Assembly: GCA_944323145.1 (NCBI GenBank) | Contig: CALURJ010000012.1 | Span: forward strand, 1-62,075 | DNA: 62,075 nucleotides | Origin: Candidatus Gastranaerophilales bacterium | GTDB taxonomy: Bacteria; Cyanobacteriota; Vampirovibrionia; Gastranaerophilales; Gastranaerophilaceae | Direction of reading: 5' to 3' | Shown: one piece after another, positions 1 through 62,075 of the stretch | Layout of the letters: each line of letters begins with the position of its first letter | Position numbering within the stretch: the first letter of the stretch is position 1 | Position numbers and translations under genes: made by a program | Notes under the pieces: model-generated | Told to the model about the DNA's origin: nothing | The model's database searches: none | Seen by the model: the letters and a program-made list of their open reading frames with translations, nothing else

Positions 1-56
1 GCGGAAGAATTCCTGCACCTATTCACAGTTTAAATAATTAAATGAAAGATGATTAA

Positions 57-383
57 ATGGGAAGAAATTTAAAAGAACTAACAGATTCTTTAAAGGACTA
101 TGTTATTGATCAGCAGTCTGACGCTCACAATAAAGGTAATTTTAGAAAAGAAAGGTACAATAATTTAAAACTTTCTATGGATATTGCAAAAAATTCAAGT
201 CCGCATGTAGTAGTTAATATCGGAATGTCTGAAGCCGAATTTAACATTCGAACCGGTGATAAAAATACCGGAGGATTGGGCCCTGATGAAAAATATGTGT
301 TCAGATGGATGGGTCGAGCAGATACCTTACCTGACTTGAATGACTGTTGGAATGAATTGGCTAGAGAAAACGGTCGTGGGTAA
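57..383 (+). CDS. Hypothetical protein, 108 aa
   Basis: I do not recognise this family. The product is a small soluble protein with a charged N-terminal half rich in Lys, Asn and Asp, and a C-terminal half containing GDKNTGG and a Trp-rich end (RWMGRADTLPDLNDCW). There is no signal peptide or membrane segment. It converges on uvrC with only five bases between the stop codons. The ribosome site is weak (GAAAGA about 10 bases upstream), and the 56 bases before it contain a four-codon ORF that stops just ahead of the start. Bases 1-41 are open in all three frames until early stops, so they may hold the 3' end of an upstream gene whose frame I cannot decide. Confidence 0.6.
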   Translation: MGRNLKELTDSLKDYVIDQQSDAHNKGNFRKERYNNLKLSMDIAKNSSPHVVVNIGMSEAEFNIRTGDKNTGGLGPDEKYVFRWMGRADTLPDLNDCWNELARENGRG

Positions 384-388
384 TTTAA

Positions 389-2050
389 TTAATCTTTCTT
401 TATCATACTTTTAGAACGTAACTTTCTGTGATATGTGATAGCAAATCTGTGTGCTTCATCTCTTATTCTCTGGAAAAGGAAGAGTGCGCTTGAATTCCTT
501 GGTAAAATGACAGGTTTTGACTGCTTTGGCAGGAATACTTCTTCATGTTTTTTTGCAAGACTTACAACATCTATACCTTTTACACCTAAACCTTCTATTA
601 TTTCCATAACGCTTGAAAGCTGGCCTTTACCACCGTCAATTATAATTAAATCAGGCTTTTCCCATTTTGCTTCCCCGAGATGCGACAGTCTGCGTGTTAA
701 AACCTCTTTCATTGATAGAAAATCGTCAGGTTTACCTTCTGTCATACGGACTTTAAATTTTCTGTATTCTGATTTTTTAGGCAGGCCGTTTATGAAGGTT
801 ACCATTGAAGCAACAGTATTTGTACCCTGAATATGAGAAATATCGTAACATTCCATTCTGTGCGGAAAATTTTTAAGCTGTAATTTTTCTGCAAGATAGG
901 AGCCTATTTCATTAAAGTCATCTCTGATTTTGGACATTTTTGAAATTTTTGCGTTATCCAGAACAACTTTTGCATTTTTATCCGCAAGCATTTGGAGTTC
1001 TTTCCCTTGAGCTGATTTGCCGTAGCTGATTTTAACTTTTTTCTGCGCAAGAATTTCAAGCCATTCTTCATATAAAGCTTTTTCGCCTATTGCTTCAAGT
1101 TCGTTTGAAACAATTTTGTCAGGATATTCAAGTTTGAGAGTGCTGTAGTATTCTTTGAAGAATGTTGCAAAAAATTCGGTTTTGTCTTCTTCTTCAACTT
1201 CATAGACAAAATCTTTTTTATCAATGAGCCTGCCTTCTCTTATCATTAAAATTACAATGACAAATATACCCTCATCAGACATAAATGAAATTATATCTTC
1301 GTTTAGTTTTGTATTTTCGTAGACGACTTTTTGTTTTTCAAGGGTTTTTACAAGGTCGTTGTAGCTGTCGCGGAGTTTTGCGGCTTTTTCAAACTGAAGA
1401 CTGTCGGAATATTTTTGCATTTGTTCTTTAAGCTGCTTTAAAAGTTCGGATTGTTTTCCTGACAAAAATAATTCTGCCTGTTTGACCAGACTTTTGTATT
1501 CTTCTGATGTAACTTTATTCTGGCATGGCGCCATACAGCGTCCTATCTGGTAATAAAGGCATGGACGGTCTTTAAATTTCGGCGTTTTGCATTGTTTCAG
1601 CGGAAAAATCTTTTTTAAGAAATCTAGGGTTGCATGCATTGCCCTGATATCTGTGTAAGGCCCGTAATATCTACCTTTTTCCGGATTCATATTCTTTTTG
1701 CGAACAATGGTTATTCGCGGGAAATCTTCATCTGTTATTAAAAAATACGGATATTTCTTATCATCTTTTAAAAGAATATTATATTTGGGTTTGTATTTTT
1801 TGATTAAGTGGCTTTCAAGGATTAACGCTTCAACTTCAGTGTTGGTAATTATGTACTCAAGCCGTTCAATCTGTGATACAAGAACGTTTACTTTTACACT
1901 GTCATGCTTTCTGTTGAAATAGCTCATGACACGACGTTTAAGAATTTTTGCTTTCCCGACATAAATTACTTCTCCGTCTTTGTTAAAATAAATATAACAT
2001 CCGGGAAGGGACGGCAAAAGCTTTAATGTTTGTTTCAAATCATTGTTCAT
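389..2050 (-). CDS. uvrC: UvrABC system protein C, lacking the C-terminal HhH domain
   Basis: UvrC makes the two incisions flanking a lesion in nucleotide excision repair after UvrB loading. The protein has an N-terminal GIY-YIG nuclease (residues about 10-95, with PGCYIY, VIYVGKA and EVEALILE), a Cys-containing segment (CLYYQIGRCMAPC), a UVR helix pair near residue 205 for UvrB contact, and an RNase H-like second nuclease (CYDISH, IIIDGGKGQ, KKHEEVF, RDEAHRFA). At 553 residues it is about 55 shorter than typical UvrC and ends right after the RNase H-like domain, so the tandem helix-hairpin-helix DNA-binding domain is absent. No remnant is visible in the 400 bases downstream. The start has no Shine-Dalgarno site but has a TATAAT seven bases upstream. 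Confidence 0.95.
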   Translation of the reverse strand: MNNDLKQTLKLLPSLPGCYIYFNKDGEVIYVGKAKILKRRVMSYFNRKHDSVKVNVLVSQIERLEYIITNTEVEALILESHLIKKYKPKYNILLKDDKKYPYFLITDEDFPRITIVRKKNMNPEKGRYYGPYTDIRAMHATLDFLKKIFPLKQCKTPKFKDRPCLYYQIGRCMAPCQNKVTSEEYKSLVKQAELFLSGKQSELLKQLKEQMQKYSDSLQFEKAAKLRDSYNDLVKTLEKQKVVYENTKLNEDIISFMSDEGIFVIVILMIREGRLIDKKDFVYEVEEEDKTEFFATFFKEYYSTLKLEYPDKIVSNELEAIGEKALYEEWLEILAQKKVKISYGKSAQGKELQMLADKNAKVVLDNAKISKMSKIRDDFNEIGSYLAEKLQLKNFPHRMECYDISHIQGTNTVASMVTFINGLPKKSEYRKFKVRMTEGKPDDFLSMKEVLTRRLSHLGEAKWEKPDLIIIDGGKGQLSSVMEIIEGLGVKGIDVVSLAKKHEEVFLPKQSKPVILPRNSSALFLFQRIRDEAHRFAITYHRKLRSKSMIKKD

Positions 2051-2057
2051 TAATTTT

Positions 2058-2063
2058 ATTATA
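2058..2063 (-). promoter_or_regulatory. -10 box for a leaderless uvrC transcript
   Basis: On the minus strand an extended -10 (TGTTATAAT) ends seven bases before the uvrC ATG, which puts the predicted transcription start at or next to the A of the start codon. There is no ribosome site in between. Confidence 0.45.
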
Positions 2064-2127
2064 ACATAGGATTACTTTACGGGTACGGGATTGAAAAAAA
2101 TAAATGCATAAATTATAATTAAGAAAG

Positions 2128-2550
2128 ATGATGATGGAATTGAGAAAAAGATTTTTAATACTTTTTTTATTAGTATTTGTAAATTCTTTGTTTATAACTG
2201 TTTTTGCTGCACAGAAACGTCCTGATTGGGAAGATTTTTGTCCGAAAGGCCTTGAAAATGCTGAGTATAAAGAGGTTCAATGGTTCTGGCCTGAGGGAAC
2301 AAAATCTACACAGGAGATTTATAATTATTGGGCGCAGAGACGTGAAGAATTTAAAAAAAATCTTGCTGAATGCGATCAGATTCAAAGCGGACTTAATAGT
2401 AGTTGTTACGAAGCCCTGATGGAACGTCAGTTATTTGTGAATGAGCAGTATAATAAAGATATTAAGCAAAAACAGATATCCAATCAAATTTGGCGTGATG
2501 ATCATGATAAAGGATCCAGACCTATTATGATTAATATTTTTATGAAATAA
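2128..2550 (+). CDS. Small exported protein, 140 aa
   Basis: I do not recognise the family. Residues 1-28 form a signal peptide (Arg/Lys, then a long Leu/Phe/Val core ending near VFAAQ), so the product is likely periplasmic or secreted. The mature part is polar and Trp-rich (DWEDFCP, VQWFWPEG), with four Cys at roughly even spacing that could form disulphides. Three ATGs lie within seven bases (2128, 2131, 2134). A TATAAT at 2114-2119 sits eight bases before the first, and no convincing ribosome site is present, so the mRNA may be nearly leaderless. The TPR-protease gene follows 26 bases later on the same strand and may be co-transcribed. Confidence 0.65.
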   Translation: MMMELRKRFLILFLLVFVNSLFITVFAAQKRPDWEDFCPKGLENAEYKEVQWFWPEGTKSTQEIYNYWAQRREEFKKNLAECDQIQSGLNSSCYEALMERQLFVNEQYNKDIKQKQISNQIWRDDHDKGSRPIMINIFMK

Positions 2551-2576
2551 AACAAAAATTATGGAGAATATTTATA

Positions 2577-3728
2577 ATGGATTTTAAACAATCTTTGATA
2601 GTCAGCTGTATTCTTATTTTAGGGATAGTAGGTGTATTGCTCGGCTATTCAACTTATCAGGAAAATGTTAAAATACATAAAAACTTCATAGCGGCTCAGG
2701 ATGCTTTCAGAAATGCTAATTTGGTGCAGGCGGAAAAACTTCTTGAAGGCAATCCGCCGCGTGACATTGCACGAGATTTTTATATCTTAAAATATAATGT
2801 TCAAATAAATTCAAACAAACTGTATCAGGCGGAAGAAACATGTTTTAAACTTTTAAAGCTTAATCCTGAAGATGCGTTCAGCAATTATCTGTTAAGCCTT
2901 ATTTATTACAATACGGGTGATAGAGAGAAAACGGAATTGTATCTTCAAAATGCGGTTAAATTTGCCCCGGATAATGTGGATTATAAAATTAGCCTTGCAA
3001 ATTTTTACACAGGAATTGGCAAAGATGACGAAGCTATAAAATTATTTGAGGAACTAAAAGATTTAATTCCGGGTTATGAGATTGCTTATGCCAGTATTGC
3101 TTCAATTTATGAAAACAGGGGAGAACTGGATAATGCTTTGAAATACCGTAAAGAAGCTGCGGAAAAATTCAGCAATAATGCCTATGATCTTTACATGCTT
3201 GCAGCATTGTATAATAAACTCGGTCAGAGAGCTCTGGCGGCTGAATACTATGCAAAGACCGCAAAACTTGATATCCACGGCAATACTGATGCAAAATCCA
3301 AATATTTTGAAATAACCGGAAAGCCTTACCATAGTGCTCCGCAGTTTAAAAATGAAAGTATACCGTATCAAAACCTTAACGGTTTGATGATTGTAAATGG
3401 TTCTATTAACGGAATTCCTGCAAAATTTTTAATTGATACAGGTGCATCGACATCTGTTGTTTATGCTAATTTTATTAAAAATAAACGTATACCCGTAAAA
3501 ACTAATATATTCGGGATTTCCCAGTCGGCCAACGGAACAAAAACGGTTACTCCTGTTGTAAATTTGGATATAAAATTGGGCAGTCAGGAATTTAAAGAAG
3601 TGAAAACATTTGTTATGCCTGTTGAAAATAAGGCTTTTGACGGGATTATAGGCAGTGATATATTGGAAAAACTTGATTATTATGCAGACAGACAAAGGCA
3701 GGTTATAACTATAAGAAGTGTAAATTAA
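2577..3728 (+). CDS. Membrane-anchored TPR protein with retropepsin-like aspartic protease domain
   Basis: Residues 7-25 form an N-terminal membrane anchor. Residues about 35-240 are tetratricopeptide repeats (for example the segments starting at AFSNYLLSLIYYNTGD and LYMLAALYNKLGQ). The C-terminal 110 residues match the clan AA single-domain aspartic protease family: FLIDTGAST with catalytic Asp at 287, and the closing DGIIGSDILEKL hydrophobic-hydrophobic-Gly motif. Such domains act as homodimers, so two chains would form one active site. With its anchor, the enzyme probably faces the periplasm. The TPR array could recruit substrates or drive dimerisation (inference). A ribosome site (GGAGAA) precedes the ATG. 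Confidence 0.8.
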   Translation: MDFKQSLIVSCILILGIVGVLLGYSTYQENVKIHKNFIAAQDAFRNANLVQAEKLLEGNPPRDIARDFYILKYNVQINSNKLYQAEETCFKLLKLNPEDAFSNYLLSLIYYNTGDREKTELYLQNAVKFAPDNVDYKISLANFYTGIGKDDEAIKLFEELKDLIPGYEIAYASIASIYENRGELDNALKYRKEAAEKFSNNAYDLYMLAALYNKLGQRALAAEYYAKTAKLDIHGNTDAKSKYFEITGKPYHSAPQFKNESIPYQNLNGLMIVNGSINGIPAKFLIDTGASTSVVYANFIKNKRIPVKTNIFGISQSANGTKTVTPVVNLDIKLGSQEFKEVKTFVMPVENKAFDGIIGSDILEKLDYYADRQRQVITIRSVN

Positions 3729-3797
3729 TAACATTTTAATTTTATTAGATAAATGTTGCGAAATGTAAATATAAATTAAAAACATCTGAAATCCTGT

Positions 3798-3851
3798 TAT
3801 ACTGCCTTATAGGATAGGATAGGATAGGATGTATTGCACTATTGTCAATAT
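3798..3851 (+). promoter_or_regulatory. Promoter with (AGGAT)4 tandem repeat at the predicted start site
   Basis: A -10-like TATACT (3798-3803) is followed seven bases later by four perfect AGGAT units (3811-3830), then GTATTGC and an imperfect dyad ATTG-N9-CAAT (3833-3849) leading into a T run. The whole arrangement, including the upstream AATGTAAATATAAATT segment and the seven-base gap, recurs at 48682-48740 before an unrelated gene. A diverged version lies at 12350-12388. Confidence 0.6.
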
Positions 3852-3934
3852 TTTTGGCCTAATTGTTTTTATAAAAATGTAAGGGGAAATCGATTTATAA
3901 GTATAGGAAAAAATTATAGAAAGGAAAAATGATT

Positions 3935-4270
3935 ATGTCAAAAGTTACAATGTTAAAGTCTGGTATTAAAGGATTTGCTAATGCAGTAAAAAGAACGGCA
4001 GTAAAAGATAAAAAATTAGCGGAAGAACTTGTTTATATGCATGGTATAAGATCGGAAATTACTCCTAACGCTCTTAAGGGCATTACAAAGGATATGTTTG
4101 ATAAAGGCGGTAAATTAACAGAAAAAGGACAAAAGGAAGTTGCAAAAATTATTCGTGAGTTTAATTTACCGCAGAATGCAACCTGGGATCAGGCTCTTGA
4201 AGCAATGAGACATTTTAAGGATAGTTTGCCGAAATTACCGAAATTGGAAATTCCAAAATTCAAAATTTAA
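3935..4270 (+). CDS. Hypothetical small basic protein, 111 aa
   Basis: No family is recognised. The protein is helical and basic, with about 27 Lys in 111 residues, a Gly-Ile-Lys-Gly N-terminal segment and a proline-punctuated tail (KLPKLPKLEIPKFKI). There is no signal peptide or membrane segment. An ATG also exists at 3929, but it is only three bases from AAGGA; the ATG at 3935 has a normal nine-base spacing, so I chose it. The gene stands alone between an AGGAT-repeat promoter and an intrinsic terminator, so it is a single-gene transcript. Sharing a promoter type with the putative zincin at 48791 and the hendecad-repeat protein at 12474 suggests a common regulon. Confidence 0.65.
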   Translation: MSKVTMLKSGIKGFANAVKRTAVKDKKLAEELVYMHGIRSEITPNALKGITKDMFDKGGKLTEKGQKEVAKIIREFNLPQNATWDQALEAMRHFKDSLPKLPKLEIPKFKI

Positions 4271-4292
4271 AACAATAATAAAAATGATAATA

Positions 4293-4321
4293 AAAAAACG
4301 GATTGGAAAGCCCGTTTTTTT
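4293..4321 (+). terminator. Intrinsic terminator
   Basis: AAAAAACGG pairs with CCGTTTTTT across a 10-base loop, followed by T-rich sequence. It ends the 3935-4270 transcript. The 80 bases that follow, up to 4398, show nothing I can identify. Confidence 0.75.
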
Positions 4322-4398
4322 ATTTTTCAGGATTATTGAACCACATTGTTGTGCGTTCGTTGCTGTAGCGCATTTATTAACCTGTTAACCAGCGTATT

Positions 4399-4998
4399 TT
4401 ATAAATCCTGGGTTCTATAGATAAAATAACCCTCATAATTGTAACTTGCATCTATACCTTTCATATAGACTTCTCTGTCATTTATTTTATCTGTAAGTGC
4501 CTGTTTTAAGAGTTCTTTTATTTCTACACTTTTAATCGGGCTTCGTTCCATTGCAAGCAGATAATCTTCTTTATCAATTTTATGCCAGTCTATTACCTTT
4601 CCGATTTCTTTTTTCAGTATCAGGTCTAACCATATTCGTGCAGATCTGCCGTTACCCTCTCTGAATGGATGTGCAACATTCATTTCAACATATTTTTCAA
4701 TAATTTCTTCGTAAGTTGACTGAGGCATTGTATCAATATGTTCCAGAGCCGGTTTTAGATACATGACAGGTGCAAATCTGAAATTACCCTTTGCAATATT
4801 AACATTTCTGATTTCACCTGCAAAGTAATAAATTTCATCAAACAAATATTTATGAATTTTAGATAATGTTTTAAAAGTCCCTGCTTCAAGAGAATCAAGC
4901 AATCCTTTTTCAAAGAGTTCAATGGCTTTTTTCTTGCTTATTTTTTCTTCCTGTCTTGCAAGTTCAGCAGAGTCAGTAATACCAAGTTTATTTTCCAA
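4399..4998 (-). CDS. Class III Fic-domain AMP-transferase (NmFic type) in operon with gyrA
   Basis: Fic enzymes transfer AMP from ATP to target side chains. The catalytic motif HPFREGNGR is at residues 110-118, with the flap region around GNFRFAP (71-77). The C-terminal auto-inhibitory helix carries SYNYEG (185-190), which fits the (S/T)xxxE(G/N) signature and, being C-terminal, makes this a class III Fic. The protein resembles Neisseria NmFic throughout from memory (RSARIWLDL, AMERSP, the C-terminal Tyr-rich helix). It also keeps the Tyr right after the Ser (Y186), which is auto-adenylylated in NmFic. NmFic is known to adenylylate GyrB. Here the gene starts three bases after the gyrA stop on the same strand, so it is almost certainly co-transcribed and probably translationally coupled. 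Gyrase as its target is inference. Confidence 0.93.
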   Translation of the reverse strand: MENKLGITDSAELARQEEKISKKKAIELFEKGLLDSLEAGTFKTLSKIHKYLFDEIYYFAGEIRNVNIAKGNFRFAPVMYLKPALEHIDTMPQSTYEEIIEKYVEMNVAHPFREGNGRSARIWLDLILKKEIGKVIDWHKIDKEDYLLAMERSPIKSVEIKELLKQALTDKINDREVYMKGIDASYNYEGYFIYRTQDL

Positions 4999-5001
4999 AA
5001 C

Positions 5002-7575
5002 CTATTCCTCTGAATTATTATCTAAAAGACTTGTCTGGGACACATTATTTTGTGCATCCTGTGCATCCATTGCCGCAACGTCTTTTTTAACCTGTTCATC
5101 TTCATCAGGGTTTAGGATTTTGTTTACTGAAACAACTGTGTCATTGTCAGTCAAATTCTGTGCTCTGACACCTGTTGCAGGACGTCCCTGACGTGATATT
5201 GAACCGGCATTCAGTCTTGTTACAACACCGTTTGCGGTTACCATCATAATGTCGTCGGATTCTTTTACAATAGTCAGTGCAACAAGTTTTGATGAAGTTG
5301 ATTTAAATTTAGTTGCGATAAGACCAATTCCACCTCTGTTCTGGCTTCTAAATTCTGATAATTTAGTACGTTTGCCAAAACCGTCAGATGTTACAACAAG
5401 AAGGTCAGCATCGTAATCTCTTGGTACAATGTCGCATCCTACGATTTCGTCACCTGAGCGTAATTTCATTGATGTTACGCCTCTTGCACTTCTGCCTAAA
5501 GGTCTTAAATCTTCAATCGGGAAGCGGATTGCCATACCGCAGGAAGTTCCGATAATGATTTCATCTCTGGCTGTTGCAAGTTTTACCCAGTCAAGTTCAT
5601 CGTTTTCTTCAAGACCTATTGCGATAATTCCGTTTCTTCTGATATTTGAGAAGTTATCGAGTTCAATACGTTTGATGTAACCTTTTTTAGTCAGCATAAT
5701 CAAATTCAAATCATGTGAGAAGTTGCTTACAGGAACAACTGCCGTGATTCTTTCATCCTGATCTATCGGAAGAACATTAACAATCGGCAAGCCTTTTGCC
5801 TGACGTCCGCCTTCTGGGAAGTCATAAACATTCAGACTGTAAACTGTTCCTTTTGATGAGAAGAACAGAACTTTATCATGCATCATTGCAGTGAAGAAAT
5901 GCTGTATATCATCATCTTCTTTTGTTTTCATTCCTGATTTTCCGCGTGTTGCACGATTTTGTCTTTCAAACGTATCAAGAGAAATACGTTTCAAATATCC
6001 CTGATGCGTGATAAATACTGCCATCGGAGTATTCGGGGTTAAGTCTTCAATTGTAACTTCGCCCTGCTCAGGAAGAATTTGTGTTTTTCTATCGTCGCCG
6101 TATTTTTCTTTGTCTTCCAAAAGCTCGCCTTTGATAATGTCAAGAATTTTTTGACGACTTGCCAAAATTTCTTCGTATTCTGCGATTTTCTTAACAAGTT
6201 CATCATATTCAGCTTTAACTTTATCCTGTTCCAATCCTGTCAATCTTCTTAATTGCATTTCAAGGATTGCGTTAGCCTGATCTGCGTCAAGCCCGAATCT
6301 GCTCATCAAGCCGTTTCTTGCATCATCCGTAGTTTTTGATTTTTTGATAAGTTCAATAACTTCATCAATTGAACCAAGTGCTATAATCAAACCTGCTAAG
6401 ATATGAGCTCTGATTTTTGCTTTTTTGAGGAAGAAAATAGTTCTTCTTGTAACTATTTCAACCCTGTGTTCAACAAATTCGGATAAAACTTCGTATAAAT
6501 TCATTAACCTTGGCTGTTTACCGCATAAAGCAAGCATATTTACGCCGAAAGTTGTAGCTAATTGGGTATATTTGAATAAATTGTTTTTAACGACATCAGG
6601 TTTGGCGTCGCGTTTAAGCTCGATTACGATACGCATACCTTCTCTGTCGGATTCGTCGCGGATGTCTGAAATGCCGTTGATTCTCTGGTCTTTAACAAGT
6701 TCTGCAATTTTTTCGATTAAAACAGATTTATTTACCTGATATGGAATTTCGGTAACAACTATTGCAGTACGTCCCTGACGTCCGCCGCCGCCTGCAATTT
6801 CTTCGAAGTTTGCAACCGCCTGCATCTTAATAGAGCCTCTGCCGGTTTCGTAAGCCTGTTTAATATCGTTAAGTCCGATAATTGTTGCCGCAGTCGGGAA
6901 ATCAGGACCTTTAACGTATTCCATAAGTTCAGATACTGTAATGTTCGGGTTATCGATTAATGCTATTGTTCCGTCAACAATTTCACAAAGGTTATGGGGT
7001 GGAATATTTGTAGCCATACCAACTGCAATACCGGAACATCCATTTAATAAAAGCATCGGCAGTCTTACAGGCAAAACAGAAGGTTCCTGCAAAGAACCGT
7101 CGAAGTTTGGTTCAAATTCTACAGTTTCGCAGTCAATATCAGCGAGCATTGACTGGGTAATTTTGTGCATTCTGGCTTCTGTATAACGCATTGCCGCAGC
7201 GCCGTCGCCATCAACAGAACCAAAGTTACCATGACCGTCAACGGTCAAATAACGGGTTGAAAAGTCTTGAGCCATACGAACCAATGCTTCATAAACCGCA
7301 GTATCACCATGCGGGTGGTATTTACCGAGAACTTCACCAACAATACGGGCGCATTTCTTGAATGGTTTGTCAGGTGTCATGCCGAGTTCATTCATCGCAT
7401 ACAAAATACGTCTGTGAACAGGTTTTAAACCGTCCCTTACATCAGGAAGCGCACGCCCGACAATTACACTCATCGCATAGTCGATATATGAACGCTTCAT
7501 CTCTTCTCTAATATTTACAGGAACGATTTTTCCGTCCGCAAACATGTTTTGTTGGTTGCTCATGTTTTGTTCCAC
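5002..7575 (-). CDS. gyrA: DNA gyrase subunit A
   Basis: GyrA is the DNA-cleaving subunit of the A2B2 gyrase that introduces negative supercoils. The winged-helix domain carries the active Tyr at 131 (AMRYTEARM), and the quinolone-pocket segment [10 protein letters not shown] has Thr92 and Glu96 at the two classical positions, both natural variants elsewhere. The 857-residue length and a C-terminal beta-pinwheel (blades from about residue 515) fit GyrA. The first blade, where the GyrA box QRRGGKG usually lies, reads [10 protein letters not shown], and a later blade reads QNRGGIG. The box is therefore non-canonical, and a ParC-like role cannot be wholly excluded. A clear ribosome site precedes ATG 7575. 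fic follows after three bases. Confidence 0.95.
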
Positions 7576-7692
7576 CCCTCTTTATTAGTATTTTAAATTA
7601 TTATCTTTTCTTTAAAGGTTTATTTCCCTTGATAATATTGTATCACAAACACATGTAATTGCGTAATTTTAAATTAATCTTTACAAAAAGCT

Positions 7693-8235
7693 CTAATCAA
7701 CTTTATATTTTGATGCTTCTTTACTCACCATTTCCATATATTTTTTGTTATTTTTTTCAGCAAAGTCTATTGCCTTTTTGCGGGCTTCTTCTGCTCCGCC
7801 GAGTTCTGAGGCGTAAAATCTTTTCGCAAACGAAAATCTGTCAAGACCTTTTGTTTTTGCCGGCTGATAAATTGCCGTATTATATTCATAATATTCTTTA
7901 TTTTCCGGATAGGTTAAAAATCCGACTATTGCGGCATCAGGATATAAAAGAACTGAGGCGCCTTTTGTTTTTTCCTGAATTTCATGTGCGTATTGTGCGG
8001 ACGCGTCTGTCGGGTTCGTCAGGTCGGGAAAATTAGAGATTTGAATTTTTGTATGCCAACTTCCTGCATTGTCATCTTTTAACAGGTAATCATAACTTTT
8101 TGTTTTACTTTCGGGATTTGAAAGAAGATAGGTTTGTTTGTCAAATTTGATTTTATCAATTTGTGCAACCGCCATGCACTGACTTAGAGCAACAATATTG
8201 ATTAAAACAAGAAACATTTTAAATAAATTTTTCAT
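7693..8235 (-). CDS. Exported hypothetical protein, 180 aa
   Basis: The family is not recognised. Residues 1-24 form a signal peptide (MKNLFKMFLVLIN then a hydrophobic core ending near AVAQ). The mature part is mixed alpha/beta with a long Lys-rich C-terminal helix (EEARKKAIDFAEKN). The mature region has no Cys. The start is set by a good ribosome site (GAGGAAAGGA). The gene is divergent from rmlC and has its own promoter region. Nothing in the sequence ties it to rhamnose synthesis beyond proximity. Confidence 0.65.
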   Translation of the reverse strand: MKNLFKMFLVLINIVALSQCMAVAQIDKIKFDKQTYLLSNPESKTKSYDYLLKDDNAGSWHTKIQISNFPDLTNPTDASAQYAHEIQEKTKGASVLLYPDAAIVGFLTYPENKEYYEYNTAIYQPAKTKGLDRFSFAKRFYASELGGAEEARKKAIDFAEKNNKKYMEMVSKEASKYKVD

Positions 8236-8306
8236 AAATAATCCTTTCCTCTTTTAATTACTCTCAAAATTATTGCCCTGTTATTTGTAAAAATCTATTA
8301 CCCGTT

Positions 8307-8335
8307 TTGTTAATTAGGGTTATTTATTGTATAAT
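8307..8335 (+). promoter_or_regulatory. Sigma-70-type promoter of the rml operon
   Basis: TTGTTA (8307-8312) and TATAAT (8330-8335) are separated by 17 bases. The AAGGAG ribosome site and the rmlC start follow within 25 bases. Confidence 0.6.
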
Positions 8336-8358
8336 TTTATTTATAAGGAGAGTTATAT

Positions 8359-8916
8359 ATGCCGTTTGAATTTATTCCGCAGAAGATAAAAGATGTAATA
8401 CTTGTTAAACCAAAAGTTTTCGGCGATAATCGCGGATTTTTTATGGAAAGTTATAAGAAATCAGAGTTTTTTGCAAACGGTATTGATGTTGAATTTAATC
8501 AGGATAATCATTCAAAATCTTCAGCGCATGTTTTGCGCGGGCTTCACTATCAGGCAAAACCTTATGGACAGGCAAAGTTAGTCAGATGTTCAAGAGGAAG
8601 AATTTTTGATGTTGCAGTTGATATAAGACCGGAGTCTGAAACTTTTGGTCAGTATGTAAAAGTTGAACTTTCAGAAGATAATAAACAAATGCTTTTTATT
8701 CCGGAAGGATTTGCACATGGATTTGTGGTTTTATCAGATGAAGCCGAACTTCTTTATAAAGCAAGCGGTGAATATGCTCCGCAGGCTGACAGAGGAGTTC
8801 TCTGGTGTGATAAAGATATAAATATTGACTGGGAAATAGATTTTGAACCGGTTTTATCGGAAAAAGACGGCGTTCAGCCGTTATTAAAAGATATAAATAA
8901 AGAGGAACTTATATGA
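8359..8916 (+). CDS. rfbC: dTDP-4-dehydrorhamnose 3,5-epimerase
   Basis: RmlC epimerises C3 and C5 of dTDP-4-keto-6-deoxyglucose, the third step of dTDP-L-rhamnose synthesis. The cupin fold is supported by LRGLHYQ with catalytic His63, Lys73 in QAKLVRCSRG, DVAVDIR, and FIPEGFAHGF. At 185 residues it has normal family length. An AAGGAG site eight bases upstream fixes the start. It is the first gene of the rml operon and overlaps rmlB by four bases (ATGA), so the two are translationally coupled. Acts in the cytoplasm to supply rhamnose for surface polysaccharide. Confidence 0.95.
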   Translation: MPFEFIPQKIKDVILVKPKVFGDNRGFFMESYKKSEFFANGIDVEFNQDNHSKSSAHVLRGLHYQAKPYGQAKLVRCSRGRIFDVAVDIRPESETFGQYVKVELSEDNKQMLFIPEGFAHGFVVLSDEAELLYKASGEYAPQADRGVLWCDKDINIDWEIDFEPVLSEKDGVQPLLKDINKEELI

Positions 8917-9893
8917 GAATACTTGTGACAGGCGGTGCCGGATTTATTGGAAGCTGTTTTGTAAGATACATGTTAAAACATCATACTGATTACAAAATTA
9001 TTAATCTTGATGCTTTGACTTATGCCGGAAATATTGAAAATTTGGATGATGTGAAAGATAATCCTAATTATACATTTATTCACGGTAATATTTGTGATAA
9101 AAAGCTTGTTCCAGAGCTTGTAGAACAGGTTGATATGGTTGTAAATTTTGCTGCAGAATCTCATGTTGACCGCTCGATTTCAGGCCCTGAAATCTTTATA
9201 GAAACAAATGTTAAGGGAACTTTGAATTTATTGCAGGCTGCACGTGAATTTAAGACGGAAAGATATTTACAGGTTTCAACAGACGAGGTTTACGGAACTT
9301 TGGGAAAAACCGGATATTTTACGGAAACTACTCCGCTCGCTCCTAACAGTCCTTATTCCGCTTCAAAAGCTTCTGCAGATATGCTTGTAAGAGCTTACCA
9401 TGAAACTTACGGAATGCCTGTTTTGACAACCCGCTGTTCAAATAACTACGGACCTTATCAGTATCCTGAAAAACTTATACCGTTTTTTATCTCAAAACTT
9501 TTGAGAGGTGAGAAAGTGCCTGTTTACGGCGACGGTATGAATATCCGCGACTGGTTATATGTATATGACCACTGTTCTGCAATTGATACGGTTTTGCATA
9601 AAGGCAGAGTCGGAGAAGTCTACAACATCGGCGGACACAACGAAAAAACTAATATGGAAATTACTCGTTTAATTCTTGATGCTATGGGGAAAGATGAAAG
9701 CTCTATTGAATATGTGAAAGACAGACTCGGGCATGACAGACGCTATGCAATTTGCAACGATAAAATTCAAAATGAACTCGGCTGGAAACCGTCTTTAACT
9801 TTTGAGGAAGGGATTAAAATCACAATAGACTGGTATTTGAATAACCAGGATTGGATGGAATCTATTGAAGCTAAAAAGGCAGGAATATTATAG
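8913..9893 (+). CDS. rfbB: dTDP-glucose 4,6-dehydratase
   Basis: RmlB converts dTDP-glucose to dTDP-4-keto-6-deoxyglucose using bound NAD. The extended SDR signature is complete: TGGAGFIGS (residues 6-14) for NAD, the catalytic Thr-Asp-Glu triad at 123-125 (VSTDEVYG), and Tyr148/Lys152 in YSASK. SNNYGPYQYPEKLIP and WLYVYDHC are family hallmarks. The 326-residue length is slightly short of the usual 340-360 but no motif is missing. It overlaps rmlC by four bases and is followed five bases later by a glycosyltransferase gene. rmlA, which makes dTDP-glucose, is not in this window. Confidence 0.95.
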   Translation: MRILVTGGAGFIGSCFVRYMLKHHTDYKIINLDALTYAGNIENLDDVKDNPNYTFIHGNICDKKLVPELVEQVDMVVNFAAESHVDRSISGPEIFIETNVKGTLNLLQAAREFKTERYLQVSTDEVYGTLGKTGYFTETTPLAPNSPYSASKASADMLVRAYHETYGMPVLTTRCSNNYGPYQYPEKLIPFFISKLLRGEKVPVYGDGMNIRDWLYVYDHCSAIDTVLHKGRVGEVYNIGGHNEKTNMEITRLILDAMGKDESSIEYVKDRLGHDRRYAICNDKIQNELGWKPSLTFEEGIKITIDWYLNNQDWMESIEAKKAGIL

Positions 9894-9898
9894 CGAGT

Positions 9899-10858
9899 AT
9901 GTTTAAGCTTTTAAAAAATCCAAGTTTAATAATAAAGTATATTAGAAGCTCAAAAATATATAACGCAAAATATATAAAGTTATTAAGGCTGGCTTTAAAA
10001 ATCTTGCTTAACCAAACATTAAAAACTTTCAACGATTTTTATGTTGATTGCCCGCCTGTTTATTTGTCAATTGTCTGTATTGCAAAAAATGAAGCCCCTT
10101 ATATTAAAGAGTGGATTGAGTATCACAAATTAGCAGGTGTCGAACGTTTTTATTTTTATGATAACGAATCTGCAGATAATACCCGTGAAGTTTTGGAGCC
10201 TTATATTCAAGATGGTACGGTTATTTATAATTACATAAAAGGGAAATGCCTGCAAATCTCGGCTTATAAGGATGCAATTGTGAAATATAAAAAACAGACA
10301 CGCTGGTTGGCAATAATTGATTTAGATGAATATATAGTTCCTGTTGAAAAAAATAGTATACCGGATTTTTTAAAAGATTATGAGCAATTTCCTGCAGTAG
10401 GTATAAACAGGGTAGTATTCGACAGTAACGGATATAAGACAAAACCTGTTTCTGATGGCGGGCTTGTTACGGCTAATTTTACCAGGGTTATGAAAGACTA
10501 TGATAATGTGATTAATCGCCATATTAAATCAATAGTTGATCCTGATAAGGTAATTGATATATATAACCCTCATTATGCAGAATACAAAAAAAGTCAACAT
10601 GCAGTTAATGAAAATTTGGAAATAATTGACGGTCCGTTTACAAATTCGTATTCAATAAAGAAAATTCGGATAAATCATTATTACACAAAGTCTGCTGAGG
10701 AATATTTGAATAAAATTGAACGCGGGCGTGCAACTGTCAAGTCAAAAAGGGACTTTGATGAACAGTCTGTAAATTTTCGGGAATATACCTATGATTATGT
10801 AATACAAAAATATGTTTCTGAATTAAAGAAAATTATGAATATAAGAGAGGTTGGATAA
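9899..10858 (+). CDS. Glycosyltransferase of GT92/Glyco_tranf_2_4 type
   Basis: The core pattern is typical of this GT-A family: SIVCIAKNEAPYIKEWIEYH (residues about 59-78), then FYFYDNESADNT, and a DxD-like metal site in IIDLDEYI around residue 142. A later INHYYTKS segment is also common in the family. The C-terminal region is basic and helical. It sits between rmlB and rmlD with gaps of five and two bases, so it is part of the rml operon. A role adding a sugar, perhaps rhamnose, to a surface glycan is inferred from context; donor and acceptor cannot be read from the sequence. Confidence 0.8.
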   Translation: MFKLLKNPSLIIKYIRSSKIYNAKYIKLLRLALKILLNQTLKTFNDFYVDCPPVYLSIVCIAKNEAPYIKEWIEYHKLAGVERFYFYDNESADNTREVLEPYIQDGTVIYNYIKGKCLQISAYKDAIVKYKKQTRWLAIIDLDEYIVPVEKNSIPDFLKDYEQFPAVGINRVVFDSNGYKTKPVSDGGLVTANFTRVMKDYDNVINRHIKSIVDPDKVIDIYNPHYAEYKKSQHAVNENLEIIDGPFTNSYSIKKIRINHYYTKSAEEYLNKIERGRATVKSKRDFDEQSVNFREYTYDYVIQKYVSELKKIMNIREVG

Positions 10859-10860
10859 CT

Positions 10861-11718
10861 ATGGCAAAAATATTGGTAACAGGTGCAAACGGAATGCTTG
10901 GACAGGATTTATGCCCGATACTGGAAGATAACGGGTATGAAGTCATTGAAACAGATGTTGATTCGCTTGATATTACAAATGCAGATATGGTCAGGAATGT
11001 TTTGACGGCAAATAAGCCGGATATCGTTATCCATTGTGCCGCATATACAAATGTTGATCAAGCTGAAGAAGATTTGAAAACCGCTGAACTTATCAACGTT
11101 ACCGGAACAGAAAATATAGCTGAAGTTTGCGGTAAAACAGGGATTACGCTTGTATATATTTCAACAGATTACGTATTTGACGGAACAAAGCTTGAGCCTT
11201 ATACTCCTGATGACAGACCCAATCCGATAAATAATTACGGTATGACAAAATATGAGGGCGAAGAAGCTGTAAGAAGCTTATGTGATAAATATTATATAGC
11301 ACGTACAAGCTGGCTTTACGGACACCACGGCAAAAATTTTGTTGAAACTATGCTGAGTTTAGCTGAAAAACCGGAAATTAAGGTTGTAGATGATCAAATA
11401 GGATGTCCTACCTGGACATGCGAGCTTGCAAACGGAATTGTAAAACTCTTTTCAAAACCATACGGAACATACCATGTATGCGGTTCAGGTGCTACAAGCT
11501 GGTATGGGTTTGCAAAAGAGATTTTTGTTCTGTATAATCAATTATCCCTCTCTCAGGGAGAGGGTGCCTGTAAGGCTGGAGAGAGTTTAAAACCTTGTAC
11601 TACGGAAGAATTTCCCCGTCCTGCAAAACGTCCTGCCCATAGTGTTATGGAGAATAACGGCATTTGCAGAAGCTGGCAGGCGGCGTTGAAAGATTATCTC
11701 AGCTTGCGTAATGTTTAA
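10861..11718 (+). CDS. rfbD: dTDP-4-dehydrorhamnose reductase with in-frame repeat insertion
   Basis: RmlD performs the final NAD(P)H-dependent reduction to dTDP-L-rhamnose. TGANGMLGQD (residues 7-16) binds the cofactor. STDYVFDG and Tyr126/Lys130 (YGMTK) form the catalytic site, and RTSWLYG, DDQIGCPTW and PRPAKRPAHS complete the family pattern. Residues 228-243 (QLSLSQGEGACKAGES) have no counterpart in RmlD proteins I know. They are encoded by a 42-base palindromic repeat (11546-11587) related to the intergenic element at 14997-15087. The reading frame is preserved, and the conserved C-terminal segment resumes directly after it, so the enzyme may still be active. The gene end overlaps ompH-like by four bases, convergently. 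Confidence 0.94.
   Translation: MAKILVTGANGMLGQDLCPILEDNGYEVIETDVDSLDITNADMVRNVLTANKPDIVIHCAAYTNVDQAEEDLKTAELINVTGTENIAEVCGKTGITLVYISTDYVFDGTKLEPYTPDDRPNPINNYGMTKYEGEEAVRSLCDKYYIARTSWLYGHHGKNFVETMLSLAEKPEIKVVDDQIGCPTWTCELANGIVKLFSKPYGTYHVCGSGATSWYGFAKEIFVLYNQLSLSQGEGACKAGESLKPCTTEEFPRPAKRPAHSVMENNGICRSWQAALKDYLSLRNV
11546..11587 (+). repeat. Palindromic repeat half-element inside rfbD
   Basis: CCCTCTC-TCAG-GGAGAGGG is followed by TGCCTGTAAGGCTGGAGAG. It aligns nearly base for base with the right half of the 14997-15087 element (CCCTCTCCC-AAA-GGGAGAGGG then TGCCTGAAGGGCGGGTGAG). Its 42 bases equal 14 codons and keep the frame of rfbD. Confidence 0.85.
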
Positions 11719-12182
11719 TTTATAATTGCTGCGACTTGATCTGTAATATCATCTCCGCCGAAAAGAACTGTGTTTTTCGGAAGAACTATATTGTAATTCA
11801 TTGAACGTGCTTTTTCAACAACTGCAGTTTTAATTTTGCTGTCAATTGCAGAAAGTTTTTTGTTGTAAGATTCATCAAGTGCAAGCTTTTGATTATTTAT
11901 CTCATTCCTGTATTTTTCTTCAAGGGCTGCAATTTTTGCGGGATCCTTTTCCTTAGAGATTGTTTCTCTTGCTTTATTAATAGTTAACTGCATATTTTGA
12001 ATTTGTTTTTCCTGTTCAATCTTTAATGCTTTTATTTCGTTGGAATTTGCAACAACCCTTTGAATATCAACAATTGCGACTCTGTAATCAGGTGTTGTAC
12101 GGGAGACCGCGATATTGTTAATTGAATATCCTGCTGCGAATGCGCCTATCATTAAAACTGTTGCCAATAATTTTTTCTTCAT
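11715..12182 (-). CDS. OmpH/Skp family periplasmic protein
   Basis: This family (Skp/OmpH) holds unfolded outer-membrane proteins in the periplasm as a coiled-coil trimer. The protein has an N-terminal hydrophobic export segment (residues 4-24), then RVAIVDIQRVVANS, the usual start of the OmpH domain, a long charged coiled-coil arm (residues about 55-120), and a C-terminal VLPKNTVLFGGDDITDQV closing strand, as in other members. At 155 residues it has family length. GAGAAAGGA supports the start. The 3' end overlaps rfbD by four bases on the opposite strand. Skp-like holdase function is inferred from the family. Confidence 0.85.
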   Translation of the reverse strand: MKKKLLATVLMIGAFAAGYSINNIAVSRTTPDYRVAIVDIQRVVANSNEIKALKIEQEKQIQNMQLTINKARETISKEKDPAKIAALEEKYRNEINNQKLALDESYNKKLSAIDSKIKTAVVEKARSMNYNIVLPKNTVLFGGDDITDQVAAIIN

Positions 12183-12349
12183 AATAGTAAATCCTTTCTC
12201 TAATTTAAGGTTATTCTAAATTAAAATAATTTTTATTACCCTGCGGTATATATTTATCCGGTTAAAGGTTTATAATTATTACGAAAATTTAACAAAACAG
12301 AAATTGTAAACAAATGTAAAGAAGAATTTGAATTTGCCTTAAACTCTGT

Positions 12350-12388
12350 CAAAATGGCGCATAGCATAGTATAGCATAGTATAGCATA
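12350..12388 (+). promoter_or_regulatory. Diverged pentanucleotide-repeat promoter
   Basis: Six G[CT]ATA pentamers (12359-12388) follow a weak CAAAAT -10 candidate (12350-12355). An AAATGTAAA segment upstream matches the two AGGAT-repeat promoters at 3798 and 48682. The unit sequence differs (GCATA/GTATA rather than AGGAT), but the period and position agree. The rest of the 291-base gap between 12182 and 12474 shows only the divergent promoter region of the ompH-like gene. Confidence 0.5.
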
Positions 12389-12427
12389 GCAGGATACTAT
12401 GTAAAGTTTTCAAGTACTTTTTCCGTA

Positions 12428-12460
12428 ACATTTTTTGTTGAAGGTTACTACAAAAAATGT
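12428..12460 (+). promoter_or_regulatory. Perfect 11-bp hairpin directly before the ribosome site
   Basis: ACATTTTTTGT (12428-12438) and ACAAAAAATGT (12450-12460) are exact reverse complements with an 11-base loop. AAGGAG begins at the next base (12461). A hairpin this close could modulate ribosome access or mRNA stability. It is not followed by a T run, so it is not a terminator. Confidence 0.65.
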
Positions 12461-12473
12461 AAGGAGAAAATTT

Positions 12474-13622
12474 ATGGCAGGATTTGACATTTCACAGTTA
12501 AAAGGAACACCTTTATATGCATTGGCTAAAAATGCCAATGTTTACGGCGGAAAAACTTTAAGTAAAACAGAAATGGTATTTTTCCAGCAGCAGTGTAAGG
12601 AAATGGGTTTTAAGCCGGAAAAATTCGGTCTTGAAATTGTTACGGAAGATATTGAAGGTGAAAATTTTAAAGAAACCAGAAAAAATCAGGAAAAGCTTAC
12701 TGATTCTATTAATGATGCTTATAAATCTCAGTTCGGGAGAAAAAATAACGCCGTTGATACAGCTAAAGGCTCTGAAACAAAAGCTTATGCAATAATTAAT
12801 ACTGCAAAAGAAGCTTTTACAAAAGCTCATGGTGATAATAACAAGTTTGTACCGGATAGTTTGGGGCAGAGACCTAACTTTATGGATCCGCAGTATAAGG
12901 ATAATCTAACAAAATATGTTACGGATTTGAATGTCTGGGCTAATAAAGTTGCAGAGCAGTACCGTAATGCGGCTGATATGACAAGTAAAGATTTAGCTGC
13001 GATGATCATGAATAATGAAGATAAAAATGCTGAATTGGTAATGAAAAATGATAATGAAAATGCTGAATTCAATGCTGAAGTAACTGTTAAAGTTGGTGAA
13101 GCTGTAATGGATAATTTGGCTGAATTGCAAAAACAAATTGCAGATGGTACAGCGCAAATTATTAAAGAAGTTCAAATTCAGGGCGGTGCAACAAGAGTTG
13201 CTATCAAAAATGCTAAAGGTGAAGTTATTGAAGCAGTTAGAACAGCTGAAGGTAAGTTGATGGATGAGGTTCAATGGCAAAGCTGGTACACCCGTGGTGT
13301 AGTTCTTAGAGAAGGAGAAGAAACACGTCGTGAAGTTCGTAACGAAGGAGCAAAGACGCGTTATGAAGTTCGTACAGAAAGCAAAAAGACACGTCGTGAA
13401 GTTCGTAGAGAAGGAGAAGACACCAGACAGGAAATCCAGCAGCAGGCCGATAGAATTATTGAGACCTTAGATCCTATCGGAAAACAACGCGCTGTCAAAG
13501 CAGTAAAAGATGCAGCTGCTGCAGCTGGAAAAAAACTTGGAGAATTTATACAAGAAAATCCGGAATTTACGATTCCAATCTTAGGTATTCCTCTTTGGGC
13601 TGCTAAAAAAATGTTTGAATAA
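12474..13622 (+). CDS. Hypothetical helical protein with 11-residue repeats
   Basis: The family is not recognised. ATG 12474 is chosen because AAGGAG lies nine bases upstream; an upstream ATG at 12435 lies inside the leader hairpin and has no ribosome site. The 382-residue product is mostly predicted helix, with no signal peptide or Cys-rich region. Residues about 279-322 contain four consecutive 11-residue units of the form (R/N)EGxxTRxEVR, the hendecad period of straight coiled coils or amphipathic surface helices. The C-terminus is more hydrophobic (FTIPILGIPLWAAKKMF), possibly a membrane-associating tail. The gene is monocistronic, with a repeat promoter before it and an intrinsic terminator after it. 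A structural or membrane-surface role is speculation. Confidence 0.7.
   Translation: MAGFDISQLKGTPLYALAKNANVYGGKTLSKTEMVFFQQQCKEMGFKPEKFGLEIVTEDIEGENFKETRKNQEKLTDSINDAYKSQFGRKNNAVDTAKGSETKAYAIINTAKEAFTKAHGDNNKFVPDSLGQRPNFMDPQYKDNLTKYVTDLNVWANKVAEQYRNAADMTSKDLAAMIMNNEDKNAELVMKNDNENAEFNAEVTVKVGEAVMDNLAELQKQIADGTAQIIKEVQIQGGATRVAIKNAKGEVIEAVRTAEGKLMDEVQWQSWYTRGVVLREGEETRREVRNEGAKTRYEVRTESKKTRREVRREGEDTRQEIQQQADRIIETLDPIGKQRAVKAVKDAAAAAGKKLGEFIQENPEFTIPILGIPLWAAKKMFE
13308..13439 (+). repeat. Four 33-bp coding tandem repeats
   Basis: Units start at 13308, 13341, 13374 and 13407. The first three end in GAAGTTCGT, and the third base positions are also largely conserved. This suggests recent expansion by duplication rather than protein-level selection alone. 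Confidence 0.75.
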
Positions 13623-13640
13623 AATATATATTTAATATTA

Positions 13641-13670
13641 ACAGCGGAGTTTTTAAACTCCGCTGTTTTA
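13641..13670 (+). terminator. Intrinsic terminator
   Basis: ACAGCGGAGTTT pairs with AAACTCCGCTGT and runs into TTTATTATT. It separates the hendecad-repeat gene from pgk. Confidence 0.85.
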
Positions 13671-13732
13671 TTATTTGCAATTGTATTTTTTTCTTCATAT
13701 AATTATTTTGCATTTAGTAAGGAGAGAAAAAT

Positions 13733-14935
13733 ATGAAAAAATCAATTAAAGATTTAGGCGACGTAAAAGGTAAACGCGCTCTTGTAAGAGTTGATGTTAA
13801 CGTACCTTTAGACGAAAACAAAAATGTAACTGATGACACAAGAATTCAGGCAATAGTTCCGACTATCAGAGCTTTGCAGGAAAAAGGAGCTAAAATTATT
13901 CTTATGGCTCACTTAGGCAGACCTAAAGGTGAATGGAATATGGAATTCAGCCTTGAACCTGTTGCAAAATATATGTCAAAAGTTTTAGGTGAAGATGTGT
14001 TATTTGTTAAATCACCTGTTGGTGAAGGCGCTGATAAAGAATTGGAAGCTTTAAAAGACGGTCAGGTTGCATTGTTGGAAAATATTCGTTTCTACAAAGC
14101 AGAAGAAGCTAAAGATGATGATATGACTTTTGCAAACGAACTTGCAAAACTCGGTGACTTTTATGTAAATGACGCTTTTGGCGCAGCTCACAGAAAACAC
14201 ACTTCAACTGCAAAATTAGCCCATGTTCTTAAACCGGCTGTTGCAGGTTTGTTAATGGAAAAGGAAATCAGATGCTTATCTCAGGCTCTTGATAATCCTA
14301 CAAGACCGTTCACTGCAGTTGTCGGCGGTGCTAAAGTTTCATCTAAAATTGGTGTTTTGGAAAACTTGATTGACAAAGTTGACAACATGATTATCGGCGG
14401 CGGTATGGCTTATACATTTGTAAAAGCTAACGGCGGTAAAATCGGTAATTCAATCTGTGAAGATGATCAGATGGAAGTTGCTAAAGCTATTGAGAAAAAA
14501 GCTGCTGATAAAGGTGTAAAAATTGTTATGGCAACAGATGTTCTTGCTGCTGACGATTTTTCAGGCAACGGTACAAATAAAGTTGTTCCTATCAATGAAA
14601 TTCCTGACGGATTTGAAGGTGTAGACGCAGGCCCTGAAAGCCAGAAAGCTTTTGCTGAAGTAATCAAAAATTCAAAAACAATTTTGATGAACGGCCCTGT
14701 AGGCGCATTTGAAAATCCGAAATTCGCAGAAGGTACAAAAGCTGTATTGCAGGCAATTGTTGATGCAACTAAAAACGGTGCTGTATCAGTAATCGGCGGC
14801 GGCGATTCTGTTTCTGCTGCTAAAAAATACTTTAAAGCAGAAGATTTCACACACGTATCAACTGGCGGCGGTGCTTCTCTTGAGTTTATTGAAGGTAAAG
14901 TATTGCCCGGCGTTGCTGCATTAGACGAAAAGTAA
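13733..14935 (+). CDS. pgk: Phosphoglycerate kinase
   Basis: Pgk transfers phosphate from 1,3-bisphosphoglycerate to ADP in glycolysis. At 400 residues it has the standard two-lobe length. The N-lobe substrate site shows RVDVNVPLD, HLGRPKG and LLENIRFYKAEE. The hinge and C-lobe nucleotide site show VGGAKVSSKIGVLENL, GGGMAYTFVKA, NGPVGAFE and GGGDSVSAAKK, with the closing STGGGASLEFIEGK. GGAGAG lies upstream of the ATG. It is transcribed alone between terminators, with high use of common codons as expected of a highly expressed gene. Confidence 0.98.
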   Translation: MKKSIKDLGDVKGKRALVRVDVNVPLDENKNVTDDTRIQAIVPTIRALQEKGAKIILMAHLGRPKGEWNMEFSLEPVAKYMSKVLGEDVLFVKSPVGEGADKELEALKDGQVALLENIRFYKAEEAKDDDMTFANELAKLGDFYVNDAFGAAHRKHTSTAKLAHVLKPAVAGLLMEKEIRCLSQALDNPTRPFTAVVGGAKVSSKIGVLENLIDKVDNMIIGGGMAYTFVKANGGKIGNSICEDDQMEVAKAIEKKAADKGVKIVMATDVLAADDFSGNGTNKVVPINEIPDGFEGVDAGPESQKAFAEVIKNSKTILMNGPVGAFENPKFAEGTKAVLQAIVDATKNGAVSVIGGGDSVSAAKKYFKAEDFTHVSTGGGASLEFIEGKVLPGVAALDEK

Positions 14936-14968
14936 GTTTAAATTTTTAAATTTGCTTTATATAGTTTG

Positions 14969-14996
14969 AAAAGCCTGTCTTAAGACAGGCTTTTTT
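14969..14996 (+). terminator. Intrinsic terminator after pgk
   Basis: AAAAGCCTGTC-TTAA-GACAGGCTTTTTT is a near-perfect palindrome with a T tail, immediately abutting the repeat element at 14997. Confidence 0.88.
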
Positions 14997-15087
14997 ACCC
15001 TCACCCGAATTTCAAGCTTTTACTCCGCCCAAGCCGAAATTCTACCCTCTCCCAAAGGGAGAGGGTGCCTGAAGGGCGGGTGAGGGT
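14997..15087. repeat. 91-bp palindromic element with 11-bp terminal inverted repeats
   Basis: ACCCTCACCCG (14997-15007) and CGGGTGAGGGT (15077-15087) are exact reverse complements. An inner stem ACCCTCTCCC-AAA-GGGAGAGGGT lies at 15044-15066. This is a MITE- or REP-like unit with no coding capacity; a half copy interrupts rfbD at 11546. Confidence 0.85.
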
Positions 15088-15123
15088 TATTTTTGTGTTA
15101 TAGTAATTTTATGGAGGGCATAT

Positions 15124-16053
15124 ATGAAAAATATTCTTGTAACAGGTGGTGCAGGTTTTATAGGATCGCATTTATGCGAAAAACTTATTGAGCAAGGAAA
15201 TCACGTTATCTGTCTTGATAACTTTTTTACCGGCTCAAGAAAAAATATTGATCATCTCTTAGATAACAAAGAGTTTGAACTTATAAGACATGATATTATA
15301 GAACCTATTATTCTTGAAGTAGATCAGATTTATAATTTAGCCTGCCCTGCAAGCCCTATTCATTATCAGTATAATGCCATCAAAACCATCAAAACAAATG
15401 TAATCGGTGTTACAAATATGCTTGATCTTGCAGATGAAACGCATGCGAGAATTTTACAGGCTTCAACAAGCGAGGTTTACGGGGATCCTTTTGTTCATCC
15501 GCAAAGAGAAGACTATTGGGGAAATGTAAATCCGATAGGATTGAGAAGCTGCTATGACGAGGGAAAACGTGTAGCTGAAGCCTTGATGATGGATTATCAC
15601 AGACAGCATAATGTTGATATAAGGATTATCAGGATATTTAACACATACGGCCCCCGTATGGCTGAAAATGACGGGCGGGTTGTGTCAAACTTTATTTTGC
15701 AGGCATTAAAAAATGAAGATATAACAATTAACGGTGACGGTTCTCAGACACGTTCTTTCTGTTATGTAGACGATTTGGTACGAGGTATGATTTCTCTGAT
15801 GGAAAAAGAGGACTTTATGGGCCCTGTGAATGTCGGTAATGCCGGTGAATACACTATTAAAGAACTTGCTGAAATTATAATAGAATTAACCGGTTCAAAA
15901 TCTCAAATAGTATATAAGCCGCTTCCTTCGGATGATCCATGTAAGCGTCGTCCGGATTTAACCCTTGCTAAAGAAAAACTCGGCTACGAACCAACCGTTC
16001 ATGTTCGTGACGGGTTGCTGAAAACTATTGAATATTTCAGAAACGTCTTGTAA
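15124..16053 (+). CDS. UDP-glucuronate decarboxylase (UDP-xylose synthase)
   Basis: This extended SDR enzyme oxidises and decarboxylates UDP-glucuronate to UDP-xylose via a 4-keto intermediate. [11 protein letters not shown] binds [44 protein letters not shown] (with the YxxxK pair) and [10 protein letters not shown] are hallmarks of the UXS family. The 309-residue length is that of a stand-alone bacterial UXS. GGAGGG precedes the ATG. It lies apart from the rml operon, but both feed nucleotide sugars to surface polysaccharide. The product could be converted further (for example to UDP-apiose or a 4-amino-arabinose precursor), which the sequence alone does not settle. Confidence 0.88.
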
Positions 16054-16080
16054 TTCTTTATCTTTGATTTATACCGTCTT

Positions 16081-16905
16081 TTATTTTTTATTCAAGTTGA
16101 TAAACGGTATTGAGTTGCCCATCATATATTCCGGGAGTTTACCATCCCATTTTTGTACAGCTTCGTATTCTACAAGCGCTTTGTTTTGTGAAAGTGCGTG
16201 TGCTCTGATAGACATTGATTTGGCTTCTGCTTCGGCAGAAATTAATTGTTGCTTGGCTTCTTCCTGAATTTGAACGGTTTTGTTTTTAGCCCTTAAAGCT
16301 TCTTGTTCTGCAGTAACTTTACTTTCGATAGCTTTTTCAAAGACACCGGAGTATGCTATTGCAGTCATCTGAAAATCGGTTACGTTAATATATTTTGGAG
16401 TAAGGTGATTTTGGAGTTTAATCAGGATTTCCTGAGTTGCTTTTTCTCTGTTTGCAACCAAATCTTGAGCGTTCCATTTTCCTATAACATCTTTTATTGT
16501 TCCTTCCACAACCGGAGTAACAATCGTATCAAGATAATTCATTCCCACTTCTCTATACATTTTGTGAGCATTTTCGGGTTGCAGGTTGTAGTTAAGAACG
16601 TAAGTTATTTTTGCCTGTTGAATATCTTTTGTATAAACGGAAGTTTCAATATAATTTTTCTGAGTTTTTACGTTCATATTTTTAATTGAAGAAATAAATG
16701 GGGTTACAAAGTGAATGCCTTCTATATAGCTTGTCGGTGATACTTTACCAAGTGTAACTTTTACTCCTCGTTCTCCAACTCCTACAATTGCGATCGGATT
16801 AAAAAATGCAATAAAAACTATTAACAGAGTTATAATAATAACCGGAGCAATAAATTTGTTTTCTTCTGAAAATTTGGTAAAATCCACTTCTTTTTTATTT
16901 GCCAT
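16081..16905 (-). CDS. Prohibitin/SPFH-domain membrane protein
   Basis: SPFH proteins form large membrane-attached oligomers that organise membrane proteins or regulate FtsH-type proteases. One membrane segment (residues about 18-38) precedes GVGERGVKVTLGKVSP, the typical start of the SPFH domain. The alanine/glutamate-rich coiled coil around residues 195-245 (ALRAKNKTVQIQEEAKQQ) drives ring assembly. The 274-residue length fits a prohibitin-like member. AGGAGG lies five bases before the start. A 63-residue membrane protein gene lies eight bases upstream on the same strand and probably shares the mRNA. Confidence 0.88.
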   Translation of the reverse strand: MANKKEVDFTKFSEENKFIAPVIIITLLIVFIAFFNPIAIVGVGERGVKVTLGKVSPTSYIEGIHFVTPFISSIKNMNVKTQKNYIETSVYTKDIQQAKITYVLNYNLQPENAHKMYREVGMNYLDTIVTPVVEGTIKDVIGKWNAQDLVANREKATQEILIKLQNHLTPKYINVTDFQMTAIAYSGVFEKAIESKVTAEQEALRAKNKTVQIQEEAKQQLISAEAEAKSMSIRAHALSQNKALVEYEAVQKWDGKLPEYMMGNSIPFINLNKK

Positions 16906-16913
16906 ATTTCCTC

Positions 16914-17105
16914 CTATTCAATTCCCGCAAGCGAAAGTGCTGCGTAAAGTATTATAATAACAAGTGCAAAAATGCCGTAACAATTTGCAATCAGTTTCCC
17001 ATGAGTTTTGTAAAGATTTTTTTTCATAATCAAACTCAAAAGCATTATTATCAAATTTGTAAAAATTACAAATGCAAGAAGCAAAAATAAAATTCTTAAA
17101 GGCAT
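16914..17105 (-). CDS. Small two-helix membrane protein, 63 aa
   Basis: The family is not recognised. Residues 3-26 and 41-61 are hydrophobic and would form a hairpin in the membrane, separated by a basic loop (MKKNLYKTHGK), which predicts that the loop is cytoplasmic. A GGAGAA ribosome site lies seven bases before the ATG. Eight bases separate it from the SPFH gene downstream, so it is likely a partner or regulator of that protein (inference). Confidence 0.65.
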   Translation of the reverse strand: MPLRILFLLLAFVIFTNLIIMLLSLIMKKNLYKTHGKLIANCYGIFALVIIILYAALSLAGIE

Positions 17106-17228
17106 AAAATTCTCCTATTTTCGTTAATTTTAGAATATATTTGATTATTAAAAATCATCTTTATGCTTGAGTTTTTAAAATCAAATTTTTATATTAAAAT
17201 AATATTGGAAAAGAAAGGAGAGTTTATT

Positions 17229-18437
17229 ATGTGGGAAAAGGATATTAACATTAACGAAGTTAAAGAAATCCGCACAAGAACAACAGTTTATTTTGGTGTT
17301 GGTGCTATCAAGAAAATTGATGATATCGCTAAAGTTTTTAAAGATAAAGGAATTGATAAAGTTATTGTAATGTCAGGCAGAAACGCTTACAAAGCAACCG
17401 GTGCATGGGATTACGTTGAAAAAGCCTTGAAAAATCATGGTATCGGCTATGTAAATTATGCAGAAGTAACACCTAATCCGAATACTCATCATGTTAATGA
17501 TGCAACAAAACTTGCTAAGGATTTCGGTGCAAAAGCTGTTATTGCAATCGGCGGAGGTTCTCCGACTGATGCGGGGAAATCTGTTGCAATTTTACTTGAG
17601 TATCCTGAAAAAACTGCTGAAGAATTGTATGACTTTGCATTCACTCCTGAAAAAGCAGTTCCTATTGTTTCAATTAATTTGACACACGGTACAGGTACAG
17701 AAACAAACAGGTTTGCGGTTGTAACTAACCTTGAAAAGAATTTTAAACCTGCAATTGCTTATGATTGTATTTATCCTATGTTTGCGATTGATGACCCGCA
17801 GTTAATGACAAAATTGTCACCGAAACAGACAAGATATGTTTCAATTGATGCTGTCAACCATGTTGTAGAAGCTGCAACATCTGCTGTTGCTTCACCTTAT
17901 TCAATTTCGCTTGCAAAACAGGTAATTGAGCTTGTTGCAAAATATTTGCCGAAAGCTATTGCAAATCCTGAAGATTTAGAAGCTCGTTATTATCTGGCTT
18001 ATGCCGCAATGATGGGTGGTGTAAGCTTTGATAACGGTTTGCTGCACTATACACATGCGCTTGAACATCCTTTGAGTGCTGTAAAACCTGAACTTGCACA
18101 TGGTTTGGGGTTAGCAATTTTACTGCCGGCTGTTATTAAAACAATTTACAAAGACAGACCGCATGTATTGGCTGATATTCTTGCTCCGATTGCTCCCGGT
18201 TTAAAACCTGAAGCATCAGATGCTGACAGGGCTGCAAAATTAGTTCAGGATTGGTTATTCTCTGTCGATGTTAAAGAAAAACTTGAAGATGAAGGATTTA
18301 CAGATGCTGATGTTGAAAAACTTACAGATCTTGTATATACAACTCCGTCACTTGGCGGGCTTATTGACATAGGCCCTTCAGGAAACGGCAGAGATGTTGT
18401 CGAAACTATTTACAGAAATTCGGTTAAACCGCTGTAA
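17229..18437 (+). CDS. Iron-containing alcohol dehydrogenase
   Basis: Group III metal-dependent alcohol dehydrogenases reduce aldehydes or ketones with NAD(P)H, often at the end of fermentation. The NAD site GGGSPTDAGKS (around residues 97-107) is present. Metal ligands are visible as Asp and His in SIDAVNHVVEA, His in HALEHPLS and a neighbouring His in LAHGLGLA. The 402-residue length is typical. I chose ATG 17229 because AAAGGAG precedes it; an upstream ATG at 17163 lacks a ribosome site. The gene is followed by a strong terminator and is monocistronic. Substrate is unknown; a butanol- or ethanol-type dehydrogenase is plausible in an obligate fermenter. Confidence 0.93.
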   Translation: MWEKDININEVKEIRTRTTVYFGVGAIKKIDDIAKVFKDKGIDKVIVMSGRNAYKATGAWDYVEKALKNHGIGYVNYAEVTPNPNTHHVNDATKLAKDFGAKAVIAIGGGSPTDAGKSVAILLEYPEKTAEELYDFAFTPEKAVPIVSINLTHGTGTETNRFAVVTNLEKNFKPAIAYDCIYPMFAIDDPQLMTKLSPKQTRYVSIDAVNHVVEAATSAVASPYSISLAKQVIELVAKYLPKAIANPEDLEARYYLAYAAMMGGVSFDNGLLHYTHALEHPLSAVKPELAHGLGLAILLPAVIKTIYKDRPHVLADILAPIAPGLKPEASDADRAAKLVQDWLFSVDVKEKLEDEGFTDADVEKLTDLVYTTPSLGGLIDIGPSGNGRDVVETIYRNSVKPL

Positions 18438-18459
18438 GTAATGTTTTGATAATTAAATT

Positions 18460-18493
18460 AAAAAAGCCTCTGTATTTTGCAGAGGCTTTTTTT
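18460..18493 (+). terminator. Intrinsic terminator
   Basis: AAAAAGCCTCTG pairs with CAGAGGCTTTTTTT. It can serve both the dehydrogenase and, on the other strand, the small gene ending at 18498. Confidence 0.88.
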
Positions 18494-18497
18494 GTAA

Positions 18498-18791
18498 TTA
18501 TTTTTTTGATTGAGTTTTTATGTAAGTATAAGTTCCGGCACCGGCAGCAATTACTCCGTTTGCTATAATTGATGTTGTCAGCGGTTTTGTTTTGAGGAAT
18601 TTTCCTGCAAAAGTTACAACTCTGTCAAGCACGACTCCGAAGCCAAACCAGGCAGCTGTTGTATTAAGCCCCGCTTTCATAGGGTTGGCTTTTGGCACAG
18701 GTGTGTTTTTTAGACCTGCCATAGTATTTTGGTCTTTTTTTGTATTGAAATTATTAGGTGTGTTTGCTTTGAATGTTACAGGGTATATCAT
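18498..18791 (-). CDS. Small protein with N-terminal VTFKA motif and membrane segment, 97 aa
   Basis: The family is not recognised. I chose the ATG at 18791 because GAAAGAG precedes it; an upstream in-frame ATG at 18818 sits right after a TATAAT-like box and would be unlikely. The protein begins MIYPVTFKANTP, matching the [VI]-[ST]-F-x-[GA] start seen in three other small genes of this window. Residues about 45-95 contain two hydrophobic stretches (AAWFGFGVVLDRVV and IIANGVIAAGAGTYTY), suggesting a membrane protein. The 3' end shares the terminator with the dehydrogenase. Confidence 0.55.
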   Translation of the reverse strand: MIYPVTFKANTPNNFNTKKDQNTMAGLKNTPVPKANPMKAGLNTTAAWFGFGVVLDRVVTFAGKFLKTKPLTTSIIANGVIAAGAGTYTYIKTQSKK

Positions 18792-18850
18792 TTTTTCTCT
18801 TTCAAAAAATTTCTGCATTTTTTATTATACTACAAGAAAAAAATTTGTTT

Positions 18851-18856
18851 TATAAT
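18851..18856 (+). promoter_or_regulatory. -10 box for a leaderless U32 gene transcript
   Basis: TATAAT ends seven bases before ATG 18864, with no ribosome site in between, so the predicted transcript would start at or next to the start codon. Confidence 0.4.
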
Positions 18857-18863
18857 AATTTTT

Positions 18864-20606
18864 ATGAAAAGAATTGAACTTTTAGCTCCTGCAAAAGATA
18901 AGAATACGGCAATTGCCGCAATTAATTCGGGATGTGATGCCATTTATATCGGTGCGTCGAATTTCGGAGCCCGCAAAAAGGTGCCGAATTCTCTTGAAGA
19001 TATAAAAGAAATTGTAGATTATGCGCACAAGTTTTATGTAAAAGTTCACGTAACAGTAAATACGATTTTAACGGATGATGAGCTTGTTGAAGCTCAAAAA
19101 TTAATCCAAAATCTCTATGATATCGGAGTTGATGCAATAATTGTTCAGGATACGGGGATTTTTAAACTTGCGTTAGACGGTAAATTACCGCCTATAGTGC
19201 TTCATGCAAGCACCCAGTGTGATAACAGAACTCTTGAAAAGGTTAAATTTTTTAATGAAATCGGAGTCTCGCGGATAATTTTGGCGAGAGAGCTTTCATT
19301 AGAACAGATTAAAGAAGTTTGCCAACTTTCAAGGGCAGAGATTGAAACATTTGTACATGGCGCCTTATGTGTTTCATACAGCGGTCAATGTTATTTCAGC
19401 CATTATATAGGCGGACGTTCTGCAAACAGAGGGGATTGTGCTCAGGCTTGCCGTAAAAAATATACCCTGGTTGATGAAAACGGCAATATTATTGCAAAAG
19501 ACAAATATCTTTTGAGCATGAAGGATTTTAACGCATCGCCGCATTTAAAAGAATTAATTGATGCAGGTGTTAAATCTTTTAAAATTGAAGGACGGCTTAA
19601 AGATGAAAATTATGTGAAAAATGTTGTTGCATATTATAGATGCGAAATTGATAAATTTGCACAAAAAACATCTTCAGGAAAAATCTTTTTGGACTTTGAA
19701 CCGGATGTAAAAAAGAGTTTTAACAGAGGTTTTACTGACTACTTTTTAGACGGTCGTAAAAGATGTTTTAATTTTGACACCCCGAAATCCATAGGTGAAA
19801 AATTAGGTCGAATTACGCGTGTAGGCAAAGATTATTTTGAGCTTGATGCAGATGTTTCCAAACAGGACGGGCTTTATTTCAACGGTTATGGCTGTCTTGT
19901 AAATAAAGTTGATGGAAATAAAATTTATCCTAACAAAATGGATGGTATCTCTGCTGGTTTGGAAGTTTACAGAAATTTTGACAGCAGATTTGAAAAACAG
20001 CTTGAAACTTCCAAAGTAAAACGTCAAATAGGGGTTAAATTTATTTATTCGGACGGAATTTTAAATGCAAAAGACGAGGACGGAAATGCGGTAAAAATTT
20101 CTTTACCGGCAGGTGAAATCCCTAAAAATCCCCAAAAAATGAAAGATACTTTTATAAATCAGCTTAAAAAAACAGGCGAAAGCGATTTTTATGTTGATAG
20201 TATTGAGCTGAGCGGGGAATTGATTTTTATGCCTGTTTCAAAAATTAATGAGCTTCGCCGTAATATCCTTGATATGTTAATGGCTGAACGTTTAAAAAAT
20301 TACAAACGTGAAATTCAAAATCCTTTAAAATATGCAAAATTTCCTCTTAAAAAAGTTGATTACAGAGCAAATATTCACAACATGCAGGCAAAATCTTTTT
20401 ATGAAGATTGCGGATGCACGGTATGCGAGATGTCTGCCGAGAGCGGGTCTTTCCCAAAAGAGCTGATGCGGACTAAACACTGTTTGAAATATGCGTTCAA
20501 TATGTGCAAATCTCCTAAAAAACTTTTCCTCATTGACGAGAAGGGAAAGAGGTATCCTCTGAAGTTTGATTGTGCAAATTGCGAGATGGTAATTTTAGCC
20601 GAATAA
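18864..20606 (+). CDS. Peptidase U32 family protein, RlhA-like
   Basis: The U32 family includes RlhA, which hydroxylates 23S rRNA cytidine, and other tRNA/ubiquinone hydroxylases. The N-terminal barrel starts ELLAPAKDKNTAIAAINSGCDAIYIG. The U32 signature is seen as ETFVHGALCVSYSGQCYFS with Cys-rich GGRSANRGDCAQACR, the region proposed to hold a metal or Fe-S site. The C-terminal extension (about residues 380-580) ends with a Cys-rich closing domain (RTKHCLKYAFNMC, FDCANCEM), as in RlhA/YdcP-type long members. The start MKRIELLAPA is conserved; longer upstream reading is not credible. rRNA modification is inferred from architecture. Its stop codon is directly followed by the convergent hydrolase gene. 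Confidence 0.82.
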   Translation: MKRIELLAPAKDKNTAIAAINSGCDAIYIGASNFGARKKVPNSLEDIKEIVDYAHKFYVKVHVTVNTILTDDELVEAQKLIQNLYDIGVDAIIVQDTGIFKLALDGKLPPIVLHASTQCDNRTLEKVKFFNEIGVSRIILARELSLEQIKEVCQLSRAEIETFVHGALCVSYSGQCYFSHYIGGRSANRGDCAQACRKKYTLVDENGNIIAKDKYLLSMKDFNASPHLKELIDAGVKSFKIEGRLKDENYVKNVVAYYRCEIDKFAQKTSSGKIFLDFEPDVKKSFNRGFTDYFLDGRKRCFNFDTPKSIGEKLGRITRVGKDYFELDADVSKQDGLYFNGYGCLVNKVDGNKIYPNKMDGISAGLEVYRNFDSRFEKQLETSKVKRQIGVKFIYSDGILNAKDEDGNAVKISLPAGEIPKNPQKMKDTFINQLKKTGESDFYVDSIELSGELIFMPVSKINELRRNILDMLMAERLKNYKREIQNPLKYAKFPLKKVDYRANIHNMQAKSFYEDCGCTVCEMSAESGSFPKELMRTKHCLKYAFNMCKSPKKLFLIDEKGKRYPLKFDCANCEMVILAE

Positions 20607-21362
20607 TTATACTTCCCCTCTATTGGGAGAGGGCTTGGGAAAAGAGTTCAGCCAGTTAACGCATAAATCCATAAATTTTTCAGGTTCATCGAGATACAAA
20701 TCTTCTGAGTGATTGCTGTTAAAAATTTCAAATTGTTTTTCGCAAACAGCCTCTTCATATAGTTTTTTAGTATGCCAAGGGTGCACTGTCGGATCTTTTT
20801 CGCCTGCGATGAAAAGTGTGGGAGCTTTTATTTTTTTTATAATATCAACAGGTTTAATTTTGTTTCGCCTGATTAAAGACATAAAAGACGGACGTACTGA
20901 AAACCAGCGTGCAGGTTCACATTTTTTTAAGGTTGGAATCCAGGCTTCTTTTTTCCACATTTGATTTTCAATTTTGTTAAAGTCGGAAGGTGCAGAAACT
21001 GCAATTATTTTATCAATATCATTATAAAGTGCACTATGGATTAAAACAATTGCCCCGCCAAGTGAAAATCCTGCAAGATATATTTTTTTGTAATTTTGTT
21101 TTGCAAAATCAACAACAGTTTTTAAATCAATATTTTCTTTTTCAGTGAAAGTATAGAATCCCGAACTTTTTCCATGCCCCCTGCAGTCAAAACTTATTAC
21201 GTCAAAATATTTTGAAAAATCTTCTGCAAGATTTGAAAAAGCCTTGCTGTCTTTTGTCATAAACCAGCCGTGTACAATTATTAAAACTTTATCATGTCCT
21301 GTTTTGTAATGGTTTAGCGCAAGTTTTATTTTGTCCGGTGTCTTTAAAAAAATTTTTTCCAT
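20607..21362 (-). CDS. Alpha/beta hydrolase
   Basis: A cytoplasmic serine hydrolase of the Hydrolase_4 (lysophospholipase-like) type. The nucleophile elbow is GFSLGG (residues about 94-99). The oxyanion region is HGWFMTK, the acid is likely the Asp in FIAGEKDPTVHP, and the His is in NHSEDLYLDEPE. DCRGHGKSSG is typical. The last dozen residues (SFPKPSPNRGEV) are encoded by a CCCTCT-AT-TGGGAGAGGG palindrome, so the natural C-terminus has been extended or replaced by a repeat. The start lacks a ribosome site and has TATAAT six bases upstream. Substrate is unknown. Confidence 0.82.
   Translation of the reverse strand: MEKIFLKTPDKIKLALNHYKTGHDKVLIIVHGWFMTKDSKAFSNLAEDFSKYFDVISFDCRGHGKSSGFYTFTEKENIDLKTVVDFAKQNYKKIYLAGFSLGGAIVLIHSALYNDIDKIIAVSAPSDFNKIENQMWKKEAWIPTLKKCEPARWFSVRPSFMSLIRRNKIKPVDIIKKIKAPTLFIAGEKDPTVHPWHTKKLYEEAVCEKQFEIFNSNHSEDLYLDEPEKFMDLCVNWLNSFPKPSPNRGEV
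20613..20640. repeat. Palindromic repeat at the 3' end of the hydrolase gene
   Basis: CCCCTCT-AT-TGGGAGAGGG followed by CTTGGG is the same core as in the 14997 and 11546 elements. It supplies the last codons of the hydrolase on the minus strand. Confidence 0.6.
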
Positions 21363-21368
21363 ATTTTT

Positions 21369-21374
21369 ATTATA
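21369..21374 (-). promoter_or_regulatory. -10 box for a leaderless hydrolase transcript
   Basis: TATAAT on the minus strand ends six bases before the ATG at 21362; no ribosome site is present. Confidence 0.4.
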
Positions 21375-21415
21375 CTATAATTTATCGGGTTAAATTTTAC
21401 ATTCAATAAATTAAT

Positions 21416-21459
21416 ACCCTCCCCTTCCCTCCCTAATTAGGGAGGGAGTAAGAGAGGGT
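21416..21459. repeat. 44-bp palindromic element
   Basis: ACCCTC and GAGGGT at the ends enclose CCCTCCCT-AATT-AGGGAGGG. It is a member of the C/G-rich palindrome family scattered through this otherwise AT-rich window. Confidence 0.75.
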
Positions 21460-21525
21460 ATAGATTTTATTATAAGCATAGAAGTTGACATTCACAAAAA
21501 TCCCCTTAAATAAATTGTGTAGATA

Positions 21526-21575
21526 TCATACGAAAGTATGACGCAGGATAGCAGGTTTTGGTATATAGTGAAAAT
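21526..21575 (+). promoter_or_regulatory. Structured leader of the TPR gene (two hairpins)
   Basis: TCATAC-GAAA-GTATGA (21526-21541) is a GNRA-capped hairpin followed by CGCAGGATAGCAGG, then GGTAT and ATACC (about 21561-21580) form a second stem, and AGAGGG lies just before the GTG start. A GNRA hairpin followed by GACGCA recalls the c-di-GMP-I riboswitch, but the rest of that consensus is missing, so I do not assign a class. Confidence 0.3.
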
Positions 21576-21592
21576 ACCAGAGGGTAGAATTT

Positions 21593-23107
21593 GTGTTAAA
21601 CGGTATATTTCAACGGCCTTATTTAAATAAAGACGGGCGCAGTCTTGTAAAACAGAAGCAAGACGAAGAACAAAACGCGTCTTCTGCCCAGCGTGAACAA
21701 CAGGCTGATCAGAATTCAAGAAGTAAGGGACTTCAATATGTTGAACAGAAGAAGCCATCATATACCCCTGCCTATCAGCAAAATAACGGTGAACAGGTTG
21801 ACTGGCGCCAGATGCGCTCACAAATTCAGAGTCAGGTTCAACAAAGAAACCTCCAGCAGACAGCTCCAACTTCTGCCGTCACCCAGAACACAGTGCAAAA
21901 CCGCAGTGCAGTTATAAATATTGCACAAATTTTAAAAGATTTTAACAACACCGCAATAGCTATCGGAACGCCTGAGGACTTAAAAGCTGAAGTTGACGGT
22001 TATCTTTCTCTTATTGCTTCTCAGGTAAAAAAAGATAACCCGAATACAAAACTTATTAAATCAAATCTTAAAAATGCGTCAACTATTCTGGATGATTATA
22101 TTTCAAAAACTCTTAATAAAGAGTCTAAAGTTGTTGAAAACTGGGTTGATGCACTATTTTTACAGCAGATTGATTTTAAATACAATGAAAATGATATAAA
22201 TCCGCAGTTTCTTGTAAAATTTCCTGAAGGAAGCACTAATAAACAGGAAAAAGCTGAAAATAAAACAACGGTTCAGGATACCGTAACAGAACCCGTTCAG
22301 ACGGAAATAGATACAGATTCAAAAGTTGTATCTTTAATTCCGCAGGATAAAGAATTAAAATCTCTCTTTATTCAATCCAAAAAACTTGCCTACGCAAATG
22401 AACCCGAAAAGGCAATACAAACCTTCCAAAAAGCAATGGCCAGAGCTGATGAAGTCGGCGATACAGAAACAAAATCAAAGATTTTCTATGAAGTCGGGAG
22501 AATTTATGATGACCATGATTTTTACGCTCAGGCTCTAAAAAGTTATAACAATTCTATCCAAACAACAAACGACAATAACGTAAAAACAAAAGCACACTAC
22601 TCTATGGCGCAGATTTACGATGATGTGAACCAGATTAAACCCGCACTTGATCATTACTTTAATTCTGTTTCCTATGCGGGAGAGGCTGAAAATTTGGCCG
22701 CACAATCTACCTCTTTGACTAAAATGGGTAATATTTTTACGGATATGTATGATGATGAAGCCCTTGACTATTACTCTGTAGCTGATGATCTTGCCTCGCA
22801 GACCGATAATTCAAAAGTTAAAGGCTTTGTATCATCAAGCCTCGGCAACGCTTATGAAAAATTCGGCGAATCTCAAAAAGCCTTAAAATCTTACTCAAAG
22901 GCTGTACAGCATTACGCTGATGCCCAATCCCCTCTGAAAGTTGCACAAAATTACACAAAAGCTGCAGATATTATGGTTGAATACAGTAACGTGAAAAAAG
23001 CTAAAGGTCTTTTGACAAAAGCACAAAATTATGCACGCCAGACAGATGACGTCAATTTAATGAATGAAATAAATGACAAACTGGGAGCATTAGAACTTCT
23101 CGGATGA
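21593..23107 (+). CDS. TPR-repeat protein with low-complexity N-terminus
   Basis: GTG 21593 is the only plausible start in frame, with AGAGGG about seven bases upstream. Residues 1-110 are Gln/Asn-rich and disordered. Residues 110-190 form a helical region, and residues about 255-500 are seven or so tetratricopeptide repeats (EVGRIYDDHDFYAQALKSYN, SLGNAYEKFGESQKALKSY). There is no signal peptide. The opening NGIFQRPYLNKDG may be a variant of the lineage N-terminal motif. TPRs mediate protein contacts; the partner is unknown. It is preceded by a possible structured leader and is transcribed alone. Confidence 0.75.
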   Translation: MLNGIFQRPYLNKDGRSLVKQKQDEEQNASSAQREQQADQNSRSKGLQYVEQKKPSYTPAYQQNNGEQVDWRQMRSQIQSQVQQRNLQQTAPTSAVTQNTVQNRSAVINIAQILKDFNNTAIAIGTPEDLKAEVDGYLSLIASQVKKDNPNTKLIKSNLKNASTILDDYISKTLNKESKVVENWVDALFLQQIDFKYNENDINPQFLVKFPEGSTNKQEKAENKTTVQDTVTEPVQTEIDTDSKVVSLIPQDKELKSLFIQSKKLAYANEPEKAIQTFQKAMARADEVGDTETKSKIFYEVGRIYDDHDFYAQALKSYNNSIQTTNDNNVKTKAHYSMAQIYDDVNQIKPALDHYFNSVSYAGEAENLAAQSTSLTKMGNIFTDMYDDEALDYYSVADDLASQTDNSKVKGFVSSSLGNAYEKFGESQKALKSYSKAVQHYADAQSPLKVAQNYTKAADIMVEYSNVKKAKGLLTKAQNYARQTDDVNLMNEINDKLGALELLG

Positions 23108-23250
23108 TAAAAAAAAGACCTCGTTTGAGGTCAAGGTTGGTTATTTTGGTTATGTTATAGTAATTATGATTAAGTTTCGCTTTACATTGTTTATAATTAT
23201 CCTGAATATTCAGATTTGCCATAACCTGTTAAAATGTTTACAAAACTTTA

Positions 23251-23259
23251 TGTTATTAT
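23251..23259 (+). promoter_or_regulatory. Extended -10 for a leaderless YkgJ-type transcript
   Basis: TGTTATTAT ends six bases before ATG 23266. The intervening GTAGTT is not a ribosome site. Confidence 0.4.
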
Positions 23260-23265
23260 GTAGTT

Positions 23266-23682
23266 ATGTTTGAAAAATTAAGAAAATTTTTCCTGTCAAA
23301 AATTTTGCGCCGTAAGTATTACAGAACCGGTAAATGTAAGGCTTGCGGAAAATGCTGTACACAGATTTACGTAAAACATTACAAACATGTTGTGCAGGAT
23401 GAAGAAGAATTTAAAAAACTTCAATATCTCCACAGGTTTTATACTTATTTGAAAGTAATAGGAAAAGATGATATAGGATTAATTTTTGAATGCCAGAATC
23501 TTGACCCTGTTACTCATAAATGCAAAATTCATAAAACACGTCCCGGAATATGCAGAAGATACCCGCAGGAAGAATTGTTTTCCATGGGCGGAGCCTTATC
23601 CGAAGATTGCGGATATAAAATGGAACCAATAATCCCTTTTTCAGAGGTTCTGGAAAAAGCTGGCAGGAAAAACTTTAAATAA
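23266..23682 (+). CDS. YkgJ family Cys-cluster protein
   Basis: The family is defined by eight conserved Cys that bind a metal or Fe-S cluster; its function is not established. Here they appear as CKACGKCCTQI near residue 22, then ECQNLD, KCKIH, RPGICRRYP and EDCGYKM. The N-terminus is basic (KLRKFFLSKILRRKYY). At 138 residues it is a typical stand-alone member. The last eight bases overlap the 3' end of the opposite-strand gene. The start codon appears leaderless. Confidence 0.85.
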   Translation: MFEKLRKFFLSKILRRKYYRTGKCKACGKCCTQIYVKHYKHVVQDEEEFKKLQYLHRFYTYLKVIGKDDIGLIFECQNLDPVTHKCKIHKTRPGICRRYPQEELFSMGGALSEDCGYKMEPIIPFSEVLEKAGRKNFK

Positions 23683-24241
23683 TATCAGTATTATTTAATT
23701 CTACGATATCGAAAATATCTTCAAGCTTTGTACCTTTTTCTTTTTCAAGAATAAGCTCAAAATCATTACGGTGCGGGAGTATAACCAAATTTTCCTGAAT
23801 ATTTTTGCTGCCTGCAAGAATTGAGGTGTCGATATTTGGTTTGTCACATAAAATATTGGCAATTTTATTTAAAGTTTCAACCATAAGAGTACCCCTTTGG
23901 CTTTGTATCGGGTTTCCTCCTATTATCCATGCAGTCATATTTTGTATACCTTCTTTTGAGGCATTGAGCAGTTCATCAACTTTTTTGGCAATGTCGTTTA
24001 ATATATTTTCATTATTTGCTGTTATAGGAACAAATTTAAGAAATCCTTTTTTGTCATCCCTGACAATAACAATCATATTGTTGTCTAAAGAGCTCGATGT
24101 GTATTCATAATTTGGTCTGATACACTGTTTGTTTAGAGGTTTCAAATCTCTCGACCTTCTTACTGAAGATTGAAATACTTCATTATATTTTTTAGGATTA
24201 CATATAAGTGTTGTGTGTCCTTGAAAACTTACATTGTTCAT
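23675..24241 (-). CDS. Lineage-specific hypothetical protein starting NNVSFQG, 188 aa
   Basis: No known family. It begins MNNVSFQGHTTLI, the clearest example of the [VI]-[ST]-F-x-[GA] N-terminal motif in this window, followed by a mixed alpha/beta soluble protein without signal peptide or membrane segment. A central ITANNENILNDIAKKVDELL helix and a C-terminal acidic end are visible. A similar layout (short motif, then about 150 residues of soluble protein with one Asn-Glu-rich helix) is seen in the protein at 34285, which may be a distant relative. Confidence 0.6.
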   Translation of the reverse strand: MNNVSFQGHTTLICNPKKYNEVFQSSVRRSRDLKPLNKQCIRPNYEYTSSSLDNNMIVIVRDDKKGFLKFVPITANNENILNDIAKKVDELLNASKEGIQNMTAWIIGGNPIQSQRGTLMVETLNKIANILCDKPNIDTSILAGSKNIQENLVILPHRNDFELILEKEKGTKLEDIFDIVELNNTDII

Positions 24242-24372
24242 ATTTTATTGGCTCCTTTTTTATATTTGTTTTTATTTAAAATTCAGAAAAAAATTTTTTT
24301 GCTACTTTTGGGCAATGAAAAATTCAGCATTGTCGTTTAAGCTGATAATGTGGAATAATTTGAAAGGGAAAT

Positions 24373-24699
24373 ATGAAAAATATAATATTAATAATGAGCT
24401 GGCTGTGTTTTATGATGCCGGTATTTGCAATATGTCCGATAACAGGTGATATTTGCACAGCAACATCAAATTGGGAAACAAAACCTTTGGGGCAGCGGCT
24501 TGTACCTGATAATTTGCAGGATCTTCAAAGAACTGATGCATTTCAGCCTTCTTATATAAAGCCATATTATGATATGTTGATAAATACAGAACAGGAAAAT
24601 ACAGCTTTACCTCCTCAAAATGAATATAATTCAAACTGCCAGTTCGGAGTTTGTATGCCGGGTCAGTCAACAGGTGCGGGAGCCGAGTTAGTTGAATAG
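24373..24699 (+). CDS. Small exported Cys-containing protein, 108 aa
   Basis: The family is not recognised. A signal peptide (residues 1-19, ending PVFA) precedes a mature part starting ICPITGDICTATS. Two further Cys occur near the C-terminus (NCQFGVCMPG), so two CxnC pairs could form disulphides. The rest is Pro/Asn/Gln-rich and probably unstructured. GAAAGGGAAAT precedes the ATG. It is followed by a C/G palindrome and then the dnaK promoter. Confidence 0.6.
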   Translation: MKNIILIMSWLCFMMPVFAICPITGDICTATSNWETKPLGQRLVPDNLQDLQRTDAFQPSYIKPYYDMLINTEQENTALPPQNEYNSNCQFGVCMPGQSTGAGAELVE

Positions 24700-24745
24700 A
24701 AAAGCCTGATATTTTTCGATTTTTCTAGCTGCAAAATATTACCTA

Positions 24746-24773
24746 TTTTCCCCCTCTAACAGGAGGGGGGAAA
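24746..24773. repeat. C/G palindrome upstream of dnaK
   Basis: CCCCCTC-TAACAG-GAGGGGG flanked by TTTTC and GAAA. It could terminate the preceding gene, but it looks like the scattered C/G repeat family. Confidence 0.55.
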
Positions 24774-24868
24774 TATTAATTTTTTGTTTATTTTTTTAAG
24801 ATTTGAAAAAAAAAGTGTTATAACATAAATATAGTTAATGGAATGTTAATGATTAGTAAAGGAGATAA

Positions 24869-26716
<1,848 letters not shown>

Positions 26717-26749
26717 AGTTAATTTAATTCTATTCTTATTTGCTTAAAT

Positions 26750-26778
26750 ACGAAGAAGCAGTGTTACTGCTTCTTCGT
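26750..26778 (+). terminator. Hairpin terminator after dnaK
   Basis: ACGAAGAAGCAG pairs exactly with CTGCTTCTTCGT over a five-base loop; the downstream TATATTAT is only weakly T-rich. Confidence 0.65.
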
Positions 26779-26975
26779 TATATTATGAAAAAAATATTAA
26801 TCAAGTAAAATTTATATTTTTTCATTATTCGGATTTGGATTTAAAAATTGGAGAATCCGGATAAAATTTCGCCTGAGGTAAAAATTTTTAAAGTATAAGT
26901 GTTAAATTTTTTTCAGATTGTGGCATATAATAACAAGTTGATTATGGATTTAAACAATTAAAGGAGTAACCCCTT

Positions 26976-27281
26976 ATGTCAGAATTAAAAAAAGATTTAA
27001 ACAACGGCCGAGTAATTTTGTCAGAAAATTATGAAGTATACGAACCCAAAAGCGGTGAATACTGGTACAGTATAGTTTCTTCTAAGTACGGAGCAGATTC
27101 TGATGAGGCAAAAGAAATTGTAAAAGATTTAAAAGAATTTAACGGCATAAATACATTTTCTTTAATTATTCAGCCTGATATTATGAAATTACCGAAAGTT
27201 ATTAAACTCGGCGGCAAAGAGTTTAAACTTGATAATGAAAAACAGGTTGATATAAGAAGTTACAGACTTGCTACATCGTAA
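26976..27281 (+). CDS. Small protein with degenerate LysM-like domain, 101 aa
   Basis: Residues about 20-75 follow the LysM pattern: a first strand YEVYEPKSGEYWYSIVSSKYG, a central helix ending in LKEFNGI, then a second helix and IMKLPKVI as the final strand. LysM domains bind N-acetylglucosamine polymers such as peptidoglycan. There is no signal peptide, so if it binds peptidoglycan its export is unexplained; a cytoplasmic role is equally possible. AAAGGAG lies eight bases before the ATG. The gene is bounded by terminators and stands alone. Confidence 0.6.
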   Translation: MSELKKDLNNGRVILSENYEVYEPKSGEYWYSIVSSKYGADSDEAKEIVKDLKEFNGINTFSLIIQPDIMKLPKVIKLGGKEFKLDNEKQVDIRSYRLATS

Positions 27282-27305
27282 AAATTGCAAACTATAATCC
27301 GAAAA

Positions 27306-27341
27306 AACAAGCGTCTGATATATTTCAACCGGACGCTTGTT
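27306..27341 (+). terminator. Hairpin terminator
   Basis: AACAAGCGTC pairs with GACGCTTGTT with a 16-base loop. Confidence 0.6.
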
Positions 27342-27387
27342 GACCTTTATGTTTGACATGGCGTGTTATACATATTATTTTTATAAT

Positions 27388-27417
27388 AAAAAAGCGGTTA
27401 TTAAAACCGCTTTTTTT
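27388..27417. terminator. Bidirectional intrinsic terminator
   Basis: AAAAAAGCGGTT-ATTAA-AACCGCTTTTTTT has A and T tracts on both sides, so it can end transcripts from either strand, including gatA. Confidence 0.85.
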
Positions 27418-27442
27418 GTAATAATTTTGGTGAACGCCGTTT

Positions 27443-28906
27443 TTATATGTCTGCCAGCTGCAAATAGTAATCGTTCGCTCTTTCAAATTTGTGAGCAGCA
27501 TTAAATAATCTGCTTTCCTGCAATTGCGGAGCTAAGATTTGTAATCCTATCGGCATTCCGTCTTTATCAAATCCTGCCGGTACACTCAATCCCGGAATTC
27601 CTGCAAGGTTAGCGGAAATTGTTGCAATATCGGTTAAATACATCGCAAGAGGATCTGAAGCTTTTGCACCGAGATCAAATGCAGTATTCGGGCAGGTTGT
27701 TGAAATTAAAATATCAACTTTTTTGAATGCTTCTTCAAAGTCGCGTGCAACAAGTGCTCTCATCTGCTGTGCTTTTTTGTAGTAAGCATCGTAATACCCT
27801 GACGATAATGCATAAGTTCCGAGCATTATACGGCGTTTAACTTCAGGGCCGAAGCCTTCTGCCCTTGTTTTTGTGTACATTTCCATAAGATTTTTGGCCC
27901 CAGGAGTTCTGTAACCGTATTTTACCCCGTCAAATCTTGCAAGGTTTGATGAGCATTCTGCTGTTGCAAGAATATAGTAAATTCCGATTGAGTGTTTCAA
28001 GTTCGGTAATGAAATTTCAACGATTTCACATCCTAATTTTTTATAGTCTTCAATCGCTTTTTGAACGGCTTTTTGAACATCTTCCGACAAAGCATCAGTC
28101 ATAAGTTCTTTTATAACTCCGACTTTCATACCTTTAATATTATCGTTAAGGTGTGCTGCATAATGTTCTACAGGGAGATTTAAAGATGTGGAATCTTTAG
28201 GGTCATGTCCTGAAATAACTTCAAGAAGATTTGCCGCATCTTCAACAGTTCTTGCAAATGGGCCTATCTGGTCTAAAGACGATGCAAAGGCAATTAAACC
28301 GTATCTTGAAACACGTCCGTAAGTCGGTTTCATACCGACAATACCGCAGAAAGATGCCGGTAATCTGATTGAACCGCCCGTATCAGATCCGAGCGCAAGA
28401 GTTGCTTCGCAAGCTGCTACAGAAGCTGCGGAACCGCCTGATGAACCGCCCGGAACTTTATTCAAATTCCACGGGTTATGAACTTTTTTAAATGCAGAGT
28501 TTTCGTTAGAAGAACCCATCGCAAATTCATCAAGGTTAGCTTTCCCGACAATCGGAACGAGGTTATTTAATAATTTTTCGCTTATCGTTGCATTGAAAGG
28601 AGATACAAAATTCTCAAGAATTTTGGAAGAAGCAGTTGTTTTCGACCCCTTCAAATTCATATTATCTTTAAGTGCAAGCGGAATACCTGCCAGAAGCGGT
28701 AATTCTTCTCCCTTTGCTATTTTTTCATCAACTTTTTTAGCTGTGTCAAGTGCAATTTCTTTTGTTAATGAATTAAATGCACCTAATTTTTCATCAAGTT
28801 CTTCAATCCTTTTAAATACCGCGTTTGTCAATTCTACGGCAGAAACTTCTTTATTTTTTAAAGCTTTGCTCTGTTCGGCTGCTGATTTTTTTAAAAGCTC
28901 GTTCAT
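27443..28906 (-). CDS. gatA: Asp/Glu-tRNA amidotransferase subunit A
   Basis: GatA is the glutaminase of GatCAB, which converts misacylated Glu-tRNA(Gln) or Asp-tRNA(Asn) to the amide form. The amidase signature is complete: catalytic Lys80 (LALKDNMN), the cis-Ser in GGSSGGSAA (153-161) and the nucleophile Ser179 (DTGGSIRLP). The 487-residue length is normal. Its presence implies indirect tRNA amidation in this organism. gatB and gatC are not adjacent. AAGGAGATATT precedes the start. Confidence 0.97.
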   Translation of the reverse strand: MNELLKKSAAEQSKALKNKEVSAVELTNAVFKRIEELDEKLGAFNSLTKEIALDTAKKVDEKIAKGEELPLLAGIPLALKDNMNLKGSKTTASSKILENFVSPFNATISEKLLNNLVPIVGKANLDEFAMGSSNENSAFKKVHNPWNLNKVPGGSSGGSAASVAACEATLALGSDTGGSIRLPASFCGIVGMKPTYGRVSRYGLIAFASSLDQIGPFARTVEDAANLLEVISGHDPKDSTSLNLPVEHYAAHLNDNIKGMKVGVIKELMTDALSEDVQKAVQKAIEDYKKLGCEIVEISLPNLKHSIGIYYILATAECSSNLARFDGVKYGYRTPGAKNLMEMYTKTRAEGFGPEVKRRIMLGTYALSSGYYDAYYKKAQQMRALVARDFEEAFKKVDILISTTCPNTAFDLGAKASDPLAMYLTDIATISANLAGIPGLSVPAGFDKDGMPIGLQILAPQLQESRLFNAAHKFERANDYYLQLADI

Positions 28907-28988
28907 AATATCTCCTTAAAGCTATTCATTTTTATTATAGGAAAATTTTATGACAAAAATAACAGTTTAGCAAGCGGTGTTTTGACAC

Positions 28989-29019
28989 TTGACAAAATAT
29001 TGAAAATCGTAAATAATAT
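28989..29019 (+). promoter_or_regulatory. Promoter of a putative antisense RNA
   Basis: A consensus TTGACA (28989-28994) is followed by TAATAT at 29014-29019 (19-base spacer; AATAAT at 29012 gives 17). No ORF with a ribosome site follows on the plus strand. Instead two hairpins follow. Confidence 0.55.
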
Positions 29020-29025
29020 AAGTGT

Positions 29026-29145
29026 AGGAAGAGCCAATAAGAATAAGTGTGGTTTTTCTTAAAGGCTCATCTTCACTCCTACGGTTTACAATTTTAGTGC
29101 TATTACTGCAACAGCAAATACCAGTAATAGCATTATTATTTGTTT
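29026..29145 (+). ncRNA. Putative antisense RNA opposite a 21-aa membrane peptide gene
   Basis: From the predicted start near 29026, the RNA would fold into a long hairpin (GTAGGA and GAGCC pairing with GGCTC and TCCTAC, about 29025-29083), then a perfect 11-bp hairpin TGCTATTACTG/CAGTAATAGCA (29098-29132) followed by a T-rich run TTATTATTTG. That reads as an intrinsic terminator, giving an RNA of about 115-120 bases. It would be complementary to nearly the whole minus-strand peptide ORF at 29086-29151 and its 3' region, stopping a few bases short of the start codon. This layout parallels Sib/Ibs-type antitoxin RNAs. Transcription is inferred only from promoter and terminator. Confidence 0.45.
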
Positions 29146-29151
29146 AGCCAT
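29086..29151 (-). CDS. 21-aa hydrophobic peptide, candidate type I toxin
   Basis: On the minus strand an AAGGAGGG ribosome site is followed four bases later by ATG. The ORF then reads Met-Ala-Lys-Gln, about 15 hydrophobic residues (IIMLLLVFAVAVIAL), Lys-Leu and TAA. The product is a single membrane helix with a charged residue at each end, the size and style of Ibs-type toxins, though also of small membrane subunits such as KdpF. The leader contains CTTTCCG that can pair with CGGAAAG overlapping the ribosome site, so translation may be masked. It does not overlap other genes. The opposite strand carries a promoter and terminator for a covering RNA. Confidence 0.5.
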   Translation of the reverse strand: MAKQIIMLLLVFAVAVIALKL

Positions 29152-29162
29152 AGTGCCCTCCT

Positions 29163-29206
29163 TTCCGACCAATTTCTTCACTAATTGTGTGTGCCGGCGG
29201 AAAGCA
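29163..29206 (-). promoter_or_regulatory. Possible ribosome-site-masking hairpin
   Basis: In the peptide gene's leader, CTTTCCG (minus strand, about 29204-29198) can pair with CGGAAAG (about 29168-29162), which runs into GAGGG of the ribosome site. The remaining gap up to 29267 shows a weak -10 candidate (TATATT, minus strand, near 29222-29227). Confidence 0.4.
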
Positions 29207-29267
29207 TGAGCTTGTCCTACAATATAATCCTAATACAAATTTGATTTTAACGCAATATTATTAAAAT

Positions 29268-29849
29268 TTATAATTTCTGCATTTTTTTATTAATTTCGGC
29301 GTGTATTCTGTTTGCGCGATAAAGATAGTTTGTCAGCTTTTCGTAATTGGCTTTTGTTTCACCATACGGAACTTTCATTGCAATAAGCTCATCTACGTTT
29401 TTGTTTATGCTTGTAAGAGTGTCCAGGGAGTCGCTTAAATCCAGTATTGACTTAACTTTTTTCGACATACGGGCAATAATTCTCCTTGATACAAAACGGG
29501 CAAGACGATGTATCGGCGACAATTTCGGTTTAGGCTTTTTGGAAATTATTGCATCGGTTATTTTTTCTGCCATATTGCGCTTTGAATGCTGTTCTTTTAA
29601 GTCGGCCAGTTCATTTTCTATCTTTTTTGCCTGAATTTTTAAATCCATAACATCAAGAAGTTTTCCCAACAATTCTGCCCCTTTTATTTTTGAATTGAGG
29701 GCATCAAGAGCTTCTTCTTTTTCAGCTATCAGACATTCCAGTTTTAAAGTTTTGTCGTCGAGGTCTTTAAAAGAATTATCATTTAATATGTTTAAATCAT
29801 AATCATTTAATCTTTTATTAAAATTTGTTTGAAATAAATTATTGTTCAT
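29268..29849 (-). CDS. Hypothetical coiled-coil protein, 193 aa
   Basis: The family is not recognised. Residues about 28-95 are a charged, Leu-spaced coiled coil (LKLECLIAEKEEALDALNSK, KKIENELADLKEQHSK). Residues 108-130 are strongly basic (KPKPKLSPIHRLARFVSRR), and the end is a second helical region. There is no signal peptide or membrane segment. The basic stretch could contact nucleic acid or membrane. It lies 36 bases downstream of the lptF/G-like gene on the same strand and could be the last gene of that operon. Confidence 0.6.
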   Translation of the reverse strand: MNNNLFQTNFNKRLNDYDLNILNDNSFKDLDDKTLKLECLIAEKEEALDALNSKIKGAELLGKLLDVMDLKIQAKKIENELADLKEQHSKRNMAEKITDAIISKKPKPKLSPIHRLARFVSRRIIARMSKKVKSILDLSDSLDTLTSINKNVDELIAMKVPYGETKANYEKLTNYLYRANRIHAEINKKMQKL

Positions 29850-29885
29850 TCCAGTTTCCCTAAAAACCGTAAATCAGGATTTTTG

Positions 29886-31001
29886 TCACTCGATTGTGTA
29901 AACTTTTTTGTAATATAGAAATGCTCCTACAATGGTTAGTACAATATTGGGCATCCAGGCGGCAAGGAAAGGCTGTAGTGTTCCCGCTTCACCGAATGAT
30001 ATTGAAAGCGCTCTTATCAGGTAATAAGCAAATATAATAAGAATACTGAATAAGAAACCTCTGTTATACCTTACTCTCGGCGGTGTAATTGCAAGCGGAA
30101 CGCCTATTAACACAAGTGCAATTGTTGTCAGCGGCAGAGCAAGTTTGTCATAAAGTTCTATATGAATTACATTTTTTTGTTCATCGCTGATATGATTGTG
30201 ACGGATAAAGTTTATCAGCTGTGTAAAGTTCATTTCTTTTGCAACATTTTTATTTAATTCTTTTGACATATCAAGGCCGAATTTTACAACTGACCTGTCA
30301 AACAGTGTGGTATTAAGAATTTTACCGTCATCACCGACCGTATAAACAGCTCCTTTTTCAAATTCCCATCCTTCGGGCGAAGTTTTTCCTTCATCAGCCT
30401 GTAAAACTTGAATAGTTCCCTGTTTTGCTGTATCAAGAACAGTTATATTATGTAAAACTTTGTTTTCGCAAAAGCCTACATAAAAAAGTCTTTTTAGACT
30501 CGCTCCGTCTGTCAATTCTTTGAATACAAAGTTTTGTTTGCCCTCGGGAATATTTTTCTGCCCCAGTGACCATAAAGCTAAATCTTTTGACTGTTTTGTC
30601 ATAACAGGAACTATGCTTTCATTAATAATGAAACTGCAAATTGACATTACAAGCGCAAAGATAAATATAGGTTTTGCAATTCTGTTTAAGCCGATACCGC
30701 AGGCTCTCATGACGGTGATTTCTGATTTTAAGCTTAATCCGTTTAAAGTCATAACCGTTGCAAGCAAAACTCCCATAGGAATTGTCATTACAATAACCTG
30801 CGGAAGGTTTAGTATAATCATCATTAAAGCAACTTTGAAAGGAATTCCGAACAGCGAAATTTGTTTAATCAGGGTGATAAATGTGTCTGAAGCAAAGATG
30901 ATTGATGTAAACACGCAAACACCCATGATAAACATCTCAATTACCTGTCTTAAGATATATTTATCAAGTATTGAAATTCTGCTGTCGTCAAAGTTTGCCA
31001 T
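29886..31001 (-). CDS. LptF/LptG family permease
   Basis: LptF and LptG are the membrane subunits of the LptB2FG transporter that extracts lipopolysaccharide from the inner membrane. The N-terminal block ILDKYILRQVIEMFIMGV and the motif PIFIFALVMS fit the YjgP/YjgQ family. There are three membrane segments before and three after a periplasmic beta-jellyroll domain (residues about 130-270). At 371 residues it is a normal single subunit. No second subunit is adjacent; some cyanobacteria are reported with one. It implies an LPS-bearing outer membrane. TAATAT lies six bases upstream of the ATG, so an internal leaderless promoter is possible. The MDR gene is 24 bases upstream. Confidence 0.9.
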   Translation of the reverse strand: MANFDDSRISILDKYILRQVIEMFIMGVCVFTSIIFASDTFITLIKQISLFGIPFKVALMMIILNLPQVIVMTIPMGVLLATVMTLNGLSLKSEITVMRACGIGLNRIAKPIFIFALVMSICSFIINESIVPVMTKQSKDLALWSLGQKNIPEGKQNFVFKELTDGASLKRLFYVGFCENKVLHNITVLDTAKQGTIQVLQADEGKTSPEGWEFEKGAVYTVGDDGKILNTTLFDRSVVKFGLDMSKELNKNVAKEMNFTQLINFIRHNHISDEQKNVIHIELYDKLALPLTTIALVLIGVPLAITPPRVRYNRGFLFSILIIFAYYLIRALSISFGEAGTLQPFLAAWMPNIVLTIVGAFLYYKKVYTIE

Positions 31002-31007
31002 AATTTA

Positions 31008-31013
31008 ATATTA
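31008..31013 (-). promoter_or_regulatory. -10-like box six bases before the permease start
   Basis: TAATAT on the minus strand ends six bases before ATG 31001, with no ribosome site between. It lies in the 24-base gap after the MDR gene. Confidence 0.3.
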
Positions 31014-31025
31014 CTGGAAACAAGT

Positions 31026-31997
31026 TTATTTATCAAATTCAATAAGAACTTTTAACGTTTCTTTTTCTTTATTTTTTTCAAAAGCTTCAAGTGCGTCATC
31101 TGCCTTGTATTTGGCAGAAATCAGCGGTGAAAAGTCTACTTTCCCTGATTTTAAAAGTCTTAAAGCCGGCCCGAACTGTCCGCATCTTGAACCTAAAACC
31201 GTAATTTCATCAATTACAATCGGCGCAAGATTAAATTCTTTTGATGCTGCAACCGTACTTTTTAGAACAAGAACCCCGCGGGGTTTGGTCAGCGCAAGCG
31301 ATGTTTCAAATCCTGATACAGAACCTGTTGCCTCTACAACAACGTCATAAATTTTTTCAATTTTCAAGTCATTGAGAAGCTTTGTTTTTACGCCTTGCGC
31401 ATGCGCAATATCAAGTTTATTTTGGTGTTTGCCGACAAGTGTAACATCATAATTTTGTGCATTAAGAGCAAGTGCTGTAATAAGTCCCAATTTGCCGTCA
31501 CCGAGAATTATAACTTTTTGAAAAGGTTTAATATGGAGCTGTTCCGTGATTTCGCAGGCCGCAGCAAGAGGTTCTGTAAACACAGCCTGTTCATCAGAAA
31601 CATTGTCAGGAACTTCAAAAAGTGTTTCCAGAGGCATTGTAAAATACTGGGCGAAAACCCCGTCTTTTCTCCAAATTCCTAAAGTGTGGCGGTCGGGGCA
31701 GTGGCGGTAAAGTTTTTCCGCGCAATAAGGACAGTCAGTTTTTTTACAGCCGTAGCTGATTTCAGGAACTACTCTTTTGCCTAAAAGTGATTGGTCTTCG
31801 TCATTGATTTCTTCAACAACTCCGACAGCTTCGTGCCCCAAAATACCTTTATAGCCCATATAACCTTTAGTAATCTCGTAATCTGTATTGCAAATCCCTG
31901 CAAGAGTTACACGCACCAATGCTTCTCCCTTTTGCGGGACAGGCTTTTTATAATCATTTACTAATTTTAATCCTTCATCAAATACTACAGCTTTCAT
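31026..31997 (-). CDS. Zinc-dependent MDR-family dehydrogenase
   Basis: A medium-chain dehydrogenase of the alcohol/threonine-dehydrogenase type. The catalytic zinc site is visible in GICNTDYEI and GHEAVGVVEE. The structural zinc lobe is CKKTDCPYCAEKLYRHC, with four Cys. The Rossmann motif is VIILGDGKLGLI. The 323-residue length is a little short but complete. Its reaction is unknown; the short substrate-binding loops are compatible with polyol or alcohol dehydrogenases. A clear AAGGAG-type ribosome site precedes ATG 31997. The lptF/G-like gene follows 24 bases later on the same strand. Confidence 0.87.
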   Translation of the reverse strand: MKAVVFDEGLKLVNDYKKPVPQKGEALVRVTLAGICNTDYEITKGYMGYKGILGHEAVGVVEEINDEDQSLLGKRVVPEISYGCKKTDCPYCAEKLYRHCPDRHTLGIWRKDGVFAQYFTMPLETLFEVPDNVSDEQAVFTEPLAAACEITEQLHIKPFQKVIILGDGKLGLITALALNAQNYDVTLVGKHQNKLDIAHAQGVKTKLLNDLKIEKIYDVVVEATGSVSGFETSLALTKPRGVLVLKSTVAASKEFNLAPIVIDEITVLGSRCGQFGPALRLLKSGKVDFSPLISAKYKADDALEAFEKNKEKETLKVLIEFDK

Positions 31998-32037
31998 TTT
32001 TTCTCCTTATAACTATATAATTTTGTGGGTAAAATTG

Positions 32038-32241
32038 CTACTCTCCTTCGGCAACGACTGTTGCAATGAGTTCTCCATAGCTGTTCATAGAACCGTCGGT
32101 TTCTTCTACTACGTATGAATAACCCTCTTTGCCTTCAACGGCTTTTTCTGCTTTTTGCAGTGCTTCATCATAGTCTTTTGTTTCACATACTAATGTTTTT
32201 GAAAATTCCGAATGATTTTTTAATGTGTAAACGTGATACAT
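32038..32241 (-). CDS. Hypothetical small protein, 67 aa
   Basis: The family is not recognised. It is a compact alpha/beta protein (YHVYTLKN strand, a DYDEALQKAEKAVEG helix, YSYVVEE strand) without membrane segments. GGAAAGGA precedes the ATG. It sits between cysE and the MDR dehydrogenase gene on the same strand, separated from cysE by a palindromic repeat. Acidic, 16 Asp/Glu in 67 residues. No function is proposed. Confidence 0.55.
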   Translation of the reverse strand: MYHVYTLKNHSEFSKTLVCETKDYDEALQKAEKAVEGKEGYSYVVEETDGSMNSYGELIATVVAEGE

Positions 32242-32261
32242 TTTTGGTCCTTTCCAGTAAA

Positions 32262-32311
32262 GTGAAGAGTTAACAATGAGCGGTATTTCTTATTCACATT
32301 TCACTCTTCAC
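32262..32311. repeat. Inverted repeat GTGAAGAGT/ACTCTTCAC overlapping the cysE stop
   Basis: The 9-bp arms lie at 32262-32270 and 32303-32311, with a degenerate CTTCAC extension. The cysE stop codon is inside the right arm, so the C-terminal KSEA of CysE is repeat-encoded. Confidence 0.6.
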
Positions 32312-32964
32312 GCTTCACTTTTTTCAATTTTTTCTTTTAACTCCATTACTTCATATTTTAATCTGTTTAATTCGCATTTAACAGGATCGGGAATTCTATT
32401 ATGCATAAGAACTCCGTTTTTATCTTTAATTTTTCTATGCACAACTCTTCCGGGGACACCGACGACTGTTGAATATTCTGGAACGTCATCAACGACTACC
32501 GAACCCGCGCCTACTCGGACGTAATCTCCAAGAGTTATGTTTCCGAGGACTTTTGCTCCTGCACCGACAATCACTCCGTTACCAAGGGTCGGATGGCGTT
32601 TGCCGTGCTCTTTACCTGTTCCGCCTAAGGTTACCTGCTGATAAATAAGCACATCATCGCCTATTATGGTGGTTGCACCGATTACAACACCTTCGCCATG
32701 GTCTATGAAAAATCTTCGTCCGATTTTTGCTGCAGGGTGAATTTCAATACCCGTAATAATTCTTGTTACATAAGAAATTATGCGCGGAATTAAAGGAATA
32801 TGCCATTTGTAGAGTCTGTGCGCGAAGCGGTAGGCAATTAATGCATGAAGCCCCGGATAACATAAAATTACCTCAAGCAAATTTTCTGCTGCCGGATCTT
32901 TGTCGTAGATTACCTGAATATCTTCTTTTACCTTTGTTATTCCGCGTTTGAGTATTTTTAGCAT
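32308..32964 (-). CDS. cysE: Serine O-acetyltransferase
   Basis: CysE acetylates serine with acetyl-CoA, the first step of cysteine synthesis. An N-terminal helical domain (residues 1-65) is followed by a left-handed beta-helix of hexapeptide repeats (GIEIHPAAKIGRRFFIDHGE, VGAGAKVLGNITLGDYVRVG), with the catalytic HG and DH residues visible. YQQVTLGGTG and RHPTLGNGV are family hallmarks. At 218 residues it is the short EpsC type that lacks the extended N-domain of enteric CysE. The C-terminal regulatory tail is short. No cysK is adjacent; tyrS lies upstream on the same strand with a 27-base gap. Confidence 0.95.
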   Translation of the reverse strand: MLKILKRGITKVKEDIQVIYDKDPAAENLLEVILCYPGLHALIAYRFAHRLYKWHIPLIPRIISYVTRIITGIEIHPAAKIGRRFFIDHGEGVVIGATTIIGDDVLIYQQVTLGGTGKEHGKRHPTLGNGVIVGAGAKVLGNITLGDYVRVGAGSVVVDDVPEYSTVVGVPGRVVHRKIKDKNGVLMHNRIPDPVKCELNRLKYEVMELKEKIEKSEA

Positions 32965-32991
32965 TTAAGTGTCCTCACATTTGACCTTCAC

Positions 32992-34209
32992 TTAAATTAA
33001 TTTTGCAAATTTGCGTTTTCCTGCTTGCAATACTACGCTGTCTGTAAAGTTAAATGTATAAGCCATATCGGTAATTTTTTCACCGTCAACTTTTACACCG
33101 CCGCCTTGTATTAAGCGTTTTGCCTCTCCTTTGCTGGCAGTAAATTTAAGTTCTACAAGAACATCTAAAATACCTTTTCCGTTCATACCTGATATTTCTT
33201 CAATATCATCAGGGATACCTTTGTTGGAAACTACATTTATAAAAGCATCCTGTCCGCGTTTAGCACCTTCTTCTCCATGGTATTCTGCGGTAATTGTGTA
33301 TGCAAGTTTCAGTTTTATATCGCGCGGGTTAACAGAGCCTTCTGCGATTTGTTTATCAATTGCTTCAAGTTCTTTTTTTGTAGCATCTGTGAGCAGACTG
33401 TAATATCTTGAAATCATGTTATCAGGAATACTCATTAACTTTCCGAACATATCAATTTCGCTGTCTGTTAAAGAAATACAGTGTTCCGGATATGTTTTAG
33501 ACATTTTTACAACTCCGTCTGTTCCTTCCAATAAAGGCAGAAGCATTACAAGCTGAGGATATTTTTTACCGTATGCGGCTTGAATATCTCTCCCTAACAG
33601 TGTGTTAAATCTCTGGTCTGTTCCGCCGAGTTCTATATCTGAATCAATTTCCACAGAATCGTAAGCCTGCATAAGAGGATAGAAAAATTCGTGGATTGCA
33701 ATCGGCTTTCCTTCTGCATAGCGTTTCGCAAAATCGTCGCGTGTCATCATTTGCGCAACAGTAACTTGTGATGCAAGTTTAAGCAAATCAGTAAAAGTCA
33801 TTTTGTGAAGCCAGTCAGCATTATTTACAACTTCGGCCTTTGAAACATCAAGGACTTTTGACATTTGTTCAAAATAGGTTTTTGCATTTGCTTCAACCTG
33901 TTCTTTAGTCAGTGCCGGACGCGTTTCGGATTTTCCTGACGGGTCTCCGACCATTGCTGTTGCACCGCCTACAATTAAAACAATTTTGTGTCCGAGGCTT
34001 TGAAATTCTCTTAACTTTCTCATAACTACAGTGTGTCCGAGATGTAAGTCAGGTCTTGTCGGATCCATTCCGAGTTTTACTCTCAGCGGGGTATTTGTAT
34101 CATGAGAATGCTGTAATTTTACAGCAAGTTCTTCAATTCCGCCCGGCAGAACTTCAGCGTTGCGTGTTAAATGTTTTGCCTGTTCAATAAATTCCTCTCT
34201 TATTTCCAT
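32992..34209 (-). CDS. tyrS: Tyrosyl-tRNA synthetase
   Basis: A class I aminoacyl-tRNA synthetase that charges tRNA(Tyr). The HIGH motif is seen as HLGHT (within PDLHLGHTVVMRKL) and the KMSKS motif as KMSKT. The catalytic domain also shows NADWL and the GGTDQRFN tyrosine site. The C-terminal S4 domain (residues about 345-405) contains KGEAKRLIQGGGVKVDG. At 405 residues it belongs to the longer TyrZ-like group. A ribosome site GGAGAAA precedes the start. It lies upstream of cysE in what may be a two- or three-gene run. Confidence 0.97.
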   Translation of the reverse strand: MEIREEFIEQAKHLTRNAEVLPGGIEELAVKLQHSHDTNTPLRVKLGMDPTRPDLHLGHTVVMRKLREFQSLGHKIVLIVGGATAMVGDPSGKSETRPALTKEQVEANAKTYFEQMSKVLDVSKAEVVNNADWLHKMTFTDLLKLASQVTVAQMMTRDDFAKRYAEGKPIAIHEFFYPLMQAYDSVEIDSDIELGGTDQRFNTLLGRDIQAAYGKKYPQLVMLLPLLEGTDGVVKMSKTYPEHCISLTDSEIDMFGKLMSIPDNMISRYYSLLTDATKKELEAIDKQIAEGSVNPRDIKLKLAYTITAEYHGEEGAKRGQDAFINVVSNKGIPDDIEEISGMNGKGILDVLVELKFTASKGEAKRLIQGGGVKVDGEKITDMAYTFNFTDSVVLQAGKRKFAKLI

Positions 34210-34284
34210 AAATTTTTCTCCGATTTATTAATTTCTGTAAAATAATTATATCACACGCAAAAAATTTTTTTCAGGGGTTTAAAA

Positions 34285-34851
34285 ATGACTATGGACAAGA
34301 TTAATAATATAAGTTTTACGGGAATACGAAATATAGGTTTTATAAATTTTAAAAGGCCTTCTCTTTTGGCTAATGCTAAATCAAAAAGTCTTTCTATGGT
34401 TTTAAGTGATGATTATAACGGAAAAGATTTAACCGAGTTTTTTGATGTGTTAAACAAAATTCCGCGGACTCAATACGGTTATCTTCATCCCGAATCAAAA
34501 AATATTTTAAATATCGAATGTACAACTTTTAAGGATTATAGTACCCTTTTAATAAACGGCAGACCTGTAAAGGTTGATGACGAACATCTGCCGATGTTTT
34601 CATATATTGCGAAACTTACAAGGAAAATCGCAGGTTTGACGGATAAACAAATGGTGGTTAATGAAAGTTATAAGGAATTTGCGGCGGATGAATTGCTTGT
34701 GTTCGGAGAAAAAGTGTCAAAAATGCCGGAGTCTGGATATTCAGAAAAATCAATTGATTATTACTTAAACAGAAATGTCGCGAGAATGGGAGCCGGACGT
34801 GTTAACGCTTTTATTCAAAATATAATGAACCAATATTTTTGTATTAAATAA
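34285..34851 (+). CDS. Lineage-specific hypothetical protein with NISFTG motif, 188 aa
   Basis: No family recognised. It starts MTMDKINNISFTG, carrying the N-terminal [VI]-[ST]-F-x-[GA] motif. It continues as a soluble alpha/beta protein with a LTRKIAGLTDKQMVV segment and a C-terminal VNAFIQNIMNQYFCIK. It may be a distant relative of the NNVSFQG protein at 23675, by the similar order of a strand-rich first half (NILNIECTTF, TLLINGRPV) and a helical second half. ATG at 34285 has CAGGGG upstream; ATG 34291 is an alternative. Confidence 0.6.
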   Translation: MTMDKINNISFTGIRNIGFINFKRPSLLANAKSKSLSMVLSDDYNGKDLTEFFDVLNKIPRTQYGYLHPESKNILNIECTTFKDYSTLLINGRPVKVDDEHLPMFSYIAKLTRKIAGLTDKQMVVNESYKEFAADELLVFGEKVSKMPESGYSEKSIDYYLNRNVARMGAGRVNAFIQNIMNQYFCIK

Positions 34852-34882
34852 AAAGACCGGTGAAAGAAACCGGCCTTTTTTA
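34850..34882. terminator. Bidirectional intrinsic terminator
   Basis: AAAAAGACCGGT pairs with ACCGGCCTTTTT, with one A-C mismatch and T or A tracts both ways. It serves this gene and the convergent tail gene at 34887. Confidence 0.8.
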
Positions 34883-34886
34883 TTTT

Positions 34887-35297
34887 TTAACCTGTAATTG
34901 AATTTAGTTCAGTGCGTAATTCTGTTATTTGCGAATTGTAATATTCAAGCCAGGTTGTATCCTCGTCTTTGAGGGAAGGTTCTGCAAGAGCTCGAATTCT
35001 TTTTTTATCAATTTCTTCCAGCTCATTTTGAATTTCTTTTACTCTGATTGCATTTTGAATATTTAATTGTTTAATGTTTGTTTCTTCGGCTGATAATTTT
35101 TTCCAAATACCATTTTCCTGTGAGTATTGCTTTTCATCTGCCGCTATTACATTCCCTTCAAACGGGATAATTATTTTTCCTTTATTTTGTTCGTTGAGCA
35201 AATTTATCCAGTATTGGTCAGTTATTTCTATTGCATTTTCAAAGTTTTCTTCATAAAAACCGTAATCTTTATTATTTTTTGTTCCGTAATATTTCAT
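34887..35297 (-). CDS. Phage tail assembly-like protein
   Basis: The C-terminal half (IDKKRIRALAEPSLKDEDTT then WLEYYNSQITELR) matches the pattern found at the end of many tail-fibre assembly or DUF4376-like phage proteins, from memory. The N-terminal half (FENAIEITDQYWINLLNEQNKGKIII) resembles the domain that precedes it in such genes. At 136 residues it has the size of a tail fibre chaperone. It lies nine bases downstream of a tail-fibre-like gene on the same strand, as in phages. No other phage genes are nearby, so it is an isolated cassette. Confidence 0.65.
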   Translation of the reverse strand: MKYYGTKNNKDYGFYEENFENAIEITDQYWINLLNEQNKGKIIIPFEGNVIAADEKQYSQENGIWKKLSAEETNIKQLNIQNAIRVKEIQNELEEIDKKRIRALAEPSLKDEDTTWLEYYNSQITELRTELNSITG

Positions 35298-35306
35298 TTT
35301 CCCTCC

Positions 35307-35996
35307 TTAATATCCGAATGCAACCCAGTTCATGTTATTAAATACTCCTCCGCTGCCTACATTAAACCCTGTTAAAGATTGAGTTGCTATGCCCGTATCA
35401 CTTCTGGAGCTGTTCATACTCCATCCATCTTTGGTAAAAAGAGCGCCGACAACAGTTGTGTAAGCCAGCGGATAGGTTATAACTCCGCCATTTTGTGCTC
35501 CCCATTGAATTATTATTCCACTTGGCAATTTTATGTATCCTGGATTGCTTATTGTTGTGGTACCTGTTATGGGATACCATTCGCCCCAGGCAGAAGCGGT
35601 AAAATTTCTGGTAAATATTTCCGGATTTTCTTCATCACAATACCAGATTTGTTTTATCACAGAAGAATTTTCACCTGTGACAATGAGCATTCCGGATGTG
35701 CCTTTCGGAATATTTTCCGGAGTGTAAGAGGATGAAAATATGTATGTGCCTTTGGTTTTGTAATCGTTTAAATCCGTATCATATTCTGTCACGGTATGCT
35801 CATTTATTAATTCGGTTTTGTCAGCTTTGGTTGAATTTACCTGTTCAAGCTGTTCATTAATATCAGAAATATTTTCGTCACAGGCAGATTTGTTTGTGTC
35901 GATTTTATCGGCCAGAGCAATAAAATTTGCATTTACTTCACTTGCTTTTGCCTTGGTACCGGGGATAAAAGAGTACGGTATCATTGAATTAGTCAT
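35307..35996 (-). CDS. Phage tail-fibre-like protein
   Basis: The N-terminus (SMIPYSFIPGTKAKASEVNANF) is typical of tail fibre attachment domains. A helical shaft containing TKADKTELINEHTV follows. The region around SAWGEWYPITG resembles a pyocin-knob motif, and YIKLPSGIIIQWGAQNGG opens the gp53-like receptor-binding head, followed by a sensor-like C-terminus. At 229 residues it is a short fibre. With the assembly-like gene downstream it forms a two-gene module. Whether it belongs to a degenerate prophage, a tailocin or is domesticated cannot be told here. Confidence 0.72.
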   Translation of the reverse strand: MTNSMIPYSFIPGTKAKASEVNANFIALADKIDTNKSACDENISDINEQLEQVNSTKADKTELINEHTVTEYDTDLNDYKTKGTYIFSSSYTPENIPKGTSGMLIVTGENSSVIKQIWYCDEENPEIFTRNFTASAWGEWYPITGTTTISNPGYIKLPSGIIIQWGAQNGGVITYPLAYTTVVGALFTKDGWSMNSSRSDTGIATQSLTGFNVGSGGVFNNMNWVAFGY

Positions 35997-36072
35997 AAAT
36001 TCCCTTTCTGACTAATTTAATGAATTATATTTATTTTAAAAAGGCGTTTGAATACTTAATTATACCACGTGT

Positions 36073-36102
36073 TTGCAAAATCCGTCAATCTTGTGCTAAT
36101 AT
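36073..36102 (+). promoter_or_regulatory. Extended -10 promoter for leaderless acpS
   Basis: TTGCAA (36073-36078), an 18-base spacer and TGCTAATAT with the -10 ending at 36102, six bases before ATG 36109. No ribosome site. Confidence 0.5.
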
Positions 36103-36108
36103 TTCTTT

Positions 36109-36453
36109 ATGGCTATCGGTGTTGATATAGAAGATATTTCAAGATTTAAAGATAAAACAGAAGGTTTTATTAAAAGGGTATTTACTGATTTGGAGCAGGA
36201 ATACTGCTGTAAATTTTCAAAACCGGAAAGTCATTTTGCCGCTCGTTTTTGTGCGAAAGAAGCTGTTATTAAGGCTTTGTCAGCATTAAATGTAAAAAAT
36301 GTTCAGCTTAATGAAATTGAAGTTTTTCATAATGAAAATCAATGCCCGCAGATTCGAATTCTAAAAAAATTGGACAAAAATATTGATTTTCAATTGAGCA
36401 TGTCGCATGACAGATCAAAAGCAATTGCGTTTGTTACTGCTGAAGAACAATAG
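36109..36453 (+). CDS. acpS: Holo-[acyl-carrier-protein] synthase
   Basis: AcpS transfers 4'-phosphopantetheine from CoA to a serine of acyl carrier protein. Magnesium ligands are visible as Asp6 (GVDIEDISRF) and Glu51 (FAARFCAKEAVIKA), with the LSMSHD segment near residue 98. The 114-residue length fits the trimeric bacterial AcpS. The last 20 bases overlap pheA on the opposite strand. The predicted promoter would give a transcript beginning at the ATG. Confidence 0.93.
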   Translation: MAIGVDIEDISRFKDKTEGFIKRVFTDLEQEYCCKFSKPESHFAARFCAKEAVIKALSALNVKNVQLNEIEVFHNENQCPQIRILKKLDKNIDFQLSMSHDRSKAIAFVTAEEQ

Positions 36454-37306
36454 CCTTGCTTTTTTTATATGAACCCATAAATCTCATAAAAGTTATTTTT
36501 TCTTTGATTTCCTGTACGGTGCTCATTATTTTAGGTTCGTGAATATGTCCGTCAAAATTTACTATGAATATATAATCTCCGAACTGGTGTTTTGACGGGC
36601 GGGATGCAATGTATGAAAGATTTATGTTGTTTTTCATGAAGATTTCAAGAATGTTTAAAAGCGCACCGGGTTTATTTTCCGTTGAAAATGCAAGAGATGT
36701 TTTGTCGTTGCCTGTTGCTTCTGTTTCAAAGTCCCCGATTAAAATGAAACGTGTCTGGTTTGTTTTATCATCATTTATATTTTCTTTTAAAACATTTAGG
36801 TTATAAGTTTCTGCAGTTTTTTTGCTCCCGATTGAAGCGTAAGTAAGATTGTAATTTTGAAGGCTTCTTGCGGCTTCCGCAGTACTGGGTGCCTCAATAA
36901 TATTTACGTTAAAAGGCAGTTCATTGTGGATAAAATTCTGGCATTGTGCAAGCGCCTGAGGGTGTGAAATTACGCCTGTTATTGATGAAAATTCCGTTGT
37001 TCTTGCAAGCAGACAGTGATGTATAGGCATATAATATTCCGATAAAATTCTTATGTTGGGATTTTGGGTCATCATAAGATTATCCATAGATTCTCTTACC
37101 GCACCTTCTATAGAATTTTCTACGGCTAAAACTCCCAGTGTATCAGGGTTGTTGTCGACATATTCAACAACCTGCCTTATGGTTGTTAAGGGCGTAGGGT
37201 ATGCATTAATGTTAAATTTATCGCAGAAATAATCCTTTGCCATTTCTGTAAAAGAGGCCTGCGGGCCTAAATATGCAACTGATTTTACTGTTTCAAAATT
37301 TAACAT
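36434..37306 (-). CDS. pheA: Prephenate dehydratase
   Basis: The enzyme converts prephenate to phenylpyruvate in phenylalanine synthesis. The catalytic domain (residues 1-185) shows AYLGPQASFTEMA, VLAVENSIEGAV and the TRF motif in NQTRFILIG. The C-terminal ACT domain (about 205-285) shows NKPGALLNILEIF and ASRPSKHQFGDYIF, for phenylalanine feedback. The 290-residue monofunctional form lacks chorismate mutase. AAGGAG precedes the ATG at 37306. It converges on acpS, overlapping by 20 bases. Confidence 0.95.
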   Translation of the reverse strand: MLNFETVKSVAYLGPQASFTEMAKDYFCDKFNINAYPTPLTTIRQVVEYVDNNPDTLGVLAVENSIEGAVRESMDNLMMTQNPNIRILSEYYMPIHHCLLARTTEFSSITGVISHPQALAQCQNFIHNELPFNVNIIEAPSTAEAARSLQNYNLTYASIGSKKTAETYNLNVLKENINDDKTNQTRFILIGDFETEATGNDKTSLAFSTENKPGALLNILEIFMKNNINLSYIASRPSKHQFGDYIFIVNFDGHIHEPKIMSTVQEIKEKITFMRFMGSYKKSKAIVLQQ

Positions 37307-37366
37307 TTGCGATTACTCCTTCTTTTTAATATGATGATTATAACAGAGAGAAAATATTGAGGCAAT

Positions 37367-38740
37367 ATGAGTAATATAAAATTTGGAACGGACGGCTGGA
37401 GAGCTATAGTAGGGAAAGATTTTAACAGTGATAATGTAGAAAAGGTTACAAAAGCCATAGGTAAATATGTTTTTGATAACTTTGGATCGGATAAAAAAAT
37501 AATTGTCGGGTATGACCCGAGAAATAAGGCTGAGGATTTTGCAGTTTATACAGCAAATCAGCTTGCGGGATACGGTTTTAAGGTTTTGCTGAGCGATAAA
37601 GTTATTCCTACCCCTGTTCTTGCATATAGTGCAAAACATTTAAATGCCTGTGCTGTTATGTTTACTGCTTCGCATAATCCGCCCGAGTATCTTGGTATCA
37701 AATTTATTCCGGATTATGCTGGCCCTGCAACTTCGGAAATTACTGATGAATTGATGCTTAATTTGCATATACCTTTTCGCGAAACTGGCAGGGGCAGGGT
37801 TGAAAGGTACAATTTTAAGCCGGATTATTTCAGTCATATTGAAAAACTTATTGACTTTGGCAAAATTAAAACACTTGATAAAAATATTATTTTTGATGGA
37901 CTTTACGCTGCAAGTATAGGTTATTTTGACAAACTGTTAGAAATTCATAGTATAAACTTTGACAGTATACACATGTTTCATGACATAAATTTTGGCGGCG
38001 GAATGCCTGAACCTAAACCGAAATTCTTAAAAGCATTGATTGAAAAGGTTAAAGCAACGCCAAATTCCGTAGGTTTTGCAAATGATGGGGATTCGGACAG
38101 GTTTGGTGTAATAAATGAAAACGGAGAGTATGTTTCTCCGAATGAAATTATTTCAATTCTTTTAATTCATTTGACTAAAAATAAGGGACTTAAAGGACCG
38201 CTTGTAAAGACAGTCGGAGCGAGTCTGCTTTTAAACAAAATCGCAGAAAAGCTTGGAGTTGAAGTTATTGAAACAGCGGTCGGATTTAAGCATGTCGGGG
38301 AGGCCATGAGAAAATTTAACCCGATTATAGGAGGAGAAGAATCCGGCGGATTAAGTATTCAGGGACATATTCCGGAAAAAGACGGAATACTTGCAAATCT
38401 CTTGATTTTGGAAGCTATGGCTTATGAAAATAAATCTCTTGTTGAACTTCAAAAAGAATTATATGATTTTGTCGGGTGCAGATTTTACAATGACAGAATT
38501 GATAAACATCTTGAAAATTTTGATGAAATAAAACCGCTTCTTGAAGATTATAAAAATAAGTCAACAATAGGCGATTTTAAGGTTAAGAATATTGATACAA
38601 AAGACGGCGTAAAATTGTATTTTGATGATGATACAAGCTGGATGCTCATACGTCCGAGCGGAACAGAGCCGCTTTTAAGGGTTTATTTTGAAAGCAACAG
38701 CTTAGGAAAATTGGATAAGCTTAGAAGAAGTGACGTCTAA
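37367..38740 (+). CDS. Phosphoglucomutase/phosphomannomutase family
   Basis: An alpha-D-phosphohexomutase that moves a phosphate between C1 and C6 of hexoses through a phosphoserine. The active-site loop is TASHNPPEYLG with the phosphoserine Ser at about 104. The metal loop is NDGDSDRFGV, the sugar loop GGEESGGLS and the phosphate loop RPSGTEPLLRVYF. At 457 residues it is a standard enzyme. It likely supplies glucose-1-phosphate or mannose-1-phosphate to sugar nucleotide pathways such as the rml operon; substrate choice cannot be read. The last 20 bases overlap the convergent zinc-finger gene. Confidence 0.93.
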   Translation: MSNIKFGTDGWRAIVGKDFNSDNVEKVTKAIGKYVFDNFGSDKKIIVGYDPRNKAEDFAVYTANQLAGYGFKVLLSDKVIPTPVLAYSAKHLNACAVMFTASHNPPEYLGIKFIPDYAGPATSEITDELMLNLHIPFRETGRGRVERYNFKPDYFSHIEKLIDFGKIKTLDKNIIFDGLYAASIGYFDKLLEIHSINFDSIHMFHDINFGGGMPEPKPKFLKALIEKVKATPNSVGFANDGDSDRFGVINENGEYVSPNEIISILLIHLTKNKGLKGPLVKTVGASLLLNKIAEKLGVEVIETAVGFKHVGEAMRKFNPIIGGEESGGLSIQGHIPEKDGILANLLILEAMAYENKSLVELQKELYDFVGCRFYNDRIDKHLENFDEIKPLLEDYKNKSTIGDFKVKNIDTKDGVKLYFDDDTSWMLIRPSGTEPLLRVYFESNSLGKLDKLRRSDV

Positions 38741-39257
38741 AATATCGGCGTCTGCAGCTTCTGACCAATAAATCTACAGCTGCTGAAAACATTTTAAATT
38801 TTCTGTCCTCATCAAGTGCATCTTTACAGAAGTCATGAAGGTCTATTCGTTCCTGCTGGTTATTATTAACTTGCTGCGGTCTCTTTTTATTTTTTTGTTG
38901 TATATGTTCCTGAATTTTCTCAAATTCATTATTGTCAAGGAAAATTCCGCCGCAGGTGTAGCATGTATCTATTTGTACTCCGAAAGTTTTTGTTTTCACC
39001 ATAGGTTTATTACATACCGGACAAATTCTTGTTTGGGTTTCATCAACCGGCATGAAGTTTTTATTTTCAACAATTTTCCTGATTTCTTCCGCAGAATTAT
39101 CTGACGCTCCGCACTGCTGTAATTCTTTATTATCGAAGAATATTCCGCCGCAGTTATTGGCGCAAATATCAATATTTATTCCTTTATCTGGAATGAATAT
39201 TTTTTCCATTTCCTGTCCGCAGGCAGGACATATTAAATTTTTAGTGGAATCTGTCAT
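38721..39257 (-). CDS. Zf-TFIIB double zinc-ribbon protein, paralogue 2
   Basis: Two zf-TFIIB type zinc ribbons: CPACGQEM with CANNCGGIFFDNKEL (residues about 10-45) and CPVCNKPM with CYTCGGIFLDNNEFE (about 78-112). The family is named for resemblance to TFIIB fingers; its molecular role is largely unknown. A Gln/Asn-rich linker follows and then a basic C-terminus (SCRRRYFRRHFF). It is 178 residues and overlaps its upstream paralogue by four bases (ATGA), so the two arose by duplication and are translationally coupled. Its 3' end overlaps the phosphohexomutase by 20 bases. Confidence 0.82.
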   Translation of the reverse strand: MTDSTKNLICPACGQEMEKIFIPDKGINIDICANNCGGIFFDNKELQQCGASDNSAEEIRKIVENKNFMPVDETQTRICPVCNKPMVKTKTFGVQIDTCYTCGGIFLDNNEFEKIQEHIQQKNKKRPQQVNNNQQERIDLHDFCKDALDEDRKFKMFSAAVDLLVRSCRRRYFRRHFF

Positions 39258-39778
39258 AAAACCCCTTTATAAAATAATTTGTCCATCATTTTTAAAAACT
39301 TTGAACGCTGTGCAAACTTCAGATTATTTTTAAGTTCTAAATTATCTATTTTAGCACCTATTTCATTATATGTTTCGGTAAGTAAAGCCTGACGCCTATC
39401 TTGTTCTGTCGGATATTCTTCGCGCATTTTGGTTAATTCTCCATGATCGAAAAATTTTGCACCGCAGTTGTAACATTCGTCAATTATTATATTACCTTTT
39501 ACGCTTACTGAATTTTTGACCATATTAGTTCTGCAGACAGGACATATTCTTATTTGACTTTCATCAGTTTTTTCAAAAGTTTTATTATTAATAGCTTTTT
39601 TTAATTCTTCAATATTTTCAGTGTATTCATCAAATTTTTTCAACTCGCGGTTGTCAAAAAATATTCCGCCGCAACCATTAAGGCAAATATCAAGATTTAC
39701 GCCTCCTTCGCTCATAAAAATTTTTGTCATTTCTTTCCCGCAGGCTGGGCAGTTTATAACTTCTGATGTATCACTCAT
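39254..39778 (-). CDS. Zf-TFIIB double zinc-ribbon protein, paralogue 1
   Basis: The same arrangement as its downstream neighbour: a first ribbon CPACGKEM with CLNGCGGIFFDNRELKK, and a second CPVCRTNM with CYNCGAKFFDHGELTK. The C-termini differ: here it is a charged helix with RSKFLKMMDKLFYK instead of the Arg-rich tail. I chose ATG 39778 because AAAGGAG precedes it; the upstream ATG at 39799 would overlap the ribosome site. Diverged C-termini with conserved ribbons suggest hetero-oligomers or divided roles (inference). Confidence 0.82.
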   Translation of the reverse strand: MSDTSEVINCPACGKEMTKIFMSEGGVNLDICLNGCGGIFFDNRELKKFDEYTENIEELKKAINNKTFEKTDESQIRICPVCRTNMVKNSVSVKGNIIIDECYNCGAKFFDHGELTKMREEYPTEQDRRQALLTETYNEIGAKIDNLELKNNLKFAQRSKFLKMMDKLFYKGVL

Positions 39779-39806
39779 TTTCGTTTCTCCTTTATACAAG
39801 CCTGTT

Positions 39807-39846
39807 AAGAAGGTAGGCAGACTGTTGCCTATCTCCCTACCTTCTT
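39807..39846. repeat. Inverted repeat AAGAAGGTAGG/CCTACCTTCTT
   Basis: The arms (39807-39817 and 39836-39846) are exact reverse complements, and ATCTTC follows. The same CTTCTTATCTTC end motif flanks the element at 61543-61657, so they belong to one family. It occupies most of the gap between the zinc-ribbon operon and the M48-like gene. Confidence 0.7.
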
Positions 39847-39859
39847 ATCTTCTGTTCTT

Positions 39860-40696
39860 CTATTTTGTTTCTGAGCTTTCAGACAGATTTTTCAAAATAG
39901 TATAGGAAGCATCCCATCCGTTAAGTCCGCCTGTAGCTTTGTATTTTGCGATTTGTTTTGCTCTTTCTTTCTTCAATTTTGCCTGTTCTTTTTCCCATTT
40001 GGCAAGTTTTTTAGTATTTGCATTTCTTTCATCGATATCAGGCTGTATGAATGCAAGGAAATTTTTATATTCCTGACATCCGTATCCTGCTTTAACTTTT
40101 GAAGGATAATTATATGCAAGGTAATCATAGATGTACATTGTTCTTTTAAAGTTGTTAGGTTGTCCCTTTAAAAGGTCTAATGTACTGCCTGGCATTTTCC
40201 CGAGAACAACAATCATTGCAAGCGGGTTATATCCTGCCTGAATCATTAAATCAACGCCTGTAATATCGGCTGCCTGTTGATCTTTATCAGACATATTATT
40301 GAGAGCAAGTTCGTTTGCGGCGAGAGCTGTTGTTTCAAGCCCTGTGTCAACAAAACTTCCTGCAATAGCAGATGTAATATTTGAAACCAATTTTTTTCTT
40401 GAGGCATTTGCATTTACAAGTGCTCCGACCTCCTGTGCAATAACTGCCGCAACTTCATTATCATTACCTGTATATTGTAAATTTGTTTTATTTATGTATA
40501 GTTCATTATTAGCATTTGAAGTACTGTTGACTACTTCCGTATCAGTTACAACAAATTTCGTATTAGCAGGTAGTCCATTTTTAGATAAAACCTGTTTGCC
40601 CACTGTCGGGACTCTGTCAACTGCGCTCCATGTTGCTGCCAGTGAAGGTACTGCAAGCGATGCTGCTAAAAATAGCGATAAAATTAATTTTTTCAT
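39860..40696 (-). CDS. Exported M48-like pseudo-metallopeptidase
   Basis: A signal peptide (residues 1-21, SLAATW cleavage) precedes an M48-type domain. The order of conserved segments is intact: NDNEVAAVIAQEVGALVNA at 78-97, then a helix, then DQQAADITGVDLMIQAGYNP at 139-158 followed by VVLGKM. The zinc motif HExxH is QEVGA (Gln88, Ala92) and the third ligand Glu of ExxAD is Gln140. Thus all three zinc ligands have been substituted while the catalytic Glu89 and Asp144 remain. The protein is probably a catalytically dead scaffold or chaperone. A Lys/Glu-rich C-terminal helix (residues 230-255) extends beyond the usual M48 end. It is not a degraded gene; the reading frame is open throughout. 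Confidence 0.75.
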   Translation of the reverse strand: MKKLILSLFLAASLAVPSLAATWSAVDRVPTVGKQVLSKNGLPANTKFVVTDTEVVNSTSNANNELYINKTNLQYTGNDNEVAAVIAQEVGALVNANASRKKLVSNITSAIAGSFVDTGLETTALAANELALNNMSDKDQQAADITGVDLMIQAGYNPLAMIVVLGKMPGSTLDLLKGQPNNFKRTMYIYDYLAYNYPSKVKAGYGCQEYKNFLAFIQPDIDERNANTKKLAKWEKEQAKLKKERAKQIAKYKATGGLNGWDASYTILKNLSESSETK

Positions 40697-40720
40697 ACTT
40701 TTCCCCTTATATTATTAATG

Positions 40721-41410
40721 TTAATCCGTAAATCTGTATTTTATTAATGCAATTATAGCATGAATTCCGTCTTTCCAGGTAATTTTTTTACCTTCCGCAA
40801 ATTCTCTTCCATAGTATGAAACAGGTAATTCATACAATCGGGCTCCGCGTTTTAAAACTTTTGCCGTAATTTCTGGTTCAAAATCAAACCTGTCAGATTT
40901 AATTTCAATTCCTTTAATAAAATCAGCCCTGAAGGCTTTATAGCATGTTTCCATATCGGTTAATGTCGAGCCGTATAAAATATTTGTTAAAAGTGATAAA
41001 AATTTGTTTCCCAAAAGGTGGTGGAACATAAACGATCTTGAAGGTTTTCCGCCTGACAGTCTTGAACCGTAACAAACATCAGCCCTGCCGTCAAGTATTA
41101 ACTGTATCAGCGGTTCATAATCAACAGGGTCATATTCCAAATCCGCATCCTGAATAACTATTATATCTCCTGTTGCTTCTTTAAATCCCGTTCTTAAAGC
41201 TGCACCTTTGCCTTGATTATATTCATGGTAGAGAATTTTGTATGGGTATTTTGAATATAAATCTCTTGTCCCGTCTGTAGAATAGTCGTCTATAAGAATT
41301 ATTTCTTTCTCAAGACCGCAAAAATTTGCTTCTTCTACTTTTTTTAGAATTTTATCAAGTGTAGCAGCCTCATTATAAACGGGAATAAGTATTGTGATTT
41401 TATTCATCAT
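40721..41410 (-). CDS. GT2 family glycosyltransferase (DPM1-like)
   Basis: A polyprenyl-phosphate glycosyltransferase fold: TILIPVYNEAATLDKIL at the N-terminus, IILIDDYSTDGT, NQGKGAALRTGF, then the DxD metal site in IQDADLEYDP (residues about 91-100), ending in SYYGREFAEGKKITWKDG. No membrane segments are present, so it is a peripheral DPM1-like enzyme. At 229 residues it matches DPM1-like length. The lipid carrier and the sugar are not readable. It stands apart from the rml operon; the M48-like gene is 24 bases downstream. Confidence 0.87.
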   Translation of the reverse strand: MMNKITILIPVYNEAATLDKILKKVEEANFCGLEKEIILIDDYSTDGTRDLYSKYPYKILYHEYNQGKGAALRTGFKEATGDIIVIQDADLEYDPVDYEPLIQLILDGRADVCYGSRLSGGKPSRSFMFHHLLGNKFLSLLTNILYGSTLTDMETCYKAFRADFIKGIEIKSDRFDFEPEITAKVLKRGARLYELPVSYYGREFAEGKKITWKDGIHAIIALIKYRFTD

Positions 41411-41512
41411 TAACCTTCTGTAAAAACAATTGTAATATTCTAAAAAATATTGTACAATAAAAACATAGAGTTGTAAATTATTATAATAGGTTAGTGAATG
41501 GATTAAGAAAAA

Positions 41513-43231
41513 ATGAGTGAGTGTAATAAAGAAATAATTAAGAAGGGGCTATCTCTTTTAGAAGACCGGAATTATGAAGAGGCATTGAAGGTTTTTGCCG
41601 ATGCCAAGAAGTTATATAGTGAACAAAAATCTGATGAGAATGTTTCTGTTGCCTTGAGTTTTCTCGGAATGACAAAATATCTGCTGGACAAATCCAACTA
41701 TTCTGAGGCATTAAAATTACTTGCAGATGCTGAATATATGGCTCAATATTCAAAAAACGGGACTGCGAAACTTGTTAATGAATTTGCACGCGGGAACATT
41801 TATTTTGGAGAAGGCGTCAATGATGTTGCGATGATGCATTTTAACAACGCAAAAAATCTTTCTTTGGAAAACGGGGATGAGCTGTCCATTATAGGTTATG
41901 TTTTAACCAGAATAAAACAAATAAAAAGCGGTCTTGATTTTTCAACACCTGTTGCAAGCGATCCTCTGGTTTCGCTTGTAAAAATCGGACGTTCAATCAG
42001 TGCGGTAACGGATATTGACGTTTTATTAAAAGTTATAGCAGAAGAAACACGTATTGCAATTCAGGCTGACAGATGCACGGTATTTTTACTCGATAAGGAA
42101 AAGAATGAACTGTGGAGCAAGGTTGCGCTAGGAATGGACAGCCAGGAGATAAGATTCCCTGCTGACAAGGGGCTTGCAGGATATGTAGTGAAAACCGGAG
42201 AACCGCTTAATATCCCTGATGCATACAATGACCCGAGATTTAACCCTGATGTTGATAAGGAAACAGGATACAAAACAAAAACAATTCTTTGCCTGCCTAT
42301 CAAAAATAATAACAAAGAAATTATAGGCGCATTTCAGGTTTTGAATAAGAAAGGCGGGGTATTCACTAAAGGTGACGAAGATTTGCTTGTTGCAATCGGC
42401 GGAAGTGCATCTATAGCGTTAGAAAATGCTCAGCTTTTTGAACAGCAGAAAGAACTTTACAAAGAACAGAAAGAACTTTTTGAAAGTTTTATTAACACAC
42501 TTGCGGCTTCTATCGATGCGCGTGATAAGATTACGGCAGGTCATTCAAGCAGAGTAAAACTATATTCTATGCTTATTGTTGAGGCACTGGGATGTGATGA
42601 AAAGTTTAAAGAACTTGTCGAGCGTGCGGCAATACTTCATGACATCGGCAAAATCGGTATCAGAGATACGGTTCTGCAAAAAGAAGGTAAATTGACTCCG
42701 GAAGAATATAAGCATATTCAGGAGCATGTTCAGATAACACATAATATTCTCGACAAAATTTATATGTCGAATGATTTTAAAATGATAACCGAAATTGCCT
42801 GCTCTCATCATGAAAAATATGACGGCAGCGGTTATTACAGACAGCTTAAAGGGGAGGATATTCCATACGGCGGAAGAATACTTGCTGTAGCGGATGTTTT
42901 TGACGCTATAACTTCACGACGCCACTATCGTGATAAAATGCCTATCCAAAATGTAATTGATATTTTACTTGAAGGCAAGAACAAACACTTTGACGGAAAT
43001 CTTGTTGATGTGTTTTTAAAAATTCCTGCTGATAAAATTATTAAAGTATTTTTAACGGAAAATCACCACTGTTTTAAAGAAGAAGATCAGGAAACCCTGA
43101 GTCATTATAATCTTTTGGACATTCACGATTTTATCATTAATGAAAATGCAGATGATAATCAAAAGCATATTGCGGAATTATTTAATTTTTATTATTCTGG
43201 TAATATAACAGAGAACGGGGAACAAAATTAA
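41513..43231 (+). CDS. TPR-GAF-HD-GYP cyclic-di-GMP phosphodiesterase-like protein
   Basis: Residues 1-135 are helical TPR-like repeats. Residues about 163-310 are a GAF domain containing NK-x4-F-x3-DE (Asn278, Lys279, Phe284, Asp288, Glu289), the motif of cyclic-nucleotide-binding GAFs. Residues about 330-500 form an HD-GYP domain: His344, HDIGKIG (376-382), HHEKYDGSG (432-440) and the DVFDAITS helix. HD-GYP enzymes hydrolyse c-di-GMP. The name motif Gly-Tyr-Pro is Gly-Tyr-Tyr here (440-442). It is the first gene of a run with a TPR protein, two response regulators and a pentapeptide protein. cNMP control of c-di-GMP turnover is an inference. Confidence 0.88.
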   Translation: MSECNKEIIKKGLSLLEDRNYEEALKVFADAKKLYSEQKSDENVSVALSFLGMTKYLLDKSNYSEALKLLADAEYMAQYSKNGTAKLVNEFARGNIYFGEGVNDVAMMHFNNAKNLSLENGDELSIIGYVLTRIKQIKSGLDFSTPVASDPLVSLVKIGRSISAVTDIDVLLKVIAEETRIAIQADRCTVFLLDKEKNELWSKVALGMDSQEIRFPADKGLAGYVVKTGEPLNIPDAYNDPRFNPDVDKETGYKTKTILCLPIKNNNKEIIGAFQVLNKKGGVFTKGDEDLLVAIGGSASIALENAQLFEQQKELYKEQKELFESFINTLAASIDARDKITAGHSSRVKLYSMLIVEALGCDEKFKELVERAAILHDIGKIGIRDTVLQKEGKLTPEEYKHIQEHVQITHNILDKIYMSNDFKMITEIACSHHEKYDGSGYYRQLKGEDIPYGGRILAVADVFDAITSRRHYRDKMPIQNVIDILLEGKNKHFDGNLVDVFLKIPADKIIKVFLTENHHCFKEEDQETLSHYNLLDIHDFIINENADDNQKHIAELFNFYYSGNITENGEQN

Positions 43232-44767
43232 TTGATACAAAAAATATTATTTACAGCTGCAATAACTTATTTACTTACAAGCCCTGTTTTTGCAGACGGG
43301 TTTGACAGTATCAAACCTGCAAATCCGTTTGAAGAAAACTCTGTTCCTGTAAACACTATTGCTCTGCCTTTAAAAAAAGCTACACTTACTCATAACAGTG
43401 TTCATAATCAGTATGTAATAGCTTTTGACAGATTTATGCAGAGTAATGTCAAATCTGCATACAGAAATTTTAAAGTCTTAATTGAAACAATGGAACCTAA
43501 TGACTACGGCTATATGCAGATTGCCGAGCGAATGGCGGATATAGGTTTCTTTAATCTTTCGGAAACTGCTGCCTCAAAAATTGAGGATAAAGCACTTTCT
43601 GATTTTTTGACAGGTGATATTAAAATTTATTATTATCCATCTAAAAAACTAAAACCTGATGATGAAATGTATTTGGGTGAAGTTTTTTCAAACATAATTT
43701 ATAATGATCAAAGCCGCGAAGCGACTGCTGAACTTGTTAAAAATACATCACTTCTTGCTGAATCGGATTATGCAAATTATGTTGCTGCTCTGGGATATTT
43801 GAAATCAAATAATATTGCTAGTGCTGGGATTTATATTGATGAGGCAATTAAAAAAAATCCGCAGAATATAAATTATAAAAAGCTGAAAGCCGAAATCCTG
43901 TCGCAGGGCAAAAAACCTAAAAATGCACTTAAGCTTGTTGAATATTTGAAATCACAAAAATTCTACACAACTGACTTTATAAGAAAAGCAAATTCACTTG
44001 AACAGTATGTTCTTTACAAATCAGAAAAAGATTACGCGGACAAAATGTACCATCTCGGCTACTATTATTATTATGAAGGCGAACTTGCAAAATCAATAAG
44101 AAGCCTTCAGGGAGCCGTAACATCAAAGAAAAAACATAATAAACTGGTATACGCTCTTATGGCGCGTGTATATTTTGATATGCAGGATTATGAAAAAGCT
44201 CAGGATAACGCTTTGAAAGCTGAAAAGCTTGATTCAAATAACCCTATGACTCTACTCGTTCTTGGAGATTTAAGCTACAGAAATAAAGATTTTAAAGAGG
44301 CTCTGAAATATTATAAAGATGCAGAATCCAATGATAAAAATTCATGGATTTGCCCTGTTAAAATTGCACAAACTTATGAACAGCTGGGAAAAGAAAAAAA
44401 GGCTGTTGAGATTTATGAAAAAGTTTTGAAAACGTATTCTGATGCCTATGTTGCATACTACAAAGTAGCATTGAAAGATAAATCAAAAGAACTTGCTTAT
44501 CTAAAAAAAGCTATTGCAATAAATATGAATTATAAAGATGCATGGATTGATTTAGGGCGTGTTGCAATAGAACGCAGGAATTATGCTGATGCATCCGTAT
44601 ATCTTGGCGTTGCAAACTATATTGACGAAAATGATTTTAGATATTATTATTATCAAGGGTTGATTGCGAAAAATCAGGGGATGAAACAGGATGCTGTTCA
44701 ATATTTTAAAAAATCTCTGGCAATAAATCCCGATTACCAGCCTGCAAAAGAGGAATTAAGCTTATGA
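43232..44767 (+). CDS. Exported or anchored TPR-repeat protein
   Basis: The start TTG 43232 lies directly after the upstream TAA, so translation is probably coupled. A signal-like segment (residues 3-22, KILFTAAITYLLTSPVFA) points to export. The remainder is an array of tetratricopeptide repeats (for example KMYHLGYYYYYEGELAKSIR, LVLGDLSYRNKDFKEALKYY and the C-terminal DAVQYFKKSLAINPDYQP), about 10 in all. The next gene overlaps by four bases. Since the neighbours are signalling proteins, a sensor or assembly scaffold role at the envelope is reasonable, but not shown. Confidence 0.82.
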   Translation: MIQKILFTAAITYLLTSPVFADGFDSIKPANPFEENSVPVNTIALPLKKATLTHNSVHNQYVIAFDRFMQSNVKSAYRNFKVLIETMEPNDYGYMQIAERMADIGFFNLSETAASKIEDKALSDFLTGDIKIYYYPSKKLKPDDEMYLGEVFSNIIYNDQSREATAELVKNTSLLAESDYANYVAALGYLKSNNIASAGIYIDEAIKKNPQNINYKKLKAEILSQGKKPKNALKLVEYLKSQKFYTTDFIRKANSLEQYVLYKSEKDYADKMYHLGYYYYYEGELAKSIRSLQGAVTSKKKHNKLVYALMARVYFDMQDYEKAQDNALKAEKLDSNNPMTLLVLGDLSYRNKDFKEALKYYKDAESNDKNSWICPVKIAQTYEQLGKEKKAVEIYEKVLKTYSDAYVAYYKVALKDKSKELAYLKKAIAINMNYKDAWIDLGRVAIERRNYADASVYLGVANYIDENDFRYYYYQGLIAKNQGMKQDAVQYFKKSLAINPDYQPAKEELSL

Positions 44768-45411
44768 AAAAAAATATTCTTATAGTAGAAGACCATGAAT
44801 TAACAAGATTCGGATTAAAAACCACATTTGAAAATGTTGATTATGTGGATAATATATATGAAGCTGATTCTGCCGAAGCTGCAATAGAAATTTTTAATAA
44901 CAACAATATTGATGTTATTATTATGGATTTGGGTCTGCCTAACATGAACGGTATTGAGGCAACAAAGCAAATTCGTTCATCAAATAAGGATGTTAAAATT
45001 GTAATTTTAACTTCGCATAATGATGAAAAAGAAGTTTTGAACAGCTTAAAAGCCGGTGCTAACGCTTATTGTTCAAAAGAGATTAATCCTCAAAGACTCG
45101 TTCAGGTTGTTCAATCGGTTGCAGACGGTGCGGCCTGGTTTGACCCGAGCATTGCACATATTGTTTTGAAGGCCAGTACAAATTCTCCGGCTTTTGATAC
45201 GGAAACAAACAGAAAAGATTACGATCTTACCTCACGTGAAGCACAGATTTTAAAACTTATGACAGAAGGCTACAGCAACATGGAAATTGCTCAAATTCTT
45301 GTTATAAGTATTAATACAACAAAAGCTCATGTCGCTAATATTTTACAGAAATTAGAAGTTGATGACAGACTTCAGGCAGCCCTGAAAGCTTTAAAAAATA
45401 AAATAGTTTAA
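44764..45411 (+). CDS. NarL/FixJ-type response regulator
   Basis: Receiver domain (residues 1-120) with the acidic pair Glu9/Asp10, the phosphoacceptor Asp55 (VIIMDLGLPNMNG), Thr in VILTSH and Lys in YCSKEI. The C-terminal LuxR-type helix-turn-helix is at about 150-210 (LTSREAQILKLMTEGYSNMEIAQIL). It would bind DNA as a dimer on phosphorylation. No histidine kinase is in the window, so its partner is elsewhere. It overlaps the TPR gene by four bases. Confidence 0.93.
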   Translation: MKKNILIVEDHELTRFGLKTTFENVDYVDNIYEADSAEAAIEIFNNNNIDVIIMDLGLPNMNGIEATKQIRSSNKDVKIVILTSHNDEKEVLNSLKAGANAYCSKEINPQRLVQVVQSVADGAAWFDPSIAHIVLKASTNSPAFDTETNRKDYDLTSREAQILKLMTEGYSNMEIAQILVISINTTKAHVANILQKLEVDDRLQAALKALKNKIV

Positions 45412-45433
45412 TAATTTTAAAGGAATAAAATAA

Positions 45434-46045
45434 ATGTCTGAATTGACAAGAGTTTTACTCGTTGATGACAATTCCAAATATTTAAAAGATGCTCTGCCTT
45501 TTTACGGATATGAAGTCACTACGGCTTGTGACGGTATTCAGGCTTTGAAAATATTATCAAAGAATAACGAATTTGACATTGTTCTTTTGGATGTTATGAT
45601 GCCTAATATGGACGGATGGGAAACTTTAAAATCCATTCGTGCGTCTGAAAAAACAAAAAATTTACCTGTTATAATGCTTACAGCGGTAAATGATGAACAA
45701 AAAATGATTTCGGGCTTAAAAATCGGAGCCGATGATTATATTGTAAAACCGTTTATTTTACCCAACCTTTTGGCGCGGATGGAAGCTGTTTTAAGGCGTT
45801 CGCAAAGATTTGTAAAACCTGCTGAAACCGCTGCTCCAATGCTCTCTGCGGATATTTTGACATCAAGAGAAAAAGAAGTGTTACAAATGATAACAAAAGG
45901 GGCAAGTAATAAACAGATAGCAGACAAAATGTTTGTGAAAGAGGTTACTATCAAAACACATTTGAACAGTATTTATAAAAAGTTAAAGGTAGCAAACAGA
46001 ACCCAGGCGGTTCTTCTTGCTGTTCAGACAGATTTAGTTAAATAG
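45434..46045 (+). CDS. Second response regulator with LuxR-type output
   Basis: Receiver (residues 1-122) with Asp11/Asp12, phosphoacceptor Asp53 (LLDVMMPNMDG), Thr83 and Lys105 (DYIVKPF), then a LuxR-type helix-turn-helix (about 143-200, LTSREKEVLQMITKGASNKQIA). The receiver is closer to the CheY/OmpR type than to that of the preceding regulator, so the two are not simple duplicates. The gap to the upstream regulator is 22 bases and to the pentapeptide gene 23 bases, with AAGGA before the ATG. Tandem regulators may form heterodimers or answer one sensor in two ways (inference). Confidence 0.92.
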   Translation: MSELTRVLLVDDNSKYLKDALPFYGYEVTTACDGIQALKILSKNNEFDIVLLDVMMPNMDGWETLKSIRASEKTKNLPVIMLTAVNDEQKMISGLKIGADDYIVKPFILPNLLARMEAVLRRSQRFVKPAETAAPMLSADILTSREKEVLQMITKGASNKQIADKMFVKEVTIKTHLNSIYKKLKVANRTQAVLLAVQTDLVK

Positions 46046-46068
46046 ATAATAAGGAGAATTTATAAACC

Positions 46069-46602
46069 ATGATTGATTATACTAAGGAAGAATTAATTGA
46101 ATTATTGAGAAAGAACCCCGAAAAATTTAATGAATGGAAAGCAGAACAGGAGGAGGTTGACCTGTCGGAAGTTGATTTTTCCGGTATAAATCTTTCTGAA
46201 ATTGATTTTTCTGATGCTGATTTAAATTCCAGTTCATTTGCGGACTGTAATTTGTCGCTGGTTAATTTTACAAATGCTGATTTGACATCAGTAGATTTTA
46301 CGCGTGCAAGAGTTTTGGAATGCGATTTTACAGATTCGCTTTTAACAGGCGCTGATTGCAGTTATGCGTCTATGACTTACTGTAATTTTTCTGATTCAGA
46401 TATGGCAGGGTGTATTTTGTCGGAAACTGATTTGAGTAATTCCGACTTGTCTGCAAGCCAGAACTTGAGTTCAAGCAGATTTGATGAAGATACTGTGTGG
46501 CCGGATGACGACATGCTTCCCGAAGATTTTGACGGAACAGGGCATAAGGATTTGTCAGCTCTTCAGGATGAAGAAGATGATATGGTATCATCCGACTGGT
46601 AA
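46069..46602 (+). CDS. Pentapeptide-repeat protein
   Basis: Residues 36-145 contain about 20 units of the A(D/N)LXX type (VDFSGINLSEIDFSDADLNS, ADLTSVDFTRARVLECDFTD), forming a right-handed quadrilateral beta-helix. Some such proteins (Qnr, MfpA) mimic DNA and bind gyrase, but most have unknown roles, and this one lacks recognisable Qnr loops. An acidic C-terminal tail (residues 146-177, with DTVWPDDDMLPEDFDG) follows. The N-terminus is a short helical segment. It is the last gene of the signalling run, before a strong terminator, with AAGGAG upstream. Confidence 0.88.
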   Translation: MIDYTKEELIELLRKNPEKFNEWKAEQEEVDLSEVDFSGINLSEIDFSDADLNSSSFADCNLSLVNFTNADLTSVDFTRARVLECDFTDSLLTGADCSYASMTYCNFSDSDMAGCILSETDLSNSDLSASQNLSSSRFDEDTVWPDDDMLPEDFDGTGHKDLSALQDEEDDMVSSDW

Positions 46603-46620
46603 AGAAAATTTTTTAAGAAT

Positions 46621-46652
46621 AAAAAAGCGGAAAGATTCCTTTCCGCTTTTTT
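46621..46652 (+). terminator. Intrinsic terminator of the signalling operon
   Basis: GCGGAAA-GATTCC-TTTCCGC flanked by A6 and T6. Confidence 0.9.
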
Positions 46653-46724
46653 ATTTCTAAATCTTGACTAGCTCCTTTCAGCACGTACAATAGTCTTGTA
46701 TATAACCGAAGGGAGTATAGAAAA

Positions 46725-47429
46725 ATGTTGGATCGTATACAAATTACAAAAGAAGTAGAAGAAATGTGCTGCGTTAAACGCGGTGTTAAAGGCGAGCCTG
46801 CTCCTATCCCTCAAGAAGGTGATTGGACAAAAGTTAAAGAAATTAAAGAAATTTCAGGCTTGACACACGGTTGCGGATGCTGTGCTCCGCAGCAAGGTAC
46901 CTGTAAATTAACTCTTAATGTTAAAGACGGTATTATTCAGGAAGCTTTAGTTGAAACTATCGGATGTTCCGGGATGACTCACTCTGCTGCTATGGCAGGT
47001 GAAATCCTTCCGGGTAAAACTATTCTTGAAGCTTTGAATACTGACCTTGTTTGTGACGCTATCAACGTTGCTATGAGAGAATTGTTCTTGCAGATTGTCT
47101 ACGGCAGAACCCAGACAGCTTTTTCTGACAACGGTTTGCCTGTAGGTGCAGGCCTTGAAGATTTGGGTAAAGGTTTACGCTCTCAAGTTGGTACAATCTA
47201 TTCAACTAAACAAAAAGGCCCAAGATATCTTGAACTAGCTGAAGGATATGTTCTTGAACTCGGTCTTGATAAAAATGATGAAATTATCGGATACAAATTC
47301 GTTCACATGGGCAAATTTATGGATGCTGTTAAAAAAGGCATGGAGCCCAAAGAAGCTCTTGAAAAATTCACAAGCACTTACGGCAGATTTGCTGAAGCTG
47401 TGAAGAAAATTGACCCGAGAGTTGAGTAG
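46725..47429 (+). CDS. NifU-like iron-sulphur scaffold protein
   Basis: The domain resembles the NifU/IscU scaffold fold: LVETIGCSGMTHSAAMAGEI and ALNTDLVCDAINVAMRELFLQ, with conserved Cys. An N-terminal Cys-rich region (HGCGCCAPQQGTCKL) and CCVKRG add possible ligands. In many anaerobes this protein is encoded next to a GGGtGRT protein, as here (39-base gap). It would build or carry Fe-S clusters; the exact role of the pair is unknown. GAAGGGAG precedes the start. The 234-residue length is typical of this group. Confidence 0.8.
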   Translation: MLDRIQITKEVEEMCCVKRGVKGEPAPIPQEGDWTKVKEIKEISGLTHGCGCCAPQQGTCKLTLNVKDGIIQEALVETIGCSGMTHSAAMAGEILPGKTILEALNTDLVCDAINVAMRELFLQIVYGRTQTAFSDNGLPVGAGLEDLGKGLRSQVGTIYSTKQKGPRYLELAEGYVLELGLDKNDEIIGYKFVHMGKFMDAVKKGMEPKEALEKFTSTYGRFAEAVKKIDPRVE

Positions 47430-47468
47430 GCGGAAGTTAAGTAAATTAATAATTAAGAGGAAAATAAA

Positions 47469-48473
47469 ATGACAGTAAAATTTGAAGGACAAGACAGACG
47501 TCAGGCAAAATTGAACAAATTGTTACCTGAATACGGCTTCAAATCTTTAGAAGAAGCTCAGGAACTTTGTAAATCAAACGGAATTGACGTTGAAGCTATT
47601 GTTAAAGGAATTCAGCCTATTGCATTTGAAAATGCTGTTTGGGCTTATACTTTAGGTGCTGCAATTGCACTTAAAAAACAGGCTAAAGATGCAGCAGAAG
47701 CTGCAAGCTTGATTGGTGAAGGCTTACAGGCTTTCTGCGTACCGGGTTCTGTAGGCGACACAAGAAAAGTCGGTATCGGTCACGGAAACCTTGCTGCTAT
47801 GCTTTTGAGAGAAGAAACTCAGTGCTTCTGCTTCTTAGCAGGCCACGAATCATTCGCAGCTGCTGAAGGTGCTATCGGTATCGCAAGAAACGCTAACAAA
47901 GTAAGAAAAAATCCTTTAAGAGTTATCTTGAACGGTTTGGGTAAAGACGCAGCTTATGTAATCTCAAGAATTAACGGTTTTACATCTGTTGAAACAAAAT
48001 ATGATTACAAAACAGGTGAATTAAAAGTTGTTAAAGAACAGAGATTTTCAGAGGGCGAAAGAGGCGAAATCAGATGCTACGGTGCTGATGATGTATCAGA
48101 AGGTGTTGCTATCATGATTAAAGAAGGCGTTGATGTTTCTATCACAGGTAACTCAACTAACCCGACTCGTTTCCAACACCCTGTAGCAGGTACTTACAAA
48201 AAATGGTGCTGGGAAAACGGCAGAAAATACTTCTCAGTAGCATCAGGCGGCGGTACAGGAAGAACATTACACCCTGATAACGTAGCAGCAGGCCCTGCTT
48301 CTTACGGTATGACAGATACTATGGGAAGAATGCACGGTGATGCTCAATTTGCAGGATCATCATCAGTTCCTGCGCACGTAGAAATGATGGGTATTATCGG
48401 TATGGGTAACAACCCGATGGTAGGTGCAACTGTTGCAGTTGCAGTTGCTGTAGATCAGGCTCTGCGTAAATAG
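47469..48473 (+). CDS. GGGtGRT family protein
   Basis: The name motif GGGTGRTLHPDNVAAGPASY lies near residue 265. It is a Cys- and Gly-rich soluble protein of 334 residues with EETQCFCFLAGHESFAAAEG and WCWENGRKYFSVASG, both conserved in the family from memory. Function is unknown. Its constant pairing with the NifU-like scaffold upstream argues for a shared pathway, perhaps as a client or partner enzyme in iron-sulphur assembly. AGAGGAAAA precedes the ATG. A terminator follows. Confidence 0.85.
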   Translation: MTVKFEGQDRRQAKLNKLLPEYGFKSLEEAQELCKSNGIDVEAIVKGIQPIAFENAVWAYTLGAAIALKKQAKDAAEAASLIGEGLQAFCVPGSVGDTRKVGIGHGNLAAMLLREETQCFCFLAGHESFAAAEGAIGIARNANKVRKNPLRVILNGLGKDAAYVISRINGFTSVETKYDYKTGELKVVKEQRFSEGERGEIRCYGADDVSEGVAIMIKEGVDVSITGNSTNPTRFQHPVAGTYKKWCWENGRKYFSVASGGGTGRTLHPDNVAAGPASYGMTDTMGRMHGDAQFAGSSSVPAHVEMMGIIGMGNNPMVGATVAVAVAVDQALRK

Positions 48474-48490
48474 CAAATTATATTAAAAAT

Positions 48491-48526
48491 AAAAATTCCC
48501 GCTCTATTAAAGCGGGAATTTTTTTA
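48491..48526 (+). terminator. Intrinsic terminator
   Basis: AAATTCCCGCT-CTATTAA-AGCGGGAATTTTTTT. Confidence 0.9.
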
Positions 48527-48527
48527 T

Positions 48528-48631
48528 ACCTCATCCCCTTGGCCCTTCTCCTTGCAAAGGAGAAGGAAGTAAATTTCCCCTCTCCTTAAACCCTAGTATA
48601 GGGTGAAAAAAGGAGAGGGTTAGGGTGAGGT
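48528..48631. repeat. 104-bp nested palindromic element
   Basis: Ends ACCTCATCCC and GGGTGAGGT are inverted. Inside are TTCTCCTT-TGC-AAGGAGAA, CCCCTCTCCTT with AAGGAGAGGG, and ACCCTA-GTA-TAGGGT. It has no coding potential and looks like a MITE. With the preceding terminator and the following repeat promoter it explains the 317-base gap. Confidence 0.8.
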
Positions 48632-48681
48632 TTTAATGTAACAGAATGTAAATTTAAATTTTAAAATGCCTGAAACCTTGA

Positions 48682-48740
48682 TATAATCTCTCCTAGGATA
48701 GGATAGGATAGGATGTATTGCCCCTGTAGCAATTATTTTT
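48682..48740 (+). promoter_or_regulatory. Promoter with (AGGAT)4 tandem repeat, second copy
   Basis: TATAAT (48682-48687), seven bases, four AGGAT units (48695-48714), GTATTGC and a dyad ATTGC-N7-GCAAT (48717-48733) before a T run. It matches the copy at 3798-3851 in order and spacing, and the upstream AATGTAAATTTAAATT also matches. The dyad plus T run could act as a weak attenuator. Confidence 0.7.
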
Positions 48741-48790
48741 CCGGCAATTTTTTAATTAAATTATAGGGGAAATTAAACAGGAGAATATTT

Positions 48791-50062
48791 ATGGGTGATA
48801 CATTTGATACTGTAATTACGGCAAGTCCTTTTGGCTTGGCATATAACTCTTACAAAAATTTGTCTGAAGGGAAAAAAGATCCTTTACTTTCAACAATGCC
48901 TATTTTTAATATGGCTTACGAATTGCCAAAAGCTGTTGAGAAAAATTATGACACAAGTTTATTCAAATTTTGGACAGAAATACCTGATTGCAGTTATGTT
49001 GAATGGTTAAAGAGGAAGGAAAATCAAACAAAACCAGAGGTTGAAAGAATTCCTGAAAATTTGACAAGCGAAGAACGGGTAGATTTTATAAGGGAAAGCG
49101 GTGCAACAGGTTTAACAGATAATAATCCTGCAGAAAAAAGTAATTCTGCTGCCGGTTGGTTAACTGCCGGAGGAATTTTGTGTGCTGCTGCTGTTGCTGC
49201 TGACGTTATTTTTGCTAAAGGGAAGCATATTAAAGGAATTACAAAATATTTTAAAAAATCTCCGTCAACAAAAACAGGTGCCGGTCAAAAAATAAAATCT
49301 TTATCTGTTCCGCTCGCTTCTTCGTCCCGAAAAGTTAAATTCAACTCTATTGAAGAAGCTCATGTACATTTCAGAAATATGGGTATAGATGTTGATTTTT
49401 CTAAATGCCGTAATTTGGATGATCTGGCATCAATTAATGATGAGCTCGTAAAGATAAAAGATCTTGGTATTGATTCTCAGATAAAGTCTATAACAATTAC
49501 AAATTTTGATAAACAAAGTATTACACAGGCTGTCAGAAAAAGAGGCGTTTTATCGGAATTGCCGGAAGGTGATATTTCAGGAGCTTACGGTATGTCGCTG
49601 AACGGGCATATATTTTTGAACCCTAACGGGCGTAAAGTTATGCAAAACGGTTCAGAGGTTTTTAAGCATGAATTCGGGCATTACCAGAGGAACGTTGTAC
49701 AAAATAATTTTATCAAAAAATGGAATCTTGAAAATCCTGAGGCAAAAATCAGTGCAAGTGATATAATTGAACAAATCGCACATAAAAATAATATATCTAA
49801 AGAAGAAGTAGTTGAAAAATTGACATCGAAGCTTCATGCGGAGGTAAAATCTTACAGTCCTCTCGCAGATGAGAATATGGCTGATATGTTTTCATTAATG
49901 GTTGATAATAAACGAGAATTTAGCAAAGGTGCAATGTTGTTCTATGATTTGTGCGGAGGGGCAAGATTGCCTGAAAAAACAATTAATGGATTGAAATACG
50001 ATAATTATATGACAGAGCTGTATACGGATGCCGTTGATATTTTGTCTAAATATATTATGTAA
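48791..50062 (+). CDS. Putative membrane-anchored zincin metallopeptidase
   Basis: No known family recognised. One membrane segment is at residues 120-142 (a Gly/Ala/Val-rich stretch). HEFGH at 293-297 (within EVFKHEFGHYQRN) is a zinc peptidase motif with the catalytic Glu294, and 64 residues later ENMADMF (Glu361, ExxAD) offers the third ligand, as in gluzincins. Between lie two helices rich in Lys and Glu. There is no signal peptide, so the topology is uncertain; the catalytic part may face the cytoplasm. The N-terminal 110 residues are unlike anything I know. AGGAGAAT lies before the ATG. The gene has the (AGGAT)4 promoter and stands alone. Confidence 0.7.
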   Translation: MGDTFDTVITASPFGLAYNSYKNLSEGKKDPLLSTMPIFNMAYELPKAVEKNYDTSLFKFWTEIPDCSYVEWLKRKENQTKPEVERIPENLTSEERVDFIRESGATGLTDNNPAEKSNSAAGWLTAGGILCAAAVAADVIFAKGKHIKGITKYFKKSPSTKTGAGQKIKSLSVPLASSSRKVKFNSIEEAHVHFRNMGIDVDFSKCRNLDDLASINDELVKIKDLGIDSQIKSITITNFDKQSITQAVRKRGVLSELPEGDISGAYGMSLNGHIFLNPNGRKVMQNGSEVFKHEFGHYQRNVVQNNFIKKWNLENPEAKISASDIIEQIAHKNNISKEEVVEKLTSKLHAEVKSYSPLADENMADMFSLMVDNKREFSKGAMLFYDLCGGARLPEKTINGLKYDNYMTELYTDAVDILSKYIM

Positions 50063-50085
50063 TTTGCGAAATTAAATCTTCCCTT

Positions 50086-50109
50086 TTCCCTCCCTTATTA
50101 GGGAGGGAA
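50086..50109. repeat. C/G palindrome
   Basis: TTCCCTCCCT-TATT-AGGGAGGGAA, a member of the same family as 21416-21459. It may double as a terminator for the gene before it. Confidence 0.7.
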
Positions 50110-50127
50110 TGGGTCAAAAAATATTAA

Positions 50128-50445
50128 TTATAAATTTTGTATTGCCCGTTCTAAGGCTTCGGTTTCCGTTATTCCGTTTTCTGATGCGTAAGTCTTTAAT
50201 TTATTGATTAATTCTTCATTTAATCTTCTGTTAAACGGGATTTTGGGATTTTCGCATTTTCTGCCGGCGCCTTCTCTTTTGCCGCCCCATTGGCCTTTTC
50301 CGTGACAGCCCCCGCCGCCGCAGTTGTGCCCTTCTTCATGGTTATGGCATTGATGTCCTTCGCCCTGCCCGTGGCAATTATGTTCTCCGTGCCCGCAATT
50401 TTGACCTTCGTGATGACAATGATGTTCATGATTACATTCGTGCAT
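50128..50445 (-). CDS. His/Cys-rich protein with ribbon-helix-helix C-terminus
   Basis: The first 48 residues contain 14 His and 7 Cys (HECNHEHHCHHEGQNCGHG and onward), a strong metal-binding tail, followed by a Gly-rich linker (GGGGCHGKGQWGG). Residues about 54-105 (KREGAGRK, then IPFNRRLNEELINKLKTYA and TETEALERAIQNL) look like a ribbon-helix-helix DNA-binding domain: a beta strand with alternating residues and two helices. The combination suggests a metal-sensing transcription regulator or a metal store. AAGGAGG lies ahead of the ATG. The gene stands alone and may regulate its own promoter. I know no described family with this order. Confidence 0.7.
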   Translation of the reverse strand: MHECNHEHHCHHEGQNCGHGEHNCHGQGEGHQCHNHEEGHNCGGGGCHGKGQWGGKREGAGRKCENPKIPFNRRLNEELINKLKTYASENGITETEALERAIQNL

Positions 50446-50599
50446 AATTTTAACCTCCTTGTAATCATTATAACTCTTTTCTTGATTTTGTCAATACATT
50501 TTCAAGATAAAATATTTTAATATTTTTTAACAAAAAAGGCAATTTTACGGCGATTAATTTTTTAATATATATGTGTAGGTTAGTTATTGGTTATAGGTT

Positions 50600-50926
50600 A
50601 TGATTAACAGTATTAGTCCATCAATATACAATTATAACAGAAATATTGCTGTAAATCCTGTCAGGCTTGTGAACAGGGGTAAATTGCCGGAAAATCATCC
50701 ATGGAGACTGCAAGCAAAAAAGAATGCTGAAAAAAGCAGTACATCGGATAAATTTAAGGTTGGCTGTTATATTTTAGGTGGAGCAGCATTGCTTGGTACA
50801 ATTATCTATGCTTGTTGTACGAAAAAAATGACTCCTGTTAAAAAACAAAATCTGAACAATTTGGATGAAGCTGGTTGGAATATGACTATGGTTGGCGATT
50901 TGATTGACCAAGCCGCAAAATTATAA
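50600..50926 (+). CDS. Small single-pass membrane protein, 108 aa
   Basis: The family is not recognised. Residues about 53-72 (KVGCYILGGAALLGTIIYAC) form one hydrophobic helix. The N-terminal 50 residues are Asn/Arg-rich (SPSIYNYNRNIAVNPVRLVN), the C-terminal 35 polar. The start MINSISPSIYNYNR is a loose relative of the lineage N-terminal motif, without the SF core. Ribosome site: GGTTATAGG, weak. Its last six bases overlap the convergent zinc-ribbon ATPase gene. Confidence 0.55.
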   Translation: MINSISPSIYNYNRNIAVNPVRLVNRGKLPENHPWRLQAKKNAEKSSTSDKFKVGCYILGGAALLGTIIYACCTKKMTPVKKQNLNNLDEAGWNMTMVGDLIDQAAKL

Positions 50927-53887
50927 TTTAATACAATTTATTCTGCAGAAAGATGTTAGGACGCCTTTTGCTTTTTGCAGTTCATTGTAAACGTATTTGT
51001 TTTCGGTGCTTTTTATAGTATTTTCTGCCTGTTTGTACATTTTTTCTGCTGCCTGCAAATATTCAAGCTGCTGTGCCGATTTGACAAGTCCTATTTCCTG
51101 AAAATATGTTCCGTATAACAAGAACAGTCTTGAGAGAAGATCGTTCATGCTGAATTTTTTTGCGATAAATATTGCATTTTCTATATGGATTTTTGCGGTG
51201 TCGAAATCGGAAAGTGTTATACAGCATTTGGCAATAACCATTTTGAAAAGAACTGTGAAGAAATAGTTGTCTATTTTAGGATTTTGGGCGACTTCAAGTG
51301 CCTGTTGGGCTATTTCAAGCGCATTTTTCGGCCCCTCGGTTACAAGTGTCGCTTCTGATATAAAGTACCATGTAAGCAAAGCACCGAGAGCCATTTTTTC
51401 TTTTGCAAAATAAGCAATTTGATCGTTATATATTTCCATTGCCTGTTTTGTGTTTTCGTTATCTTTGAACATTTTGCCAAGAAGTGTTTTTAAAATATTC
51501 TTAGTAAAATTGTCACCGTTGTTGTTTGCAAAAGTTACTATCTGGAATAAATCTTCCTGCATTCCGTCGTAGCGTTTTCTGAGGAAATTATTTATTATAT
51601 TGATAAAGTTCCAGCGGATAATGGTTTCATTATCCATAATATTTTCGCGATAGGATTTCAAAACATCTTCAAGCATTTGTTCTGACGCTTTAAAGTTTCC
51701 TTTAACAGTATTTGCAAGGGCAAGCGTAAGTTTGCATTTGCAGATAAACAGTTCATCCTGAATTTGATTTCTTTCGATAATATCAAAAAGTATTGTCAAA
51801 ACTTCAAATGACCTGTCATTTCCCTGAACGGCAAGAGCATTTGCCAGTATCAGGTAAGTTTTTAACCATGTTTCATAGATAAAAGGAGTCTGCGGATTTT
51901 TTAAATTTTTCTTCTGGGCAAAGTAATTATCCAGAACCGGCATTATTTCCGTATCAATCATGTTGATAATTTGTCCGCAGTTTCCGATATTTAAAAGAGC
52001 ATTCAGTTTTGTACATTTCAATAGAGCTATATCAAGAGTATTTTCGGGTTTCGCCTTTTTCAATACTGCGTCAACACATTCAACTTCCCCGAAATAATTT
52101 CCTGTTTTCCTGCAGCAGGAGGACATATATGCTAAAAGTTCAATTTCTTTAGGACTGTCGCCGACGGCCTGAGCGTTAGAAATTGCATCCGGCAGGTATT
52201 CAATTGCCTCTGTCGGATTTGAATTAGCAAGGAGTTTGCCGAGGCGTTCAGAGATGTTATACCTGATTTTTAAAGTTGCGCTTTCATCAAATTCGTTAAT
52301 AAGCGCCATTGATTGCTTTTGAGAAATTGCATACAGATTTAAATCCCCGACGTAAGCCGCAAGTTTTGTATTTTTTGTCCAAATTTCAAGTGCAAGACGG
52401 GGCTGTTTTAAATTTTGTGCAATAACCCCGAGAATTGCATTTGAATTAAGGGTAAATCCTGTAAAATATTCAAGAATTTTTTTATTGATTGCTTCATATT
52501 TTTCGGCATTTTTTGAAGTTTTCAGAATTGTTTCCCACAGAGTCAGCGAGCTGAATTCGCAGTATATATCGTTTACGTGGTTTATGTAATCCATTTTTTT
52601 GAGATAAATCAGAATATCTCTGAATGTTTCATCATCAACTTCAAAAATTTCTTTAACGAGATTCATATTAATCTTGTCGCCTATTATAGCAGAGCCGACA
52701 AGGATATCGTATGCAATCGGGTTTAGTTCTTCAAGCAGTTTAAGCCGGTATTCCAAAAGTCCTGTGAAAGTTGCTGCAATCTCAAATTCTTTCCCGCAAA
52801 GCTGGCAGTCAAAGCATAAACTCAATGCGTGATTTATATAGGACGGGTTACCGCCGCTTATTTTATAGATTTCCTGTAACTCTGCATTGTTAAGATTAGG
52901 AAATCCGTCGATTTTTTTATTTTTTTGTTCTAAGAGCATGAATATCTGTTTAAATTCCAGAGGGGCAATTCCTACATCTAAATAAAAGTTTTCTTTATCA
53001 TTTTCCGGAAAATAAAAATATCCTTTTGACGGTTTTGGTTCGTTATATATAAGGAGCAGTTTTAAATTGTCCCAGATATTTTCTTTTTTTATGTATCTGC
53101 TTATGAATTCATACGAAAAACCGTCAATAAAATCAAAATTGTCTATTACAAATACAAATTTATTTAAACTTGTTATATTATCAAAAATTTTATTCAGAAA
53201 TTCAAACGTTTTATTTTTTGCTGCGACAATATTTTCAAAAGTTCCTTCCTTATCGGGGTAGAGGAAATTTAACAGGTCAAAAATTTCATTATTATTAAGA
53301 GCCGGAAATTCATTTTTAAAATATTGTGATGCATTTTTTTTGAAATCCAGATTATTAATGCAGAAGTTCGGCAGATTAAAAACATTGAGCAGGATATCCT
53401 GAATAAGTCCGCCAGGTGTAATTTGGGTTAACGGTGTGCATTTCCCGTAAAGCCATGATATATTCCGGTCGTTTAAACTTTGCATAATTGCTTTTAATAC
53501 AAGGCTTTTACCTACACCCTTTTGCCCGCTGAGAGAAAGTATTTTTTTACTTTGCGAAAGCAATCCTTTAACAAGCAAATTTTTTGCGCTTTGCTGCGAA
53601 ACTGTTTTTGTACCGTATTCAAGTTTAATTTTCTGCGGTTTTGGTTCTTCCTGTATTGTTTTTGTGAATTCATGACCGCATTTACGGCACTTTTCTGCTT
53701 TCGGGAAATTAACGCTTTTACATTGCGGGCAGAGTTTTAAGATTTCTTTTCCGCAATTTTTGCATTTAAAATCGAATAACGAATTAACCGTATTACAATT
53801 TTTACATATCAATCCGGTACGTGCCTTACAATAAGGGCATTTTAGCGCATTGTCAGGAATGTTTTTTTTACAAATAGGACATTTCAT
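50921..53887 (-). CDS. Zinc-ribbon/AAA-type ATPase/TPR protein, 988 aa
   Basis: Three zinc ribbons are at the N-terminus: Cys3/6/17/20, 28/31/42/45 and 53/56/67/70, each CxxC-CxxC. A P-loop follows at residues 121-128 (GQKGVGKS) and a Walker B at 244-250 (FVFVIDN). This resembles the AAA_16/STAND-type ATPase module that often sits between sensor and effector domains. Residues about 460-985 are TPR or helical repeats. It is the last gene of a three-gene run, starting five bases after the sigma-like gene stop. As in STAND proteins, the TPRs could sense a ligand and the zinc ribbons act as the output; target and signal are unknown. Confidence 0.83.
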   Translation of the reverse strand: MKCPICKKNIPDNALKCPYCKARTGLICKNCNTVNSLFDFKCKNCGKEILKLCPQCKSVNFPKAEKCRKCGHEFTKTIQEEPKPQKIKLEYGTKTVSQQSAKNLLVKGLLSQSKKILSLSGQKGVGKSLVLKAIMQSLNDRNISWLYGKCTPLTQITPGGLIQDILLNVFNLPNFCINNLDFKKNASQYFKNEFPALNNNEIFDLLNFLYPDKEGTFENIVAAKNKTFEFLNKIFDNITSLNKFVFVIDNFDFIDGFSYEFISRYIKKENIWDNLKLLLIYNEPKPSKGYFYFPENDKENFYLDVGIAPLEFKQIFMLLEQKNKKIDGFPNLNNAELQEIYKISGGNPSYINHALSLCFDCQLCGKEFEIAATFTGLLEYRLKLLEELNPIAYDILVGSAIIGDKINMNLVKEIFEVDDETFRDILIYLKKMDYINHVNDIYCEFSSLTLWETILKTSKNAEKYEAINKKILEYFTGFTLNSNAILGVIAQNLKQPRLALEIWTKNTKLAAYVGDLNLYAISQKQSMALINEFDESATLKIRYNISERLGKLLANSNPTEAIEYLPDAISNAQAVGDSPKEIELLAYMSSCCRKTGNYFGEVECVDAVLKKAKPENTLDIALLKCTKLNALLNIGNCGQIINMIDTEIMPVLDNYFAQKKNLKNPQTPFIYETWLKTYLILANALAVQGNDRSFEVLTILFDIIERNQIQDELFICKCKLTLALANTVKGNFKASEQMLEDVLKSYRENIMDNETIIRWNFINIINNFLRKRYDGMQEDLFQIVTFANNNGDNFTKNILKTLLGKMFKDNENTKQAMEIYNDQIAYFAKEKMALGALLTWYFISEATLVTEGPKNALEIAQQALEVAQNPKIDNYFFTVLFKMVIAKCCITLSDFDTAKIHIENAIFIAKKFSMNDLLSRLFLLYGTYFQEIGLVKSAQQLEYLQAAEKMYKQAENTIKSTENKYVYNELQKAKGVLTSFCRINCIKL

Positions 53888-53892
53888 TTTGG

Positions 53893-54468
53893 TTAATCCT
53901 GGTTAAATGCTTGTTTTACTTTATCCAATAATTTAAACAATCTTTTTGAAACTTCGGACTGAGAAAGGTTTAATTCTCCGGCGATTTCATTTTGTGTCAT
54001 GCCTTTTTCGTATCTGAGATAGTATAGTTTATAATAATTTTTTTCCGGAGCTTCTTCATCAATTTTGCAAACAGCATTAACTATATTTTGTAGTATATCT
54101 TTTTTTAAGACTATATCTTCAGGTGTTTCCTGAATATTGATATTTTCATATCTTATTTCGACTTTTGAGTAATCCGGAACAGTTGTGGAAACCGGTGATT
54201 CAAGGGGAACTTCATTAGTCGACATATAACCGCTTTTTGTTCTTCTTAGCCGTCCTTCGTTTTTCAAAACATTTAAAATAGAAGTAGTTGCAATTTTTCT
54301 TAAATATGCTTCTAATGTTTCGTCAGATGTAACGGTTTTTACAATAAGCAAAGAGCGTTTGCATGTTTCATTGAAAAAGTCATCATACAAATCTTCATTA
54401 TTCGCGAACTTACGGTCACTTTTTATAATCTTTTCTATTAAATCAATTTTATCCTGAGCTAATTCCAC
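53893..54468 (-). CDS. Sigma-70 region 4-type regulator
   Basis: The C-terminal region (residues about 147-190) is a sigma region 4 helix-turn-helix: YYLRYEKGMTQNEIAGELNL then SQSEVSKRLFKLLDK. The N-terminal part (about 20-85) is a helical region that could be a degenerate region 2 (TLEAYLRKIATTSILNVLKN). At 191 residues it has the length of an extracytoplasmic-function sigma factor, but a region 2 core typical of that class is not obvious. It may be a true sigma factor or a DNA-binding relative. It lies between the acidic membrane protein gene (37-base gap) and the ATPase gene (5-base gap), so all three are likely co-transcribed. Confidence 0.78.
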   Translation of the reverse strand: MELAQDKIDLIEKIIKSDRKFANNEDLYDDFFNETCKRSLLIVKTVTSDETLEAYLRKIATTSILNVLKNEGRLRRTKSGYMSTNEVPLESPVSTTVPDYSKVEIRYENINIQETPEDIVLKKDILQNIVNAVCKIDEEAPEKNYYKLYYLRYEKGMTQNEIAGELNLSQSEVSKRLFKLLDKVKQAFNQD

Positions 54469-54505
54469 TTCACAGTTTCCTTGTTCTTACCACATTATAG
54501 CATAA

Positions 54506-57500
54506 TTAAAAATATATGATAAGATTCAAATTGAAATCGGGGGTGCTAATCTCGTTGCTGGGCGGTTTTACGACATTTAAAGTGTCTTTAACAGATTGTA
54601 ACACAATGTTATCAATTTCTGTGGAACCGCTGCTTGAAATAATGTTTGCTTCCTGAACATTCCCGTCTTTACTTAGTTTCAAACCGACTTTAACTTGATT
54701 TGAATAAGCATATTCAGTTGCAAGAAGTAAATCCGCAGAAAGTGAAAGTTTAATACTTTTTCCTGCTGTTCTTAAGTAGTCTTGTATTTTCGGACTGTAA
54801 GACAGTGCATCAGGAACATCCCAGACAAGCCGCTTGACATCAAGATATGATTCTGATGATACGGGTGTTTTTGCGGCGGCAGGTGTACTTTTTAATTCTT
54901 TTACCTGTTGTTTTGATTTCTGTTCCTTTTTAGCTTTTGTTTTGTTTATTGCCGGAGCATTTGTTTCCAAAACATTTTCATTTGCAGCTGCCTTCTTAGG
55001 ATTATTCACGATTTCTGACGAAGTCGGAACAGCAGCTTCAATATCAGAGGCGGTTTCTGCTTTAGGTTTTAAAAATACAAATGCTGAAGCGCCCGCAATA
55101 ATAGCTACAAGGGCTGCAGCTGTTATGAGTGTCTTTTTATTTGAAGCCTTTTTCGGTTTTAAGAAAGCTGCCCCCGGGATTGGCTGTTCTCCTTCCGGAA
55201 GCTGGGCTGCATCAAATGAGTCAATGTCGTCTAATTCCGCATCTGAAACGGGATCTGTATCGCTGAATAAAACACCTAATTTATCATCTTCCGATGTTGT
55301 TCCGGTCTGGTCAACAGTGCTGTCATCGCCCATATTAAGCAGATCATCAATGTTTAGATTCTCAACATCGTTGTCGGTCATACTTGTATTCTGGTTAATA
55401 TCAGAGGAAACAGCTTCCGATGGAATATTATTATTGTCTGTAGTAATTTCTGGAGATGAAACAAGGTCGTCTATATCCGGAATATCTGCAAGAGTATTGT
55501 CCTCTGTCTGCGATTGGTTTTCAGCCTGAGTGATGTCAGAAGTTTGTGCAGAGTCGATATCTGATGTAGATGTATTAAGTAAGCTGTCTATTTGTGAAAG
55601 AAGTTCGTCAGAGGTTATTTCTTCCGCATTCTGAGTTGTGTTAGTGTCTTCCAGATCTAAATCTTCTATAGAAATATTGCTTATATTTTCTTCATTGATA
55701 TTTTCAAGAAGATTTTTTCCGAAACTGGATGAATTTGTATCTGCCTGTTCTAATTCAGCGGCTGCAGTATTTGTAAGCGGAGTTTCCGGCAGGTCAGAAT
55801 TCAGTGCTTCAAAATCAACGTCATCATAATTATCAGAAGTTTGCTCAGAAGTATTTTCAACTTCTAGCGGTTCGATATTTAAATCGCTATCTGCATTTGT
55901 GGCTGTTTCGTTTTCTGCATTGTCATTTTCCGGAATGTCAATTTGCAGATCTTCAAGCTGAAGTTCAGTATCATCAAACGGTATCGGTTCATCTGTATTT
56001 GTATCCTGAATATTTGTATTTTCTGTTTGCAAGTCTTCCGGTTCGTCATCAAATGTTATGATATCATTGTCCTGATTATCAGGATTATCAATTTCATCTC
56101 CTATATTTGTGGTGTCTATCTCATCCAGAGAAATAGTTTCTTCATCTACAGAAGGTAAATTCGGTGTTTCATCCATAAATGATGTATCAATGTCATCAAG
56201 TGAGATTGTTTCGGCTTCCTGTTTTTCTGACATTTCTGAAATGTCTTCAGGAGTTTCTATGTCATCAAAAGATATTTTGTTGTCAATTTCATTAATATAA
56301 TCAATTTCATTGTTATTTACTGATGTGTCAATATTTTCGAAAGAAATAGTTTCTTCTTCATAACTGTCTGTTCCGGCAGGCGTAATATTGTCAAGCACTG
56401 ATGTATCAATTTCGTCAAAAGCAACCGGTTCGGGTTCTTCCGTATCATTGCTCACAAGATCTTTTGCAACTTCTATTCCGGAATCTATAACGTCAAGAGT
56501 TTTCTCAAAGGCCTCAACGGTATTTTCAGCGGAGTCAGTAATATCTGTAACAGCTTCTGCGGCTGCTGCTGTCCCGGCTGCGGCTGCAGAAGAAGCCCCG
56601 AGTTCAGTAATGCCATCCGGAAATCCGCTTTCATTTTCATCTGATTTTTGCGTGGAAATCTCATCAAGTGAAATATTTTCAACCGGTTCAAGTTCCAGAT
56701 TGTCAAAAGTTTCTATACTGTCAAAAGTTTCAACATTATTTTCCTGAACAAGTTCTTCTGCTGAAATATCTGCCGGACTTGCAAGATTTGACGTTTCACT
56801 TTCTATTTCTTTTTTCCGAATTTGAGGATCTGTCATTGCTTTGTAAGAAAGTGTTTCAAAATTTTCATATTCAATAAATTTATCTCTGAGTTCAACGCTT
56901 TTGGTGAGTTGTTTTATTAAATACTGTTTTTCATCTTCGGAAATATCATTATCAGACATTGCCATAATTATTCTTTCGGAATTTTCAATATCTTTTTCTG
57001 TGGTATCTGATGTTGTATTTCCTTTGAAATTTTCAATATAATTTTTCAAATCAGAAACGGGATTTAATTTTTCTTTTTCAATAAAGTAATAGTCATTATT
57101 CTGATTATTTTTATTAATCAATTTGGGTTCAAAGAAACCTAAAATTTTCACATGAGAGAAATCTTTTGCAAGATTTAAAACAATATAAATATCAGGAACA
57201 AGGTTGTATTTAAAATGAGATTTCGGGATAAAAATAAGATTTTCATCAAAAACGACTCTGACGTCAATATGAATATTCGGGAGCATGATGTCCGAAATGT
57301 CAAGTTCTTCAAGAATTTTTTTTATTGAGTGAATATTATATATTCCGGAAACATTGATATTTTCGGAAGCCAGATATTTTAATGTCAATTCAGCCCCGAG
57401 GGTGTTAACGTAGGCTCTGTTTTTTACATTTTTATCCGCAAATGAGTTTGCGGCAGCGCTTGCGTCGTGTTTGTCCTGTTCTTCTATGTAAATTATTGTA

Positions 57501-57517
57501 TCTTGTTGAAATCCCAT
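54506..57517 (-). CDS. Large acidic single-pass protein with DUF1822-like and TonB-like ends, 1003 aa
   Basis: The first 165 residues resemble the DUF1822 domain, from memory of cyanobacterial proteins (RAYVNTLGAELTLKYLA, then a strand-rich segment with IFIPKSHFKYNLVPDIYIVL). Residues about 230-770 are an acidic low-complexity region with repeated units of the type ETISLDEIDTSFMD and SFDDIETPED. One membrane segment lies at about 793-815 (ITAAALVAIIAGASAFVFL). The end (about 895-1003) has YLRTAGKSIKLSLSADLL then VKVGLKLSKDGNVQEANIIS, a TonB C-terminal-like fold. So the N-terminus is cytoplasmic and the C-terminus periplasmic. It heads the run with the sigma-like and ATPase genes, suggesting trans-envelope signalling (inference). 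Confidence 0.8.
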   Translation of the reverse strand: MGFQQDTIIYIEEQDKHDASAAANSFADKNVKNRAYVNTLGAELTLKYLASENINVSGIYNIHSIKKILEELDISDIMLPNIHIDVRVVFDENLIFIPKSHFKYNLVPDIYIVLNLAKDFSHVKILGFFEPKLINKNNQNNDYYFIEKEKLNPVSDLKNYIENFKGNTTSDTTEKDIENSERIIMAMSDNDISEDEKQYLIKQLTKSVELRDKFIEYENFETLSYKAMTDPQIRKKEIESETSNLASPADISAEELVQENNVETFDSIETFDNLELEPVENISLDEISTQKSDENESGFPDGITELGASSAAAAGTAAAAEAVTDITDSAENTVEAFEKTLDVIDSGIEVAKDLVSNDTEEPEPVAFDEIDTSVLDNITPAGTDSYEEETISFENIDTSVNNNEIDYINEIDNKISFDDIETPEDISEMSEKQEAETISLDDIDTSFMDETPNLPSVDEETISLDEIDTTNIGDEIDNPDNQDNDIITFDDEPEDLQTENTNIQDTNTDEPIPFDDTELQLEDLQIDIPENDNAENETATNADSDLNIEPLEVENTSEQTSDNYDDVDFEALNSDLPETPLTNTAAAELEQADTNSSSFGKNLLENINEENISNISIEDLDLEDTNTTQNAEEITSDELLSQIDSLLNTSTSDIDSAQTSDITQAENQSQTEDNTLADIPDIDDLVSSPEITTDNNNIPSEAVSSDINQNTSMTDNDVENLNIDDLLNMGDDSTVDQTGTTSEDDKLGVLFSDTDPVSDAELDDIDSFDAAQLPEGEQPIPGAAFLKPKKASNKKTLITAAALVAIIAGASAFVFLKPKAETASDIEAAVPTSSEIVNNPKKAAANENVLETNAPAINKTKAKKEQKSKQQVKELKSTPAAAKTPVSSESYLDVKRLVWDVPDALSYSPKIQDYLRTAGKSIKLSLSADLLLATEYAYSNQVKVGLKLSKDGNVQEANIISSSGSTEIDNIVLQSVKDTLNVVKPPSNEISTPDFNLNLIIYF

Positions 57518-57687
57518 GCTCTTATTTCTCCTATCTCTACTTAATAAGATGACATTTCATAAAAAAATATTCCACTTTTCTTGTAAAGTTTTGTAACAAA
57601 TGTTGAAAAATGAATATATTTTAGTCAAAATAAATGTATCAGTCGTTTTAATTTGATTAAATAAGTGTGTTTAAAAGGAGGTTTCCT

Positions 57688-58080
57688 ATGATAAGTTCTG
57701 TTTCCGGTGTTAGTTTTCGCGGCGAAGCGCCCGTAAATGTTGCAGATTTAATTAATTCTCCGGGGAAGTTTTCTACTGCCCCTGTAAAATCAGATATTCC
57801 TTCAGACTCTTTTGAAACTAAAGGTGAAAATAAAAAAAGTCATAAAGGTGCTGTAATCGGTACTGTTATTGCCTTGCTTGCCGCAGCCTATATAGGTTTG
57901 GGTGTTGCTGTTAACAAAGCTAAACTGAAAAAGATTGATAATCCGGAAGGTATTATGCAAAAAGCTCAAAACTTCTTCCACAAAATCGGTGAAAGCGCTG
58001 ACGAGTTATGGAAAAAAGTCAGAGGCAAAAAGGTCGAAGGAAAGTCGGAAACTCCAAAAACTGAAGGAGAAACAAAATAA
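57688..58080 (+). CDS. Small protein with VSFRG motif and membrane segment, 130 aa
   Basis: I chose ATG 57688 because AAGGAGG lies eight bases upstream; an in-frame ATG at 57667 has none. The protein starts MISSVSGVSFRGEAP, carrying the [VI]-[ST]-F-x-[GA] motif. Residues about 56-76 form one membrane helix (GAVIGTVIALLAAAYIGLGV), and the C-terminal 55 residues are basic and Glu-rich, probably cytoplasmic. No family is recognised. A terminator follows directly and may be shared with hemW on the other strand. Confidence 0.65.
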   Translation: MISSVSGVSFRGEAPVNVADLINSPGKFSTAPVKSDIPSDSFETKGENKKSHKGAVIGTVIALLAAAYIGLGVAVNKAKLKKIDNPEGIMQKAQNFFHKIGESADELWKKVRGKKVEGKSETPKTEGETK

Positions 58081-58095
58081 TAAAATAAATTATAA

Positions 58096-58124
58096 AAAGG
58101 GCCCGCTTTATGCGGGCTTTTTTA
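58096..58124. terminator. Intrinsic terminator, possibly bidirectional
   Basis: GCCCGC-TTTAT-GCGGGC with A-rich left and T6 right flanks. It lies between the VSFRG gene and hemW, overlapping the hemW stop. Confidence 0.78.
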
Positions 58125-59210
58125 TTCCAAAAATTCTGAAAGAATAACGTTACTGACAAGTATTCCGCTGTCAGTAAGTGCAAATCCTGTATTAGTTTCT
58201 TTAAGATACTTATAGGAAATGTACTTTTTTAATTGTCCTGCGTACTTTTGGGAGAAATCAATATGAAATTTTTCATTTATTTTTTTTGTATTTATACCGT
58301 TTAATTTGCGGAATCCCAGAAAAATTTCTTCCTCTAATTGTTCTTGCTGCGTGACTTTGTGGGTTTGTTTATGAGTGCATGGATTTTTTATATATTCCTT
58401 TAAATTTGATGTATTAAAATATCTTATACCGTTTTCGTACCCGTGTGCGGCAAGACCGAAGCCATAATAACTGTTATTATCCCAGTAATTTAAGTTATGG
58501 CGTGATTCAAAATTGTTAAGAGCAAAATTACTTATTTCATAATGTTGAAAATTATTTTTAGTGAGAATGTCAATTGCTTTTAAGTACATGTCGGCCTGTA
58601 TATCTTCATCAGGAAGATTTTCGGGCGGATTTTTGTAGAAAAAACATCCTTCTTCTATTTTTAAACCGTAAAGTGATATGTGCTGAATACCTAAAGAAAC
58701 CGCATGTTCCAAATCTTTTTCAAACATTTTGATTGTTTGTTCCGGCAGGCCGTAAATGAAATCTAAGCTTATGTTTTTGAACCCCGCGGTTTTAGCAAAT
58801 TTGATTGCATTTTCGACATCTTGCGAATTGTGCCTGCGTCCTATTTTTCTTAAAATTTTGTCGTTGAAAGTCTGGCAGCCGAAGCTTAATCTGTTTACAC
58901 CGGTTTCTTTCAATTGTTTGAGGTAATCTTGTGTAATTGTTTCCGGATTGAGTTCAGCCGTAATTTCTGTTGAGGAATTTATGTTAAAAAGTTTAATAAT
59001 TTGAGAAAATTCATCCGGTGTAAGCAGTGACGGGGTGCCGCCGCCAAAATACAGAGTATTTAACTCTTCTTCCTTGTATGAGTTGAGAATTTCTGTTTTT
59101 AATGAAGATAAATATTCTGTTTTTAAGCTAATTGTACAAAAAGATACGAATGAACAATACTTACATTTTGATTTGCAAAACGGGATATGTATGTAAACAT
59201 TTTTTATCAT
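58122..59210 (-). CDS. hemW: HemW-like radical SAM protein
   Basis: HemW is a heme-binding radical-SAM relative of coproporphyrinogen III oxidase, thought to insert or chaperone heme. The cluster motif Cys12-x3-Cys16-x2-Cys19 (FCKSKCKYCSF) is followed by Phe21, not Cys, which marks HemW rather than HemN. YFGGGTPSLLTP, ELNPETI and GCQTFNDKILRKIGRRH are typical. At 362 residues it has normal HemW length, with the HemN-C-like end. TATAAT lies 12 bases before the ATG and no ribosome site is seen, so the leader is very short. Confidence 0.9.
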   Translation of the reverse strand: MIKNVYIHIPFCKSKCKYCSFVSFCTISLKTEYLSSLKTEILNSYKEEELNTLYFGGGTPSLLTPDEFSQIIKLFNINSSTEITAELNPETITQDYLKQLKETGVNRLSFGCQTFNDKILRKIGRRHNSQDVENAIKFAKTAGFKNISLDFIYGLPEQTIKMFEKDLEHAVSLGIQHISLYGLKIEEGCFFYKNPPENLPDEDIQADMYLKAIDILTKNNFQHYEISNFALNNFESRHNLNYWDNNSYYGFGLAAHGYENGIRYFNTSNLKEYIKNPCTHKQTHKVTQQEQLEEEIFLGFRKLNGINTKKINEKFHIDFSQKYAGQLKKYISYKYLKETNTGFALTDSGILVSNVILSEFLE

Positions 59211-59309
59211 AATTTATATAGTATTATAAATAATATTTAAATTATAGTTGCAAAGTTAATATAATATGAGTTGTAATAAAGTATGTAACCTTAAAGGAAT
59301 GGAGTAATT

Positions 59310-61251
59310 ATGGGAATGATTGTAAACAAATGCAAAAAACTCGGGGGGGGGCACTCTAAGCACTCCTGACGAGGTTTTTGGGGATTTAAGCAGAGTAAAA
59401 TTTAAGCATTTCGGTTTTACCTTAGCTGAGATGATGGTTGTTATGCTAATATTGAGTATCATTATGGCAGCCATGGCACCTGTAATGACTACGAGAAATA
59501 AACTTGATCAGTCATCACCGTGGAGTTGGTCAACTAATGGTTCAGATGCGTATTACGGCTTAGGTGATGCGCAGGTCGCCATGATCGGTCAGGAGGAAGT
59601 AAAACCTGATGATGATGCTTCAAAATTAATAATCAACGCAGGTAATGATAAAAATCATATATTATTTAAAACCGGAGAAACAGTCCAGGGTTTTTTAAGA
59701 TTTAAAGATAACACAATTGCCCTGAGCAATTCTGATAATCCAATGGGAGAAAATGGAGTAGCAATAGGTTCTAATGCACTAAGAGATTATAACAGTGGAT
59801 ATCAGAATATTGCAATAGGATCTTCAGCAATACTTGGCGGAGCTAGTGGAAGTGGAAATGTCGCTATAGGTGATAATGCCCTAAATTATAATGGAGGAGG
59901 TCACAATGTTGCAATTGGTTACTATGCTTTAGGTTCACCAGGTGCATCATTTGTTGCATATAATGATCCTGATGTTTCAATCGGTATCGGAATGCTTGCA
60001 TCCGTTGACGGGTCTCATTCAATAGCAATAGGCTCTGCAGATAGTACTGCAACCACCAGCCAGAGTATATCAGGGGCCACAGCCGTAGGAGACCATACAA
60101 TTGCACTTGGTTCAAATGTTTATTCTTATGATAGGTCTATTGCCATTGGATATAATACAACTGCCGGTTACGATGAATCCGAAAAAAGTTACTCTGGAAA
60201 TGCTATAGCAATTGGTACAAGAGCAAATGCCATAGATTATGGTATTGCCATAGGAGATAGTGCCGATGCGTCTACTCTAAATGCAGAATATGGTGGTGGA
60301 GATGTTGCAATCGGGAGAGAAGCTTGGGCGTCTAAGAACGGAGCCATAGCAATTGGTTATGATGCGAATAGTTTAGGCAAATCCTCTGTTGCTATAGGCC
60401 AATTAAGTCGTGCTGGCGGTGACTCTGCAGTTGCAATTGGTGAGGGGGCTGAAGGATATGGAGAGAATAATATTGCAATTGGTAAAAATGCGTGTGTAAA
60501 TACAAGAGGTCCGAACAAAATATGTATCGGAGCAAATTCTGGTCCACAGCAGTCTTCGCATCCTTGGGCGCGTGTATTAGATAAAGAAGAACGAATATTT
60601 ATAGGCAGCAAGTCAAAATACAATAATGGAACAGCTGTATTAGAAGTTCATAATACAACTGAAACCGCACCAAACGGTATGAGTAGTTATAGCAATATGA
60701 ATGCTAGTGGTGTTGTTATAAATGGTGCTTTAATCGTAAGAGGACCTATTTTTACTGCTTCACGGTTAAACTCTTCACCTGTATGGAATGCACTTACAAA
60801 TACAGAATTACGTGTCTTAGAACATTATGAGGCTAAAAATAGTGCAGGTGATTCTGAAGCTGTTTTAAAACGCGGTTATGCATGGGAAAATCTTCACCCG
60901 CTTGTTAGTTCCGACCGCCGATTGAAATACGTCGGTAAAGAGAATACCTCAGGCTTAGAAAAAATTAAGCAATTAAAAGTCTTTAACTACACCTTCAAAA
61001 AAGACGACAAGAAAACTCCTCACGTCGGCGTAATTGCACAGGACTTGCAAAAAGTCTTTCCTGATGCTGTTACAAAAGCCAAAGACGGTTTTCTGAGAAT
61101 ACGTTTTGAAGATATGTTCTTTGCAATGATAAATGCTATCAAGGAACTTGATTCACGTATTACTGCTCTTGAAAAAGAAAATCAGAAATTAAAGGAGCAA
61201 AACAAGGAGCTTGATGCACGTTTGAAGGTGCTCGAAGCAAAAGTTAAATAG
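59310..61251 (+). CDS. Prepilin-like YadA-head/S74 adhesin, frame-disrupted at a G9 tract
   Basis: ATG 59310 follows GGAG and opens a frame that stops at TGA 59367 because of a nine-G tract at 59343-59351. With eight (or eleven) Gs the frame would read through to TAG 61251: a 35-residue leader ending HFG, then FTLAEMMVVMLILSIIMAA, a prepilin cleavage and N-methylation site with its hydrophobic helix. No start codon exists in the downstream frame before that site. The body has many AIG-type YadA head repeats (about 59750-60540; AIGSNALRD, VAIGDNAL, AIGYDAN). It ends with an S74 intramolecular chaperone (SDRRLK Ser-Lys dyad, HVGVIAQDLQKVFPDAV) and a coiled coil. It is likely a surface fibre that is off in this sequence. 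Assembly error in the tract is the main alternative. Confidence 0.8.
59343..59351 (+). repeat. Poly-G tract (9 G), candidate phase-variation switch
   Basis: Nine consecutive G in an AT-rich genome, 11 codons after the start of the adhesin gene. Changing the count by minus one (or plus two) joins the start codon to the long downstream frame. Confidence 0.75.
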
Positions 61252-61311
61252 ATTTGTTTATTCAGAAGATAAACTCTCCGCAATTGCGGTTTGTTTATTC
61301 TTTCATTCCTT

Positions 61312-61338
61312 CCCGCATTGAAAATATGCGGGTTTTTC
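61312..61338 (+). terminator. Intrinsic terminator of the adhesin gene
   Basis: CCCGCAT-TGAAAAT-ATGCGGG followed by TTTTTCTT. A second small palindrome CCGCAATTGCGG lies at 61278-61289. Confidence 0.8.
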
Positions 61339-61344
61339 TTAGTT

Positions 61345-61478
61345 ACCCACCCCTGCCCCTGTCTTGCCCGCTTTGCGATAAACGGGCACGGCTCCGCCTT
61401 TGGCCCTCTGCAAAGCGGGCGTTCCCTAATCAGGGAGGGGAAAAAGCCTTCCCTGTCTAGGAAAGGTTTGGATGGGTT
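61345..61478. repeat. C/G-rich nested palindromic element
   Basis: Ends ACCCACCCC and GGATGGGT. Inside, CCCGCTTTGC pairs with GCAAAGCGGG, and CCCTAATCAGGGAGGGG is a sub-palindrome. Another CCCTGTTTAGGGAGGG copy lies at 61502-61517. This and the next element explain most of the 534 bases between 61252 and 61785. Confidence 0.65.
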
Positions 61479-61542
61479 TTAATAACTACCCGTCCTGCTT
61501 TCCCTGTTTAGGGAGGGACTTGCCGGATGTCAGAAGGTCAAA

Positions 61543-61657
61543 GGAAGATAAGAAGATATGAGGCAGGCCATTAAATGCGATTGCGGATCCGCTTCGCTAT
61601 CTGCAATGACGAAAAAGGCCTAACATTTTACTGTAAAAACTTACCTTCTTATCTTCC
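61543..61657. repeat. 115-bp element with 13-bp perfect terminal inverted repeats
   Basis: GGAAGATAAGAAG (61543-61555) and CTTCTTATCTTCC (61645-61657) are exact inverted repeats. Inside, ATTGCGGAT and ATCTGCAAT form an imperfect palindrome (61580-61607), and AGGCC/GGCCT form a further one. It is MITE-like, with no ORF. Confidence 0.8.
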
Positions 61658-61735
61658 AAAAATATTCTGCTTGATTTTTCAAAAATATCCATTAAATGAT
61701 TGATGTGCGGTGTCGGTAAATAGTCTATTGTATTT

Positions 61736-61783
61736 ATGGGGAAAGCTCATTATTACAGACTTGAACAAGGGATAGCAGATTAA
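61736..61783 (+). CDS. Possible 15-codon leader ORF
   Basis: ATG at 61736 reads 15 codons (starting MGKAHYYRLE) to TAA at 61781-61783, two bases before the next gene's ATG and in another frame. Its ribosome site is weak. It may couple translation of the next gene, or be chance. Confidence 0.25.
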   Translation: MGKAHYYRLEQGIAD

Positions 61784-61785
61784 TT

Positions 61786-62075
61786 ATGATTAATCAAAAA
61801 ATCAACTCAATAGATTATAAAGAATTGTATGCGCAGTACAACTGGTTTGCAAAAACTTATCCGCCTGCTGTTCAGGCTGCCTGTGATGAATTTTTCCTGC
61901 CCGGATTTCAGTTTATTTTAGCCGGAATCAGTAAAAATATTAATACGTTAATGGATAAAGATGCTTATTTTGTCACGAAAATTCGTATTGATAAGCTTCA
62001 TGATATGTTTTTCCGTACTTCCGAAAAAGCTGTCGGAATTATTCTGGATAAAATTTTGGGTAAACCGAATTCAAG
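61786..62075 (+). CDS. Hypothetical protein, truncated by the window edge
   Basis: From ATG 61786 the frame stays open to the last base (about 96 codons), so this is the 5' part of a longer gene. The product starts MINQKINSIDYKELYAQYNW, with Phe/Pro-rich middle part (EFFLPGFQFILAG), then a helix around DKLHDMFFRTSEKAV and LDKILGKPNS at the edge. There is no signal peptide or membrane segment. GGGATAG upstream is a weak ribosome site. I cannot assign a family from the portion available. Confidence 0.6.
   Translation, partial: MINQKINSIDYKELYAQYNWFAKTYPPAVQAACDEFFLPGFQFILAGISKNINTLMDKDAYFVTKIRIDKLHDMFFRTSEKAVGIILDKILGKPNS

Follow-up and report, generated by a model that had tools for sequence, protein, structure and literature searches.

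An in-frame hairpin repeat in rmlD of a Gastranaerophilales genome and its likely origin as the end of a DUF559 nuclease element

How can a palindromic DNA repeat come to lie inside the open reading frame of a conserved gene, and which enzyme may have carried it there? The question is raised by an uncultured gut bacterium, a member of the Gastranaerophilales (non-photosynthetic Cyanobacteria, Melainabacteria), of which we analyzed one contig (C12, 62,075 nucleotides, called the window below) of a 1.885 Mb genome. The gene concerned is rmlD, also named rfbD, and its identity is firm: it scores 307.8 bits against the TIGR01214 equivalog model, for which the cut-off is 224.05, and 331 bits against PF04321. 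Forty-two of its bases (CCCTCTCTCAGGGAGAGGGTGCCTGTAAGGCTGGAGAGAGTT) form a palindromic repeat in frame, which codes for SLSQGEGACKAGES directly after L228 and ends five residues ahead of TTEEF, the latter starting at residue 247 (Table 1). A preliminary description of the same DNA had claimed a mobile palindromic repeat at this place, and both the match to other repeats and the absence of the segment in relatives bear this out. It located the insert correctly within the coding sequence, but its residues 228-243 are off by one, and the conserved segment that it put right behind the insert is near rather than adjacent.

Table 1. Positions of the rmlD insert and of related repeats in the window
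Feature	Position	Strand	Basis
rmlD/rfbD, dTDP-4-dehydrorhamnose reductase, 285 aa, bearing the insert	10861..11718	+	TIGR01214, PF04321
Palindromic insert in frame (residues 229-242), a right-end fragment of a DUF559-type element	11546..11587	+	Alignment to the L204/L208 right end; missing in nearest relative
Main hairpin CCCTCTCTCAGGGAGAGGG of the rmlD insert	11546..11564	+	Hairpin pattern searches
Second small hairpin TGCCTGTAAGGC of the rmlD insert	11565..11576	+	Matches TGCCCGAAGGG of the L204 right end
Tail TGGAGAGAGTT of the rmlD insert, degenerate form of terminal GGGTGAGGGTT	11577..11587	+	Alignment
Miniature of 91 bp between genes, joining both ends (left, right) of a DUF559 element without its nuclease gene, ACCCTCACCC..GGGTGAGGGT	14997..15087	+	Synteny with full elements; folding z = -6.1
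Hairpin CCCTCTCCCAAAGGGAGAGGG of the intergenic miniature	15045..15065	+	Hairpin pattern search
Second hairpin type CCCTCCCTNATNAGGGAGGG, intergenic	21427..21446	.	Hairpin pattern; also flanks DUF559 genes L205 and L222
Second hairpin type, further intergenic copy	50088..50107	.	Hairpin pattern

The hairpin class to which the insert belongs is present well beyond chance in the host genome, where the pattern CCCTCNCY..GNGAGGG has 47 forward and 49 reverse matches and the reversed control pattern has none. As the preliminary description had noticed, the insert resembles the right half of an intergenic element of the window, with 82% identity to positions 15045-15088 (E = 5.6e-5 in a genome-wide search), or 80% over 40 nt by repeat search. 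Its whole length can also be aligned with the right end of the element present at two DUF559 loci of relatives (L204 and L208), with a score of 22 against a maximum of 15 for 200 shuffled inserts, and it so corresponds to an end of a hairpin element associated with DUF559 genes. In the nearest relative (G006, locus L042), whose RmlD protein is 89-93% identical, EIFVQSGLNVNLLPCTT stands where the window has EIFVLYNQLSLSQGEGACKAGESLKPCTT. The extra residues are likewise missing in most of the 30 genus orthologs that were read and in nearly all matched rmlD orthologs among 383 family genomes, and in the alignment with the solved RmlD structures 1vl0 and 3sc6 a gap of about 12 residues falls at this place. 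The comparison of relatives proposed in the preliminary description thus found the segment absent in the nearest one and in most others, rather than shared by all of them in a diverged version. It is hardly credible that the segment represents ancestral coding sequence of the usual kind, or a random indel resembling the repeat by chance. The loop does vary in length within the family, and two genomes (G024 and G240) have 4-5 extra residues there, which are free of repeats and did not count as insertions, but the E value, the shuffling control, the nearest relative without the segment and the unmistakable repeats that three other genomes have at this site speak against it. The insertion was probably recent, after the split from the nearest sampled relative.

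The junctions of the insert are unclean. The frame is preserved, as had been claimed, but through a net gain over relatives of 36 nt (12 codons) and not of 42, because a few flanking target codons differ too: seven target codons are swapped for five plus the repeat. No clear target-site duplication was seen around the insert, and simple insertion cannot explain the altered flanks. The AlphaFold model of the protein, which follows another check proposed for this locus, has a mean pLDDT of 86.6, with its lowest-confidence stretch at the insert (block mean of about 56), in a surface-type position between helix 214-231 and strand 243-246; the insert is thus predicted to form a loose, flexible loop. 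The host genome, like almost every genome of the order in this analysis, was assembled from a metagenome, and an assembler misled by a short repeat could have misjoined it inside rmlD. We consider such an artefact highly improbable since the frame is open, assemblies from other studies carry analogous in-frame inserts at the same site, and the remainder of rmlD shows purifying selection. Without the insert, the gene is 95.5% identical to that of the nearest relative, with a dN of 0.020 and a dS of 0.153, and this low dN/dS of about 0.13 indicates that rmlD is still evolving as a functional gene.

Other repeats have reached the same rmlD site in at least three more lineages. Two genomes, G031 and G277, the second from another genus, have there a single 36-nt end, CCCTCGCCCCTTGAGGGAGAGGG(C/T)TGGGG(A/T)GAGGGG, whose 12 codons specify PSPLEGEGWGEG, and a third, G004, has GTCATTGCGAGGAGGCGAAGCCGACGTAGCAATC, a repeat of an unrelated family (GTCATTGCGAG..GCAATC) which we presume may be of the CGTC-REP type. 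These repeats and that of the window are all in frame, and the rmlD insert needs three changes on a tree built from 25 genomes of the genus. The simplest reading would be that the loop tolerates insertions and that selection retains those in frame. Different REPs at about the same site have been reported in recB of Xanthomonas (PMC3733652). Two further observations concern rmlD itself. A Tyr codon (QYN/QYKK/LYN/IY) stands right before the insert site (window 11540-11545; L016, L080, L030) in all repeat-bearing alleles and in the repeat-free G024, and is missing in other relatives; elsewhere in the gene, one locus (L109 5502-5630) presents a 38-residue in-frame insert of repeat-like DNA.

The intergenic copy of the window is placed after pgk and before an epimerase gene, a spacer which contains a full DUF559 element with similar ends (ACCCTCACCCGAATTTC...) in three relatives (G005, L055/L204; G011, L208; G007, L225), the miniature in the window and in G006, and no hairpin in G012 (L054). 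Comparing the full and miniature forms at this place, the window copy appears to consist of the left and right ends, joined, with the nuclease gene gone; it has the inverted ends and the internal deletion of a miniature inverted-repeat element (MITE). The order of events at this site, deletion or acquisition, we infer. TTA occurs on both sides of the window copy and might represent a target-site duplication. No phage record matching the intergenic element was found. Rfam gave no hit above threshold: two element ends resemble the whalefall-1 RNA at 28.3 bits (window 14997-15068, minus strand) and 25.4 bits (L221 1866-1939), both scores below the gathering cut-off of 37, so membership was rejected; this RNA family might itself consist of such element ends rather than of an sRNA.

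The full-length relatives of the insert are composed of two inverted hairpin ends surrounding a DUF559 (PF04480) nuclease gene, and an inverted hairpin pair likewise surrounds a DUF559 gene on contig C9 of the host. These proteins give strong Pfam hits and a sequence match to structure 3HRL; another model of the family, PRK09767, corresponds to E. coli YcjD. Among 29 DUF559 loci of the genus, picked among the best matches, a G+C-rich hairpin lies within 150 bp upstream in 25, downstream in 20 and on both sides in 19. Hairpins on both sides were found for none of 222 control genes (Fisher p ~1e-21), to which the plasmid records contributed no countable genes, and distal windows 600-750 bp away had hairpins in 0 of 28 cases. 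These two controls replaced the permutation of upstream and downstream ends, which was over-strict because several loci have hairpins in common. In the DUF559 protein tree, the hairpin type is shared within clades (for example L204/L208/L225; L200/L214/L218; L205/L222; the PriA group; the IspE group). The only DUF559 gene found in the host genome (L211) has ends somewhat different from the rmlD insert; as a separate observation, the terminal tail of the host DUF559 protein on contig C9 (L176 1596-2048) is encoded by the repeat downstream of its gene (IASPSPLCGRGWHEVSGEG).

Such elements also occur in frame within other genes. One loop of PriA, between GIKNKI and the LLHGVTASGKTE motif, holds a full element in four species (438, 438, 435 and 534 nt, each a multiple of 3); in one of them (G017) each 36-bp end is an exact inverted copy of the other, while G011 has a short in-frame remnant at the same loop and the site is empty in other species. 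The insert-bearing PriA reading frame matched in Pfam the PriA/helicase domains and nuclease families only, with no splicing-domain family, as an intein would have, among the matches. DUF559 elements are present in the M14 carboxypeptidase of several species, DUF559 reading frames run into IspE in some, and in the host, peptides derived from the repeats occur in the linker of a two-domain ABC ATPase and close to its C-terminus. The main rival reading starts from this fidelity to certain places: DUF559 would be a homing-type endonuclease entering fixed sites (the PriA loop, ispE, the pgk-epimerase spacer), and the solo hairpins would spread otherwise, for instance by replication slippage. Homing enzymes exist among the Vsr-related PD-(D/E)XK nucleases, and the PriA, IspE and pgk-epimerase clades each keep one site across species, a fidelity that vertical inheritance with losses could explain as well. 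We judge this reading unlikely since solo ends occupy many unrelated sites, hairpins and nucleases pair by clade, and hairpin number follows DUF559 across 383 genomes. As a side observation, a further in-frame palindromic family (AGAAGGCAAGAGGGCAAG.. / ..CTTGCCTTCCTGCC) occurs in PriA of the host (L235) and of G005, G014, G015, G018, G028 and G031, in the very loop where other species have DUF559 elements.

The relation of hairpin number to DUF559 was studied at two levels, with a pattern that covers only part of the hairpin types. Within the genus, 20 to 250 hairpins were counted in each of the 16 sampled genomes with a full-length DUF559 gene, and 0 to 4 in those without it. Among the 383 family genomes, the median is 23 hairpins for the 143 with DUF559 against 0 for the 240 without (AUC 0.92), and none of 5000 permutations within genera reached the observed value; the species tree yielded no more than four independent pairs, all in agreement (p = 0.125). 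Exceptions exist in both directions: 17 of the 240 DUF559-free genomes have at least 10 hairpins and 13 of the 143 others fewer than 3, which could come from incomplete assemblies, nuclease loss or other hairpin types. Such an association may also reflect genomes open to mobile DNA, in which the nuclease is a passenger, or a guardian that tolerates or processes palindromes. DUF559 proteins, described as PD-(D/E)XK, Vsr-like nucleases, are indeed annotated as Vsr-like repair enzymes (PMC12907096), and some of their genes have no hairpin ends, but a bystander fits poorly with the flanking on both sides (19/29 versus 0/222), the exact inverted ends in G017, the clade-specific ends and the full and deleted alleles at one site, and we hold this explanation to be quite unlikely.

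A transposase of known type was also considered. The repeats are built like REPs, with a short hairpin and a conserved tail in many dispersed copies, mostly outside conserved genes and some in pairs, and REPs inside genes are documented, those tagged GTAG going with RAYT transposases (PMC3733652). That a Y1 tyrosine transposase (RAYT) moved them is very unlikely: no PF01797 match at E <= 1e-5 was found in the host genome, so RAYT was rejected as the mover there, and the family is also absent from G031 and G004. Among 32 genomes of the genus, 6 contain it, including two (G026 and G014) with only about one hairpin, and its presence does not track hairpin number.

The observed sequence identity, filled and empty sites, framing, linkage and co-occurrence point instead to DUF559. 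We propose, with a probability of roughly three in four, that the insert is the solo end of a DUF559 hairpin element which entered rmlD after the split from the nearest sampled relative, was kept in a loop and had been copied by the action of the nuclease. The full element would consist of a hairpin end, the DUF559 nuclease gene and an inverted hairpin end, in about 440-600 bp. The protein, a Vsr-like PD-(D/E)XK nuclease, may recognize the terminal hairpin and cut either at it or at the target; the whole element, or the hairpin end alone, could then be copied into a new site by repair or replication. Copies in coding genes would be purged by selection except those in frame in tolerant loops, so that the same rmlD and PriA loops would be hit repeatedly; the rmlD insert may have persisted through the lack of a stop codon in the frame used, a net length that is a multiple of three and a flexible position between helix and strand. 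All this support is comparative, and from it we infer that DUF559 moves the repeats and how it might do so; co-occurrence is the one observation bearing on whether their movement may require DUF559.

The survey of hairpin ends covered one family and 16 records of a plasmid collection. In the latter, inverted hairpin repeats were found near DUF559 genes of Deinococcus, Synechocystis, Azospirillum lipoferum, Sinorhizobium meliloti, Sphingomonas, Picosynechococcus and Pseudanabaena, and none near those of E. coli KE47, Shinella and Methylobacterium. DUF559 genes without inverted ends mean that DUF559 alone is no proof of mobility, and some members, such as E. coli YcjD, may be settled genes. The S. 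meliloti end recurs as solo copies on replicons of rhizobia, at no fewer than 887 places in 258 records, and a possible identity of rhizobial DUF559 ends with RIME is a lead. The RIMEs of rhizobia are repeated intergenic elements (PMC2573895).

Several known systems share part of these features. Palindromic repeats in frame are known in Rickettsia as well as in the ERIC, Correia and REP families, and REPs within coding sequences are documented in many species, contrary to the preliminary description, which had them known mainly from Rickettsia (PMC2229807; PMC3733652). Like the rickettsial RPE, the insert is a palindrome with an open frame, in frame in a conserved protein gene, where RPEs have a mostly neutral effect (PMC2229807), but RPEs measure about 105-146 bp and have no known mover, whereas here a 36-42 nt unit of a CCCTC/GAGGG hairpin family, in a Gastranaerophilales genome, is related to the ends of elements with a candidate mover, DUF559. 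The REP/RAYT systems (GTAG REPs, REPtrons) likewise present a short hairpin with a conserved unpaired tail, intergenic copies, an enzyme gene flanked by inverted copies and occasional insertion in genes; they differ in that their enzyme is a Y1 tyrosine transposase, and in the ends examined here we noted no GTAG tag. REPs tagged CGTC are palindromic too, lie in some cases inside genes, and were said in a 2013 survey to lack a dedicated transposase (PMC3733652), but the insert of the window does not have the CGTC tag. With MITEs such as ERIC, Correia/NEMIS and RUP, the intergenic miniature shares the derivation by internal deletion from an autonomous element with inverted ends, and in-frame fusions of these are known; here, however, the parent carries a DUF559 nuclease and not a classical transposase, and no TA or other target duplication is established. 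Finally, beside Vsr-like and homing endonucleases, DUF559 (PF04480; E. coli YcjD, PRK09767; structure 3HRL) is the very protein family concerned, but the papers found do not describe it in a hairpin-ended mobile element.

No paper linking DUF559/COG2852 to such repeats was found in the open-access literature; subscription journals were mostly outside this search, so novelty is unproven. A wider proposition, on which we are evenly divided, is that DUF559 nucleases and their cognate hairpins form previously undescribed minimal mobile elements, widespread across phyla, which enter genes in frame whole or as solo ends (rmlD, PriA, carboxypeptidase, ABC ATPase) and explain many orphan CCCTC/GAGGG repeats. 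Many bacterial genomes carry short palindromes of unknown mover, for which a protein family predicting their occurrence would be a testable one; this would explain the short peptides and the nuclease domain inserted in conserved proteins such as RmlD and PriA, and offer a route of loop or domain gain outside Rickettsia.

Some minor observations concern other genes. In the window, a hypothetical protein gene contains at 13290-13454 four copies of a tandem repeat with a 33-bp period (peptide like TRREVRxEGE). Candidates for in-coding repeats near rmlD in relatives (L042 7763, L046, L058 288, L073, L090) were rejected, being intergenic or lying in upstream extensions of pilin-like reading frames. 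Many pilin-like genes of the host (FTLAEVLITLGIIGVVAA; L122-L194) likewise have hairpins directly upstream, in a reading frame that continues into the prepilin leader (for example L128 1343-2515, L131 710-1684 and L174 799-2019), and these are possibly fusions in the start region.

Follow-up and report, generated by a model that had tools for sequence, protein, structure and literature searches.

The window, the whole 62,075-nucleotide stretch of DNA analysed here, is a single contig from a genome of 1.885 Mb whose relatives are labelled Candidatus Gastranaerophilales. It contains a gene in which a run of nine G residues lies between the start codon and the coding region of a putative surface fibre. 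This run is likely to be a contingency tract, and the gene to be one of many prepilin-type surface fibre genes in a repertoire that switches by slipped-strand phase variation. The tract, the reading frames, the open leaders, the enrichment of such tracts, and the differences in length and state among paralogues and orthologues are directly observed. The features of the locus are:

58122–59210, minus strand: HemW-like radical SAM gene, the divergent neighbour, used as a marker of the orthologous locus
59290–59315, plus strand: SD-like sequence GGAATGGAG and start codon ATG 59310, identified from the sequence
59343–59351, plus strand: G9 tract, identified from the sequence
59352–59412, plus strand: leader segment, in which only the prepilin frame lacks stops (none, versus three and two in the other frames)
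59367–59369, plus strand: TGA ending the ATG 59310 frame at G9 (the OFF state), from translation of the frames
59404–59475, plus strand: prepilin cleavage/methylation motif G|FTLAEMMVVMLILSIIMAAMAPVMT (N_methyl; Pfam 29.9 bits, cut-off 21.2)
60292–60366, plus strand: best-scoring YadA head repeat (Pfam YadA_head 35.2 bits, cut-off 25)
60910–61074, plus strand: S74 intramolecular chaperone/protease domain with SDRRLK (Pfam Peptidase_S74 59.3 bits, cut-off 22)
61105–61248, plus strand: C-terminal helix predicted after S74 (residues 579–625 of the predicted model)

Start codons were assigned from an SD-like motif and its distance, and ATG 59310 is preceded by an SD-like GGAG. A second ATG at 59316 shares its frame, and both run into TGA 59367, so that the ATG 59310 frame comprises only 19 residues (MGMIVNKCKKLGGGHSKHS). 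The first-pass annotation had reported exactly this course, from the start through G9 into a stop 16 bases past the tract, and its inference that lengths of 8 or 11 would restore the frame is correct. The prepilin frame meets no stop between 59326 and TAG 61249–61251. No ATG, GTG, or TTG was found in this frame ahead of the G/FTLAE site of the window gene, in agreement with the earlier claim that no alternative start precedes it; the earliest start codon, ATG 59431, lies beyond the site.

The three domains first proposed for the downstream frame, a prepilin leader, a YadA-like head, and S74, all exceed their Pfam cut-offs. The G/FTLAE site is followed by a hydrophobic helix, which satisfies the sequence criterion for a prepilin. 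YadA-like repeats occupy much of the central region of the protein and match YadA (1p9h) by PDB sequence comparison (E 2.8e-7) and YadA-like heads by Foldseek; over both sequence and structure comparisons, the heads of YadA, BpaC, and BoaA are all matched. The S74 residues S514, D515, R517, L518, and K519 are invariant in the 22 sequences compared, meeting the SDxxxK criterion. A Pfam scan of the open frame found no YadA membrane anchor family, and the C-terminus consists of S74 and the helix. Structure prediction of the monomer was confident over the head repeats only and poor over S74. By analogy with other S74 proteins, the domain is inferred to bring about trimerisation of the fibre and to release itself by self-cleavage. 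That the protein is a surface-displayed adhesin is likewise inferred, from its domains. The predicted fibre is probably displayed by filament machinery of the type IV kind, with processing and assembly inferred; a termite-gut relative possesses pilD/B/C/T (PMC5877343). The combination of prepilin, YadA head, and S74 had been called unusual in the first-pass annotation, which cannot be maintained: it is common in the group, with matches to the window protein in 64 of 97 related genomes.

The leader of the window gene is not alone in being open in the prepilin frame. For each tract in the same genome, the nearest downstream prepilin motif was located in any frame and the intervening stops were counted, without requiring an open frame and leaving out three tracts that belong to a neighboring gene. 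The motif frame was free of stops in 34 of 35 leaders, over up to 158 codons, while the two alternative frames were full of them. Since all but one of the tested leaders are stop-free in the prepilin frame only, the joined protein is inferred to be produced at some time. The genome also holds two tract-free S74 paralogues, both frame-continuous: one starts directly at the prepilin leader, and the other (C30) has a leader homologous to that of the window gene (ALGTPDRSFGDLRGFNFKHF versus TLSTPDEVFGDLSRVKFKHF) in one continuous frame. The criterion for an SSR locus that tract length determines read-through of a single ORF is met.

These leaders bear on two further explanations. Translation could begin downstream of the tract, which would then lie in an untranslated leader, and in-frame ATGs do occur in some long leaders. 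The window gene has no such codon, and internal initiation is rejected for it; more generally it is disfavoured by the frame-specific absence of stops, which begins at the tract itself, and we regard it as very improbable. It is harder still to credit that the gene is a decaying pseudogene. The window gene is out of frame in the assembly, but more than 600 codons downstream are intact, the prepilin and S74 residues are invariant, 34 of 35 leaders are open, and tract-bearing orthologues persist in five species. A degrading downstream frame, which the first-pass annotation had named together with reads uniformly at nine G as refuting the switch, is not seen, and the pseudogene reading is rejected.

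The genome contains 47 G/C tracts of at least 8, of which 34 are exactly 10. Markov models built on the composition of the window predict 0.6–5 tracts of at least 8 and 0.1–1 of at least 9 per 1.885 Mb; 45 of the latter were found. A tract lies no more than 620 nt upstream of 30 of the 48 prepilin genes; 31 of the 47 are placed in this way, against an expectation of 0.74 (P about 1e-44). Neither the abundance of the tracts nor their placement by prepilin genes can be explained by chance, and the SSR-locus criterion of an in-frame repeat tract longer or commoner than chance is met. Given tract-bearing sister genes by the dozen, cells probably flip individual fibres randomly on and off.

Tracts that are not near prepilin genes lie mostly within other genes, including glycosyltransferase-like sequences and a radical SAM protein; these labels come from reading of the translations, without profile support. 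In the same genome, G/C tracts were seen inside enzyme-like genes (glycosyltransferase-like, radical SAM-like, and others) at L069, L072, L095, L099, L102, L106, L107, and L109. Where a start was assigned, most of these enzyme-like genes read in frame at length 10, unlike the prepilin genes. Two species carry a near-identical radical SAM gene (L095:1499 and L294:1501); one copy has G10 where the second reads GGGGGGGGAG, the substitution interrupting the tract and keeping the reading frame. Separately, a dispersed repeat of about 100 nt in the intergenic part of the window (61344–61445) shares 94–95% identity with segments that are read as coding in long prepilin leaders, those of the tracted genes L078, L080, and L093 at least; from this identity, open prepilin leaders seem to have taken in intergenic repeats.

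Comparison of close copies shows that tract length and state both vary. Synteny of the hemW-linked gene is conserved in five further species, with HemW identities of 69–81%, and tract-bearing orthologues occupy the locus in five species. The gene is OFF at G9 in the window and at G10 in L145, L191, and L146, ON at G10 in L151, and without a tract in L157. Among paralogues within one genome, L148 (G11, ON) and L163 (G10, OFF) are 90% identical over the 250 bases past the tract, and L176 (G11, OFF) and L208 (G10, ON) are 94% identical over the same distance; L180, a similar paralogue of the latter two, is G11 and OFF. Orthologues in genomes G000 and G032 share an identical start-to-tract segment, with C11 and an ON state in one (L083) and C10 and an OFF state in the other (L250). 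The SSR-locus criterion that close copies or orthologues differ in length, with a change of state, is met, and from these differences it follows that the frame is set by tract length, which shifts on a short evolutionary timescale. A leader open in the prepilin frame only, a continuous tract-free paralogue, and a tract kept in five species at differing lengths and states all support the phase switch first proposed for the window gene. The proposal of a single poly-G locus was too narrow, as the locus belongs to a genome-wide set of dozens.

All of the genomes are assemblies, those of the relatives mostly MAGs, and G-tract lengths are liable to mis-calling (PMC9187656). The true tract of the window gene might therefore be in frame and the gene constitutively ON. 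Published lengths have proved fallible: a G11 annotated in Bifidobacterium breve is mostly G12 in cells (PMC9187656). An error of this kind is nevertheless improbable here, given that the mode at length 10 recurs in many genomes from several projects, that longer tracts (12–14) were assembled in other genomes, and that one assembly holds the same leader at different lengths. Viral contigs, considered as a source of further strains, gave one pattern match and six distant relatives and were not useful.

The tracts also obey a frame rule. Of the 82 prepilin tracts in G000 and G032, 67 would join the frame at a length of 8 or 11 and break it at 10, which is the commonest. G tracts and C tracts behave alike, whatever the phase of the start-to-tract distance, and 17 of the 82 are ON. 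In G053, which belongs to another genus, 35 of 36 follow the in-frame-at-8/11 rule and six are ON. In G040, G044, and G002, represented by small samples with most tracts 12–13 long, genes are also mostly out of frame, and mostly need one base fewer. With the prepilin frame broken at the most frequent tract length (G10 in the genus), approximately 80% of the genes are OFF in the three well-sampled genomes. Read most simply, the rule reflects a preference for the OFF state at the equilibrium length, which leaves few fibres ON at once. Common descent may contribute to the rule; as an explanation on its own it is weakened, although not excluded, by the fact that both G and C tracts and differing start-distance phases obey.

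The same regularity is also an argument for the main rival, programmed recoding at a fixed tract. Here the DNA would stay at 10, and −1 ribosomal frameshifting, or addition of one base by RNA polymerase, would give constant low-level expression of all fibres. G10 or C10 is a possible slippery sequence, the tracts are mostly exactly 10, and the relation holds in 67 of 82 cases in G000 and G032, across G and C tracts and varied start distances, and in 35 of 36 in G053. Its direction, however, is not universal, being reversed in the small samples from G040, G044, and G002; tract lengths of orthologues and paralogues do vary and alter the state; roughly one tracted gene in five is plainly in frame; and RNA structure after the tracts is absent (mean z 0.17, n = 122 sites). 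The reversed direction in the long-tract genomes, the length differences, and the missing RNA structure favour switching in the DNA; leaky recoding is not excluded, and we hold programmed recoding to be unlikely while giving it some weight.

Certain observations do count against slippage: tract lengths are narrower than those of Campylobacter, and in the three best-sampled genomes the prepilin frame almost always calls for a one-base addition at length 10, as would also be expected from programmed slippage. The genome encodes both MutS1 and MutL, which may keep slippage slow and leaves loss of mismatch repair unsupported as a source of instability.

Under slipped-strand phase variation, the reading we prefer, mispairing during replication would alter the length of the G9 tract. 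At the assembled length, a ribosome would run from ATG 59310 to the TGA and no fibre would be made. At an in-frame length, the start would be joined to the prepilin-type signal, the YadA-like head repeats, and the self-processing S74 chaperone, and the resulting fibre would insert through the pilin-like N-terminus, form a trimer by means of S74, and be presented at the surface as an adhesin. About 30 prepilin genes of the genome are wired as the window gene is, and with most tracted prepilin genes OFF and about a fifth ON in the three well-sampled genomes, each lineage would carry a different subset of surface fibres. Slippage as the cause, mixtures within populations, and a selective advantage remain inferences, as do surface display and adhesion, and for a mixture of lengths within a population there are no read data. 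It is tempting to speculate that the whole prepilin repertoire (tens to more than 100 genes) is kept exactly one base out of frame at the equilibrium length, with OFF as the default and the frame relation as a selected trait. Expression of any one fibre would then depend entirely on rare slippage events, whether in the DNA (pulsed and clonal) or during RNA synthesis or translation (constant and low-level for all fibres). This proposal is tentative, and we lean against it at present.

Across the 97 related genomes, the number of tracts of at least 9 ranges from 0 to 176; the maximum occurs in one species with a genome of about 2.2 Mb, and in G026, 169 of 176 tracts are exactly 10. Medians for the genus are 63 tracts and 74 prepilins, compared with 2 and 12 in sampled genomes outside the family (kinship beyond the genus was taken from genome labels). 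Tract count follows prepilin count over 33 genomes of the genus (Spearman 0.70). G021, G029, and G061 have 116, 96, and 88 prepilins but only 4, 9, and 0 G tracts, respectively; their repertoires are either constitutive or under another switch. G045 (L331, L332, L334, L365, and others) contains many copies of a different G10 leader, in which ACACAAAC or GGACAAGC is followed by G10 and then TAAACCGCTCATACCAAAGGTTTTGGCGATTTTTTGATTTTTTAT. No prepilin motif was found downstream of leaders of this type, and the sequence after their tract resembles a hairpin and T-run. Several tracts in G048 and G045 lie no more than 300 bases from contig ends, as would be expected if length mixtures or repeats had broken the assembly.

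Coding homopolymer tracts in which slippage joins or breaks a frame, at many loci per genome and affecting surface determinants, are shared with Campylobacter and Neisseria. C. jejuni NCTC11168 has 29 loci with tracts of 7 or more, and major lengths in an assay of this species were G8 257, G9 214, G10 431, G11 77, and G12 9 (PMC4965091); prediction combined with deep sequencing indicated 115 phase-variable genes in N. meningitidis (PMC5084427). The first-pass annotation had drawn its parallel with phase-variable tracts of pathogens, which is sound as to the kind of mechanism but not the organism, a gut commensal. The Gastranaerophilales are of a different class, and their tracts mainly target prepilin-type genes, are very uniform in length, break the reading frame at their most frequent length, and number up to 176 of at least 9 per genome, larger than the 29 loci of C. 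jejuni.

Other systems share single elements. The sortase-pilus switch of the gut commensal B. breve also places a G tract (G11/G12) inside a pilin-type gene, between the secretion signal and the rest; the second ORF lacks a start there too, and the mouse gut enriches the ON length (PMC9187656). It differs in that a genome has just one or two such loci, the pili are of the sortase type, and the proteins are unrelated (PMC9187656). The mosaic adhesive trimer fibres of Bdellovibrio, according to the part of the report available, are a large family per genome that similarly end in a self-cleaving S74 chaperone with SDxxxK, cut at the catalytic serine (PMC10769870). That part describes a signal peptide and a conserved N-terminal domain of about 130 residues rather than a prepilin site, and mentions no tract switch (PMC10769870). 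The shufflon PilV of I-complex plasmids likewise carries a variable adhesin on a type IV minor pilin, although a recombinase-driven inversion swaps its C-terminal domains, in place of slippage between ON and OFF (PMC9045228). YadA-type trimeric autotransporter adhesins have the same head repeats, whereas the window protein has S74, a prepilin N-terminus, and no YadA membrane anchor that could be found. No paper joining Gastranaerophilales or Melainabacteria with phase variation was found in the literature searched, which excluded most subscription journals. As far as found, the mechanism is of a known kind, and the lineage, the target class, the scale, and the frame rule are new.

Random switching of fibres has until now been described mainly in pathogens; the organisms concerned here are little-studied gut commensals related to cyanobacteria. 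Where examined, their tracts are aimed largely at prepilin-type surface proteins. The frame rule that makes OFF the default is an unusual quantitative regularity, and calls for a selective or mechanistic explanation.
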